NCBI RefSeq assembly: GCF_004210375.1
Contig: NC_134831.1
Location: 868,001 to 932,000 of the forward strand
Reading direction: 5' to 3'
From: Tachypleus tridentatus
Taxonomy: Eukaryota; Arthropoda; Merostomata; Xiphosura; Limulidae
DNA: 64,000 bases
Shown: positions 1 through 64,000 of the stretch, in pieces
How the letters are laid out: the number at the start of each line of letters is the position of its first letter
Position numbering within the stretch: position 1 is the stretch's first letter
The notes under the pieces: model-generated
Database searches by the model: none
Told to the model about the DNA's origin: nothing
Seen by the model: only the letters and a program-made list of their open reading frames with translations
Position numbers and translations under genes: made by a program

Positions 1-1084
1 TGACTAATTATTAATTGAAAAACATCTCTTTATAATCTGGGCCAATGTGGTAATTCATCTCTTTATAATCTAGGCCAGTATGGTAATTCATCTCTTTATA
101 ATCCAGGCCAGTATGGTAATTGCAGCCTGAAAATGCCTGTTTTTAATTATTTATAAAAGTTGCCATTTCAAAATATACCAAGTCTTGTATAGAAATTGTA
201 TACCACTGAGAGACCATTATTATTACTGAAGTGTATTTTAATACTCTCTCTAAAGATGATACTGAGTTGTATGATATTGATATTCTTAATTGTTTTATAA
301 ATTTGATTATTACAAACAGCTTTAAAATGAATGATATATTTGAAAATCTTATAATTAATCAAACTATGGTATTTTTGTGATAGAATCTCTTTGCTAGGCC
401 TTAGCTTCCATTTAAAAATGTTATTAATACATATACATATTGTAACATATTCTGTTACTGGGTAGGCTTTCTGTTAAATTACTTGGTAGAAATATTGCCA
501 GATTCGGTCCACATATTGACAAGCTAATTTATTTCTTCAGTAACATTTACTCTCACAAGTTGTAAGCTTAATACAATAATAATATTTAACAAAAATGTCC
601 TCTACTGATAATAGATGCTGACTCACTAGCTGGTTAATTTACATAATTACTAAGTTTTACTGACTTTTTTTACTTTATCTTTTTTCAGTCAACATCTACT
701 CAATTCCTCCACACTGAATTCTTAATCACTGGACTGCCTCTTACTAATAATTAATGTACTCATGTCTCTGTATTAGCTAGTTTCTAAACACTTGACCTTA
801 TCTTGAACTTTCTAAGACTTCTAGCACTAGTTTTGCAAAGTTACTTGATCTTAATCGCACCATCTAGCTAACATTTAAATTAAAGCATTAAAAATATAGC
901 TTACAACATTATTTTATGGTAATTTTAGCAAATATTGTGAACAATGCTTTTTATTAAATAAACTAATAAGGAGAATGTTAGATTATTATAATGAGAAAAG
1001 CAAAATGAAAATTATCACTTAATACCATTCTAACATAGCAACATAATTTTCTTGTGGTATAGTTTTATCCGTTTATTGCTATAG
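1..1084. other. Intron upstream of the first visible MPRIP-like exon
   Basis: No coding segment is recognised. A 33-bp unit (catctctttataatc...ggtaatt) is repeated about three times at 23-121. The T-rich tract and cag at 666-690 look like an acceptor but lead to no credible exon. Confidence 0.6.
23..121. repeat. 33-bp tandem repeat, about three copies
   Basis: Units start at 23, 56 and 89 and differ by a few bases. Confidence 0.85.
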
Positions 1085-1626
1085 ACTTTTGACAATAAGA
1101 CGTACGTGTTTGCTGCCATCACTGCTGGCATTCGAAATAACTGGATCCAGGCAATCCGCCATGCTGCTGAAAATTGGGATACACTGGATTTGAAAAAAAG
1201 AATTACATAGAAGAAAATAATGCTTCCTCAAAAGAGAAGCTTGAAGGATCTGGAGTAATTAGTCCTGTGTGTGTTGATGAACCAGTCAAGCTAGTCGATG
1301 TCTCTTCCAGTGATGACCCCTCAGAATATTTTTCTATTGTTGATGAAGAGGAAGGAACTGAACATCCAGCTTCTCCAAGAACATTACCTCCATCTCCACC
1401 ACTTAACAGAACTGCTATTTCAAGAGTCAAAGAAAAGGCTCGGTCTCGTTCTTCGTCAAATTCCAGAATCGGTCGGCAGCTGCGTTCTCCTGGATCAGCA
1501 GACAACGAGCAGTTTCTGGTCACTGCCGAAATTGAACAGCAGAGTGACGGTGGCCTAAGTGATCGATCCAGCTCAAGTGTGCAGGGAGGAGATATGTTTT
1601 ACTGGGAGAGAAGAACTTCACACAAG
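1085..1626 (+). CDS. MPRIP: MPRIP-like exon: end of PH domain plus Ser-rich linker, with one frame break
   Basis: The exon follows a pyrimidine-rich tract ending in tatag and ends at AAG|GTGAGG. It opens with [20 protein letters not shown], the last strand and C-terminal helix of a PH domain. That frame meets TAG at 1208. The open frame that continues to the donor, with [11 protein letters not shown] and the basic Ser-rich [20 protein letters not shown], is offset by one base and has its own stop at 1168. The switch must therefore lie between about 1171 and 1207, where there is a run of seven A at 1193-1199. An eighth A would restore one frame. Assembly error in the homopolymer is the simplest reading; a real polymorphism is possible. 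Confidence 0.75.
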
Positions 1627-4600
1627 GTGAGGTTATACCATAAGAAAGAGAGTTACCATAGAAGAAACAGGCATTAAATAATGTTTGTTATAATCAAGTA
1701 TAAACATAAGATATTTCTGTTAATAGTCAAAATTAATTTTTCAGTCAGTGGTCCAAAATAGTTCATAATGTTTCTGTACTATAAATGTTACATTTACTGT
1801 AATATGCATAAGTAAAATGACAGTATTATTTTTTGTTTTATCAAATGCTTTAACCTCTGCGACTGTAATCATCTCCATCAAAATTACAGTACTGTTACAT
1901 GAAGGACCACTTTGACAACTTGAACATTCTCAACTTTCAGTTGTTTTCTTTAATGACCAAAAATCAAATACTACAGAATTTAGTTCTGGTTCTCAAATTT
2001 GTTGCATGGAATAAATAAAACCACATGTTATTCTTGTTGTGTTTCATTTATATCAGTCAGTTCAGCCCATTAATAATTCCTTTTTTTAATAAGTGTTGTA
2101 ATTCTAGGATTGTTAAATTGCAAAAAACTGTAACTCAATTATCAGAAACTCTGATGCCATCTCATTTTTTTAACATCAATTCCACAGACAGTTTTGACCT
2201 CTAAAGCTATCATCCATTAGTGGGTAACACAGAGGTGTTAATAAAGTTATATATATGAAAGTTGTTGTCTGTTTGATAAAATTTTCCATTAATAACTCAA
2301 TTCAAATTTTGAAGTAGATCTTATGAAGTTGTAACACTGTTTAAAAAAGATACAAAATAATTACATAACTCTGACAAGTAAAAATCCATACAACACTAGA
2401 GGGGCACTTCATAGAGGATGTTCCTCAATCACACAACGTTGATCATATTTGGTCCTCAAAAAGTACAAGAATGTACCTGTATGTCCATTGTTATTAATGG
2501 ACATGGACCATATTTTGCAAAACAATGAGAAACAATATTTTTCAAATATTCACCAAGTTTGATCAAAATCCAGTCAATTTTGTATGAGTTATAGGACAAA
2601 AATAATGTGAAAAAGCTGTCCCCATGTTAACAGATAGGATTTGTTTGTGTGTATGTGTTATCTTGATCTTTGACCGTCCAAAACTAATGACTTATAAGTC
2701 CAGCCATGGTCCAACTTTATTCGATTGTTTTTGAGAAATCTTGCTAACGAACCCACACACACAGATGAAAACATAACTTATTTTTGTTTTAGATATTAGT
2801 TTAGTGAAGAATGTTTCCAAAAAATTTATTACAATATTCTGGATAACATTTATTCTTTCATTACAGCAACGAATGATTAAACTTCTGGAAAATAGAAAGA
2901 AAGCCATATCCACCAAAATTTCTTCAATTTCTCAAAAAAGTCTTTCTCCTGTCAGCTCGTCAAAGAATGAAGAAATGTTACCCGAAAAAGATAAGATTGC
3001 AAAGTTAACCGATAGTAATGGAGCATTGTTGGAAGAACAGTGCAAGTATTTAGAAGAACCAAAATTTGAAGAGCAGAATAGCAAGGGACAGAAGATAGTT
3101 AGAGGAATTTCCAAATATGTTTCTGAGAAAAGCAGCAGCAAAGAGAAACAGAAAGATCAAAAACAAAGTGGAAGTGGAGAAAATCTATACAAATCAAAAT
3201 ATGAGTTTCTGAAAGTGAAATACAAAAAAGACCGAGCAGAATGGGAAGAAAAACTGTCTAAAGAAAAAACTTCCAATCCTTCCAGACCAGGAAAGGCTGA
3301 AGACTTACAGGATGCTCTTAAAAATTGTAAAGATCAGTTATGGAGTGTCAAGTGTAAGCTTGAAAAATCCCCTGAAAGGAAGGGAGATACTCTTGTTTCA
3401 TGGAGAGAGGTTTATAAGCTTTGTGAGGATGTAGAAAAGCTACTTGGTTCTAGTGAAAGGAGATCAAAGAAGGATAATGAGGTCTCTAAATTAAAGAATT
3501 CAATAGCTGAACTGCAAAAAACGTGTGACGGAAGACAGAATGAACTTGAGGCCTTAAAAAATGAATTTAACAATCGTAAGATTGATGTAACAAAGTTAGA
3601 GGAGAAACTAAAAAGAACACTTGCTGAATTAGAAAAGTCCAGGGATGATAAAACAAACCTGCAAGGTCAAGTAAGGCAACTGGAGGCAGTTTTAAGAAGC
3701 TCTTTACATGATTCTGATGGAATGGCCAATAAACAGCAAGATTCTCTTTTGTTACTGGAGAATTCGGAGCTGAAAACAAAATTATTAACAGTAACTGAAG
3801 TAACAAAGAGCCTTAAAAGGAGATTAGAAGAAGCTCACCAAAGTTATGATGATCTAGAAATTAACTGTTATAAGCTACAACAAGATATGAAGAAGGTACA
3901 TGACACCCATTTCTCTCAATTGGCTCTCATGACTGCCCGTGTTGATGATTTAACTCTAAAACTCACAGAATCTGAGAGGAACTTTCGACAGACAAAGCAG
4001 AAACTCACAAGAAGTGAATCCAGGCAGGAGAGACGTAAAAGTTCTCTTCGTGGTAAAGAAGGGTTGAATTTAACCAAAGAATTTGAATTTAAATTGGGAG
4101 ATCTAGAGCAAAAGATAGAATCTATTGAACATTCTTTGAAAAAATCACAACAGAGCAAAGAAGGAAATGAAGTCCTTTCAACTCAGGTACAAACACAAGA
4201 GAGTAAACTGGGATCTGAAAGCTCATCAGCTGAATCCCATGGTTTCCTAGTTCGACTCAGTAATTTAGATACAAAAGTAAAAAATGTGTACAGTATAGCA
4301 AAACCTTTAGATCAAGGAAGTGATAACTTGGAAAAACCAAAAATTTGTTTACAGATTAAAAATGACAGTGAAGAAAGTGGTCCAGAAGAGTGGAGTACAT
4401 TGTCTTTAGCTAACAGTGTCACTGACCTTAATGATTTGGTAGCAGAAAGTGTTAACGAACAACCCAAAACTTTATCAGAATGTGTAATTTCTCTGTCTGA
4501 CAAAATTCGATCCTTGGGTGTTTGGTTTAAAAATATCTTATATCTCATTCATCAGCAAGAAGATAGTTTGAATGGAAGTGTTAATGCTGAATTAAAGCAT

Positions 4601-7600
4601 CTTGTAGATGCTGTTGAGTGTTTGTCATGTGGAGCTGTTGAAAATCTTCGAGACCAGGATAAGGGAATGTTACTAGAAATAGTGTATCAATTAACTCTTC
4701 TTCAGGAAGCAGTGAAAGCTGTTGATAGGCTTGCCAACTTTGATACTTCTGAAAGGAAAGATATTGTTGAAGAAATTGGCAGAATACATCATTGGCTATC
4801 CACTTTGGAGAGACAGCTCTCCTCATCTCCTGAAGTTATATCTGTCTGTGGTGGTTGCACAGCTGTAGGAAAAACACTGTGTGTCTTCCTTCAAGATTTT
4901 GTTCCACTCACAGGCATGAGTATATCACAGAAGGATACCAATTCTGTGATCAGCATCGAACAACTTGACTCTGAATTAATGACTCAGCTACAGAACCTAG
5001 AAGACCGGTGGAAATGCATTGGCAAAATCTTGAACAAGACAAGAGTTGATGACTTAGCAGCCCTGCTTTCTTGTGTGAGTGACAATTGTATCAGTGACAC
5101 ACACTCAACAAGGCATGATTGGCAATCAGTCACTGATTCATCACTTACAGAAATGATCGTTAATGAAGAAATAGTTTTAGCAGAGCTATGTACCATTATC
5201 ACAGGGACCTGTCTCAGAATTCGAAAAGCATTAGTCCACCAACGAAAGCAAAAGCTCAGCATACTGTGTGGTGATCAAGAAGCATTTGAGCTGTGGTGCA
5301 CTTTGATAGAACAGTGTGTACAGCAAGAACTGGATCTGGCTAAATCTGAACTGCGAGCTGGTATAACAGAACTTGCTTCATTACATCAACTAGATTTGGA
5401 GTGTTGTCTTAACCAGGAAGTTCTGACAAAGGCAGCTGAGCTGGCAAGTGTTGTAACTGTCATTGGTACTTTTCAAGGAGTTCTTACTTACTTGAGGAAC
5501 AAAGCAGAACATATTACAAGCTGTAGAGAGATTAAGTGTAATGTTCAAGGTAGTTCAGCTTTGTATGATGAACAGTGGATGGCTAAAGTGCAGGCTTGCA
5601 TCTATGAGCAAGCAAAACAAATGGTTTTTGGTGCATTTTGTGTCTTACCGTGGAATGGTAGTAAATGTGTACATGAAGCAATTGAGAACAGTTCAGAAAA
5701 CATTGCCAAACAAAGTGTCTCAAATCTGGTGAGTTTGCAGCAGCAGTTACAGGAAAAGCTGGCAGAAGAGAGGTTTCAATTTCAGTTAGAGCTTACAACC
5801 TTACAGAAGAGATTACAGCAACAAGTGAAAGAGGAATGTTCTAAATGTGCAGAACTTAGACAAGATGTTTACCAGTTGCAGGTCCAACTAAATCAACACC
5901 AAGACTCATCACAAAAAAGCAATGTGTGTAATCAGTGTGAAGAATTGCAAAATAATCTTTGTGAGTTGGAGAAAAAGCATGCAGAGGAGATGCAAGACCT
6001 TAAGTCTGAATGTGACTGTAAAATAGAAATTATAAGGCAGGACATGCAAGAATTGTTAGAGCAACAAGTAAGTGTCTTCTTCGAAACAATAAAAGGTTTG
6101 TAACGATGTGCTCTTTATCCATTCATATTGAAAAAATCTGAAGCATATTTAGATTAACAAATTACGAAAGTGATTTTTATCCTCTATTCAGTTGAAATTT
6201 TTACATAATAGAATTGTAATTTAAAATTAAATGTTGTTTGAAACCAGTTTCATACTGTAGACTTGAAGACTGATTAAGTTTACAATGTAACAGAATTTTT
6301 AAACACAGTTTCCTAGTTTTCAGCAATATCAATTTGATATTTTGTTATGAACATTCTTATAAAGACTGTTTTAATAAAAAAGAAACAGCTAGAAAGGCTT
6401 AAGACACTTGTACTTATTATCATTTTTCTATAGAATTCTTTGCAAAGAAGAGTTTTTAATCCACCAACCCCTACTTATCATTGCAACAAATTGAAAAACA
6501 CAACAAAGACAGAATACAGCCAAACCTTTCTTTTAAAAGCAATAAGTCTCTATAAATGTATTTTGAGACTTTTCTTCCAATTTAACTTATGAACATTGTA
6601 TTAGATATTTGCTGTCTTTATAGTTAAAGCAAAGTTCAGATTAAACAGGGCTGGACACAGCCTAGTGGCTAGTTTGACAGGCTATAGATTAAAAAAGGTC
6701 CAAGGTTTAAGACGTGATTTTAGCGAAAGTGATTCATACTCTCAGGTGTGGGCATGTTATAAAAGTGACAGTCAATCCCATTGTTTAGTTCAAGGAACCA
6801 GACAAAGCCCTAGTGGCAGCAGTTACAGTTGATTGGCCACTGTATAGTCAGTAGTACAGAATTAGGGACCTGAATCCTAGGAATCTCTGACCTGGCCATT
6901 TAGCCCGCCTTACAAAGATTGAAAATTCCTATTCCAGATAAAGTAGTAGTCTTTGTTTTTTTTGTGACACCAAAATGAAAATAGTTTTTAAAATATTGAG
7001 TGGATTTCTTCTTTTTTTTTGTGAAAAATTACAAGCTAAAAAAAATCTGTTAAAACCTGCTTTTCAATGATAAATAGGTAAATCAGTTGCATCTGAATGT
7101 CTTTGAACATTTTTTGTTTACTATATTACTCCAAAATATGATTATTACTAACTCAGAAACTTTGATACAACTGTCATTTTATTTTAAGAGAGCAATCAAT
7201 AATGATTTTTTCTAAAATATGAGACAAACTCAATGAAACAACCAAGGGAATTCAGAAAACATTCTTTAATTCTATGTGTAGTGAATTTTGTATGTTGTGC
7301 TCTCTTTCAACATTAACATTATGTTAAATAGAAAATATCTCAGGTTACCTTCATTAGGTCATTGAAATAAACATTATGATTAAAAGATAAAGACCTGTGT
7401 ATGTGGTAGTTTTATTTGTTTTTTTAATTTTTTCAAAGTTATGCAAGGACTATTTATCCTAGCTGTCCCTACTTTTCTACTCATAAAATTGAGAGATGGC
7501 TAGTCACCACCACCCACTTTAAACTCTTTTACCAATGAAAAGTAGGATTGATTGTCACATAAACCCCGTGGCTGAAAGAACAAGTGTTTTGTGACAGGAT

Positions 7601-10600
7601 TTGAACTTGCAACTAATAGATTGCAAGTCGAGTGACCTAACCATAAGTGTCAAAATCTATTTGTTTCTATTACTAAAGCTTAGATTATAACCTTATTTTT
7701 ATTTTAATATTGTTTTTAGATAATAAAACAAACATTTTTAGATGTGTTTGTTTAATTTTTCAAAGACATTTAATGTTAGGACTGTAATAAGATTATATAT
7801 ATTCACTAGAGCATCAGTATAGAATTTATATTAAAAATATTAAACCAACAGTTTAAAAATAATAATTTTCTATTAAACTTTTATCTTTTAAATTTTGGTA
7901 GAAGTTATTATATAATTGTTGTGTAATTAACTTTAAATTTTCATATTTGTGTTTGAGATATTTGCCTTTTTTATATCTCTCACAAACTTAAACTCATAAA
8001 ACATAAATTGTAATGGATATTATCAAAACAGAAAATATCTTATGTTTTAATGTTTGGCAGAAGAAAAAATTCACTGATACAAAATAAGGAATTTTTAATT
8101 GTCCCCTAACTAAATGTCATAAGGCTATCCTATCAACCTTTAACAAAATGTCATAAGACTGCTCTATCAGCCTCCAACAAAATTTCTTAGGGCTGAAGTC
8201 TCAATTAAAGGATGGACAGTAACAACACTTGCAGAATACGTCATTTTCTGCAAAGTTAGGAAATCTGATTTCTCTAATAGTTAAAAAAGTATCTGCAACA
8301 TTATTTTTACACTAATTTTAATTTCTTACATAAAATATAGCATTTTAAATTGTATGCAATGAAAGTAGAAAAGATACATGAAAAGAAAGTTATTTTGAAT
8401 TTTTATGTGAAAGATTTTTCTTTCTTTTAACAACATAGGATAAACAGCACAGCGAAGAAATCAGTCAACTTCAGAATGAGCTTCAACTTTCTCAGAAGCA
8501 CTTGAAACACCTTGAGGTATTTTACATAACACTTGATGATTATCAGGCCTAAAGCATTAACATACTACTTGATAATCATTAGGCCTAAAGTGTTAACATG
8601 CTACTTGACAATCATTAGGCCTAAAGAGTTAACATGCTACTTGACAATCATTAGGCCTAAAGAGTTAACATACTACTTGATGATCATTAGGCCTAAAGTA
8701 TTAACATGCCACTTGATTATCAACAGACTTAATATTTATGATAATAATTTATATTGTAGAAGTTTTCTTAGTGCAAGACGAAACATTGGGTTGTCAGCAT
8801 TCTATCCACCAAGGGGAATTGAATTGTGAAATTTAGTGTAGTAAATCTGTAAACTTATAACTGACCCACTGGGGGACAACTGCAGGATTTTTTTTTCTCT
8901 CTCTCTTTAAAATTTATATTAATCTTTTGCTTTTTTTGGCTAAAGTGTCTACAACAATGTGCAAGTAACATAAAGAGAAATTAATTATTGCCAAGTGTCC
9001 CTGCGTCGTTTACACAGAATATGAATTATTTCACCCAGTTGTGCTTCTTAGTATAATGCTCTGCAACTGATAGTGAATGATATTAAAGCGAGCTGGTAAT
9101 CTTAAAGCTAAATCAGAAACTTACTAAAGGCACTTCTGACAACCAATGTAATGATTGTATAGTGAGTTAAACATTACTTCAGTTGCTGATACTTATCAGT
9201 TTTTTGTACAGTGTAAAAGTCTTTAGTCTTCTGCATTTTTAATATGTTCTTAGCTTTCCTATCATATTTCCTTATCTGAATAACTATGCTTAAATAACAC
9301 TTGATGGTAACTCAGATCTTCTGGTTGAGGTCATATCTTAGGATTCCCCTTGGATCATGTAAAAGCTGTTACACAGCATTATCAATGTTATTGTCTGTCC
9401 ATTTTTCTGGTATTACCATCACTGTACCATAAATCGCTGAGCAGAAAAAGTTGTCTTGTTCTGTAAATATTCATGCTGAAAATGAGTAAACTGTAATGTT
9501 AATTTTGAGACATGTCTTTCCTAAATGGAAAAGTAATTATAATGTAACATCAACCTCTGTAACAAACTCTAATGAGTTTTTTTTATATATCAACATTTCT
9601 GTTGTGATTTTTGTGATCTACATTGAAAAAATGAAACTTTATAAATATACACATTCCATCTTCAGCAAGCTATACTGAACAGGGTAAATCATTAGGTTGA
9701 AAAATTATAAATTATAAACATTTTATTTAAAAAATAATTAAGATACAGAATAAAAGGATGAAGTAAATTAAAAGGCAACCACATAATAAGGTAATGAAAA
9801 TATTATACAGGTGTACAGAACAGACTTTACTGTAGTGAAGTTGTGTTATTATTTAAATTTTGGAGTTCATTTATAGTAGACAAACATTCTTTAATTAAAA
9901 GTTCAATATGGATGATCGAGATGAGATTCATAATTCTCCTGTGTTTTAGTTTGAATACGATGAACAGTTGAGAAGCCTGATAGATATTTACCATCAGAAA
10001 CTAGAAAAAAAGCACGACATTATCAGCGAGGAGTCAGTACGAAGGCGCTACCAATCAGAAATTGAACAGTGGAAGGTTAGTTGAAGCCCAACAGTAATGT
10101 GTTTGGAAATGTATCAAAATATACTTCTTTTTTAATAGCTTGGTAATGTTAAAGGAGATATATTTTTAAAATTTGTCCCCACCAACTGAGAAATGTTTGT
10201 TTTCCATTGATGAAATATCTTTTAACAATTTAATTTGGATGAATCCTCGACCATTACCTTTACTTTGACCTGTGCACAAAGTGATTCATATAATATGATA
10301 ATAAAAAATTTCCACTTCATTTGATAACTGAAATACTTTCTAGCATCTAAGTTCTGCTTTTTACCACTTGCATTTAGAAAATTAAACAATATTTTCCTAA
10401 AGTTCATTTACCAGTTGTTTCAACACTTTATTTTGTTGTTGACTGATATGGAACAAAGTGCCATTTCATTTGGTTTATTGTTGTTTTGAATTAAGCACAA
10501 AGCTACTCAATGGGCTATCTGTACTCTGCCCACCACGGGTATCGAAAACCGGTGTTTAGCGTTGTAAGTCTGCAGACATATTGCTGAGCCACTGGGTGCT

Positions 10601-13600
10601 TCATTTGGTTTATGTTCCATGTGGCATCTTGAGAAGTAGGTAATAATTATACCACTCTCCAAATTTTAAGGTATTTTTTTCCTTTCTTTCAACAAAGTTG
10701 CTTTTCTTTCTTTTACTGTACCTGAAGAAACAAGTCATAAGATAATTAAATCATAACTCAAACTAAATGACATAATGTAACCTTAAAGAAAAGACTTAAG
10801 AGTTCTGACAAAATTAGTCATTGAAATACTTGGTGAATTTCATTTTTACATGTCATGATACCAGATGCTATAAAACTAACTGTAATAGTAGTTTTAAATT
10901 ACATTTTATTTATTTAGGTAACATGACAATGGTAAGAGATGGGAACTGCATCAGCTCATTTCTTTGGATAACAAACCTTGTGTTTTGGGGATGAGGGAGG
11001 GTCACAGCATCCTGTGGTTTTGACAACAAGAAGTTTATAAAAAAAGGTGTTCTATAAAGCAGTAATAGACAGGCTGGATTTTATTCACCATGTCTATTAT
11101 TTTTTTACAGAATACTTTTTTTCCCTCCTTTTGTTTTTCAGTTTGGTTCACTACACTATCACAAAGAGCCAAGTTACACAAACTTATAGTTCACGTTACG
11201 GATAAAAGAAATCTGTCAATTATATCATCTAGAATACAGAAAGAGTGTTAGCTTAACAAACTTCACACAACTCATTAAAAACAATAAAACTTTAGTGCTA
11301 GTGAAGATGGATCATCTTCACCAGAAACAATGACAGAATAACCTCTGCTTTTTTTTCTCTCTCTCTCTCCTACTACAGACACATCCTCCTTTCAAAAGCT
11401 CTGGGATTTTGTAGTTGGAATAATTAAAATCCTATATAAAGTGAACATGACCAATGGACACAACCAGAAATTTAACTCATCAAAGAAACTATCCCAAGCT
11501 GAGAAAGATTTATAGACCATCTTAGGTTGAAAAGTATTTATGACAGAACATATAGACTAAAATTGAAAAAAAAAAGGAGAAATCATTAAAAGAATACTTT
11601 TGAAAGATAATACCATTAAACTTGCCACCATAGATTAAAGAAATATCATTTGAAGGTACAGAAACAGAAGGAATATATATGGTAATTTTTCACTTTCTTC
11701 AGAGCAAGCCCAATGATACACTTTTCTCCAGTTAAATAATGAAGGTGCTCAAGCCTGTTCTTGTCTTTTTATTTATGAGTCTGCAAATTAAAATCATCTG
11801 AACGTGAAATTCTTGAAATTAATCATGAGTCTCTGAAAGTTCCTTGTCTGTTAAAATACATTTGACTTCAGAATGTGTGATTATCAGAGGTTTGCTTCTT
11901 ATATTAAGCAATGTTCATAAAAACAGGGTTTATCAGAGAAAGGACTCATGGCCATGGAAAACTCCTACAAACGAATGATAGCTGACCTGGAGAAGAAACA
12001 TCAGACGGAATTAGAACAACTAGAGAACGAAAAAGAAAAGGCTTTAGCAGAAGAAACTCAAGCAACAAGAGCAGGTAAATGTGGTTTATTTTTGTAAAGT
12101 TTCCTCTAAATATTTAGATTCTTGTAATACTAGCATTATAGATTAACTAGCCAATTACCCGTGGTACCAGTGCATTAGATCTGAGTGTGGCATATTCATG
12201 GTATCATATCTGTGCCCTGAGAATGGAGTAAAATAAACTTCTTCGTGACAGGAAATGGGAACATCACGTAATAAAAAAAAAACGTTTTTCCAGTATCATA
12301 CATATAAGCAAGAGTTCCATTATAGTATGACATGACATATTCATGATGTCATATTTGTGCCCTGAGAATGGAAAAAATAGTTCTCCATGAGAGGAAACAG
12401 AGGTGAAACGGGAAAATAATGACCTGCTTGCAAATCTACAAGCACACTAGATAAAAATTTTGTGAAGTTAGAAGTAGCACATTGCATAATAAAAAGGTTT
12501 TTCCAGTATCATATAAGCAAGATTTCCATTATAATATATGTATTCAAAATCCATACATAATCAGTGTTGATTTACTTAAACCTGAATTGATTTGTTTGTA
12601 CATTTCCACTGCATATTCAGTATGGATGTGCAGATAATTTAATGAAGTTTTTTTTACCTTACAAAGTCCTTCTAAAAGTGATTTAATATAACATTGTTTG
12701 GTATCAGACTTTTGTTTTAAGAAATTTTCTGCCAATTATTTAGTGAGCACATGCTTCTTGAGTTGTAGGGTGAAAATTGTAAACATATTTCAAAGTATGC
12801 AGTATCCATGTTTTTAAGGGAAATTTTCAACTACTTAATTTATATGGTGTGTTTGGTGTTCCATTCCAGTTTTTTATCTGTATTCACATTACATATTAAT
12901 AGAATAAAGAGTTTACATACATTTGTAATAGCATCTCAGAAGACTGAAATTTATTGGGGGCAGGGGTATTTTAGTCTAATAATAAAATTTCAAATTGCTT
13001 AGTAGTCATTTTATGGATTTCAAATATCTTTTATTTGGGGGAGAAGGCTGTACAAGTTTCATAACATGACAATGAGAATTTATTTGACTAAAGCACAGAA
13101 AGAAGGAGCTCCTTAATATTTTTGATTAATAGTTTTCAATATTAACACTTATAGTCATATTTTTGTGCCAGCATTCAGAATGAACATTTTTTGTACTATT
13201 GGCTCATCCTCTTGACCAATCAAATTGATTTACAAATGCAGGAACGATGTGACATAGAAGAGAATTAAAAGTTGGAAACAGAATAAATTCGTATGAGACT
13301 AGATATAATGTAACCATGTATTCATTAACGATCATATAGAGGAATTTTGATTTTATAATTTCTGTTTATTCTTATAACATAAAAGTTTAATGATACTTTT
13401 GGAAAAAAAATCTTAGTTTGAGTTTTGGGAAATTTAATAAGAGAAATAGTATAAGGTTCAAAATTTAAAAAACATGCTAACTCTTGAAAATTTTAATAAC
13501 AATGCTGCATACATAAATCTGAAATTATATAAAAAGTAATTTTTCTCTCACCCTCAAAGGTTAAGAAAAATGCATTGTAAAATATATTTCTTCAATTTTA

Positions 13601-16600
13601 ATTTAATACCAAATACAAACATTTTCATGTATGTTATGTAGCTTTTCAGATAGTAAGTAATGTAATGGTAAATATGTCTTGGTTACAAAAATTGGTATTA
13701 CATTTTAATATACAAGCACATTTTACTGAAACAGAAGTATGAGGTCTGACGTTGTGTGCTATTCTTGTTATGGCCTCTGAACAGATTTATGGTTGATAAT
13801 AAATGTTTATATTTTCTGAAGCACTCGATGCCATGAGAAAGGCTCACAAGGAAGAACTGCAAAGAGAAATTGCTAAATTCAAAGATGAATTCCTAAAACA
13901 AATGGAATTCACATACAGTGGAGAAAACCAGTATAAGGAACATGAGTAAGTATTGCTTCAAAGTTGTGCATTATTAGTTAAGAATAAGTACTTGTAGAAA
14001 TGCATATGTAAAAAATACAATATTACTGACGTGTTGAAAAACAAAGTCACTGGCAGATCCAGGAGGGCTGCATCCCTTTCTCCCTCCAGTGAACTACTAA
14101 ATATAGGTGCCCTTCAATCTACCAAAGAAAGTAAACTTTTTCAAAAGGTTTCATAATCTGGCAGGAGAACAACACTTCCCACCACACCAAAATTCCAGAT
14201 TGACCCCACTGTTTAATCTGGATAAGCATGTGAAAACTGAAGTAATTGTTTTTATTTTGCTGACAATTAAAATATTTTGAAACATTAATCATTGATGTTG
14301 AACTTTTATAGGGCTGAACTAGAGGAGATTAAACATGAGATTCTGTCACTGTCTGAAAAGTATTCCATTAAATGTTTGGTGAATGCTTCATTGAAAGAGA
14401 GCTTGGAATTACTGAAGACACAGCTGGAAAACAGTAATTATCAAGTAAGCTTCACTTAAGTTTATCTTACTCATCATACCAGTTTTATTAACATGTGAAA
14501 CAACTTGCATTAAATTAGATCTTTATATGTTGAAATAATTATAAGTTGAAGAATCATAGATTTCTGTATATCACTGTTGAAATTACAAACTTTATCAAAT
14601 TTTGTGCTACAGAGGTTTACTATGTTGCACTAAGACAATTCCAAAATATACCATGTCTTGGCACCGAGCAGATTCCTGGATGTTTTTCCGAGATGTCAGA
14701 AGGAGTGGCACCAGCCTCCACTGAAGCCTATTTATTTGACACTATTTATCTCGGTGGATTTGACAGATAGTCTGATGTGGCTTTGCTATAAAGCACACAT
14801 TTGACACTAAGCCATCAGGTTGTGGAGTGCATGGCCTTTCTCTTTGATCAGTGTTGGTTTTGTATATTTTTCACAGGAGGTCCACTATCTCCTTATAATT
14901 TTGAACACAAATAGTCCCATCCTAGCTCCTTTCTACATCCTCTCCGTAATGGGAGTAAAAAGGTGTACAATTCCAGATGATGTGTTCTGTTCCTTCGATT
15001 TGGTATGGTATACATGATTCCATTATTCTGAGCCTGGAGTGCTGCCTTTTGGACTTCTTTGGGTGGAGGAGAAATTCTTTTCCACTTACGTAGTTGCTTA
15101 CTTTCTTATTGTGGTTCCACTGTTGCAAAATGCATCACTCTATGGCTACAGGTTGGGATCTAATAAATGTATAACATTGCAGTCCAATATGTCTAGTCAC
15201 CAATGTCAAATATATTTCTCTCAATCACTTAATTCCAACCCTGATTTGTGGAACCTCAGCTGTATTGTTTGGGTGGCTCATACTGATGATTACTCATATT
15301 CTACTCCACCTTTAATATAGGAATTAAGTTTTAGATGAAGAGCATACCTGTAATGGATGTAGTGTAGCATCCCTCACTCTTGTACCCTTTTTACCTTGGT
15401 ACACCACTGTTTTATATAGACACTATATGTATGTGTGATGCTTGCACTGGCCCTTCCAACTTCTCATAGTGGGATTCTAACTATATTATTAGTGGATGGT
15501 ATGTTTTGAAAGCTAACATTTTCCTAAAACAAAAATGTATTTCCAATAATATTTACATCTGCTGGCATTTTTCCACCCTACTAAAAGCTAGTTTATGTCT
15601 CAGAAAGCAATTACATTATTTGAAACAGGTGCAGATAATATAGTAACTAGATAAAAGGCACAGTGTATTATATTTGTTTCAAGGCATTCAAGTGGAGCAT
15701 AAAAGACTGGAACAAGCATTTTTAATGCTTAAATGACAAAGAGTGAGAACCAAGGATATCAATAAATATCTATATTGTCAGTTAAGGTATTCAATTGAAC
15801 CTGCAGTTACAGTCTTTGTCATCTTATCTGGTCATGCTCCATCTGACAACTGTGCATCTTGATGACAGTTCTGCAACATAGTTTCTGTTATGAAATGTCT
15901 ACATATGAAACCTCATGAATACCCCTTTCATTCTCCAGTTGCTTAAGGTATACAGTAGTTGAACAGATGTGTTGTGGAATCAGCTTGTGTACATATAACT
16001 TACATCACTTTTCCAGGCAGAGATCCTTCTTGCTTCTGTTATGTATTATTACCATGGACACACACATGGCTTTTCCCACTAACCATTGTGTTAATGGTTT
16101 CTTGCATACCGTCTTTTTCTGAATAGTCCTGGTCCAAAAAGTTGATTCATATTCCTTTGTTTTCCACTTAAGTACAAGGAAAATTTAAATTTCCACTCCA
16201 AACACATTTATATGATCCAAGCTTATAAATATTTTGCACTGGATCATGCTGTTATATACCCTTTCCAAAAGTAATTGAATCAATGTCAAAAGGTAGTTCT
16301 TATACAATCTGTTACATCACATTTAATTTTGGCTGTAGTTGTTATTGTTACTTAATGGCTTGTGGATTCAAAATCGTTTTGATATAATCTACTGAGTCTT
16401 CTAACTAAGCCACACTGTTTAGTGTTATAAATATGTAAAGACAAATTTGGTTTCAGTACAATAAGACATTGTACTAATACACCTAATTTAAAAATAGCTC
16501 TCAGTATATTTCATTTTTGTTCATTTTTTGACATTAAACTTTACATTTTCTATACTGATACCCTGTCTTATATAAAACTTCATAGGTATTTGATTTACTT

Positions 16601-19600
16601 GCACGAAACAAACAGCTGCGTGCTCACTTAGCCTCTGAAGTTGCTGATAAGAAAGAACTACTAAATAGCAAGGACAGTGAACAAGGAGAGACATTGATGG
16701 TATGGTCAACCATTTGTTTGTTAATAGTCAAGATAGGAATTCTGTCATTATTGGTAATATTAACACAGTGACAAGATAAGAATGGTTTGAACAGATTTAC
16801 CATGTCCAAGCTTTTATCAAACTTAGAGAAAGTAGGAAAGTCTAGGCAGGTATTTTCTACCTAAGCTCCCTTGAAGCTCAAATAGACAGGAAAACTGAAT
16901 AAGTGTTCTATATACAAGCTGTCTCTAACTTGAGAAGGTTAAAAGAGGAGGTGTTGTGATAAATTATAGAAGACTAGATACATTTTCAACCACAGTACCT
17001 GTAGTATAACCATTATGGCTTCTTGTAGAGAAATTCTACCTGGAGATCTAGACTTGAATGTTTCTGCAACATGAATTGTTGCAAATGTACACATACATAG
17101 ATAGATATTTCCAAAATCTTCAGCTTCTAAACTCCAGATATATTTTCCCTAAACATCTTAAGAAGTATAGTGAGTGTTTATACTGATGTTACCTGTAACA
17201 GTTTTAGTGTTCATTGTACCTTAAACATCAATTTTAATTCATGTGGAATTGAAGAAACAAAACAATATAATAATATGACAGTTGAAAATACTTTTTTAGT
17301 AAGTTTTGACACAATTAAAATCAAAATGTGGTTAACTTTACTTAAACTGTATTCTTGTGATCTTAGTTTTATAAAGACAAAAGTATTTCATACTGAATCT
17401 CTCACAGCAAATTTTTAATACAGGTAGATTAACCAAATTTAAATTTAAAAGTACATTTTTACAGCTACTTAATTATTACTTACAAGCTTGAATAAGCCTT
17501 AATTAATTGTAATTAATATAAGTTTTCTGTTGTGTTTTCAGCAACATTTGAATCTTAGGGACCAAGAGCTGGCAGAACAGAAGGAAGAAAATGCTGAACT
17601 TCTTCAGAAACTTCAACTGACAGAGAATGTAAGTGATTACAGAGAAATGTGTTAGTACTGATTTCAAACTGAAATGTTAACAATTAAGAACTAAACAATT
17701 TTGATTAGGATATGTGAAGCTTGGAAGATAAGTATTCATTTTCTCATGCATGACTACAGTTGACTATTCTGAACCTGTTTTTGTAGATTATAGACTCAGC
17801 TGTTTCTCATAGCACACTATTGTTTAAGGTCAAACTTTTCTCTGTCCCTCTACACCTCACTTATTGTATGGTGTTTTGCTAGGTATTCTGTAAAGAAATT
17901 ATAGTATTATTTTCAGTTAATCTTTCATTGTACCAGTTTTAGAGGTAAAAATGTCACTTTGTGCATGGTTAAACACTAGACTACAAAATAAACTAACCCT
18001 AACTGCTTAAGCTGTTCCAAACAGCTACCAGTAAATTAGTAGTAACACATTCTCTTATTTCTATTATGTTAATGAACAAGAAAACAGTCGTGGTTGTAGT
18101 TTTATTTTTCTAATCTTTAATTTATTATTTCTACACTGTTTTTTATTCTTCCTTCAACTTTAAAATATTCATGTGAGAATGCTGGTGTGAGAAACAAACC
18201 TGTGTCTGAAATTTTTTTGCTGTCATTTAAAGCAAGAAGTAACACTGAATTGTGAAAATTTACTGAAATATAAAATCACTCTCCCAACTGCTTTACTAAT
18301 TGATGAACAAGTTGTATATTCAAGGCCTATTGCTTTATAAACCCTGAAATTAAATAAAAGTAATTTTTAATGTCTGAACTAGTTATGATTCATTCAATTA
18401 CAAATTAACACTAGAAGAAGCTAACATAGGATTTTAGCCTAAACTGGATTGTTTTCTTTCAAAGCTATGTTATCAGCCTGATTTTCTATTAGTAATAGCA
18501 GAGTTGCATTTTGTTAATATACTGCTGGCCAAAATCTTAAGACCAATGAACATAAAGAAAAAATATGCATTTCGCGTTGTCAGACTCAAACACTTATTTG
18601 AGTAGAGCTTCGAAACATGAAAATAAGAAAAGGGAAAATAAAAATAAAAAACTTTTTTTTTACCATTTAATAGGGAGAATGTGAACACTATGAAATTAAC
18701 CTAAATACTAGCTGGTTAAAAGTTTAAGACCATACCAAAAGAAGTCCTAATCAGAGTAGGAAATGCCCAACAAGAGGTCTCAGTAGTTAGTTGCATGGCC
18801 GTTATTGCGAATAACTTCAAACATTCACTTTGGCATGGTCAATATAAGCGTTTACAGAAGGTTGGCTGAAATGTTATTCCAAATGGTGAAGATGGCTTCA
18901 TGAAGATCATGCACTGTTTAGAATTGATGTCCATTTCTATAGACTTCCCTTGCCATCCACCCCCAAACATTTTCAATGGGGTTCAGTTTGGGCGAACACG
19001 CTGCATGGTCCAAAAGAATCACATTATTCATCATGAATAAGTCCTTTGTCCTGCAGACATTGTGGATTGCAGCACTGTCCTGCTGAAAGATCCAGTCATT
19101 TCCACACAAGCAAGGGCCTTCAGTCAATAAGGATGCTCTCTCCAACATGCCAATGTAGCCAGTTGCTGTTTGATGCCCCTGTATAACTGGAAGTTCCATG
19201 GAAAGAGAAAGCACCCCAGATCATGATGGAACCTTCTTCTCTGTGTCATGTAGAAAATGTCTCCAGTGGGATATCCTTATTGTGCCAGTAACTTTGGAAG
19301 CTATCTGGACCATCCAGGTTAAATTTTTTCTCATCAGAGAACAAAATTTTCGTCCACTTTTCTACGTCCCATGTTTGGTGCTTCTCAGCTTAGTTTAACT
19401 GAGCTGTTTTGTGGTGTGGAAGGAGGCGTTGCCTTTCCAAACATTTACGGTTTTTAAATCCTTTCTCTCGTAGATGCCATCTGGACCATCCAGGTTAAAT
19501 TTTTTCTCATGAGAAAACAAAATTTTCGTCCACTTTTCTACGTCCCATGTTTGGTGCTTCTCAGCTTAGTTTAACCGAGCTGTTTCGTGGTGTGGAAGGA

Positions 19601-21836
19601 GGCGTGGCCTTTCGTAAATGCCGTCTTATTGTTCTTGAGCTGCATAATGCGTCCATAAGGGCCTTAATCTGGTTCGAAGGTTGGCTGGTGTCTTGCAGGA
19701 CAGCCCATCAAATCCTCCTGCTCAACACTGGCAAAATTTTCTTGGGCAGATCACTTGAAATTCTTGTTTCGTATCCCTCAGGGTCTTTTAAGAAATTTGC
19801 ATCAGCAGTTTTACTATGCCCAATCTCACCAGCGATGGCACATTGAGAGAGACCTTGCTTTTGCGGCTGACAATTCTGCCATGTTTTTACCCTTTGTAAC
19901 ACAAGAGATGTCGGCAATGCTAATGCTTGAACACAAATGACTAAATTTCATTACGTGTTTACTGATTAACGCTTCGTTTCAGTATGATCTTAAACCTTTG
20001 ACCAGCTGGTATTTAGACTAATTTCATAGTGTTCACATTTTCCCTATTAAATGCTAAAAAGGTTTATTTTTATTTTCCCTTTTCTTATTTTCATCTTTTG
20101 AAGCTCTACTCAAATAAGTGGTCTAATAACACAAAATGCATATTTATTCATGTTCATTGGCCTTAAGATTTTGGACAGAAGTGTATTAAGCTTAACTTCT
20201 GTTGAATATGACCTTGTCTGGTAGTAATTTGTGGTCTATTGTTGTTTTTAATTATTGTTAATCTTTTCAAGGTTTTAACTTACTAACTTTGATAAATATT
20301 TTGTAATTTCATAAACTTGAGTTTTTTTGTTATTAAACATTTTCAACTTATAGTAATGTATGATGCATCAGTTTGAATAACTTGTTTGCTTCCCCTATAA
20401 TTTGTCCACTTTTGAATTCTTTATAACAAGGGTGTGATGTATGTCTCAGTGTCTTGGTAAATGTATGTCTGTGTACAGCATGTCAATCTGTTGGCTGCCC
20501 AGTGTCTACAGTTAGACCAGAGTTTGAAGGCGGAGCGTAGGCTGCGAAAAGACGAGGTGAGCAGCCTGAGGACTAAGCTAGAGACTCTCGTTGCCTCCTC
20601 TTCACCCGGTAAGAAATATGGGAGTGAGGAGTAGACCTTACTAGAGCTGGGCGATTAGTGATAGGTGCTAACTTATCAACAGGTGGACGAGGTTTGGCCC
20701 TGCCAAATGCCTTCTTATACATCACTAAAGAATACAGCTACACAATTTTAAGTATGTTTTATGTTAATTGGTCAAAGTGGAGAATTGGGTGCTGTTAGTT
20801 AGTGGCAAATACACTTTAAAGAAATACCCTAAACTCATGTAGTGCACCTTCCCCCATTATATATTTTTTACACTTTATATATTGCAGTATACACGAGTGT
20901 AGGAAAAAAAAAAGGCATCATTAAAGTTAGAAACAACCAACCTTAAAAGGTTTGTTACTGTCAGTATTGTTTGTGATTCACATGAACATTGAATGTCCAA
21001 TTAGATAAAAATTAACAAATTTAGCGTTAATCAGAATACCTAGTTTTAATTAGTTGATTTCTTCTTATACATTAATCAATCATTTGATTAAATCGCCCAG
21101 CTCTAAACCTTACTTAAAACTTCTTTTGAATTTCCAGAGTTGTTGCACATTCTGAAAGTTAACCAGTAATCTAAGAAATAATAAAATGTCCACAAAGCAG
21201 TAGATGGGGAACTGACTTCAGACCAGATTGATTAAAATAATTAATCCCAATCAGTGTACAAGTGTTATATTTTATTATATAAATGTTTTAACGAGAATAC
21301 ATTAAAAAAAAGTTTGTTAAATGTTATTTCTGGAATATTTAAAATCATCCGAGCCATTTATTATATTTGTATTATATGGTCTTATTGCAACTGTGAATTA
21401 AACAAAATTAAACAGGCAGTGAAGAAGACAGCAGTGAGTGTACAAATAGAGAGAGAAGTCATACCTCTCAGCACCCCTCAACAAGAGGTAGCAACACATT
21501 CTCCAGACGAGCTTTTGAACCAAAACCACGACGGTCACATTCTCTAGCACTGTATTCAGCTCAAGGTGAGTGGCTGTTATGCTCATTTGAGGAGTGTTGA
21601 CAAATTAGATTTAGAAATTTCTCTGTGGTATGTAACCAATGATTTCAATTGTGTTTAAACACAGGCAACAGTTCAACTCTGTGATCATTTTCTTTTTCTC
21701 CCCAGACTTAATGAGATCTCCCAGCTGTCCTGGACTAGATGGGCTTCCTGGTATAGAAAAGTGGCGGACATTGTCTGCTCAAAAGAGTATTACTAACAAC
21801 ACTCAGAGCAAAGCTGAAAATAATGAAAATATATAA
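1085..21836 (+). CDS. MPRIP: MPRIP/outspread-like Rho- and myosin-phosphatase-interacting protein, 3' part of gene (12 exons)
   Basis: Exons: 1085-1626, 2867-6067, 8439-8516, 9950-10075, 11927-12074, 13822-13945, 14312-14444, 16586-16699, 17542-17628, 20479-20608, 21416-21565, 21706-21836. All have AG/GT borders and phases agree throughout, giving about 1,650 codons. The first exon carries the end of a PH domain (motif [17 protein letters not shown]). The C-terminal exons are coiled coil and recall vertebrate [53 protein letters not shown]. Family knowledge: MPRIP binds RhoA and the myosin-phosphatase targeting subunit and places the phosphatase on actin fibres; Drosophila outspread is the insect relative. 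The N-terminal part lies upstream of the window. One reading-frame break is seen in the first exon. TRIOBP is a related alternative, but the last exons look more like MPRIP. Confidence 0.85.
2395..2650 (-). repeat. Dispersed repeat family R3, copy 1
   Basis: Its reverse complement shares an ordered series of blocks with 62,925-63,195 and 36,295-36,440: GTTAACATGGGG, GATYAAACTTGGTG, ATGGTCCATGTCC, ATGATCAACG and CCCTCTAGT. It lies in the intron before the giant exon. I cannot assign it to a named class. Confidence 0.6.
2867..6067 (+). CDS. MPRIP: MPRIP-like giant internal exon, coiled-coil region
   Basis: An open stretch of 3,201 bases (1,067 codons, phase 0 at both ends) lies between ttcattacag and CAACAA|GTAAGT. 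It begins [18 protein letters not shown]. The open frame runs 63 bases upstream of the acceptor, but the start there is not needed. The product is rich in Lys, Glu, Gln and Ser. It has heptad-like segments at roughly residues 90-400 of the exon and again at 950-1067 ([10 protein letters not shown]-like, then repeated EEL/LQ patterns), separated by a less charged middle with many Cys and Leu ([36 protein letters not shown]). I recognise no catalytic domain. The size and phase suit a long arthropod isoform of the family. Confidence 0.85.
6650..6910 (+). repeat. Old diverged copy of tRNA-headed SINE family 1
   Basis: Blocks in the right order (gtgtgggcatgttataa, gacagtcaatccca, agaattaggga) follow a decayed tRNA-like head. 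It lies in the intron after the giant exon. Confidence 0.5.
7432..7645 (-). repeat. Old diverged copy of SINE family 1
   Basis: Reads in reverse through the tail, the ctagtcaccaccaccca block, ctcttttaccaatgaaaa and a decayed tRNA-like head with gatttgaacttgcaa. Confidence 0.7.
8439..8516 (+). CDS. MPRIP: MPRIP-like exon, 26 codons, coiled coil
   Basis: Preceded by a T-rich tract ending acatag and followed by GAG|GTATTT. Phase 0 at both ends. Residues [20 protein letters not shown] continue the heptad pattern. A 36-bp minisatellite starts within 15 bases of its donor. Confidence 0.8.
8530..8722 (+). repeat. 36-bp minisatellite, about five copies
   Basis: The aggcctaaag core recurs at 8545, 8581, 8617, 8653 and 8689, exactly 36 bases apart. 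Because 36 is a multiple of three, it makes a repetitive open frame (repeated IIRPK) that I regard as accidental. Confidence 0.9.
8775..8882 (-). repeat. SINE family 2 copy, diverged
   Basis: Reverse complement shows a tRNA-like segment with taagtttacagattta, an imperfect ttcaattcccc B-box and ggtggatagaatgctga. It lies inside the MPRIP-like gene. Confidence 0.55.
9950..10075 (+). CDS. MPRIP: MPRIP-like exon, 42 codons, coiled coil
   Basis: Acceptor gtgttttag, donor AAG|GTTAGT, phase 0 at both ends. Residues include [20 protein letters not shown] and [12 protein letters not shown], typical of the MPRIP C-terminal coiled coil. Confidence 0.8.
10474..10602 (-). repeat. SINE family 2 copy
   Basis: Contains gaattaagcacaaagctact, ctctgcccaccacgggtatc and gttgtaagtctgcagacata. 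The same order recurs near 37.4, 43.1 and 44.0 kb. Confidence 0.75.
11927..12074 (+). CDS. MPRIP: MPRIP-like exon, highly conserved coiled-coil segment
   Basis: Acceptor ataaaaacag, donor GCAG|GTAAAT, ends in phase 1. It reads [20 protein letters not shown] and then [14 protein letters not shown]-like text. This closely matches what I recall of vertebrate MPRIP (EKGLAAMEE..., LLAEETAAT) and is the strongest single support for the family call. Confidence 0.88.
12130..12540. repeat. Imperfect duplication of a roughly 160-200 base unit in an intron
   Basis: Two blocks share tcatatytgtgccctgagaa (12206 and 12350 areas), a following gacaggaaa/gagaggaaac motif, tttttccagtatcata and ataagcaagakttccattat. 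The unit type is unknown. Confidence 0.6.
13822..13945 (+). CDS. MPRIP: MPRIP-like exon, coiled coil
   Basis: Acceptor tttctgaag, donor ATGA|GTAAGT, enters in phase 1 and leaves in phase 2. It reads [20 protein letters not shown], which parallels the AIEAMKNAHREEMERELEK of the vertebrate protein. Confidence 0.88.
14312..14444 (+). CDS. MPRIP: MPRIP-like exon, coiled coil
   Basis: Acceptor aacttttatag, donor TATCAA|GTAAGC. Enters in phase 2 and leaves in phase 0. Residues [20 protein letters not shown] then [12 protein letters not shown] match the vertebrate LSEQYSQKCLENAHL segment. Confidence 0.87.
14850..15330 (-). pseudogene. Decayed non-LTR retrotransposon fragment (C-terminal, RNase-H-like end)
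   Basis: On the minus strand one frame reads [20 protein letters not shown] and then [18 protein letters not shown]. This resembles the Cys-containing C-terminal segment of I/Jockey-type LINEs (pattern ...TxEHIIxxCPxY). The flanking bases on the plus strand give no product. The assignment rests on a short match. Confidence 0.35.
16586..16699 (+). CDS. MPRIP: MPRIP-like exon, 38 codons, coiled coil
   Basis: Acceptor cttcatag, donor TTGATG|GTATGG, phase 0 throughout. Residues [20 protein letters not shown] then DKKELLNSK resemble the NNRLAAEITRL stretch of MPRIP. Confidence 0.82.
17542..17628 (+). CDS. MPRIP: MPRIP-like exon, 29 codons, coiled coil
   Basis: Acceptor gtgttttcag, donor GAGAAT|GTAAGT, phase 0 throughout. 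Residues [20 protein letters not shown] continue the heptads. Confidence 0.82.
18522..20183 (-). mobile_element. Tc1-type DNA transposon (DD34E) with long inverted repeats, in an MPRIP-like intron
   Basis: Terminal inverted repeats of about 214 bases (18522-18735) and 201 bases (19983-20183) flank a decayed transposase read on the minus strand. TA dinucleotides abut both ends (18520-18521 and 20184-20185), the usual Tc1/mariner target duplication. Each inverted repeat contains two copies of a CTGGYYAAAA-TTAAGACCA motif, one at the tip and one at the inner edge, an IR/DR arrangement known from Sleeping-Beauty-like elements. The coding part includes [11 protein letters not shown] and [11 protein letters not shown], with 34 residues between the D and E. 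Confidence 0.88.
18918..19940 (-). pseudogene. Tc1 transposase remnant
   Basis: The N-terminal part (around 19940-19700) reads [20 protein letters not shown], a helix-turn-helix of Tc1 type. The C-terminal part (19214-18918) carries the second Asp (FQQD) and the Glu (NPIEN) of the DD34E catalytic domain. The reading frame is interrupted, and the middle holds an internal tandem duplication of about 137 bases offset by 176 (19303 and 19479 copies). It is therefore dead. Confidence 0.8.
20479..20608 (+). CDS. MPRIP: MPRIP-like exon, end of coiled coil
   Basis: Acceptor ctgtgtacag, donor CACCCG|GTAAGA, leaves in phase 1. Residues [20 protein letters not shown] then [17 protein letters not shown]. 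The donor lies only 34 bases before a hAT-like MITE. Confidence 0.82.
20643..21106. mobile_element. hAT-like MITE with 8-bp target duplication
   Basis: Inverted ends AGAGCTGGGCGATT and AATCGCCCAGCTCT bound 464 bases with no coding capacity. The 8-mer ACCTTACT occurs directly before (20635-20642) and after (21107-21114) the element. An 8-bp duplication is the hallmark of hAT, and the GCTGGGCGAT terminus is familiar from hAT families. Confidence 0.85.
21416..21565 (+). CDS. MPRIP: MPRIP-like exon, Ser/Arg-rich tail
   Basis: Acceptor attaaacag, donor GCTCAAG|GTGAGT, enters and leaves in phase 1. In the correct frame it reads [20 protein letters not shown] and then [17 protein letters not shown]. 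It may correspond to the basic Ser-rich tail of vertebrate MPRIP. The longest open frame over this exon is a different, wrong one. Confidence 0.78.
21706..21836 (+). CDS. MPRIP: MPRIP-like terminal exon with stop codon
   Basis: Acceptor ctttttctccccag. Enters in phase 1 and reads [20 protein letters not shown], ending in NENI before TAA at 21834-21836. Confidence 0.8.
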
Positions 21837-22270
21837 TGTGCCAGTTTTGTTGTTTTTTTTATGAAAGTTGTAACGGGTAACTGTACAAAGCACAGTTGTT
21901 TTTAGTTATATCATGAGAGGCAAAACTTATGTTGATTTTAAAACTGGATTTCTGAAAGGTCAAAATGAAATGGACTAAAAGTGTACAGGACAAATTTTAT
22001 CAAATTAAGCCTATCTTCCACATATTTAACTTGTTTTTTAATTCCCCCATCAGCTTGCTTCTGTAAATGTGTGTAATTAAGCATAATCAGGTGTAGCTGC
22101 CAGATACTCAATAATTGCTTTGGTAGAACAAATCCAGCAACAACAACAGTGCAGTTTTTTTCTATTTTTTAAAATATATATTTTCTCGTGGATTTATTTT
22201 TATTGAAGGAAGATGCAACATAGAGTTGTGCAATATTATTCACTAAATAAACATTGTTATAAAAATGTCT
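21837..22270 (+). terminator. 3' UTR and poly(A) signal of the MPRIP-like gene
   Basis: After the stop codon the AT-rich sequence carries an AATAAA hexamer at 22246-22251. A cleavage site is expected some 15-25 bases later. No other canonical hexamer is nearer to the stop. Confidence 0.6.
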
Positions 22271-25200
22271 CGTGCCTGTTATATGAGATTATACCAGTCC
22301 TTCAGCTTTAGGTTATCCAGAGCATTCATCTTGATAAAGTGTTCATTTTCCACAACTATTTCTTGCCCTTCATTGAACAATCCTTGTTATTAAGTATGTA
22401 AGCTACATACTTACATATCTTGTGCTCTCCCACACTTATCCCCAGAAGTATCACTTTATTGATCAGTCATGTACATACATATTAAATACACAAGAGCTGG
22501 TATAAATTTATACCAGTTTCATTTTTATGCCTAGCATCACCTTGTGGTCAGTAATAGCTATTTATTACAAAATAAAACATTGCACATAAATGATATATAA
22601 GGTCATCACTACATCTACCATTCAATGGTTATTAAAGTTTAATATATCTAATGTTTTCATAATTATTATCTGCGTGGGAGAAAGGGAACAAGATTTCTAC
22701 TAAAATGCAATTTAACACAGCTACGTACAATGAATTTTTCCTGTTGGAAAACAAAGTTCCAAGCCCCTGTACTACATCCTCCACAACTGATTGTGGTCAG
22801 TATGATGGGCATGGATAGGCACTATTGTCCAACACCACAATTCCCACTGTAAGAAATTTTGGGATGGATGGCATCTTGACACTTCCTATAAATATTTCTC
22901 TTAAATGGATGTTTATAACCCTCCAAGTATAAATTTATCCACTATACAACTGTACTCTCAAATGACCAGAAACTTCCCATAAATCCAATCTACAGGTGTT
23001 TCACAATTTTCACCTATGTTAGCAATAACTGATGAATAACAGTGTTTTAATTTGTTTCTCTACACATAAAACAAACTCAGTAGATATTTAAATTGTATAC
23101 TTCACACTAAATGAAACTATGTTGTGTCACAGTAGAAATAAATAAAGAGAAGTAGGTAGACAAGCTTTACTTAGTGTTCTGGCAAAACATTACCAGTGTA
23201 TAACAAACATAATCTAGAAAATCACATGAAGCAATCAGTCTATGTGCAAATTTATCATTTCTGAAGATATTCCTGACAGAAGTTTGATCTATACCACAGG
23301 TACACACCTTGAGGTTCTACAATGCTTCTTAAAACATTACATTCAACCTTATGTCACTTATTTCAGGCCTATCAAACTAAACACAGAGCTTCTAAATGAC
23401 AGTTACCAAAAAACATTATCAACTCTTCCCACTACAACAGATGATGGAATATACTTCAAATGTTTTACAACACATTAAAATGTGTACAGTACTTGTCCAG
23501 AAAATCCAGAAGAAAATGTAACCACTGTTTGGGTCAAGAACTTTGATGGCCTTAGAAATCATCTAGCTAAAGTTTCAGCCATACATTTTCTCTCCAAACA
23601 ATATTATCTTTAATTAATTTAGTAACAGAATTTGTAAGAGATACTTTACATAACTGCAGGCTTCCTACCTTGCTCATGAGTTAACATGGTTTGTGTTTTT
23701 TTTCTAATAAAGGCAAGTCAATACACTGAGTAAACATGAAAGGAGGTGAGAATAAACTTCCACACCAAACTGATTTACAAAATGTAAAGCAGAGTAGCTG
23801 GTGAGTTAATAATTTTATGACTTTTGCAAACAATTCAATATAAAATAATTTAGTCTATCATCGACAATTCTTAAGAGATACTTACTTGTAACAACAAAAA
23901 TCCTGATCATGAAACATCAGCTAAAAGTTTTAATACAATCCATATTTCTTCTAATAATTTGTAAGCTTTTATCTTTAAGAACAGAAAGACATTATGGCTG
24001 AACACCAGTCAGAAGCCCAGAATGATCAATATAAAATCAAAAGCTACAAGCTCTAATTCCTTTCCATTTTTTAAACATAAATTTGGTGCGTAATTATGAA
24101 TGTAATGAACTACTACTTAAGATAATCTTAAACAACATGAAAACATCTCCAGCAGATTAAAAGGTACTCCTCACAATCTGATTAACATTGGTTATTTCTT
24201 TCAGGAAGCTATGATTATTATTAAACATGTATGCACCAAGAGTGTTTAGACTCACAAATCATTCAAAAGCCTAGAGTACTGTTAGCCTGTGTTTCAGTAA
24301 AATATTTCAAACATTGTTTTCTATGTGCACCATTTTTTAGAAACATTTCTTTTGAAAAAAGAAAAAACGAAACTTACTAATTCATTCTATACTATACATA
24401 TTAACAAATAATGTAAGACATTTTATGACCAATAAAAGACAGTGTTGCTTTAAACATTCAAAGTACACATGATATACAATCTGGACTGGCTTATTATACC
24501 TTCAGAGTTTTATTACTAATTTGATCTCATAAAACTCAAGAACAAAACAGTCAACATTTGAAATTTTTATATATTCCTCAAGAAAGCATTATGGATGTTT
24601 TTAACCCAAGGTAACCTGAGTTTGATACTTAATCAATTACCCCAATATTTTAAGGAAAGCAAGAAGTTATAGAACCTTCAATGAATATAATCACACCTCT
24701 CAGCACAGCGAGAATGAGCCAGGTGTGTTTGCAAACAGCAATCTACTGAAACGGGAACAGGATCAGAACTGCAAGCACGGGTACACTGGACCTAACTGCC
24801 ACAGCATTCTCAGCAACTACTGCTTATTACTGCACCTATAGTTACAGACAGTAAAAATCACATGAGATTGAGAAATAATGGTTCATCAAGTATTTTCAGT
24901 TTATTTCACTATCCTTGAAACAGTCCACGATAACAAATATTATCCAATTAGTGAAAGACATTTAACAATACTCCCAGGGGCTTGTGATAAAAAAAATCAA
25001 CATTTAATGTTATTACAACTATGTTTAGCTGAAGTACAAGTTCATCCTACTCCAAATAAAATTTGCAGTTTTGTTTTACAATTATTTACACATTATCTAG
25101 TTTACATTAAGTAAGAAGTACTCACAGTAGTATAATAATGATTACAGAAAATTATCTATAACAAATAAATATATTGTTCATACAAATGTTTCAACCAGAC

Positions 25201-25821
25201 TAACTGTAAAACTGTTGTTGAAAAGCTGTGAAGTCTAAGATATATCATCTTGTAGACTTTCACGAACCAAGATGTTAAGTGTTATAAACTTACAAAATAC
25301 ATACGCATGACATTTCTAACATGCACTATATTTCTGTTACATCAAATTACAATGAAACTGAAGACAAACATCATGGACATTCAGACCAGTACACAATGTT
25401 ATTCCTGGCACCAAAAGTCTCTAACTCAAATTCAAGAAAAACTACCTAAATCACAATCACCATCAAGCATTAGATATTTTACAAAGTTCTTCCAACACAA
25501 GTAAAATATCATAGGATTGTGTGTGTATGTGTTTTTTTTTTAATAAGTAGCACATAAATGGCTTTTCAGAGATTTTAGTAAAAACTCTCATATCATAAAT
25601 ATTTATCCACCCTGAAAGCTTAGCTTGGAGTTGAGAACAATTTTTTTTTTTTTAATTCATTTTATGGAATTTGTTAAATGGAGTTTCAACAGTGTTAAGG
25701 GTTACAGTATTTAAGTATTACAAACAGTGCATGACTTTAAGAATGTGAAAACCAATACACGAATGACACAAATGAAACTGTACTATTGAAATTACTTTTT
25801 AAAAAAATAAGCACAAAGACA

Positions 25822-26012
25822 TACATAAGCCCTCACTGAACTAACTATGGAAACACTGGATGGAGGATATTTCACTAAATACCACACATATAAACCCTCC
25901 TTAAGTTGACCACAGGAATAAGGGAGGGGGATATTTTCACTAAATGCTATATATATAAGCCCTCCTTACATTGACCATAGAAACATGGGGGGAAGGATAT
26001 TTGACTAAATGT
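25822..26012. repeat. Tandem repeat, about three units of 63-65 bases
   Basis: Shared blocks are gccctcc/ctcact, ttgaccayaggaa, ggggatatttcactaaat and acatataa. Confidence 0.7.
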
Positions 26013-27414
26013 TTGAGAACAAAATACTTCAATAAATTATATTTCAAAAAGGAATTGACTGAAATAAACTTTGTTGGGGAGGAGCAATTATTACATGGAC
26101 TGAAATTAACATTTACCTCTATAACACCTTTTCATATCCTATGGGTATATAAAACTAACATTTTTCTTCTTCTTTCTTTTTTTTACATAAGCCAAATGAT
26201 AAAGGTAACTAAGATCACACAACACTTTTATTAGTAAATTCACTGTAACCAGCACACAACATTTAGAAATACCTTCCCTATACACACAACAGTCAGTTTT
26301 ACTGTCCAAAAGATGGTATAGCTAATCTTTAAAATTTTATTCTAATTTCATAGTTTTTAATGTTAAAGAAATCATAACTTTAGATATGATATCACCTTGG
26401 GCTTCTCACATCTTTCCAACTACATATAATGTTGAAAAATAAAATCTAAATCACTTGTATTTAAAGTCTGCCATAAAAATAATTTCCTATGTTTCACTGA
26501 ACTTTTTAAAATAAATAACCAATAATTTTATATTATTTTAAACAGAGGTTGCATGTTTAAAAGTTTTTCTTAAGCCTCACTCCTTCCAAGTCCTAGAAAA
26601 TAGTTGTTTGGAAACATGGTAGTTAATAAAAACTCTATAAATTAACTAATAAGCATTGAATAAACAATAAAGTAGTATGTGCATGTGTTTTTTGTTTTGT
26701 TTTTTACTTTATCTGTAAAAATCCAAACAATAAATCTTAAAGTTTTATATGATGAACAAGTTGAAATGGTGGAAATACCAAAGGTTAAGTAAAAACCAAA
26801 AAACATTTGTTCTCTCTTAGTGATGTTCTAAATGATCCAGTTTCAAAGAAGCAAAAAATTACCAATTTGCAAAAGGACCTTTTTCAAACAAACCCTGGGA
26901 ATAATTCTAATTATTATGCATGTGAATAGCTTTAATGGGAGTAATCTGTTCAATGTGTAAATTTATGTATTAGCTTAACACTGAAATATGGAACATTATA
27001 TCATACTGAAACATGGTATATTACCTTACATGCTGATGGTGCTATTTAAATATGTGGAATTTCTACATTTAACTAGTACCATCAATAAGTAAACTGATAT
27101 TATAATTACTCGGTTTACACAAGAATTTATACAATCAAAGTATGTGAATCTGTTACCAAGATTCAAATGCTTTATAAATTACATTTCCTAACATGTTAAG
27201 AACGTGTAAAAATTTGAAGTGGGCATGTTAAAAATGTGTTATGTTCCTTATTACACTATGTAAGAAACAAAATACCCAATTCTTAAAAAAAAAAAAAAAA
27301 AAAAAAAGATTTTTTCAACTTACTGTTACAGATCTAAATAATGCATATATGTTTTAATCAGCTATTTAATTTTTTTTCACATAAAGCTTGCCTTTTATTG
27401 TAATGTATAACTTG

Positions 27415-27568
27415 ACAGCAATACCAAACTAACAAGTCTCTTGTGTATCATTCAACAGCTGTACCAAACTAACATGTCACTTGTGTATTATTCAAGGGCA
27501 GTATCAAATTAACGTGTGTTTTGTGTATTACTCAATGGCAGTACCAAACTAACAAGTGTCTCTTGTGT
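27415..27568. repeat. 40-bp tandem repeat, about four copies
   Basis: The taccaaactaac core recurs at 27422, 27462, 27502 (variant) and 27542, with ttgtgtatyattcaa between copies. Confidence 0.85.
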
Positions 27569-28181
27569 GAGAGAATCTCCCATACAAAGTTAAACATTTT
27601 GAAACTGTGTGAATTTAATAATCAAAACTACTGGTCACAGCTCACAGGTGTACTACGTATTTAGAACTGTAATTAAAAAATTTATTCTGAAAATTATTTT
27701 ATGTCATTATGCACCATTTTTTTTCTACACAGGTGGGTGGTTGGAATGGAGGAGTATATCAAAATGAATGGAAAACCCGGTAACTAAAAATAGTCAATAG
27801 AAGTATAATTTTTAATTAGACACTAACATTTTGCACTACATACAACAAGGCATGTAAAGATTTTGGGGATTCTTTATCCTTGATATGGACATAAAGTGTA
27901 GAAAATAAATTGTTCAGCCATTAGGAAAAATTTTAATTCACCACTTGGAAATTATCTACAAACTACTATCACTACTTAAACAAAAAAATGAAAAAGAAAA
28001 ATTAAAAATAAAGAAAAGATTAATTAAAAAAAAAAGAACCTAAATCAAATCTAACTCCACATATAATAATGAATATACGTGTTGAAATTTATCATAAAAA
28101 TAAAAAGGTTTGACACATACATGTAGCCTGCATCAGGTCACCCCCAGACCATTTGAACTGCAAGTAGCCCTTGACAATGAT

Positions 28182-28422
28182 TCACACTAACCCATCCCTT
28201 TCAAGAATGGGAACAGGACCAAAAATTAAGTCTCTCTCTAGGCTCTTTGACTGGCTCCTACTACTGTCACTTCTGTCTTCATCCTCTCGATTCTTGTCTG
28301 ACACAGGGCTGCAACTCCTACTTGGACCAAGACTTACACTTTTGCTGTGGTTCCTCTTATAACCATTTTCATTCTTTTTAGAAAATTTACCCTTACTATG
28401 ACTACGACTTTTGGACCGGGAC
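28182..28422 (-). CDS. SRSF2: SRSF2-like exon 3: end of RS domain and stop
   Basis: Acceptor tttatattttcag. Enters in phase 2 and reads [20 protein letters not shown], continues with [19 protein letters not shown] and ends ...ERDGLV before TGA at 28184-28182. The C-terminus differs from the acidic end of vertebrate SRSF2. Confidence 0.8.
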
Positions 28423-31400
28423 CTGAAAATATAAACCACAGAAGAAAGTTTTCTTTTCATAATCTTCTAAACACCTTTATATGCTAAAAATGAATTTGAA
28501 TAATATTAGGTCTAACCATATACACAACATAAATCCTACTAATTATAGTGTATAGAGGTGTTCAAAATTAGCTAAACTTTCTGGTTTTGTTATAATTTTG
28601 GAATAATTTGAAGAACTAAAATCCTAAATATCTTCAGGTTACTTCTTCAATATGATAACATCTTTTAGAACTTGTATTATGGGTATTTTATAATTTATGT
28701 ATTCATACTGTGTAGTAAGTTTATAAGAACTTTACAAATAAATCTTTTAAAAAGTACCCAGTAATTTATTTATTAGAATAAAATTGAATAAAACACTACT
28801 TACAGGATGTGAAAGAAAAAACTTATTAAATGCCACAAGACCTTAACCCCGTGAATATGGAGTCAAAAAGTGTATGTCACAGACTGTCTGTTATAGTATA
28901 ATGAATTTTAGAGAAGAAGAAAAGAGAACTTAAGTATAATTTAATACTTTTTAACTTTTTATTTTACCCTACATTGCTGATTTCAATATAGTTAATATTA
29001 AAATAGAAAAATAACACAGAATATAGTTTTACTGGTAAAATTTTACTTATTTAGGAGATGCTAGAGGTTATATAGAAATGGAACAAGAAAACTGTAAGCT
29101 GAAATTAAAAAAAAAAAAAGGTTTTATTCTTAACATGAAAACAACCCTGCACTCAGGCTAGTCAGTCAAACAACCCAGTAAATTTACAGACAATTCAAGT
29201 AAATTCATAATTACAGTAAATATTTTCTCTAATATGGGCATCAGATCAACCCAATGTACACAGATTTATTATCAATGTATATCAGTTAGACCAGCATTAA
29301 AGATTTAGTTTATTATTATAAACTAAGAAAGTACTTAAGTTCTCAATCTGCACTTCTTTACATCACATGCATAATGTGGGCTCCAAATTGCTCACTTCAG
29401 ATCTTCTGAGTGTCCGACCAACCAGAAACAGATACTACCAATACTGAAAAACCAGAATGTAAACTAAGAATCTCCACTTTCCCTGCTTTACTGAGACATA
29501 AATAAATATAAAACGCATGACACTAATCCCTCTGTCTATTAAACTCTGTCTATTAAAAAAAGCCATTAATGCTATGATGGTGCTATTAGATTACTTACAA
29601 CCAACAGGATAAAAAAACGTTTATTTACAAGGTTCCTTATGTGATTATATCATTTTTTCACCTGTGATTAGATATTTCCATTGTTTATGATCACATTTTT
29701 CTGTTTCAAGCATCTAACAAAATTCTTTTAACCTATTTATGCTTTAATTAGACAACCATTCAAAATATGGTAGTTCTGAAATATTCTGTTCTACTGCAAG
29801 ACATGTATGTTTTTGTGGTGCAAAATGTACATTTGACAAGAATATTAAGAACCAATATAGAGTAAAATAACTAAGGATAAGGAGGTATGATCAAATACAA
29901 ATAACTGGCTTTGATTCTAAAAGCATGACCACAATTCATTGATTTTTATACATTTTTATTTGATTTCTTGTCATATCTTTAATACAGTAACTAAAATATT
30001 AACATTTAAGATTTATTTTTAGATAACAAAAAGGAACTTTTACAAAATTCTATAAGACTGGCTCAAGCTGTGTTACATGATATTAATTTAATTGTGTATG
30101 GAAAGCTTTCCTATTATGATGAATTTACTTTAGTAATTAGACAGGATCTAAAGGGTCATTGTGAAAGAAAAAATTAAGATCAGGCAGATGTGAAAAGTTT
30201 AGAAAGCTAAGGCTGTTAGGATGCATAACTGTAATTGTCTCTTGTATCATTTTAAAAAATTAGATTTTTCTCAAAATTTCAATAGAAGATTGCCCTTGAT
30301 GTATAATTCTCAAAATGGATATCTTTTCATCAAAACTCGCATTATTAAATCAATAATCTGTCATAAAATTTATCGTTAAGTTCAATGTTACCATTTTTTC
30401 AAGATATATGACACAAAACAAAAGCTTAAGAAATAAAATAATTAAACTGAAATCACTAAATATAAGAAACCATAACATCTTGTTACCAAATGCACTCCCA
30501 CTTTACAGTTGCTACAACTCTGGTTTAGCTAAACGTTTTCTTTTTTTCACCTTGCAGCAATATAATGTTTTTCATTAATGTTATAATGTCTCAGTCTCGT
30601 GTTTTCTCAGGAAATAAATACTATCCCATATTTTTCACTTACTTTTGATTTAAAAAGAAACCTTTTTTTATTGCAAGAAAACTGATACTTTCACCAAAAT
30701 ACTAAGATCTTTGATTTTTTCCAAAAAATCAAAAATTATATTATGGACTTTAGTATTATCACTCTACATTAATGATTTAGAGTAGAGAAAATAAGGGATA
30801 AAGTTACATAAAAATAAAAAATGAAGATGAAAAGAAACACTTTTATTCTTAGCATGAAAAATCACCTTTAACTCAGTTCAACCTGGTAATGGCTTCATAC
30901 ACTGACAGATAAAATTTAAAAAACTTATTGTTTATGTTCAACAGCCTTTAATGGTTACTAACAGTTTACCAAATTCTGTGAAGATATACTTAGAAAATTT
31001 AGTTACAGAATGTAGAGTTTCATGGTTACATAGTTGGTCAAAATAATCAAGCCACACGCAGAATTCAAGCATCCTCTGCAATTCATAATGTAATAATACA
31101 ACCAGAAAGTTCTTATACATATTGCAAACTATGAAGCCTGTCCCAAGCATTCATCTTTCTCCTGTTGGAGAATGTGCATACAAGTAAAGCTCAATATTCA
31201 CTTTTGAAATGACACAAGAATTGGCATAAATAACACAAATTTCATTTTCCAAACAACATATTGTACACTACACTGTTAGGAATCAATTACATTATCATCC
31301 ACATTTCAGAATGTGATGTACCTTAATGACTAAAAATATATATTTACCATAACTTATTTTAAACAACTCTTAGTATGACTGAAATGTTAAACAATTACTT

Positions 31401-34400
31401 ACCATGATGGGTGGTATAAGGAGCTGAGTGCAAGGCAACCCTCTTAAGGTTCATGAAGTAACTTAAACCAATAGATTAGTTTAAACTTTTTCCCATCACT
31501 GAGAATGGGTATTTTTGCTTGTTATTTATATGTATGTCTGACAATGTAAGACCACATTAACAAGTTTATGAAAACCTATGATGAACTTATTTACTTGTAT
31601 CATCTTGTATCTCATCATTTTCATCATAAAAATAGAATATTTATTAGCATCAAATAGTCAATTTATTTTGTACAAATGTCCTATACAAATGAAAGTTTTT
31701 TTTTTCTCTCAAATACTGACTACTGATGAGGACAGGTAAAAGTGTAAGTGTTTGTATATCCCAGGATTTCGGAGTTGTAAATCCATAAACATACTATTGA
31801 TCCACAGAGGGATGGTTGAATAGAGAAGAGCTTTTACAATTATTATGTCAGGAAAATGTACGTTCAAGAAGTCTTGATACAAAATTATAAAAACCCTATA
31901 ACTTGAACACTGTCAAAAAAATGTACCTTTCTTTTTCAGGGAACAAACTGATGCATGTCATACCATTATCATAAACATAAAACAGTTCTGTTAGCAAAGT
32001 AGCACTGTATTACCCGATCACATTTTCAAGTTCTATTCTCATTCATTCCATAATAGTTTTCAAACTTGGTAAGATAAAGCTATAATTATCAAAAAGATAA
32101 ATTAATTTTGTAAAATATACATTATTTTAATTTTTATCTTGACTTTAAATTTGGACTAGTGGGAAAATAAACACACTAGATTTTCACTTTGTGTAGGTAC
32201 ACAGTTGCCTACTAAATAATATTACAAACAGTGATTACTGACTTACCTTTGTTGGTTACAAAGCTTTCAAATAACTGTGTAAATACAGATAGAACACTAA
32301 AACTCTAACACTATCATAAACATGTGAAAACAATATGAAATCATTTGGAATAAAATGTTGCTGCAGTTGACTGATAAGTAAATAATTCTTTAATGAGTTC
32401 TCTACATTTAACAATACACAAACTTAATGTATGTTTGAGATACCTAAATAGACAATACACCATCGAGTGAGTTGTATTCGAGTGTTACATATTAGAACTT
32501 TAGTTGACACAATAATGTTTGTATGTTAACTTAGTTGAAATAATGTCAAATTAAAAATTACTACTTTTAAATGATATATCAAACAGTATGTGTTAAATAA
32601 AATGCAGAATTTTAAGTTTCATTTGCCTAAAAAAAAACTACTTTAAAAGCTAGTATAATTACTGATATTATATTCACAATTTACCAGATAATAAGTACAG
32701 GGTAGCCCAAAATCTTTAATTTAAAATCAGTAACAAATAACTAAGAAAACACAATTATACAGTTTTCAGCATCTTGTAGCCAAACTCAAAAAGCTTTTAT
32801 TGGCATGTCAGTAGACTGCAAAGTTTGCACCATTAGTGGCTCTTAGCATATATTTGATATTTGATATTTTCTGCAGATAGGTTAGTCTGACCCTCACTAG
32901 TCTAGTCGTAGTTTAAAATTGCCCTTACTAAGAAAATTAAGGAGTTTCTTACAGTGCTTACTTTGAACTTGAGTACTTCTGCTGACGACTTCCTGAAGTG
33001 CTTCTCGACCTTGAACTGTACCGACATGAATAATATCTTGATCTAGACCTGGAACGTGATTTACAAAAATCAACAACCATTTGAATCTTCTTATAATCAG
33101 CAAAATATATAATTTGACATTATATGACTCATAAAAATGTCTTGAAATTCACGGTGACTCATAAAAATGTCTTGAAACTCACAGACAAAAACTAAGTAAT
33201 CATTCAAATGCAGAAAAACAACATCTTATTTAAATCTATTCAAACAATCCATTATTCCTTAATGGTAACAAGATAATAAAAGCTAGCAATTTTATTACAC
33301 TGAAAATGTATTTTCAACAGGCACATACCTTTTCCTCATAGAAAGTTATTTTGATGTTCGTCTGCCCTCTAAGAAATGCTAGACACCAGTCTATATACCT
33401 CTTTTCTGAACTTGTGCATATCATGTGACTATTCTCCACCAACAGTATTGTGCCACCTATACTATCACAGCTAGCTCTCTCTATTTTTCCTACTCAATGC
33501 TCACTTTTGAGAATTGACAGGTTCCAACAGGAGAACACCAGCAGTTGAGAGGAAAGCATGAAAGAAAAGATAAGTACCTATTGGAAATATATTTTCAGTG
33601 TAAGAAAAAAAAATGTACAATGTGATCTTATCTCCTCTCACACAAATCTGGAATCCCACATTGCAAAGATGGAGATGCTGGTGTAGGTGCACAAATATCA
33701 AACCAAGTCTGACCAGCCAGATTGAATAGGTGTGCTCAAAGATCAAAATGAAGCACATTTGTAGGGTACTACACTACTTCTGGAATATGTATGCTTTTTA
33801 TCCAGGAAATAGAAAATTAATCTAAAATGAATGAAAAAGAAAATTACTTGCACCAGTGAAATATTTTCTGAGAGACACAGGCTATAGCAATATGTAAACA
33901 AAGCTATTTAGATACATACCCAATCTCAACCAGACAGACAAGGTTCCCTAACTCATCCTCAGATTTAGGAGGTTGAAGATTAAAAGAAACCACCAAAATA
34001 TTGTTATATATGTACTCATCCTAATGGAACAAAATAAACAGTGCCATAAGTCAAACAACCAGCATGATGAAGAAAATATTAAATGTTGGTAAAAAAACAT
34101 GGTAAAACTTCCAAAATAGCTTCAGGAGCAAGTATCATAAACAGAATCCAACAAATGTGAAAGCCCATAAAAGACAAACACAATATCAAGTGGAAAGTTT
34201 AACAAGTACATCTTGGCAGAGGTTTGGAAGACCAGCTGCTCCTGAAGGCTTCGTCTCATTTTAAATATGAAAATCAGAAGTATTTGAATTGGCAATGTAA
34301 TGTACAACTCCTTACACTGGTTTGGTGTCAAGAGAACTTTACTGAGTGGAAGTTTTCAACAAGTTTAATGAGTCTGTGATACAGCACTACGGAATAACAA

Positions 34401-35296
34401 TCTTGAACGTCCACTCTCTCGAAAGAGGCAGATTTTCAAATTCAATACTAGTGCATAAATTGTAGTATCTGTAGCTAATACTATATGTACATCAAAGAAT
34501 ATAGCATTGGATACATGATTAAACATTCATTCGCGAGAAATTTCATTCACTCACGTTATATCTTGGGGTGTTTTTGTCATAAAATTAAAACAAATTTAAC
34601 CAAACAATCTATTTAACATTTTAAATATTATAAAACAAAAACTTGCATCTTTAAAATATCGGGTCCTCGGACCGTCACCAAAATTAGTAAGTCTACGAAC
34701 ATTATTATTTAATACTGATTAAACTACGTTAAACTGTTGAAGAATTTTCACGAAAAGGCATCGGTAGGTCTCCTCACTAGTTGGGCAATTATTATATAAA
34801 CAAGCGTTTCTGGATAAAAACAGTTGTGCGTATAGTACCAATAATTTGGAAATTGTTAGCTATGGCCAATGAGAAAATAAATGTAATAAAATAGGCTTAA
34901 GGATAGGCCTATTTACCTCTTCGATCTTGACAGAGACCGACGACTTCTTGAACGCGAACGTCCTCTCATTCAGCCTTCGTGTGACCCACTAGATCGCCAT
35001 TGATCATTCGGCCTTCCATATTTAGCCATATGAACTCTTAATTCTCTACCATCTAAAACATATCCACCTATAGCATCCATGGCATCTTCTGCATCTCGTC
35101 TATCATAAAACCTTACAAAAGCAAAACCACGACTATCACGAGTATATGGGTGACGCGGTATATACACGTCTCCAATTTCGCCATATTTCTGAAATAAGCG
35201 TTTTAGGTCTTCTGCTGTTGTACAATACGCTAAATTGTCTGATTTAAGAGATGACATACCATTTCTTTCTGGAGGCTTTCTTCGACCGTAACTCAT
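28182..35296 (-). CDS. SRSF2: SRSF2/SC35-like serine/arginine-rich splicing factor (3 coding exons, in-frame TGA between domains)
   Basis: Coding exons 35296-34917, 33048-32962 and 28422-28182 add up to 708 bases with matching phases (2, 2, end). Exon 1 encodes an [24 protein letters not shown]2-like SDNLAYCT and RNP1 RGFAFVRF, followed by [12 protein letters not shown]. These are signatures of SRSF2. The RS domain spans all three exons. Family role: binds exonic enhancers and promotes spliceosome assembly in nuclear speckles. Codon 109 is TGA (34972-34970), yet the same frame continues as [17 protein letters not shown] to a good donor and across two more exons. Single-base error or a recent nonsense change (GGA to TGA) is the likeliest cause; a short RRM-only protein is an alternative. 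ATG 35296 was chosen because it gives the conserved MSYGR start; an upstream in-frame ATG at 35320 adds MVKKKSSK. Confidence 0.88.
30710..30733. repeat. Perfect 11-bp stem hairpin
   Basis: TTTGATTTTTT, CC loop, AAAAAATCAAA. In SRSF2-like intron 2; no function assigned. Confidence 0.6.
31403..31461 (-). other. Candidate 59-nt cassette exon in SRSF2-like intron 2
   Basis: A strong donor CATG|GTAAGTAATTG on the minus strand closes a 59-base segment preceded by ggtttaag. A second possible acceptor lies inside it at gcactcag. Length is not a multiple of three, so inclusion would shift the frame. The acceptor is weak. Confidence 0.25.
31740..31815 (-). repeat. SINE family 2 fragment
   Basis: Reverse complement begins ccatccctctgtggatca and runs through atggatttacaactccgaaa, the tRNA-like half of the family. 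Confidence 0.5.
32247..32274 (-). other. Candidate 28-nt poison microexon in SRSF2-like intron 2
   Basis: On the minus strand, ttctatctgtatttacacag precedes 28 bases that end at AAAG|GTAAGTCAG, a near-perfect donor. Joined to exon 2 in phase, it reads NYLKAL and then TAA. SR-protein genes often carry such cassettes to limit their own expression. This is read from splice signals only. Confidence 0.4.
32962..33048 (-). CDS. SRSF2: SRSF2-like exon 2: RS domain, 29 codons
   Basis: Acceptor cacgttccag, donor TTCAAA|GTAAGC. Enters and leaves in phase 2. Reads [20 protein letters not shown] then RQQKYSSS. Confidence 0.82.
34917..35296 (-). CDS. SRSF2: SRSF2-like exon 1: RRM and start of RS domain
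   Basis: Start ATG at 35296. The donor reads GAAGAG|GTAAAT at 34917/34916. The RRM occupies codons 14-95. The stop codon at 34972-34970 is followed in frame by an arginine/serine run that only makes sense as protein. Confidence 0.88.
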
Positions 35297-35750
35297 CTTT
35301 GATGATTTTTTTTTCACCAACCAGAGAACATATGTTAACTTTGCACAAAATAAACACTTTATGTTTCTTAATACACTATGCTAGCCTCGTTCAAATTCAA
35401 TCTCGATAAAAGCACACCAACTCCTCAACATACAACGAGCACTTAAAACGATTCAGTTAAAAAGTAATTATATTATGTAGGCCATAGTTTCGTCGCTCCA
35501 ATGAAACAAGATTAATAAGGTGTTAATAAACAACTTGGAAATAAACTTTGCAATGTAATAAATACAAAACTTTCAGAAAATTCCATATTTATTATTATTC
35601 GTGTAATATTATCAACTCGATATTATTTAAACTGAATATTACTCGTATATCCAGTAATAACTGGTCCACTTTCATCCACCAACCAGTATACCGTGCAATT
35701 TACGATTGCCGCTTGTCATTGGACAATCTTTTAGGGTTATTGCTGTATTG
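35297..35750 (-). promoter_or_regulatory. 5' flank of the SRSF2-like gene
   Basis: Immediate upstream sequence of the SRSF2-like start codon. It should hold the 5' UTR and promoter. I see no clear TATA box at a plausible distance, and the flank ends at an inverted SINE pair. Confidence 0.35.
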
Positions 35751-36021
35751 CCAGGTGGGTTAAGGCATACAACTCGTAATCTGAGGGTCACCAATTCGCA
35801 TCTCCGTTGCACCAAACATGCTCGCTTTTTCAGTCGTGGGGGTCATCACCACACACCGCCAACTCTTAGGCAACTCTTTTACGAACGAATAGTGGGAATG
35901 ATCGTAACATTATAATGCCCCCACGGCTGAAAGGGCGAGCATCTTTGGTGTGACGGGGATTCGAATCAGCGACCCTCAGATTACGAGTCGAATGCCTTAA
36001 TTACCTGACCATGCCGAGCCA
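35751..36021. repeat. Head-to-head inverted pair of SINE family 1 pieces
   Basis: 35751-35848 reads forward from the tRNA-like head (ccaggtgggttaagg) to cagtcgtggggg. At about 35849 the sequence switches to the opposite strand of the same family and runs to the head end gccatgccgagcc at 36021. The two heads are inverted copies about 70 bases apart and could fold as a hairpin. Confidence 0.8.
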
Positions 36022-36087
36022 CCTCTACCTATAGGAGAGACGGGAATAAACATTTATACTGATTATGTCATTGTTTGAAATGGTTTG

Positions 36088-36205
36088 TTTGTTTGTTTTT
36101 TTAATTTCTCGCAAAGCTACTCAAGGGCTATCTGCGCTCGCCGTCCCTAATATAGCAGTGTAAGACTAGAGGGAAAGCAGCTAGTCATAGTGATTAGATT
36201 GTGAA
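36088..36205 (-). repeat. SINE family 1, tail-side fragment
   Basis: Reverse reading from aatttctcgcaaagctact to gcagctagtcat, then the match ends. Confidence 0.8.
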
Positions 36206-36294
36206 GGTCACGAAAATCCAAAACATCCCTATCTGTTAAAATAGGCCTTGGACTGGTTTTTCACACTATTTATGCTCCATAGTTGAAAGTTAGT

Positions 36295-36440
36295 GGACAG
36301 GTGTAGAACATTATTCCCACTGGCTTAACGAAAATGGTCTGTGTCGGTTGATAATGACGAACATAAGGACACATTTTCATAATTTTGGAAACCCGAATAT
36401 AATCAACGCTGCGTCGCGGAGATGTGAGCTCTACTGAATG
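36295..36440 (+). repeat. Dispersed repeat family R3, copy 2 (partial)
   Basis: Shares atggtctgtgtc, ggacacattttc and aatcaacgctgcgt with the copy at 62,925-63,195. Confidence 0.55.
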
Positions 36441-37136
36441 AATACTCCTTGGGCTTTATTATGAAGACTGATAACTGAATAGTTGTAGATGGATACGTTT
36501 TCATGTTATTTTATTAAATTGAACAAACCAGGTTTTAAAAGTCTGACACACACGCGCAAAAACAAAATTGTTTCAGCGAGTATTAGACATACCCGCTATA
36601 CTAATATATACACAATCTCTATGGACAATATTACACGTTCAGAATATTTTAAATGGGCAACACAGTAAATTAACAATTTCTTTCGTCCATACTCACAACT
36701 GTCAAACCGATAATTATCAAATGTTGGTCTGCCAATTTTGGATATTTTTGCCAAAATAATCAAATTAATTACTTAATGCAATATATAACGTAATAATCAA
36801 ATATGTATACATGTAAAACAAGAAGACTATATATATGTGTGTGTGTGCGTGGGGGGGATTCAAGCAAAGTCACAATAAACCATCTGCTGCGTCCGTTAGT
36901 GGTATAAGTTCGTTTGTTTGTTTGTTTTCTTTATTAATCCACGCTCACAGAGAGGGTAGAAACAAACATTCATCACGGATACAAGATATACCACGAAAAT
37001 TACTGCATATACATGTATAGTAAAAGAAAGAGAGAGAGAAAAGAAGAATTACTTATAGCACATAAACAGAAAATTAATAGTAAGAGACAGGCTTAACCAC
37101 TATTCCACCTGGGAACGACAAAAGAAAGGATTGTTT

Positions 37137-37396
37137 TTGTTGGAATTTCGCTCAAAGCTACTCGAGGGCTATCTGCGCTAGCCATCCCTAATTTAGCAGT
37201 GTAAGACTAGAGAGAAGGCAGCTAGTCATCACCACCAACCGCCAACTCTTAGGCTACTCTTTTTACCAACGAATAATAGGAGCGACCGTCACATTATAAC
37301 GTCCTCACTGCTGAAAGGGCGAGCATGTTTAGTGTGACAGGGATTCGAACTCGCGAGCCTCAGATTACGAGTCGAATGCCTTAACCATCTAGCCTT
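37137..37396 (-). repeat. SINE family 1 copy
   Basis: Near full length in reverse: tail aatttcgctcaaagctactc, body, and head gagtcgaatgccttaaccat. It is followed within 15 bases by a family 2 copy in the same orientation. Confidence 0.9.
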
Positions 37397-37410
37397 AAAA
37401 GTAAGTTCAG

Positions 37411-37532
37411 ATTTGTTTGGAATTAAGCACAAAGCTATACAATGAGCTATGTATGCTCTGCCCACCACGGGCATCGAAATCCAGTTTTTAGCGGTGTGAG
37501 TCCGCAAACATACCGTTGTGCCATGGGGGGGG
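37411..37532 (-). repeat. SINE family 2 copy
   Basis: Contains gaattaagcacaaagctata, ctctgcccaccacgggcatc and gtgagtccgcaaacatac, ending at a short G run. Confidence 0.8.
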
Positions 37533-37627
37533 GGGTGTTAAAGTTCAGTCGACTGGCCTTTTAATTGTTTTAAGCTGTGAAATATGTTGTTTTTATTTTT
37601 CGTCTCGCACCAGCGACTGCATTAGGG

Positions 37628-37748
37628 CAGTGGCGGATTTAAGGTTTGTGGGCCCAAGAGGCTGATAATGTAATTTTACAAAGAACAACATTATCAATGA
37701 GCCCTGGAACTGAGCTCCTTCTAGCTCCTATCTAAATACGGCACTACC
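37628..37748. mobile_element. Possible small MITE
   Basis: Imperfect inverted ends CAGTGGCGGATTTA and CTAAATACGGCACTAC bound about 120 bases. TTAGGG occurs on both sides (37622-37627 and 37749-37754). The ends are short and mismatched. Confidence 0.45.
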
Positions 37749-37949
37749 TTAGGGTTAATTTTTCTAAGATAACAGCAAAATTATAGAAATATATATCACT
37801 TAATTTTAAATTATATATTTTTTCTTTTGTATACTGGTATAAGTATCAATGATCATACAATGCATACCTCGTCCTAAAACAGTTGAATAACAGTTTAATA
37901 ACAGTTTATTTCAAACAAAACTGTGTGTGTGTGTATTTTTATTTTGCAA

Positions 37950-38020
37950 AGCCGTCGAGGGCAATCTGCTGAGTCCACCAAGGGGAATCGAACCCCTGCC
38001 AATACATCTAATTGGTTAGC
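37950..38020 (-). repeat. SINE family 2 fragment
   Basis: Reverse reading: gcaaagccgtcgagggcaat, ctgctgagtccaccaagggg, aatcgaacccctg. Confidence 0.6.
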
Positions 38021-38129
38021 TTTGTTTTGAATTTCAAGCACTGTAGTTAAAGCGAGCGACAATAAATTTCGTCTGTATCGTACCGTAACTACAGGTAAGT
38101 AACAACTGTTATCTGTATTTCAGTTGTGT

Positions 38130-38400
38130 TAGGCCCGGCATGGCCAGATGGTTATGGCGCTCGACTCGTAATCTGAAGTTTGCGACTCAAATCCCTGTCA
38201 TATCAAACATAGTCGTTCTTTCAGCCGTGGGAGCGTTATTTGGCACGCTCAATCCCATTATTCCTTGGTAAAAAGAGTAGCCCAAGAGTTGGTGGCGGGT
38301 GGTGATGACTAAGTGCCTCCCTCTAGTCTTACACTACTAAATTAGGGACGGCTAGCACATATAGCCCTCGTGTAGCTTTATGCGAAATTCACAAAACAAA
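38130..38400 (+). repeat. SINE family 1 copy, near full length
   Basis: Head ggcccggcatggccagatgg, tRNA-like anticodon arm around CTCGTAA, body, and tail gcgaaattcacaaaacaaaa. The A-box-like ggccagatgg and a B-box-like stretch (ctcaaatccc) mark the Pol III promoter. Confidence 0.9.
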
Positions 38401-38740
38401 AGCATAAGTCTTTACTGTATATCTGTACCATGTTTATCGGCCAAAGTTCTGTATAATATTTTCCTTATGATTTGGGATATTAATTCAAAACGAGATTTTA
38501 CTTTTATTTATCAAATTATTGTACAAAGTTTTTCACTTCCTAATTTTTTAGTATCTGGTTTTAAGCTAGAAACATTGTTTCGTTCTTTAATAACCACATT
38601 TCCACGACGATCAGCAGTCCAACACGATTAACAATATGTTTAAATTATGTTATAATCGCAGTCATTATTTGGTTTAAACCTTCTTCATCTTCATAGATAG
38701 ATATTTTAACTAAATTCTGCCCCTAATTAAATGACCCACG

Positions 38741-38811
38741 ATAAAGCTGCGGATTTTAAACACTAAAAACAACTTTCGATACCTCTGGTGGACATAGCAT
38801 AGATAGCCTAT
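38741..38811 (+). repeat. SINE family 2, left half, split by the THAP/YqaJ element
   Basis: Reads cactaaaaac, tttcgatacctctggtgg and gcatagatagcctat. The right half resumes at 40385. Joining the flanks across the insertion recreates an ordinary family 2 tail. Confidence 0.75.
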
Positions 38812-38927
38812 AGAGGCTTTGCGTGTGACGTCACTCTTGACCTAGTTACTGCTGACCGCCATGATGGGTGGCAAGCTCGGCGTGTTTATATTCCAACACA
38901 AGGGTGATTCATAGTCAAAAGTGCGCG

Positions 38928-39878
38928 ATGGTACACTCGTGTTGTGCATTTAACTGTTAAAATCGACATGGACAGGTAGAAAATGTGTCATACTACAGAT
39001 GTCCCAAAGATCCCGACCGAAGAAGACGATGGATTGCAGCTGTCAATAGGAAAAACTGGACACCTCCAGAGCACACCAGACTTTGTAGTAAACATTTTGT
39101 GTCAGGTATGTATAATTCATCTATAGCCAGGCTGAATAAATTGAAACTTACACGCATGATATATGTATAGCAGAACACACTGCAGCACCAGTCAAAGAAA
39201 TGTTTTTGCACACTTTTCTTTTACTTTTAAATAACTGAATAGTAAATTTACTGAAGGAACAATATCATTCATGATGAATAGGTTATATAGCCATTTGTAC
39301 ATTAAGACAAAATGTTAATATCTCTTAAAGGACCAATTTAAGTGATTCATCAGAAAACCACAACTGGCACAAGATTAAAAAGTGTGCAAATAATTACTTT
39401 GTTGGCTGTACATTCAGTTGTTAAACAATGTTCAGCATATTCAGTTATATATATATATATTCAGTTAAAAGTGTACAGTGTATCTGTTATATACAGAAAT
39501 ATTATCTGATGATGCCTGTAGATCTATATCTTAACTAAATTATTGTACTCTGTTTCAGGGACGAAGAGTGATGATCCCCTATCACCTGACTATGTACCTT
39601 CCATATTTCATTTTACACGTTCTCCCCTGAAGAGAAGGAAAGCTGCTGAATTGTGTAAATATGAAAACAGGAAAGAAGTGACCAAAAGGAGAAAAGAACA
39701 ACAAAAGAGACATGAAGCTGCTGCTGGGCTGCTTGACCTTGCTTTCATAGAATCTGCTGGCACTGCTGCCACTGATAGCAGCTGTACTGATTCTGCTGAT
39801 GAACTTGAAGCTACATGTGATAATTTTGACTTATGTAATCACAATACACAACTGAGACATGTATGTAATATAAAATGA
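38928..39878 (+). pseudogene. THAP-domain transposase N-terminus (two exons, one nonsense codon)
   Basis: Exon 1 38928-39105 starts MVHSCCAFNC, has an in-frame TAA at codon 11, and continues NRHGQVENVSYYRCPKDPDR to RLCSKHFVSG. Exon 2 39559-39878 joins in phase (donor TCAG|GTATGT, acceptor tgtttcag) and reads TKSDDPLSPDYVPSIFHF. These are the zinc-binding Cys-x3-Cys ... Cys-x2-His and the AVPTIF-type box (YVPSIF) of a THAP DNA-binding domain, about 90 residues. A basic segment (RRKAAELCKY, VTKRRKEQQKRHE) and an acidic/Ser-Thr tail follow, then a stop. No DDE domain remains. The family usually uses the THAP domain to bind the element's ends. Confidence 0.82.
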
Positions 39879-40256
39879 TGTACAAACTTTTGCTGTAATG
39901 ATGACTTTATCCGACGTTGCCCTGGTTATCTGGACATTCTGTACAAATCCTGCCACAAAGTACTTGTACGCATCAAGGCTTTTGTAACCTTTTAGACTTT
40001 CATTTGTATAGGTGGAAGTCCTGTTTATCAAATATATATAAATGTCACCATATGTAATATTTGGCAGATCTACTCCGGCAACAGTCTGACTTTGAGCAAC
40101 GTTGTCTTGGCTGGATATTACTGGCGTAAATACACGTGGCGGGAGCATATACGGGTCTCCTACACCCAGTTCCTTCACGTTTTCCTCATACCTGGCCTTT
40201 TCAGCACCTGTCAGGTGTGCTACAAGTGATGAAAAGCCAGCGGCAGCTATTTGCAT
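39831..40256 (-). pseudogene. N-terminal part of a YqaJ/SWIM-type protein from the same element
   Basis: The ORF starts MQIAAAGFSSLVAHLTG and includes VDLPNITYGDIYIYLINRTS and then LKGYKSLDAYKYFVAGFV...DKVIITAKV. I recognise the pattern LPN(I/V)xYxDIYxYLI...LKxYKSLxAYxxFxxGxV from metazoan proteins that carry a SWIM zinc finger (CxCxnCxH) and a YqaJ exonuclease domain further on. Neither domain is present here. After ITAKV the match stops, close to the point where the THAP gene's tail overlaps. The start codon lies about 130 bases inside the right end. Confidence 0.7.
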
Positions 40257-40384
40257 GTGAATAGTACTGAATACAGCAGTTGTTAACTCGTTCAGTCATG
40301 CGGGACACTTGCCACCCAATATGGCGGTATGTTTACAAACCTCGTTGTGGTCACGTGACACTAATAGGTTCACGTAAAACCTCT

Positions 40385-40415
40385 ATTGTGTAGCTATGCG
40401 CTTAACCACAAACAA
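40385..40415 (+). repeat. SINE family 2, right half (tail)
   Basis: Reads attgtgtagctatgcgctta then accacaaacaaag, the standard family 2 tail. Confidence 0.75.
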
Positions 40416-40494
40416 AGAAGTAACTGAATCGCACTTTCTTTTTATTATTTATTGTCTTTACTTCTAAATTGGCCCCCTACTTGGACAGCAATAA

Positions 40495-40564
40495 GCCTAC
40501 GGAGTTACAACGATAAAACTAGGGGTTCGATTTCCCTCGTAGGACACAGCAGATAGTCCGATGT
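40495..40564 (+). repeat. SINE family 2, left half, split by a family 1 SINE
   Basis: Reads ctacggagttacaacgataa, aggggttcgatttccctcg and cagatagtccgatgt. It resumes at 40848 with a 12-base duplication (atagtccgatgt at 40553-40564 and 40848-40859), then ggctttgctataa. Confidence 0.85.
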
Positions 40565-40847
40565 TCTTTGTTTTTTGTTCTTTTGGAATTTCGCACAAAG
40601 CTACTCGAGGGCTATCTGTGCTAGCCGTCCCTAATTTAGCAGTGTAAGACTAGAGGGAAGGCAGCTAGTCATCACCACCCACCGCCAACTCTTGGGCTAC
40701 TCTTTTACCAACGAAAAGTGGGATTGACCGTCACATTATAACGCCCCCACGGCTGGGAGGGTGAGCATGTTTGGCGCGACGCGGGCGCGAACTCGCGACC
40801 CTCGGATTACGAATCGCACGCCTTACGCGCTAGGCCATGCCAGGCCT
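40565..40847 (-). repeat. SINE family 1 copy nested in family 2
   Basis: Full-length reverse copy from the T-rich end through ggaatttcgcacaaagctac to the head taggccatgccaggcc. Flanked by the perfect 12-base duplication described for the host SINE. Confidence 0.92.
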
Positions 40848-40885
40848 ATAGTCCGATGTGGCTTTGCTATAATAAAAACAAACAT
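40848..40885 (+). repeat. SINE family 2, right half
   Basis: Reads atagtccgatgtggctttgc then tataataaaaacaaac. Confidence 0.8.
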
Positions 40886-41937
40886 ACGCATAATTCTAGG
40901 TTGAAAGGAGAATTTCGCTCGAATATGTTTGTTTACTTTGAAAATAAGAATAGACAAGAAGTTAAAGACAGGAATGAATAAAATTACACAATAAGTTTAA
41001 TACAACAGGATGGAATAGATAATTCGTTGTTCCTGTAATGAAACTGTCCTTGTAATTTGAAATAGTTTCACACACTTATAGAGAAGAATTCATATAAAGG
41101 TTGAACTTATTCGATGATTAAAATCTCCAACTTTATATTCAAACGAGAGATCTATTAATGAAGTCTCATTATTTTTGTTAAAATAAACTTCATAATGGTT
41201 TATCTATTCTGTGTCTATTACAAGGATCGATCGTTTAAACTTAATGTTGTAAGCCCTCGCGCTTACGGCTTAGCCACCAGGGTTGTGGACAGATATATTA
41301 ATAAAATATTTGGAGAGTAGAAATAATGTATGAACCACATTTGTGAGCCACGTATTAAAATATATAATTTTATAATGTATTCTCCATTTTCATTCTTATT
41401 ATTCTTTTCTTGTTTTTTTTTAAATAACGTTAATCATGCATAACATACCGCGTCCAAGGACATTATGCTTGACTCAATATTTTCCGTTGTGCAACAGATT
41501 GACAAGAGAGGGCGCTAAACAGAGAATAAAAAGTAATTTAATATTTATGAATAATCATTCATTTGTTGACTCTGTTTCGTTAACTTTTATTATAAGTACA
41601 GATAACGAGAGCACATGTAATAAACTTAAAAGGTATATATGGGAGTGTCTAACAATGTGCTGTGGTTTTTTCGGTTAAATAGCTGTAACCTAAGTTGTTA
41701 TACCGATGTGAACAAACCTGTCACGAGTGTTATTTTTATATAATTTATTGCGTACGAACTCAATTTCAAGTTTTGTATACCAAAGTTGTAGCACCGCGCC
41801 TTTCTCAGCAGGGATACACTAATAGAAAAATTGATGAAAATAAATGTTTTTACAAAGTTGGTAAATAAACGCAGAGAAATTGATAAATATGAATGGAGGA
41901 TAGATTAAAAATAATATTATTACCGACGACAGAAAAT
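40886..41937. other. No gene recognised
   Basis: AT-rich sequence with a partial family 2 SINE around 41244-41288 (reverse: gcgcttacggcttagccacc). A CTCF-like 10-mer agagggcgct lies at 41507-41516. Confidence 0.4.
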
Positions 41938-42211
41938 GTTTGTTTGTTTGTTTTTTTAATTTCGCGCAAAGTTACTCGAGGGCTATCTGCGCTAGCCGTC
42001 CCGAATTGAGCAGTGTAAAACTAGGCAGCTAGTCATCACCACCCACCGCCAACTCTTGGGCTACTCTTTTACCAACGAATAGTGGAATTGACCGTCACAT
42101 TATAACGCCCCCACAGCTAAAAAGGCGAGCCTGTTTGGCGCGATGGGGATGCGAACCCGCGCCCCTCAGATTACGAGTCGCACGCCTTAACCCACCTGGC
42201 CATGCCGGGTG
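41938..42211 (-). repeat. SINE family 1 copy, full length
   Basis: Reverse copy: tail aatttcgcgcaaagttactc, body with a small internal gap, head ttacgagtcgcacgccttaa and ccatgccggg. Confidence 0.92.
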
Positions 42212-42609
42212 TGCGGAAAATGAAAACGTTGATCAAAGTGAGAAGAAGTGAGTAGAAGAAGAAACAGAAAAGACATGTGTATAGATAAGTTATATATTAA
42301 TAGATATTTATAAACATTTATTACTAAGACCTTACAAGCTATGAATATACAAGAGCACACAATTATAGCGCAGTAAAAAAGGAGCAATTCACACTAATTT
42401 TGTTATAATATATATTAGGCTGAAGATTTCAGATCGTATTAAGCAAGTATGCATACAATCAAGTCTTAACATCAGAGTTACAGAGAAACAGGTAGAACTT
42501 GAAAAATGTGTCAGTAAAGTCAGCCTTTAAACCCAAGACATGCAATAAAAAAAAAAAAAACCGCAGAAAAATGTAGAGGTTGTAAATCAGGTTGATGAGG
42601 AAACTGTAA

Positions 42610-42835
42610 CCACAGCAATTTAATATACAGTTTGACATGTAAACTTCGCGGTTCTGTATACGTCGGTAAAAGAGTCGGAACTATTAGGGAAAGAATAATT
42701 AATACCTTCAAGTTCTACACACATTAGAAACAGTAAAGCCAGTACCGTGGTTACGTTTTTTGACAAACACGGCATAATTGATGCTGATTGTCCTATAAAA
42801 GCAAGCATTCTTACTCACTGCCACAACGTTTAGCG
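42610..42835 (+). pseudogene. Possible Penelope-like endonuclease (GIY-YIG) fragment
   Basis: The plus strand encodes LTCKLRGSVYVGKRVGTIRE, like the VYVG-K...R core of GIY-YIG nucleases, and a little further on SKASTVVTFFDKHGIIDADC, like the downstream helix of such domains. The pieces are short and the frame is not continuous. Other retroelement sources are possible. Confidence 0.3.
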
Positions 42836-43045
42836 TTAGAAAATACAAAGAAGCCTTGTTAATATCAGGGTATAAGCGACAGTTAAACAAACAATTAACC
42901 TGGAACTTATTAATTTTTACTGCTTGTTTTTAAACACAATATCAGATGTAAGCTTTTGTTCAATTATTTTATATTTTATTCTTCATGTGGGTGAAGATAT
43001 TATAATACAAAAAGTATCGTGAAATGGGTAGTTTGTAATTAAAAC

Positions 43046-43146
43046 AAAAACCTACACTAGGTGTTAGTTGTGCTGTGCCCACCATGAGTATCGAAACCTG
43101 GTTTCTAGCGTTGTATGTACACAGACTAACCGCCGTGCCGGGGAAG
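43046..43146 (-). repeat. SINE family 2 copy
   Basis: Contains ctgtgcccaccatgagtatc, gaaacctggtttctagcgtt and gtacacagactaaccgccgt. Confidence 0.7.
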
Positions 43147-43478
43147 CTAGAATCTTGTGTGTGCTCATAAAGTGGAAGAGAGACATTTTCTGATAGTTTA
43201 TTGGCACGAAGTTCTTCACGTAGGTATCACATTCATACTAACAAAACAATCACCATTTTCACTCGAGAAATTTAAATAAATACATTACTGTAAGGAGAAA
43301 CTTTATTTTCCCGATCTAAATTTACAAACAAACAAAAACAGAAGTATTAGCTTATGTTGTTGTGCAGCCTATTCGACCCAAAAGAACGTCATAGGTACAA
43401 TAAAATAGATGTAATCCATCCATAAATTATGTGTACAGAAGCCAGAAGTTGAAACGTTTATTGCATAAAGTTACTTTA

Positions 43479-43558
43479 TGCCCCCAGGTGGCTCGGCAGT
43501 AGGACTGGGAGCTTATAACTTTTGAATCTGGAAACTGATTCCTGTAACAGACACAACC
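43479..43558 (+). repeat. SINE family 2 head fragment
   Basis: Forward reading: cccccaggtggctcggcagt then gcttataacttttgaatctg. Confidence 0.5.
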
Positions 43559-43607
43559 CATTCTTTATTATTAACCGAAGCCTCAAGAGAATTTACGTAT
43601 GAACTTT

Positions 43608-43793
43608 AACTGTGTGGACTGATGTTTAAGTCACTCGACTAACAACCTGCGAGTTCGAATCCTGTCGCCGAATATTCTCACCTTTTCATCTTTTGGAACA
43701 TTATCATATGGTATTGACTAACTACTTCCCTCTAGTGTATCATTTCTAAATTAGGGGCAGTTAGCTTGACGTCAAATTAAACAAACAAATCTG
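43608..43793 (+). repeat. SINE family 1 copy, diverged
   Basis: gcgagttcgaatcctgtcgc, cttccctctagtgtatcatt, aaattaggggcagttagc and aaattaaacaaacaaa appear in order. Confidence 0.7.
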
Positions 43794-44010
43794 ATTTTAC
43801 TTTATTGTAATTCAATCTAAATTGGAAATACTATAAAATAATCTGATATCTGTTTAAGAGACTTAGCTGTAAAAATGCTGCTTCCTGGCTTCAATAACAA
43901 GTTAACCCTGACTACGGACATGAACATATTAAAATAACTACTTGAAATCTAATTAACATAAAAATTAATGAATTATTAAATCTCGCTGGCTTTTGACCGT
44001 GCAACACTTT

Positions 44011-44133
44011 GGTTGTTTGAAGTTGAGCACAAAGCTGCACAATATGCTATATGTGATCTGCCCACCACAGGTATCGAAATTCGGTTGCTAGCAGTGTGTG
44101 TCCGCAGACATGCCGCTGTGCCACTGGGGGCTC
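44011..44133 (-). repeat. SINE family 2 copy
   Basis: Contains gttgagcacaaagctgcaca, gatctgcccaccacaggtat and gtgtccgcagacatgccgct. Confidence 0.8.
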
Positions 44134-46604
44134 CATACACCAGCTAATGATGTATGACAAACTAGAAATTCTAGAAAACACAAAGGCCTATTAAACGAAG
44201 ATTACCAGAAAAATAAGACTAAACAACTTCATTATGTTCACGTTATTTATAATATTCTTTATTATTGTACAATAGGATAACATGTTGTTGTAATGCATTT
44301 GTTGATTATTTGTAATTACGTGTTACAATTTGGCCAGCAGATGGCACTAGCTTATACAGTGTGTAGGTGTTTGAGGAGTTAATAAAGAGTAAACATTTCA
44401 TCACGCACCGAAGGTAGTCTTATTGTAAAGTACTTAATAAGTGAATAAAATATTTCCTTTTTTTTTCTGAGGAAAACAGAAGAGAGCTATCATTCACTTT
44501 TTCTTTTGTTTTAGGAGTAGTTTTAAAAGGTTTGATCATGGCCTAGTTTTAGCACAAATTTGGTCTCAGTCTATTGAATAAGAGCAGAATAATGTTGAAA
44601 AATTGTTTCGCAGCAGAGTGAACAGCAAGATGGTTATGGCAATTCATTTGGTCAAGGACTTCTCTCACCTTTTCCATTTGTCTAGTGAGTAGATTATTAA
44701 TAGTGAGGGTTGTCTCTCCTTAACCTGAGCATTCGTAGCTCCTTCCTACTCCCTCTGAATATACAGATTTTCCATTGGAACATAAATGGACAGTATACTT
44801 TGTCTGAGCTGTTTGATGTTATGGGATTACCTCAGAAGATCCCACATTTGTACTAAAGCTGAACATTAAATGTCTGCCGTTGTCCAGGTTTACTGTGTGT
44901 GTGAACTGTATAAACGTTTTTTCTTCTTTTGTGTTTTAAATAAAAGTTTTTAATACCCATATCAACCGTCTCTCCGATATATATTTACTTCTAGGATAAC
45001 CAGTTTGATGGTACCTTGTCTAACCATACCAGCCGTCTTTACAATATATATATTTACTTCTAAAGTAACTATTTTGGTGGTACCTTGGTTAAGCCAAAAT
45101 TATCTATCATTTAACTTGGTCTGCCATTCAGTAGGCATGGCACAGGATGATACTACTTTTACAACAGAATTTAAAGTCTAAGAGATCATGTTATCCTTCC
45201 ACACTTACAATTTTATTTATTTTCTAGTAAAAAAGACTCAACGCTGGTTTATGCAGTAACTTACCTATTCAGGAACGTTATTTCACAAAAGATTTGTGAG
45301 GTAAAAACAAACAAATTGACTTCGTGTGAGTTCCACAATTTAACTGGAAACCCTAAAGCAACAGTTTAATTCGCGTATATGGTTGGCCTGGCTTTACTAG
45401 ACATATGTTACAAAAACTACCACTGAAGGCCACTTTCAGTGCTTGAGGAAAGCGGAGTGTTCGCCCCATTCCTCCACCCCAAATGACATCCCTGTAACTG
45501 TAAATATAACCTTCGTACATAATAAAATAAAATTAAACAATGGCTGTTTCAAGAAGTGTAAATTACAGATACTTATATTTTATTACGCACTTTAAATAAG
45601 ATTAGAGCTATTGTGATATTTGACAGCAGAATTTCTATTTACAAAATTGTTTTTATCGCTAGTTTATGAATGAAATACCAAAAAAAAACAACCAGCAAAA
45701 TGGCATTTAATGGCAAAAAATAAGCAAAATGTTGCGTTAGTCCTGCAAGAGAATAGGCCTAACTGTTTTAAGCTTATACGTGAGTTTCAATCACAGTAAT
45801 TGATTTAAGCCAATAAAAATTCAAAGAGAGAAAACTTAAACTTACTTAAATAGCTCTATTTGAGTTTGAATAGCATTACACAATAACTGTCACGTGTGTG
45901 TTGTCTGTTTGTGATATACGGTTACATAAAAATTCAGATTAATTCAAAATGGAGTCTGTATCTGAAGCAAAACTTTAATTATCCGAAGTTGATCGCAGGG
46001 CAGCTTTGTTTAAAAACAACAGGTAAAAATCACAATAACCAAATTACACTAACAAAACATTCAACACTCCAGATATTGAAGCCTTGGTGCACTGATGCAT
46101 AGAACCATAAAGATCAGAGCCTGCCACATATGTCCATTTTAAGTCAAGCTATCAAAAGAGATGAGCATAGATAATTTGAAAGAGGATCAAGTACTCTTTG
46201 TAAGATACTTTATCCGGTCTACTAATACCCAACCCCTTGTGTGTCAGGAGATCCTCTGTGTGGAAAGACTTCCAGACTGCTGGATTTAATCAGCCTTTTA
46301 TAATATCTTGAATTTAAAGTATGAACTTGAGTGTTGAAAATATGCAGAAGAACGAATGGAAATTTATCATTAGGCACTACTCATTCTTTATTTGACGTGA
46401 TGTAGGAGGTGGCGCTACTCCTCGTTTACTGTGGAGTGAGAGGTGGCGCTACCTTGGTAATATAATGTAGATTTAATATACTGGTCAAGAGGGTTATTTC
46501 TTTAAACATTATATATGTATCAATTAGACTTAGTATGGTAAACATTATATGTAAAAACTACACATATATATATATATATAAGTAGAATCTTCAGGAGTGT
46601 GATG
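44134..46604. other. No gene recognised; short tandem duplication
   Basis: A unit of about 72 bases is duplicated at 44956-45100 (accgtcttt/ccgtctctc, gatatatatttacttcta, ggtaccttg). CTCF-like 10-mers lie at 44338-44347, 46407-46416 and 46441-46450. Open frames here are short and lack any family resemblance. Confidence 0.4.
44956..45100. repeat. Imperfect tandem duplication, unit about 72 bases
   Basis: Both units contain tatatttacttcta and gtggtacctt/gatggtacctt with a few changes. Confidence 0.7.
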
Positions 46605-46616
46605 CCATTTCCACCT

Positions 46617-46891
46617 AGCCCGGCATGGCCAAGCATGTTAAGGCGTGCGACTCGTAATCTGAGGGTCGCGGGTTCGCATCCCCGTCGCGCCAAACATGCT
46701 CGCCCTTTCAGCCGTGGGGGCGTTATAATGTTACGGTCAATCCCACTATTCGTTGATAAAAGAGTGGCCCGAGAATTGGCGGTGGGTGGTGATGACTAGC
46801 TGCCTTCCCTCTAGTTTTACACTGCTAAATTAGGGACGGCTAGCACAGATAGCCCTCGAGTAGCTTTGTGCGAAATTCAAAAACAAAAAAA
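46617..46891 (+). repeat. SINE family 1 copy with 12-bp target duplication
   Basis: Head agcccggcatggccaag, B-box gggttcgcatccccg, body and A-rich tail. CCATTTCCACCT flanks it at 46605-46616 and 46892-46903. Confidence 0.93.
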
Positions 46892-47199
46892 CCATTTCCA
46901 CCTCCCTCTCTCTCTCTCTCGTTATTTGGGTCAGGTACACTTGACCTTTTCCAACTTCCTTTTCCTTGTTAGTGTGGGCTGCTTAGTATGTTGATAATTA
47001 TTACATTAGGGCCAGAGTAATTCACATTTACTCGGGCCCCTTTCAGGGCAATGTCCATGTATATTGCACCATCAGTTCCTTCATTAATGTCTAGCTCATA
47101 GGTGGCCTGTTTTATTATAGCACTTAATTAGTGTTATTATATATGTATATTATATATATATATATATATTATTATTATGTTAAATAATTTTATCTTTAT

Positions 47200-48770
47200 G
47201 ATCTAATATATAAGTTGATCGGAGAGAGATGTTTAGGACAAACTTCATCATATATGCAGTATCTGTCAAGTTCGCATAATACCAATTCATATTTTTATCA
47301 AAATATTTTATTGTACTATGTAGGAGTCTATCTGCTATTGTTTATATGTTTGAATATTTATGCATAAACTTCAAAGAGGTGGTTTTAGGTACTCTATGTG
47401 CTGTTGTAAGTAGTGTATTTTGTAATGACTGTAATTTGGTTTTCAATTGTTCTTTACTTACGTTAATCCATGCTGGAGCTGCATAGTCTGTTATAGGTCT
47501 TATATATGTTTTGCATATTTAAAGAATGTTTTTAGGTGTTGCTCCACTGTTTTTACCTCCTAGTATAGTTTCTTTTTCGCCAAATTTTAGTTTTTATATT
47601 ATTTACATGGTTTATCATGTAAGTTTAGAATCATACGTTAATCCTAGAAATTTTGCATGTGCAGCAATTTGGGGAAGTGCTCCATTCATGTAAATCTATG
47701 GTTGTGCTTTTTGATGTTTCGTTGACTTTGAAAATATCACTAGTTATATTTTTGCTATGTTTATTTTGATTCTATATTTTTGGCAGTATTCGCATACTCT
47801 GTTTAGTTGCAGTTGTATGTTTGTGGCTGCTATTGCTGGTGTTGGGGCACTTTTCCAGATTGCTACATCATCTGCGAACTGTGACGAGTATTCATGATTT
47901 GGATCTTTAAGTGGCATATTATTCACATACATGATAAAAGGAGAGGGCTAACCACCCCTAATTGAGGAATGCCGACTTCTGGAGTGAAGAACTCCGAGGA
48001 AGTTCCCTCTATATTTACTCTGAATTATCTGTTTTCCAAAAAGTTAGATAGCCAGCAAATAATTCCACGCGATAGTCCCAATTCATTCATACGGCACCGA
48101 AGACCACTGTGTCATATAGGGTCGAAGGTCTTCTCGATGTCGAGGAAGCAAGCGACAGTGCATTCTTTTTTTTATTAAAGTTATTTATTATTGTTTTGGT
48201 TAATCTAATTAAATGATCTGTCGTTTGTCTAAATTTTCTGAATCCGCTTTGTTTCTCAGGTAATTTTGATGTTATCTCCAGAAATGTGGAGAGTCTATTA
48301 CTTATTATTCGTTCAAGAATTTTGCCTACACGGCTGGCCAGGCTGACTGGTCGATAACTGTTTGGTTTATTGACTGGGGCCCGGCATAGCCAAGCGTGTT
48401 AAGGCGTTTGACTCGTAATCCGAGGGTCGCGGGTTCGAATCCCGATCGCACCAAACATGCTCGCCCTTTCAGCTGTGAGGGCGTTACAATGTGACGGTCA
48501 ATCCACTATTCGTTGGTAAAAGAGTAGCCCATGAGTTGGCGGTGGGTGGTGATGACTAGCTGCCTTCCCTCTAGTCTTACACTGCTAAATTAGGAACGGC
48601 TAGCGCAGATAGCCTTCGAGTAGCTTTGCGCAAAATTTAAAAAAACAAAACAAAACAAAACATTTTATTGGCTGGCTTACCTTCTTTATGGAACATTAAT
48701 ACATTTGCTTGCTTCCAAGAAACTGGGATGTAGCGAGAGTAAAGTGATGAATTAATAGATGGTCAAATAA
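47200..48770 (-). pseudogene. Jockey-like non-LTR reverse transcriptase fragment
   Basis: On the minus strand: IPVSWKQANVLMFHKEGKPA (about 48740-48680), then after a SINE insertion NKPNSYRPVSL, RVGKILERIISNRL, KQSGFRK, and the catalytic box SSQFADDVAIWKSAPTPAIA (about 47890-47830). A thumb-like segment with YKTY and a C-terminal tail follow to about 47.2 kb. These are RT motifs of the Jockey/CR1 kind, with FADD as the catalytic motif. Several stops and frame changes interrupt it, and no ORF1 or endonuclease is seen. The element is dead. Confidence 0.75.
48378..48663 (+). repeat. SINE family 1 copy inserted in the LINE
   Basis: Full length, starting ggcccggcatagccaagcg, with a tail of aaaacaaaac units. 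The target duplication TTTATTGACTGG (48366-48377) and TTTATTGGCTGG (48664-48675) differ at one base, so the insertion is fairly young and postdates the LINE. Confidence 0.93.
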
Positions 48771-49840
48771 TTTCGGGTAGAGAGGAAGAAAAGAAATGTG
48801 CGTTTGTTTTATCCTGACTCTTTCGAGCTAACTAAGCCAATTTCAATCACAATTTGTATGTAAGCACTTTGCGCTATGGGGAACGCTTAAAAGGGTCAAA
48901 ATTGAACGCGCAGATAGCTCTCGTATAGCTTTGCGCGAAACTCAAAACAAAATTAAACTTAAACCTATTTCTATTTTTGGAAAATTTATTAGTTAATTTC
49001 TCCAAGCCTATTGAGTCAAGCCCAAACAGTCTTGGTAGGTTGACGCTTTAGATAATATTGAATATTCTGAATGGATTCAAGGTTAAAAAACTATAAAGTT
49101 GCTGGACTGTTTCTCAAACAACAAACGTTATTTATGAAGAAGCTTTGTTAAAATTTTAAAATTTCGAGATAAAGTTTATGTTCAGGTTATTACTTTGATT
49201 GGTGTTAAACTTACATTGTTTTCATTAAGTTTAAACGATCCCTGTCACTTGATGGGTATTTCAGATTGTATATATATATATATATACACACAACATATGA
49301 CATATGAACTTCAAAAACAAGAAATAAAAGCATTTGTTACTCTTAATTTTGGTTTTAGTTACGTTTGAAACAGAACACTTTTGTGGACCCTGTACATCTG
49401 GTATAGCAATGAAGATTCACGTAAAAGCCACGTTAGACGAGTTTTATTTTTCAAACTAAAAATGACTTTATTATAAAGCTTCTTATTGTAGTGAGATGTC
49501 ACTACAGTCAATTATCAACGTAACATCGACTTCGGTAGCTAACATATAAAAATAATGATACAATTCCTCCTCTGTCACAAGAATATTCTAGATAGCTGCA
49601 AGTTCAATAACTATAGTGGACTGGAATGGACAAACAACACGACCAAACTTCACAGTAATATACAGAATAGTAATTTACTTCCGTTTGTGCACATTGAAGG
49701 AACAAATAAAAAAAATTTTCAATACGAGAGGAAAACTATGTAAAGATTTCTCTCGTTAACGACTCACAGTTCAATAAATATATATATATACATATTTAAT
49801 AACTGATTCCTAATTAACTCCGTGAAAATATCTTCCACGA
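48771..49840. other. No gene recognised
   Basis: AT-rich with simple (TA)n near 49270 and 49780. A short SINE-tail fragment lies around 48906-48955 (gcgcagatagctctcgtata, gctttgcgcgaaactcaaaa). Confidence 0.4.
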
Positions 49841-50395
49841 AACTTCCTAACATCCTCAGCCCAAGGCAGCCTCGATACCACCCTGTCTTCAGGGACTGGA
49901 GTTCAAAACAAAATTTCTGGTTCTAATCCCGCCCTCTTGATTCTTCGAGCCAATCGGTGTTGCGCTTATAGTCGCCTGCAGTTACAAGGGTGACAGCACG
50001 AGGTCATTATGCAGAGTAGCAATACATGTGATACGCGCAAGCGCACGAGATAATCTGCAGTTTGTTGCACGGTCGGGTGACAGGGATATCTGCCTCCATG
50101 CCAATTATATGTTAGTGAGTGATAGGGGAGGGGGGAAGGAGTAGCATCCATCTTTCACTGGGAATGCCATTCTGTGGTCTGTTTCAGACTAGAAGAGCGG
50201 ATGGTGCAGTGAATGAAAAAATAGGTTCTCGTGCAATAATGCAACATCAGTGTTTACGTGCGTGAGTGTCGAAGAAGGCCAGATACAGTGACATGGAATG
50301 CTGCCAGCCACGAGGCATCTGTGCTCACTAACTGGTGGTGGGTGAATCAGCCGCCATATTGGTCTTGTCAAGGTCGTTTTTCTCTCAGCAGGGAG
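49840..50395 (+). promoter_or_regulatory. CpG-bearing promoter-like region with possible non-coding first exon
   Basis: This stretch is richer in G+C and CpG than its surroundings. It contains CCAAT at 49950-49954 and a YY1-type site CCGCCATATTGG at 50351-50362. Further on, a good splice donor GGGAG|GTGAGT closes at 50395. YY1 sites commonly sit just downstream of transcription starts. I cannot see the gene it would serve. Confidence 0.3.
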
Positions 50396-51430
50396 GTGAG
50401 TGGTAGTTGCTTTGATAACTATGATTGATGGTTAAAAGAGTTCGCTACAACAAAATGACTAATGAAAAAAGCCTCATTGTTATAGTTAAATGTTATTATT
50501 ATTTTAAGTTGATATTGCTGTTAACCTGAAAGATGCACGTGATGTCGCCAATATTTAGCAGGTTTTAATCTTTTGCATTTTAGGAAAGTAAGTTGGCATT
50601 ATTTAAAGCATGTCTTAAAAGTAAAATGTCATTTTACAGAGTTGGAAATACGAATAACTTGTTTGAACCACGTAACTAGCAAGAAAGGAACTTTTAAGCT
50701 TTCTAATCAAGGCCCTGATTATTCTTCTGTAACTCCCAGCATACTTACAACAATGTTTTTGTTTCCGTAGCTAGCATACCAATTTTTTATGCGATCCTAT
50801 GGTTATTCTTGCAACGCAAAATAAACTGTTTCTTAATGAACTCGTTCATAAATTAAAAAATAGTTAATTAGTACACTGCAACTAGTAAGTTGTTTAATGG
50901 TTGTTTATTGTAGGGGAAGATCGCGCTCCCTGTATCTGGTGTTTGTTTATGCTGATTGTTAATAATAATATCTAGCAAAGCAATAAACACGTCTTTTGGT
51001 TTTTCTACCTTATTTGATTCATTGTAAAGATCTCAACAGCTATTATTTATCTTTCCAATTGCTCTTTCTTTTCTCGACGATTGTAGAAGGTCACTGCCCT
51101 TCCAATACATACCCGGATGTTCTCCCACGCAGAAATCGATCTTCTTTAGTATATAGGAAACACAGTACTATATTTTTTTCATACGTCACTCACCTGTCGA
51201 CATATTTAAGCGGACTTCAAGTGTGGTTGCTAGGTTACTTGTTTGAGCAGCGGATAAAATACAGTGCAAGGTTCGTCTGGAAGTAGAGGAAAGCCTTTGG
51301 CTGAATATAGGTTACGTGGGAGCTTTGCCTCTAAATTCCTTTTTTTTTCCAAGTTCCTGATCTATATTTATAAAAAAAAAAAAAATGTGTAATTCCATTT
51401 TTATAGGGTTTAGCGAGGCTGCACGTAATC
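50396..51430. other. No gene recognised
   Basis: AT-rich sequence. Open frames up to 96 codons lack codon or domain support. Confidence 0.4.
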
Positions 51431-51431
51431 C

Positions 51432-51530
51432 GTGATGACGAGAAAACCCACTTGTAGAGAAAATTATGTGTGTAAAAACGGCTGGTATGGATAGAGAAAG
51501 CTCAATGTAAGGGAGCGAACGTGTAATTCA
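51432..51530. repeat. Repeat related to the hammerhead-bearing element, truncated copy
   Basis: gatgacgagaaaacccactt matches gatgacaagaaacccact at 52085. The copy continues through gaaagctcaatg and gagcgaacgt, stopping where the hammerhead-like core would begin. Confidence 0.5.
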
Positions 51531-51685
51531 AATCATGATAACGAAACAGATCTGTCAGAAACGAAAAACAGAAGTAAACTCGCACAAAGTTGAGTAAAAA
51601 ACAACACGAAGTTAATTACAAAACCATAAATATATTTGTAACATGTAAAGACTTAAATAAAAATGATAAAAAACCACACAAACAC

Positions 51686-51889
51686 GTTCGCCCTTTCAGC
51701 CGTGGGGGGGTTATAATTGACCGAAAGGTCAATCCCGCTATTTGTTGGTAAAAGAGTAGCCCAAGAGATGGCGGTGAGTGGTGATGATTAGCTGCCTTCC
51801 CTCTAGTCTTACACTGCTAAATTAGAGATGGCTATCACAGATAGCCCTCGTGTAGCTTTGCGCGAGATTCTAAAACAGACAAACAAAAA
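51686..51889 (+). repeat. SINE family 1 copy lacking the tRNA head
   Basis: Begins at gttcgccctttcagccgtgg and runs through the body to the tail gcgcgagattctaaaacaga. Confidence 0.9.
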
Positions 51890-52080
51890 ATTACAACCCG
51901 CCAACTAACTAGTTCATACCGAAACGATTGTTACTTAAGCAATTGATGATGTAAATAGCGTTTCGATCACTGCTGTATCTTTGGTATTCTAGCCAATCTG
52001 ATGAACCCATATACTGACAAAAAGCCTCTATGGCAGAGCTATAGCATAGCGAGGTTGATAGACATATTACAACGAGTATT

Positions 52081-52190
52081 TCTTGATGACAAGAAACCCA
52101 CTCGAAATAAAAATGTATCTCAGAACTTTTATTAATAAGAGAGAGAACAACGTTTCGACCCTCATAGGTCATCTTCAGGTTAACAGAACG
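52081..52190 (-). ncRNA. Hammerhead-like ribozyme core in a Penelope-like repeat
   Basis: The reverse complement of about 52149-52178 reads CTGAAGA, T, GACC, TATGAG, GGTC, GAAACG. This fits the conserved CUGANGA and GAAA boxes with a 4-bp stem II between. Penelope-like retroelements are known to carry hammerhead motifs near their ends. Stems I and III and the cleavage triplet were not resolved. Confidence 0.35.
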
Positions 52191-52599
52191 AGTATTGTGT
52201 GTCTGTTGCTTCCATGACTCTAATCATTTTACTTTAACAAGTCACTGAGCGTAAGAAAAGTTTATCCGAGTTAAAGTAACTAATTGCAATCAGTATGATA
52301 TATATCAGCATCTCACAGACATAGGGTAAGTCAGTATGATATACCTCAGGAGTTCACAGATTGAGGCGTGTGACCGTATTTTGGTTTAAATTATTTGAAC
52401 ATTTTGGAGGGAGCAAAGTGTATTACAGAGAAGAAATTGGGTGCGACCTAAAGAGTTTGAAAAACACTGATACACATTGATAGTCATGTACCAGTATGAT
52501 ATTTTAGTAGGCATAGTTATGAATCTTATCCCTTTGTTTATTCAGTTCTGCTTTGTAAATGTTTTGACATATCTTAATTAAAGAGGCCAGCATTCTCGG

Positions 52600-52685
52600 A
52601 CAAATGCAACATGTCTCGCTACGCGATCCCAACATGGGAAGTGTTGACACTAGAAAATCGAAAACGGTATATCGCTGCAAGAAGG
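52600..52685 (+). CDS. Possible orphan first coding exon
   Basis: ATG at about 52610 opens MSRYAIPTWEVLTLENRKRY then IAARR and ends at a usable donor AGAAG|GTAACT. It is more CpG-rich than its flanks, and a possible acceptor (gccag) lies about 20 bases upstream. I do not recognise the protein and found no phase-compatible next exon, so this may be chance. Confidence 0.22.
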
Positions 52686-52984
52686 TAACTTTGCACCAAA
52701 TTCCTTATACATTGATAGAAATAGGCCTAGTAACTGAATAAAAAAAAATCCAACATTATGCTTTTTCTGTGAGATTTGACCCCCCTTTCCCCTCTAATAG
52801 GCAAATCCAACTTTATTATAAGCCAGTGTGTTGGACATACAAAGATTTTTATACATGTGCCAAATTTCATTTTGACTGCTGTAAATATGACCGCATATGA
52901 ACTTTAGGTTGTTTGATCTTTTATCCCCGTAAAATCCTTAAAAATGTTCAAATCAAAAAAAAAAAAAAATGTCTGAGTGTATTC

Positions 52985-53096
52985 AATCAAAGTATAACAC
53001 AACCATTACAAGATATAATCCTACCATTACAACGTATAACCCAACCATTACAAGATATAACCCTACCATTAGAAGATATAACACAACCAAGTTTCA
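52985..53096 (+). repeat. 21-bp tandem repeat, about five copies
   Basis: Unit accattacaagatataaccc. It lies in an 86-codon open frame (52913-53173), where it makes a 7-residue repeat (ITQPLQD variants). The frame starts after a poly-A run and shows no family resemblance, so I annotate the repeat only. Confidence 0.8.
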
Positions 53097-53396
53097 AGTC
53101 AATCTGCCCAGAAATAAATGAATGGCAGTCGATTGAAAAGTGTTTGGAAGAAGAAGAAAAGATGAAGCAATAATAAAACATGTGGAGACGTAAACTTTTT
53201 TTTTTTTTGGCATGACTGGAAAGAAGAATCGTAGAAGGACCCGTGGAACCTCAGAGTATCACTGACAAATAACCACTATATACAATAAACGGAGGGGTTG
53301 TCTAAACATACATTGCTGTTTATGTGTGTGTGTAATATCTGAGATAGTATGAACAGGATGGTATAAAAGTGACCTACCACCATTATTTCTCCGACT

Positions 53397-53662
53397 CCTC
53401 GCCCTGACCAGGTGGTTAGAGGGTGTTTGATTTGCTAACTCAGGGTTGCAGTTCGAATTCCCATCCTACCAAACATGTTCGCCCTTTCAGCCTTGGGGAC
53501 GTTAGTATGTACAGTCAATCCCACTATTCTTTGGTAAAAGAGTAGCCCAAGAGTTGACGGTGGGTGGTGATAACTAGTGGGCTTCCCTCTAGTCTTTTAC
53601 TGTTAGATTAGGAACAGATGGCGCAGACAGTTCTCGTGTAGTTTTCCGCGAAATTGGAACTG
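53397..53662 (+). repeat. SINE family 1 copy, diverged
   Basis: Head ccctgaccaggtggttagag, body with gagttgacggtgggtggtga, tail ttttccgcgaaattgg. Confidence 0.88.
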
Positions 53663-54158
53663 AACTACACCAGGTCCTGACCTTCAAGACCTAAATACGG
53701 ATGCGGAATTTGATTCATTGATCTTACCCTCACAGCTGTTCGAACCGTATACCGTCGGTACCACGACACAAGGTTACCTCTTCACTTTCCTGCAAAGTTA
53801 ATAACATCCCAACCAATTATTGTGACAAAAACAAAACGTGAACACATCAGTTAGAAACATCAAGTGTAGAGAGAGGACTTGATGGTGTGGGATTCTTTTT
53901 CTTTACCCTGTATCCTTATTGTTTTATTACAGAAAGAACAACGAACTTTGTCAATCGATGACCTTACATGGAAGCTGCTAACAGATAACTCAACCTTTAT
54001 TCAACAAATATATTGTACCACATTTTGTGTTTTAACGAAGTTAAATTACAGATGTAAAAATACAAATAGGTCGTAAGGGTTTAACGTGAAAAAATGAGAA
54101 AACATTGTTTACGGGGTGATTGTAGTTAATATTTGTGATCAATGTATAAGCCATTTTA

Positions 54159-54430
54159 GGCCCGCCATGGCCAGGTGGGTTAAGGCGTTCGACTCGTAAT
54201 CTGAGGGTCACGGGTTCGAATCCCCGTCGTACCAAACATGCTCGCCCTTTCAGCCGTGGGGGCGTTGTAATGGTACAGTCAATCCCACTATTCACTGGTA
54301 AAAGAATAGCCCAAGAGTTGGCGGTGGGTGGTGATGACTAGCTGCCTTCCCTCTAGTCTTAAACTGCTAAATCAAGGACGGCTAGCGTAGATAGCCCTCG
54401 TGTAGCTTAGCCTGAAATTGAAAATCAAAC
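54159..54430 (+). repeat. SINE family 1 copy, full length, with 18-bp target duplication
   Basis: Begins ggcccgccatggccaggtgg. AATGTATAAGCCATTTTA (54141-54158) and AATGCATAAGCCATTTTA (54431-54448) flank it with one difference. It is one of the best-preserved tRNA heads in the window (loop CTCGTAA, B-box gggttcgaatccccg). Confidence 0.94.
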
Positions 54431-54448
54431 AATGCATAAGCCATTTTA

Positions 54449-57400
54449 CCATACGTGCACGTATTCATTCTGAGAGTTGTACGTTCCAGGAAATGAATCC
54501 ACTTCGTGTAATAGATATTTATCTTCGCAACGTGGATGATATAAACAATCGTGTTGGTCCATAATTTCGCTGTATTTATATGTTATATAAGTACAAAGTT
54601 TAGTGTTAGGTGTGATTATTTTGTTGTTGTTGTTCAGGATAGGACCTACCCTAATAATGTCTTTCGCAATTTAAAGAAGAACTCACTCTACTAAACGATT
54701 TGTTCTAATATTCATACGAAAATAAATTTAACCTGTTACGCGATACGGTGTAATTTCACATTGCGGATGTGATAAAGTAATATTTTTCCCTAACAGATAA
54801 AAAAACGAGCGACAAAGTACATAATATATTTAAATTTTCGTAATGGAATGACAACATTAATGTATGCTAAAATACGGTGGTTTGTGATCCATTTATAATT
54901 AAAGGAAGGGGGCTAAGTACGGTTTAAACTAATTCAGTGTTATAACACGTATCAAAAAGCGCGTGTTTAAGTGGTACTGTACCATTATTGTTGCTTGGCT
55001 AACTTCTCGTACTTGCCACAACACAGTTTCTGACAATTCTGACAGATTCCAACGGATTGAATTCGACAGTACGTTCGTTCGTTGGTTACTTAAATTTGTA
55101 ACACCTGAAACAAGAAGATCACGGGAGTAAACGGTTTTAAGTTTCCTTCCACTTTTTTTAGGCGTTTTTGTTGTTACACGTAAAATTGTCCAACAGACTC
55201 CGTGTCATGTTCACCGCAGGTATCGAACCTCGAATTTTAGTGTTTGATACCCCCACCTGGTCCTTAATGTTCAGCCACCGGAAGTCTATTTGGCAGACCA
55301 AGAAGTTGGGGAAAACACGTAAATATTTTTTTTCGTTTTTTACGCTGTGCGAATTTGAGAACATTCTTAAAAAGGCACTGATGTAGAATCGTACAATACT
55401 GTTGAGTCCTCACTCAAGTGAGATGTCAGTCTGGATGCACATGGAATATGACGTTCAACGCGAAGCCCTCTTTGTCGGATTAGCATAATGATGATGTCCT
55501 TTTAAATGTTAGCACCCAACATAACCGGTTGGTACAATTTTCGTGATTACTATCATTTAAAGGACCGAAGCTTTGTTGTTAAAGTAGCTGCGTTGCATCG
55601 GTGTATTGGTTTAAGTGTTGTTGTTTTCGTTCTGTTATACTATTTCTTTATACACTCAATTCTTCTCGTGTATCACGTGACATAAACACGACACTGCCTG
55701 TGAAAATTTCTTGCTCGAAGTGACAGCTCATCTTCCTAGGAATGTTTCCTACCGCCAGGGTCACATGCTGTTCCCCCACCAGACAAACATCCTTTCTTAC
55801 AGTTTGCATTCTTTAGTCGCCTAGCAACAACATAAGAATAGCATCTGGCGCTTGGGTTTTCGATTCCAACTCGAACTGAATACTTGGTTTCAGAGTAAAT
55901 ATTAGCGAAAATGCTTACCAAAATTTGTTCATTTATCAGTTGCCAAGTTTTAACATATATTACCTGCAAAGGTTTGGCTTAAAATTAAACAAGTTATCTT
56001 GTAAAATCATCCATAACATATTATCTTCCGATGTTTTATTGCTGGTTTATTATTTATTAACGCATTAAATAATGCAATTTAAAAGTATTACTATTTATAT
56101 TTGTTACTGAATTTCTCCTGCAGATGGCAGTGGCGCATTAAGTGAACGCTTATCAATCCATACTACAGTTTCAGTAACAAGAATGAAACCTATCAATTCT
56201 TCCATTTTGTAAAACAAAGAAATGCTAACATGGCTCGCATAAGTACATACGCATAATTTAGTAAGTAACGACAATATAATGAGGATACAACACTGCAATA
56301 ATTGCAAGAATGTGGCTCCACTAAAAAAAGCAACCAAAGAAACTTGATTATATTGTCTTTACGTTGATATCACTAAAATATAAAGATAGCTCAAGTCGAA
56401 TAACAAATTCCATATCATGGCGAGTTTCGGACTATATCAGTTGTTTTCGACAATTTCTCTAATGTGTCAGAAATGAAAAATTTATAGAAGTTTTATTCGT
56501 GAGAGACTTTTTGACGACTTTTAGAAGTGATAAGTGTTATTAATTACAATAATGAAGGTATTACTTCGCTATAATTAGGAACTTTGTAACCAACGAAGTC
56601 ATAGACCCGTGAATACTTTGATGCAAAAATAGTTCTAAAAATTACGTTTAAAAAATGTCGTATATGGACCCACATGTAATTGTAATATTAAATATTTATC
56701 TTGGTAATGGAAGTAATATTGTTTCAGGTAAACAAAACAGCTTGTTGTTCAGCTTGTAAACAATCGTTAAATGTATCTGTACTAAAGTAACCTTTCCTTC
56801 TGTTGTATGTTGCATAGAGGTTTATCTGGCCTAGGGTCTTTATTTCCAAGCCATTGTCCAGTTTACTGCACGCCACAATATAAATAGGTGTATCATTGTT
56901 ATAGTTATTAATTTATCATCTGCGGAACGTTGCAGTATGGAATATTAATTAGAAAGTTGACTGGTAATGATGTGGTAACGAAACTAGGTCACCATCAACC
57001 CCAGAGAGCTCACCGGCTTGTAGTAGCGATTGAAATTCGTTTCTACGGTTACGTTAACGTAAGGGACTTGTGTATGCTTATTAAGTTATTGCATGTCGCG
57101 TATAAAAGCCAGTTTTATGTAGTTGTTTATGTGATACTGGGAAGATTGTTTTCACAGTTGAATTAATAAACTGAGTTTAGGGTTCCTCCTTACTAATATT
57201 AGAGAAATGGGAATTTTTTTTTTTTTTTGGGGGGGGGGGTTAAAGATCTAACTGTGCTTATCTAGGTATATCTTTAGCTACTCCAACCTCCGTATCCTGT
57301 TCCCTGGTGGGTAATAACGATATTAAAATCCGGATCTCGATTTCCTGTAGTAGACTGGACAGTCGTTGCTACAAACCACTCGGCAAATTTCGAGTTTATT

Positions 57401-57614
57401 GAAGTTGTACAATGGACTGTCCGTGTTACGTTTAACGTTGGAACCGAACCTCCAAGTTTAGCGCTATAATCGCTCAAGCTTATCGCCGAACTACCGGAGC
57501 AAAGGAAAATTATATTACGGTTCATCTTGATATTAGCCGAAATACTGGAGCATGGAAGGGAAGATAACATGTCCAAAAACGTTGATATGCTGTGTTATCT
57601 GTCTGAAGTCCGTC
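54449..57614. other. No gene recognised
   Basis: Contains a family 2 SINE fragment at 55196-55281 (reverse: gttcaccgcaggtatcgaac). A TATAAAAG box lies at 57101-57108, and a G-run follows a T-run at 57217-57239. Open frames of 60-78 codons have no domain support. Confidence 0.4.
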
Positions 57615-57626
57615 GAGGACTATTAG

Positions 57627-57836
57627 TTTGGTTTGGTTTGTTTTGAATTTCGCGCAAAGCTACTCGAGGGCTATCTGTGCTAGCCGTCCCTAATTTTGCA
57701 GTGCAAGACTAGAGGGAAGACAACTATTTATCACCACCTACCACCAACTCTTGGGCTACTCTTTTACCAACAAACAGTGGGATTGACCGTCACATTATAA
57801 CGCCCCCACGACTGAAAGACCGAGCATGTTTGGTGT
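57627..57836 (-). repeat. 5'-truncated SINE family 1 with perfect 12-bp target duplication
   Basis: The copy lacks the tRNA head and ends at gagcatgtttggtgt. GAGGACTATTAG lies on both sides (57615-57626 and 57837-57848). Confidence 0.93.
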
Positions 57837-57848
57837 GAGGACTATTAG

Positions 57849-58254
57849 TAACGTAGAGGATAGGTGAACCCAGGATTTATCTTGGGGGCGTTTCTATTAT
57901 GTTAATAAATATAACTCATTTTTATCAAATCGATTGGACAGAAAAAAAACGTTGTGAAACTATCCATTTTTAGACCTAAAAATAAACTATTGGTACAAAA
58001 TCAGATTTTGAACCCCCTCCCTTCATTGATCTGGATTAAGAACAATGTCTCACCTCCATAATCACTGACTCTCCCTTTAAAACAAACAAACTTTTGATGT
58101 TACATTCCTATTTATAAATACTGATTTTTGAAAGATCTTTGGTGTTACTTTTATAAAGCACAGGATGCATTCTCTGTGAACAAAATATAAAACTTGAATA
58201 CATTAATCAAATGAAGTCGACCACTGAAATTTCTCTTAATTTTCATAAGTATTC
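57849..58254. other. No gene or repeat recognised
   Basis: AT-rich single-copy-looking sequence between two SINE insertions. Confidence 0.4.
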
Positions 58255-58265
58255 AAGAAGTGTTT

Positions 58266-58534
58266 GTTTGTTGTTGTTTTTTCAATTTCGCGCAAAGTTA
58301 CACGAGGGCTATCTGCGCTAGCCGCCCTTAATTTAGTAGTGTAAGAATAGAGAAGGCAGCAAGTCATCACAATCCACCGCCAACTCTTGGGCTACTCTTT
58401 TACCAACGAATAGTGGGATTGGTCGTAACATTATAATTTCCCCACGGCTGAAAGGGCATGTTTGATGTGACAGGGATTCAAACCCGCGACCCTCGGATTA
58501 TGAGTCGAGCGCCTTCACTTGTGCCGGGACATTA
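58266..58534 (-). repeat. SINE family 1 copy with 11-bp target duplication
   Basis: Reverse copy from the T-rich tail to gtcgagcgccttcacttgtg. AAGAAGTGTTT lies at 58255-58265 and 58535-58545. Confidence 0.92.
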
Positions 58535-58545
58535 AAGAAGTGTTT

Positions 58546-60246
58546 TTGAACGATGTTTCATTTGTGGACAATTACTTTTAAGTTTTTCTTTACATGAATT
58601 GGATCGTCATATATATTTGTTTCGTGTTCAGACAAAACTGTTTGTTTTTTCGCGTGTCTTTTCTATTTTTCCAATCATGTTTTGAAAGTTTTTACTCTCT
58701 TGTATTCGACTGAAAAATGTGTTTGACAATTGTTATATTGAAATAGAACCATTTCTTTCTAATGAGAGGTCAATTTTATGCAACAAAATACCGAATATTT
58801 TGCAACAATGTGTAATTTCTCATCTTAAAATATAAGCTCTATTACCAAAGTACTTACCCAATTAGATTCTGACTTGAATCAAACACTCTTTTGAAGTAAT
58901 TTTCCTGACGTAATTCATCCTCACTTTGAAACAAACAAACCCAAAATTGGAAAGAAACCAATTTTTAAAATGTCTTAAAAAAGGAATAAACATTAGCCGT
59001 ATTGCCATTGATCCATCAGAGTAGAATTTTAATACGTGAGTAAACGTTTTTTGTCATATGTAGAGAGAGAGGGAGTGAACAAAGAAAGTTATGGGTATGT
59101 TATACGTTTCATCCTTATGATGAGTGAGCGATAAGTCTGGGTGCTAATTCACTACATATCGGGTTTCGATACGTACGATGGGCACAGTGCAGATTGGTTA
59201 TCATCTAGCTTTGCACTTGGTAACGACCACACATTCCTTCCTGAGTTACCGACCGTCCTATGAAAGGAATATTTTACCGTAGAAAGTAGTGAAACAAATC
59301 CGTTGTTAATATCAGTTGACTTTAATGACACGTAAAGAAATGACTTGTACAGTGTATGAGTCATTTTAAAGTATGTAACAATAAAGATCGTTCTTTTGTC
59401 CTGTGAAATAAGCAGGGAGGTTTCGCGAGCCCCGTGGAAGACTGGGCTAAACTAACGGTTTTTCTTACTAATCACACTGTCCCAGTTTTCCGGATCTACC
59501 GCTACGAATATCATGTTTTGCTTGTACTATGGTTTTAATATAACCTGTTATGCACGCCTCTTCTTTGTCCAGTACATTTTCAAACGGACCAATTAACTTT
59601 TGTAACTTGGTTTAAAATTTTGCGTAAAAGGGTTATCTATTCTAGCCGTCCCTAATTTGAAAGAGAGAAGGCAGTCAACACCAATTCTTGGACAATTCTT
59701 TTATTATTAAACTGTGGGATTGGCCACCCCATTATAAAATCTCCACGACTGTCTTAATAGGATCGAGATAGACAGGCCACTTGCTGATAAACATAAATAA
59801 GAACTTGAAAGATGATGAACCAGCTGGGAGGGGGAGAACGTTCCACGGTCCCACTCAATACTTAAAATAAATCTAAAGCTAGGTTAATGGACGGAGTTTG
59901 CTTGTAGGGAGCCATTGACATTTCAGAGATACTTCGGCGTATTGGATTATTTACATCTAGAATATAACGTCCATTTACTAACCTTCCACCTCTTCCAGCC
60001 GTTATGTTCTGACACCTAGTAACGCTAGGTTTGTGTGTATAACATCTTTCAAAGATCACAAAACGGTCTTTTTTTTTACTCTTATTGCAATTTCTGTTGG
60101 GAATCCTTTCCACACTGAAACGAAGTCAATTATTGAACAGTCGAATTAAAGATGAAAAGCTGTCCTCTTCCTACGTACCGAAGAAATATTTCATTTATTT
60201 CTTCTCTCCATTTTCTGCCTGTTAAGAGCGTTTTTCACTACGGTGT
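58546..60246. other. No gene recognised; old SINE traces
   Basis: A decayed reverse family 1 copy lies at 59607-59755 and a family 2 piece around 59125-59205 (atcgggtttcgatacgtacg). A minus-strand open frame at 60113-59862 has splice-like borders but no recognised domain. Confidence 0.4.
59607..59755 (-). repeat. SINE family 1, decayed
   Basis: attttgcgtaaaagggttat, ctagccgtccctaattt, gggattggcca and attataaaatctccacgact appear in order with internal losses. Confidence 0.75.
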
Positions 60247-60528
60247 TGGCCCGGCATGGCCACCAGGTGGGTAATGCGCTCGACTCGTAATCTGAGGGTC
60301 GCGGATTCGAATCCCCGTCGCACCAAATACGCTCACCATTTAAGCCGTGAGGGCGTTATAATGTTACCATCAATCCCACTATTCGTTGGTAAAAGAGTAG
60401 CCCAAGAGTTGGCGGTTGGTGATGACGACTAGCTGCCTTTCCTCTAGTCTTACACTGCTAAATTGGGGATGGCTAGCGCATATAGCCCTCGTGTAGTTTT
60501 GCGCGAAATTCAAAACAAAAACAAACCT
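60247..60528 (+). repeat. SINE family 1 copy, full length
   Basis: Head ggcccggcatggccaccagg, B-box ggattcgaatccccgt, body, and tail gcgcgaaattcaaaacaaaa. Confidence 0.92.
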
Positions 60529-61052
60529 TTCTTCAACCTCTGTTGAAGAGAACATTAAAATTAATAGAAGAAAACCAAAATTGAAGCCATAAGATCCTTC
60601 GTTATTATGTTTAGTAAATTGTACATGGAGAGGATAAAAATAGTTTAAAATAAATAAAACGATGTAGGAGTTACCAAGAGGACATTCTTCATTTGAACAA
60701 ATCAATGGGATCAAATTAAAAAGCGTCTGGTTTTATTGAACCTTTAATTAGCGACTCGGTCGGGGAGTAATGACGAAGAGAAACTGCTTTGTGATACAAC
60801 AACGTTTCACCCCACAGAGTGAGAAGGTGTTTTTCTTGAAATCTACGTGAGTTACACACCTGGGTCTTTTTTCCACTGGAAGGCAGTATCGGAAAGTGTT
60901 TTATTAGATTTATTACGTTATAACGATCCGTTTCAGGATCCTGGCACGTGTTTTATGACAAAACTTTGAATCATGTGTATGAAATCCATATTTTGATATT
61001 ATGCTCTTTTCTACCGGTTTGTTAAAATATATATTGAAGCTAAATACAATAC
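60529..61052. other. No gene recognised
   Basis: Single-copy-looking sequence leading into the 50-bp minisatellite. Confidence 0.4.
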
Positions 61053-61450
61053 GCTAACGGTGGGCGTATTAATGGCATACTATCAGTAGTGGGTAACTTA
61101 GTGTTTAGTAGAGACGCTGACGGTGGTCCTAGTGGTATACTTTCAGCTTATCCCCTAGTAGAGGCGCTGACGGTGGTCGTAGTGGTATACTTTCAGGTTA
61201 CCCTCTAGTAGAGACGCTGATGGTGGTCGTAGTGGTATACTTTCAGGTTACCCTCTAGCAGAGACGCTGACGGTGGTCGTAGTGGTATACTTTCAGGTTA
61301 CCCTCTAGTAGAGACGCTGACGGTGGTCGTAGTGGTATACTTTCAGCTTACCCTCTAGTAGAGACGCTGACGGTGGTCGTAGTGGTATACTTTCAGCTTA
61401 CCCTCTAGTAGAGACGCTGACGGTGGTCGTAGTGGTATACTTTCAGTTTT
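61053..61450. repeat. 50-bp minisatellite, seven copies plus a degenerate edge copy
   Basis: gagacgctga (or gaggcgctga) recurs at 61111, 61161, 61211, 61261, 61311, 61361 and 61411, exactly 50 bases apart, each followed by cggtggtcgtagtggtatac (a few variants). A diverged copy precedes the array. The last copies are nearly identical, pointing to recent expansion. Confidence 0.95.
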
Positions 61451-61630
61451 ACCCCCTCGTCTTCCTTGTATGAGAGGATTCTCTTTAGAAACGGTTGTGA
61501 AGTAGGTCGAAATCACAGTTAGAATGCACGAGCGCACTGCTCTGCGTCCACAGCTTGTTTTAGATGTGGGTAGTCTGTGTTGTATTTCTTCTTTTGTTTG
61601 TTGTTTTTTTCTTCAGAATATTACGTTGCG

Positions 61631-61865
61631 TTTTTTGGTTTGTATTTCGCGCAGAGCTACACGGCTATCTGCGTTAGTCGTCCCTAATTTATCAGTTATA
61701 TACCCAATGGAAGAAAGACAGCTAGTCAGCACCACCTACTGCTAACTATTTTACTAACGAACAGTGGGATTGATCTTAACAATATAACGACACCAAGCCT
61801 TAAAGGGCAAGCATGTTTGGCGACAGGACTTTGAATCCGCGACCCTTAACCACCAGGCCACTGTG
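61631..61865 (-). repeat. SINE family 1 copy, diverged
   Basis: Reverse copy: gtatttcgcgcagagctaca, gtcagcaccacctact, gtttggcgacagga, ccaccaggccac. Confidence 0.85.
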
Positions 61866-62480
61866 GTTTTAAGGTTTAAGTAATCGTCGATTGCTCGTTA
61901 CATAAATAAAATGTACATTGCATTTATTTATGTAGTGTAGCTACATAAGAAATACGTTCAATAGGCAACACATACATGTTTTGTGGGTATCCATTAACAA
62001 CAGCGCGTATACTTAAGTATGCTCTTCTTAGAAGTAACAGTTTGTGTTTCTTGTCACACAGTTCTACAACGGCGATGCTTCCCTTGAACAACAATAATCT
62101 TACTTTTTAGTAACACGGGTTACTGACTTGTTTCTGTGGAGTCCACTTACCACATAATGTTTCATATATTTGCCTTTAGGACACCATGTCAATCCCTGAC
62201 CTGAACAACTGTGTGAAAATCCGACTATGTAGACCGTAGAGCATACATGCAGAGAACTTCGGCAGTAAGTGGTTGGGCTAATTCGTGATATTTGTACTGT
62301 CATACTCCACGTGACTATTTACACTGCAACCGATAAAACCGTAGTGTATCCACTCGCAAATAAGTCGTTTAGCAAACTGTTTGAAAACTGAGTGCTATTA
62401 TGGGTTATTTTAGGAGTTAACAAAGCACCAAATACAAGTAAACATTTCGAGTGTTCATTGCTGAGTTCTCCATTCAGTGA
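61866..62480. other. No gene recognised
   Basis: No repeat match or convincing exon was seen here. Confidence 0.4.
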
Positions 62481-62747
62481 CAGGCCTAGCATGCTCTGGT
62501 GGTTAGGACAATCGACTAGCAATCTTCGGATCGCGGGATTAAACCCGTCACCATAACACATTTGTTCTGTCAGCCACTAGGGTGTTATAATGTGTAGATC
62601 ATTCCTACTATTCCTTGGTAACACAGTAGGCCAAAAGTTGGTTGGAAGTGGTGTTGACTCGTTGTCTTCCCCCTAGTCTATTACTTGAAAATTAGGGACG
62701 AATAGAGCATAAGTCCCTCGATAGCTTTTAATAAAAACAAGTAAATG
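62481..62747 (+). repeat. SINE family 1 copy, diverged
   Basis: Head ggcctagcatgctctggtgg, decayed B-box, body with cattcctactattccttggt, and tail aataaaaacaagtaaa. Confidence 0.85.
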
Positions 62748-62924
62748 TTCAGTAACACTTTTTTTAAAACACAGTCCTAAATAACACGTCCATTAATTGA
62801 TTGGTTTCTAACGTTTGTTACACCCAATATTTACCTCTGCCACAAAAGTTGAACGCTGGTCATGGTTTCACCTGTGTGTGTGTGTGTGTGCTTGTATAAT
62901 TTTTGGGGAGTCAAAGTCACAATA

Positions 62925-63195
62925 AGATCAGGAACCCCTCCCAAAAAAAAACACCTTAATTGTTAACATGGGGCCGAATTATTTCTTATTTTCATTCTAT
63001 AGTTCGGTAAGAATGATCGTATTTTGATTAAACTTGGTGGATGTATGTAGAATATTGTTACTCATTGTGTTATCAGAAATGGTCCATGTCCTTTGATAAC
63101 GACCAGACATGCGGACACATTTTCTTACTTCTAGATATGTGAATGTGATCAACGCTGCATGACTGAAGTAAGTGTTCTACTGATTGTCCCTCTAG
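62925..63195 (+). repeat. Dispersed repeat family R3, copy 3
   Basis: Shares ttaacatgggg, gattaaacttggtgga, aaatggtccatgtcc, ggacacatttt, gatcaacgctg and ccctctagt with the copies at 2.4-2.6 kb and 36.3-36.4 kb. Confidence 0.6.
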
Positions 63196-63639
63196 TTTAA
63201 TTATTTTTATATAATTTAAAATAAAATATTTAGATTGTTTAATTTTAGCACTAAAAATAAATTTTTATTCACTTTTAATTTACACATGATTCAACATACA
63301 ATACCATAAAACCTGTTTTTCTACTAAATATGTTTTATGAGTATACAAATAAATTTGTATTTTTATTCTTTTTGGGTAGATTCTTAATAATGCATCCTCT
63401 TCGGCAGCCAGTAAGGGGGTTCACAACAAAACTGAAGTAACATAAGACCAAAATATACCAAATAGAAAGGAAAAAAATTGTGGGGAAATTAATTTGTATT
63501 TATGATATACTAACCATTATGACCTTTAATCGTTTTTTACATGGACAAGTGGCGCCTAGGTTAATCTTGTAACAGTTTCGGTTGATGTAATTTTCACTTC
63601 TATTTCATGTGGATTGAAGAAATTAAGAGTTTCTCAGTT

Positions 63640-63765
63640 AAGCTTCAAGTTAAGTCTCTGCTTTCGTAAAACTAGCAAGTTTAAAGTTAGGGCTCTGTCT
63701 TTGTAAAACCAGTCAAGTTTCAAGTTAAGGCTCTGTCTTTGTCAAGCCAGTCAAGTGTTAAGTCA
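63640..63765. repeat. Imperfect tandem repeat, about three units of 38 bases
   Basis: aagttaagtctctgctttcg, aagttagggctctgtctttg and aagttaaggctctgtctttg begin successive units, with a gtaaaaccagtcaagt-type spacer. Confidence 0.75.
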
Positions 63766-64000
63766 ATGTGGAGTCTTTGTGTCTTTGTTAAGTTTTCTAC
63801 GTAATGATTATTCATTGCAATTTGGCTTCAGTTTGGTTTCATTTCACCTTTTTTAATGTTCTATGTTAAATAAAACAATTGTAATGAAATTGTGGCGTTT
63901 GCTCATTGTGTTAGTTGCTTCATCATCCGCCAATTAGATCGTCAGACTTCGGCTGTGACAGTTTTATTGTTTTTCCCGTAGTAAACTTTTAATAAGATTA

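Follow-up and report, generated by a model that had tools for sequence, protein, structure and literature searches.

How two gene fragments, the start of a THAP gene entering from the left and the start of a second gene entering from the right, came to meet tail to tail inside a compact unit with matched ends is the question raised by a locus in the horseshoe crab Tachypleus tridentatus. The locus lies in a stretch of 64,000 nucleotides (NC_134831.1, positions 868,001 to 932,000), called the window below, and its coordinates are those of the window. A preliminary description of the sequence had proposed that the unit is a deletion derivative of a two-gene transposon of the ISL2EU type. A Coagulin domain was matched 19 times in the genome and in none of 14 control genomes, in keeping with a horseshoe crab or a close relative. 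Comparison with other copies in the same genome makes it almost certain that the window copy derives from a cut-and-paste transposon of the ISL2EU group and is non-autonomous, and uncovered two features of its relatives, a nuclease with a PHD finger and a related lineage with no detected nuclease.

Anatomy of the window copy

The element occupies positions 38812 to 40384 on the plus strand (1,573 bp), begins with AGAGG and ends with CCTCT, and is bracketed by AT at 38810 to 38811 and at 40385 to 40386. Comparison of copies placed the terminal inverted repeats at 38812 to 38825 (AGAGGCTTTGCGTG, usually AGAGGTTTTGCGTG in other copies) and at 40371 to 40384 (AGAGGTTTTACGTG on the minus strand). 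An inner inverted repeat, imperfect, 21 nt long and 90% complementary, pairs 38855 to 38875 on the plus strand (ACCGCCATGATGGGTGGCAAG, with the core CCATRWTGG) with 40308 to 40328 on the minus strand.

From the left, exon 1 of the transposase gene (38928 to 39105, plus strand, limits inferred from reading frame and GT-AG signals) ends at a splice donor GT at 39106 and encodes a THAP domain (Pfam PF05485, E = 3.7e-11 for 38961 to 39107), which confirms the THAP gene of the preliminary description. Exon 2 is represented by its start (39559 to 39865, plus strand), which matches transposase residues 1 to 108 of 448; the remainder, with the HTH and DDE regions, is gone. From the right, exon 1 of the YqaJ gene spans 39888 to 40256 on the minus strand, with putative limits, and the part encoding the SWIM-like motif, YqaJ, and the PHD finger is missing. 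The claim that a YqaJ/SWIM-type gene starts here survived in part: the right-hand piece (39834 to 40295, minus strand) had no Pfam match, and it is recognized as the start of the YqaJ gene only because the same DNA is YqaJ exon 1 in full-size copies.

Two points are added to the preliminary description. An in-frame TAA follows MVHSCCAFNC in exon 1, inside the THAP domain, at a position occupied by C in all 11 full-size or long copies compared. In addition, Pfam scanning and comparison with full-size copies showed that the window copy has lost both the DDE and the YqaJ domain. As a source of genes, the window copy is dead.

The host site and target preference

When the joined flanks of the element were used as a query, 40 of 1,243 candidates were scored, two of which were the window's own halves. 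All 38 scored nonself matches crossed the insertion point uninterrupted, at 78 to 90% identity, the outcome that the preliminary description had asked of empty sites. A further empty site in the window itself (44079 to 44013), read letter by letter, was gapless across 67 bp and contained one AT. These uninterrupted empty sites identify the AT as the duplicated target and the host sequence as a repeated unit, which is SINE-like in appearance, as the preliminary description also had it.

To examine target choice across the family, 26 two-ended entries were reduced to 19 distinct insertions by removing duplicates and shared flanks. AT was present on both sides in 16 of the 19 and was missing on one side in the other 3. 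The base before AT was T in 14 of 19 insertions and the base after it was A in 16 of 19, giving a preferred target of T|AT|A, with the base composition of the flanks uncontrolled.

Full-size relatives in the same genome

Both ends of the window copy belong to a repeat family. With the left 89 bp as the query, 40 matches were scored (window included) from 98 candidates, at 96 to 100% identity; the right 95 bp gave 40 scored matches (window included) from 100 candidates, at 97 to 100% identity. Twenty regions were read, and 13 of them held copies of 4.7 to 5.0 kb that matched both ends, at nine distinct sites, including two (L056 and L061) in which the outermost end was altered. The remaining seven regions comprised one copy of 3.9 kb, three shorter copies, and three regions without ISL2EU-family ends. 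Flanks were shared within three groups among the 13 full-size copies, so the grouped copies are probably duplicates of host DNA. Common flanks were seen in L051/L052, L053/L056, L058/L059/L060, and L004/L005, a pattern that points to duplication of host DNA after insertion. Family members are about 94 to 97% identical to each other, and 15 of the 19 YqaJ-domain matches in the genome lie, by coordinates, inside them. The genome thus contains the longer, two-ended elements with DDE and YqaJ domains whose recovery the preliminary description had named as support for its proposal.

One full-size copy, L052, served as the source of the query proteins. Its plus-strand gene consists of a THAP exon, an intron, and a second exon that runs to position 2050 and carries HTH_Tnp_4 and DDE_Tnp_4 domains (Pfam E values of 5.6e-16 for THAP, 1.3e-17 for HTH_Tnp_4, and 3.9e-51 for DDE_Tnp_4). 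Its minus-strand gene has exon 1 at about 4800 to 4470, an intron, and exon 2 from about 4065 to 2589, the splice sites of L052 being predicted from reading frame and GT-AG signals. The second exon of this gene encodes a CxC...CxH motif, a YqaJ domain, and a C-terminal PHD finger. We call the motif SWIM-like after the CxCx(n)CxH pattern. Pfam recognized YqaJ (1.4e-17) and Viral_alk_exo (2.3e-6) in the nuclease, placed PHD-1st_NSD (0.033) under its cutoff, and returned nothing for either the SWIM-like region or the first exon of the minus-strand gene. No Myb/SANT match was found by Pfam in the five pieces of L052 scanned. Both a THAP transposase and a YqaJ nuclease are thus encoded by full-size relatives, in agreement with the ISL2EU type first proposed.

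Comparison with solved structures aligned the nuclease with the exonuclease 3syy (E = 1.8e-6), which we take to be LHK-Exo, and weakly with lambda exonuclease (1avq; E = 0.012). The D...ExK residues, presumably catalytic in exonucleases of the 3syy type, align as GATPDGL...LEIKCP in the transposon protein and GASPDGL...IEIKCP in 3syy. The tail of the second gene matches PHD chains of the ING family (best E = 5.4e-6); because the Pfam PHD match is weak, the ING-like assignment comes from these structure-chain matches. Alignment with an ING-type chain places a leucine where ING has tyrosine and a histidine where ING has tryptophan, positions that we assume to form the methyl-lysine cage. Since both cage positions are altered, reading of methylated histone H3 by this PHD finger cannot be assumed. 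The presence of a PHD finger on an ISL2EU nuclease would be a new point, as judged against the main text of PMC4482050.

State and history of the family

None of the 13 full-size copies read had both proteins fully open; in each of them a stop, a shift of frame, or missing sequence interrupted one or more of the coding parts. Even in L052, the SWIM-like stretch is not in frame with the YqaJ stretch. The ISL2EU family in this genome may be dead.

Variation among ten independent copies was used as a test of selection by assigning two-state sites to codon positions. Singletons outnumbered shared variants by roughly ten to one in both main coding parts (transposase exon 2, 148 to 14; YqaJ core, 134 to 11), a pattern that fits a burst followed by decay. 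There was no excess of variants at third positions in these ten copies, with fractions of 0.29 in transposase exon 2 and 0.37 in the YqaJ core, and the third-position count in the short THAP exon (9 of 17) was not significant. The codon positions of the ten copies gave no sign of selection on either gene during the expansion, a result that is neutral on whether the nuclease was needed.

The deletion junction and other derivatives

Alignment with the full-size copy L057 resolved the window copy into L057 positions 1 to 1062 joined to 4475 to 5009, so that it is an internal-deletion derivative of an element of about 5.0 kb from which 3,412 bp are missing. The joint falls at 39857 to 39865, in a 9-bp microhomology (ACATGTATG), and it is here that the two gene remnants meet tail to tail, as the preliminary description had it when it ascribed the joining of the genes to loss of the middle. 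Homology of 9 bp is reached by random joins about 1 time in 10,000.

The junction in the window is one of many in the family. Counting exact matches only and setting aside copies in which the joint carries a larger insert (L066), 21 distinct junctions in 19 copies had a mean microhomology of 2.8 bp, compared to 0.73 bp for random joins, and none of 20,000 simulated sets of 21 random joins reached the observed mean. Two junctions had more than three mismatches around the joint (that of the window and one in L038); without them, the mean of the remaining 19 was 2.4 bp, again reached by 0 of 20,000 sets. At two of the 21 junctions the microhomology was zero. The excluded copy L066 carries, at its positions 1899 to 2067, an insert of about 167 bp with the ends CAGTGGTGGG/CCCACCACTG and an 8-bp duplication (ACATGTAG), nested in the ISL2EU copy, which we take to be a hAT-like MITE. 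A tandem duplication of about 100 bp is also present in exon 2 of L066.

Several junctions recur at separate sites. The junction 1057/4257, which defines a derivative of about 1.79 kb, was spanned by 9 of 40 scored matches, the other 31 being one-sided. Five of these copies were read, and their right flanks were all different, as were the left flanks seen for three; one copy (C12) had no AT on the right. The differing flanks indicate that this short form, which has no DDE part, moved after being made, so that mobility of a shortened family member is demonstrated. L015 and L018 have two junctions in common at different sites, and both junctions of L038 are found in L004/L005 at another site. 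A further junction, 1114/3897, was spanned by 20 of 40 scored matches, and the start of exon 2 is open in many of these copies. This form may have spread by transposition or within a larger duplicated host repeat. Its copies were seen at C19, C1:41M, C1:103M, and other places, several of them clustered, and the flank was read for one.

Alternative origins of the window copy

With the deletion established, the order of events at this locus is a subquestion within the preferred explanation. A full-size element may have integrated at this site and undergone the internal deletion there, leaving a relic that never moved again. When a query spanning the joint was used, the window itself was the sole whole match and all others were one-sided (40 scored of 131 candidates), so later movement of the window copy is unproven. 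Relative to the full-size majority, the window copy also carries 12 differences at 985 compared sites in the first 1,000 alignment columns and 6 at 497 in the last 500, inside the range of ten full-size or long copies (0.9 to 3.5% and 0.4 to 2.4%, respectively). Both results suit loss in place, but other derivatives (the nine copies with junction 1057/4257, L015/L018, and L038 with L004/L005) arose before they moved, and the window copy itself offers nothing to decide the order. We put loss in place a little short of an even chance. The deletion need not have been direct, and the window copy might be a second-step deletion of the 1.79-kb derivative, given that the left breakpoints of the two are only a few bases apart and that a join at ACAT is possible. 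However, that step would use 4 bp of homology where the direct route uses 9 bp. Substitutions are no help, as none left of the joint is fixed in the nine-copy group and the comparison is powerless there, and two gap columns common to the window copy and four of five rows of the group also occur in 5 of 11 full-size or long copies. We consider the second-step origin unlikely.

A different reading gives the short element a function: it would encode a truncated THAP protein acting as a repressor of the family. Such repression by a truncated protein is known from P elements in the form of KP. The window copy retains the THAP exon and splice signals, and the abundance of the 1114/3897 form, with its often open exon 2 start, could be cited in favor. 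The stop inside the THAP domain means that the window copy should not make such a protein, barring a translation start downstream of it, and a repressor role for it is very improbable. Finally, the two pieces could be unrelated THAP and YqaJ gene fragments that are tail-to-tail neighbors by chance. Nothing was found in favor of this idea, and it is refuted by the continuity of both pieces with the matched ends of a single repeat family that exists at full size.

A second THAP-DDE lineage and orphan YqaJ matches

The transposase search also revealed a second THAP-DDE lineage, with a transposase 43 to 58% identical, at 18 of the 99 matches listed (94 of 285 candidates scored). When the lists are compared by eye, these 18 loci are all several megabases or more from the nearest of the 19 YqaJ matches. 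Two of the loci, L073 and L074, were read; THAP and DDE parts were present, and about 3.5 kb downstream contained no significant match to the YqaJ protein. A THAP-DDE lineage with no detected YqaJ partner would be another new point. Deletion forms may be present among the second-lineage loci as well, and a nuclease that had diverged strongly could escape detection.

Comparison of L073 with L074 gave likely ends that share with the ISL2EU family an initial AG, a stretch resembling TGACGTCAC, and cores like CCATRWTGG. The inner motif common to both lineages is the most promising candidate for the site that the transposase binds, and the THAP finger probably reads the inner repeats (CCATRWTGGGTGG). 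The right flank of L074 had no clear AT. Inverted repeats first seen in L074 were rejected as ends when they turned out to be SINE pieces, and no significant support was obtained for reading the right part of the second lineage as exon 1 of a YqaJ gene.

L067 to L069 were also rejected as family members. They are 27 to 34% identical to the nuclease and belong to another, decayed repeat; in the 6.5 kb read, neither the transposase nor THAP gave a significant match, and ISL2EU-family ends were absent. A fourth orphan YqaJ match, besides these three, lies at C7:51419631. Scanning a viral collection with the transposase gave four pattern matches, none of them confirmed. A phage search with the nuclease returned 182 records, all under 60% identity and none spanning 80% of the query; these matches show no more than the domain family.

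Proposed mechanism and comparison with known systems

The ends, the AT duplication, the gene order of the parent, the deletion, and the microhomology can be read directly from the DNA. How the deletion formed can be approached through P-element and Ac/Ds internal-deletion derivatives, which keep their ends, have lost the middle at short homologies, and are moved by a full-size element. By that analogy we infer that a gap left after excision, or another internal break, was incompletely repaired and closed at a short homology. The spliced THAP-HTH-DDE protein of full-size relatives is the likely cutting and joining enzyme, and because the window copy retains its ends and inner repeats, the transposase of a full-size relative could in principle move it.

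The role of the nuclease is more speculative. It might trim the breaks at donor or target and so allow homologous repair to restore the element or copy it, a guess that we hold tentatively and as somewhat less than probable. In a bolder version, the nuclease would be a chromatin-guided accessory outside the cutting machine. The PHD and SWIM-like fingers would bring the exonuclease to nucleosomes near the donor break, resection would drive template repair, restoring copies and making microhomology deletions, and the THAP-DDE sister lineage would transpose nuclease-free. We regard this version as improbable, slightly more so given that both of the presumed ING aromatic cage positions are changed. 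The window copy itself is ordinary; the parts deserving attention are the PHD-bearing nuclease and the nuclease-less lineage. With full-size copies, many readable deletions, and a THAP-DDE lineage with no detected YqaJ, this genome offers a natural comparison for the purpose of the nuclease.

Among known elements, Kolobok makes a TTAA duplication and the P element one of 8 bp, and the family described here duplicates AT. The P-element and Ac/Ds derivatives resemble the window copy in their deletions but involve other transposase families and duplications. Pangu is distinguished by a 3-bp ANT duplication, compared to the 2-bp AT here. Alkaline exonucleases of the lambda type (3syy and 1avq) share the nuclease domain family, with D...ExK residues matching 3syy, and phage proteins are about 26 to 27% identical over about half of the query (the 10 listed of 182 records); the nuclease here differs in belonging to a transposon gene that joins it to a PHD finger. 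PIF/Harbinger elements have a DDE transposase of the same superfamily and two genes, but the main text of PMC4482050 gives them a TWA duplication and a Myb/SANT second protein, neither of which was seen here.

A literature search returned no report of YqaJ with a PHD finger and a transposase and none of ISL2EU in Limulus; a horseshoe crab ISL2EU may already be catalogued, for instance in Repbase. The words PHD, SWIM, horseshoe, and Limulus do not occur in the main text of PMC4482050. According to a passage in a 2022 paper (PMC9179366), its authors were aware of no reported proof of ISL2EU activity.

The closest system is ISL2EU itself, one group of the PIF/Harbinger-ISL2EU-Spy (PHIS) superfamily as set out in the main text of PMC4482050. 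Common to both are an animal host, the AT duplication, THAP, HTH, and DDE domains in one protein, and a YqaJ exonuclease as the second gene. The three transposase domains were found together in L052, with transposase matches in many copies, and YqaJ in full-size relatives; the window copy keeps THAP and has lost YqaJ. The size is also close, at 5.0 kb here versus a published mean of about 4.84 kb. The ends are AGAGG, versus the GG that PMC4482050 describes as usual, a wording that makes it no strict requirement. The second gene here has an extra SWIM-like motif and an ING-like PHD finger relative to the ISL2EU elements in that main text. The T|AT|A preference is likewise new compared to the published A|AT|T (PMC4482050). 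In its main features, the family in T. tridentatus fits ISL2EU as published in the main text of PMC4482050.
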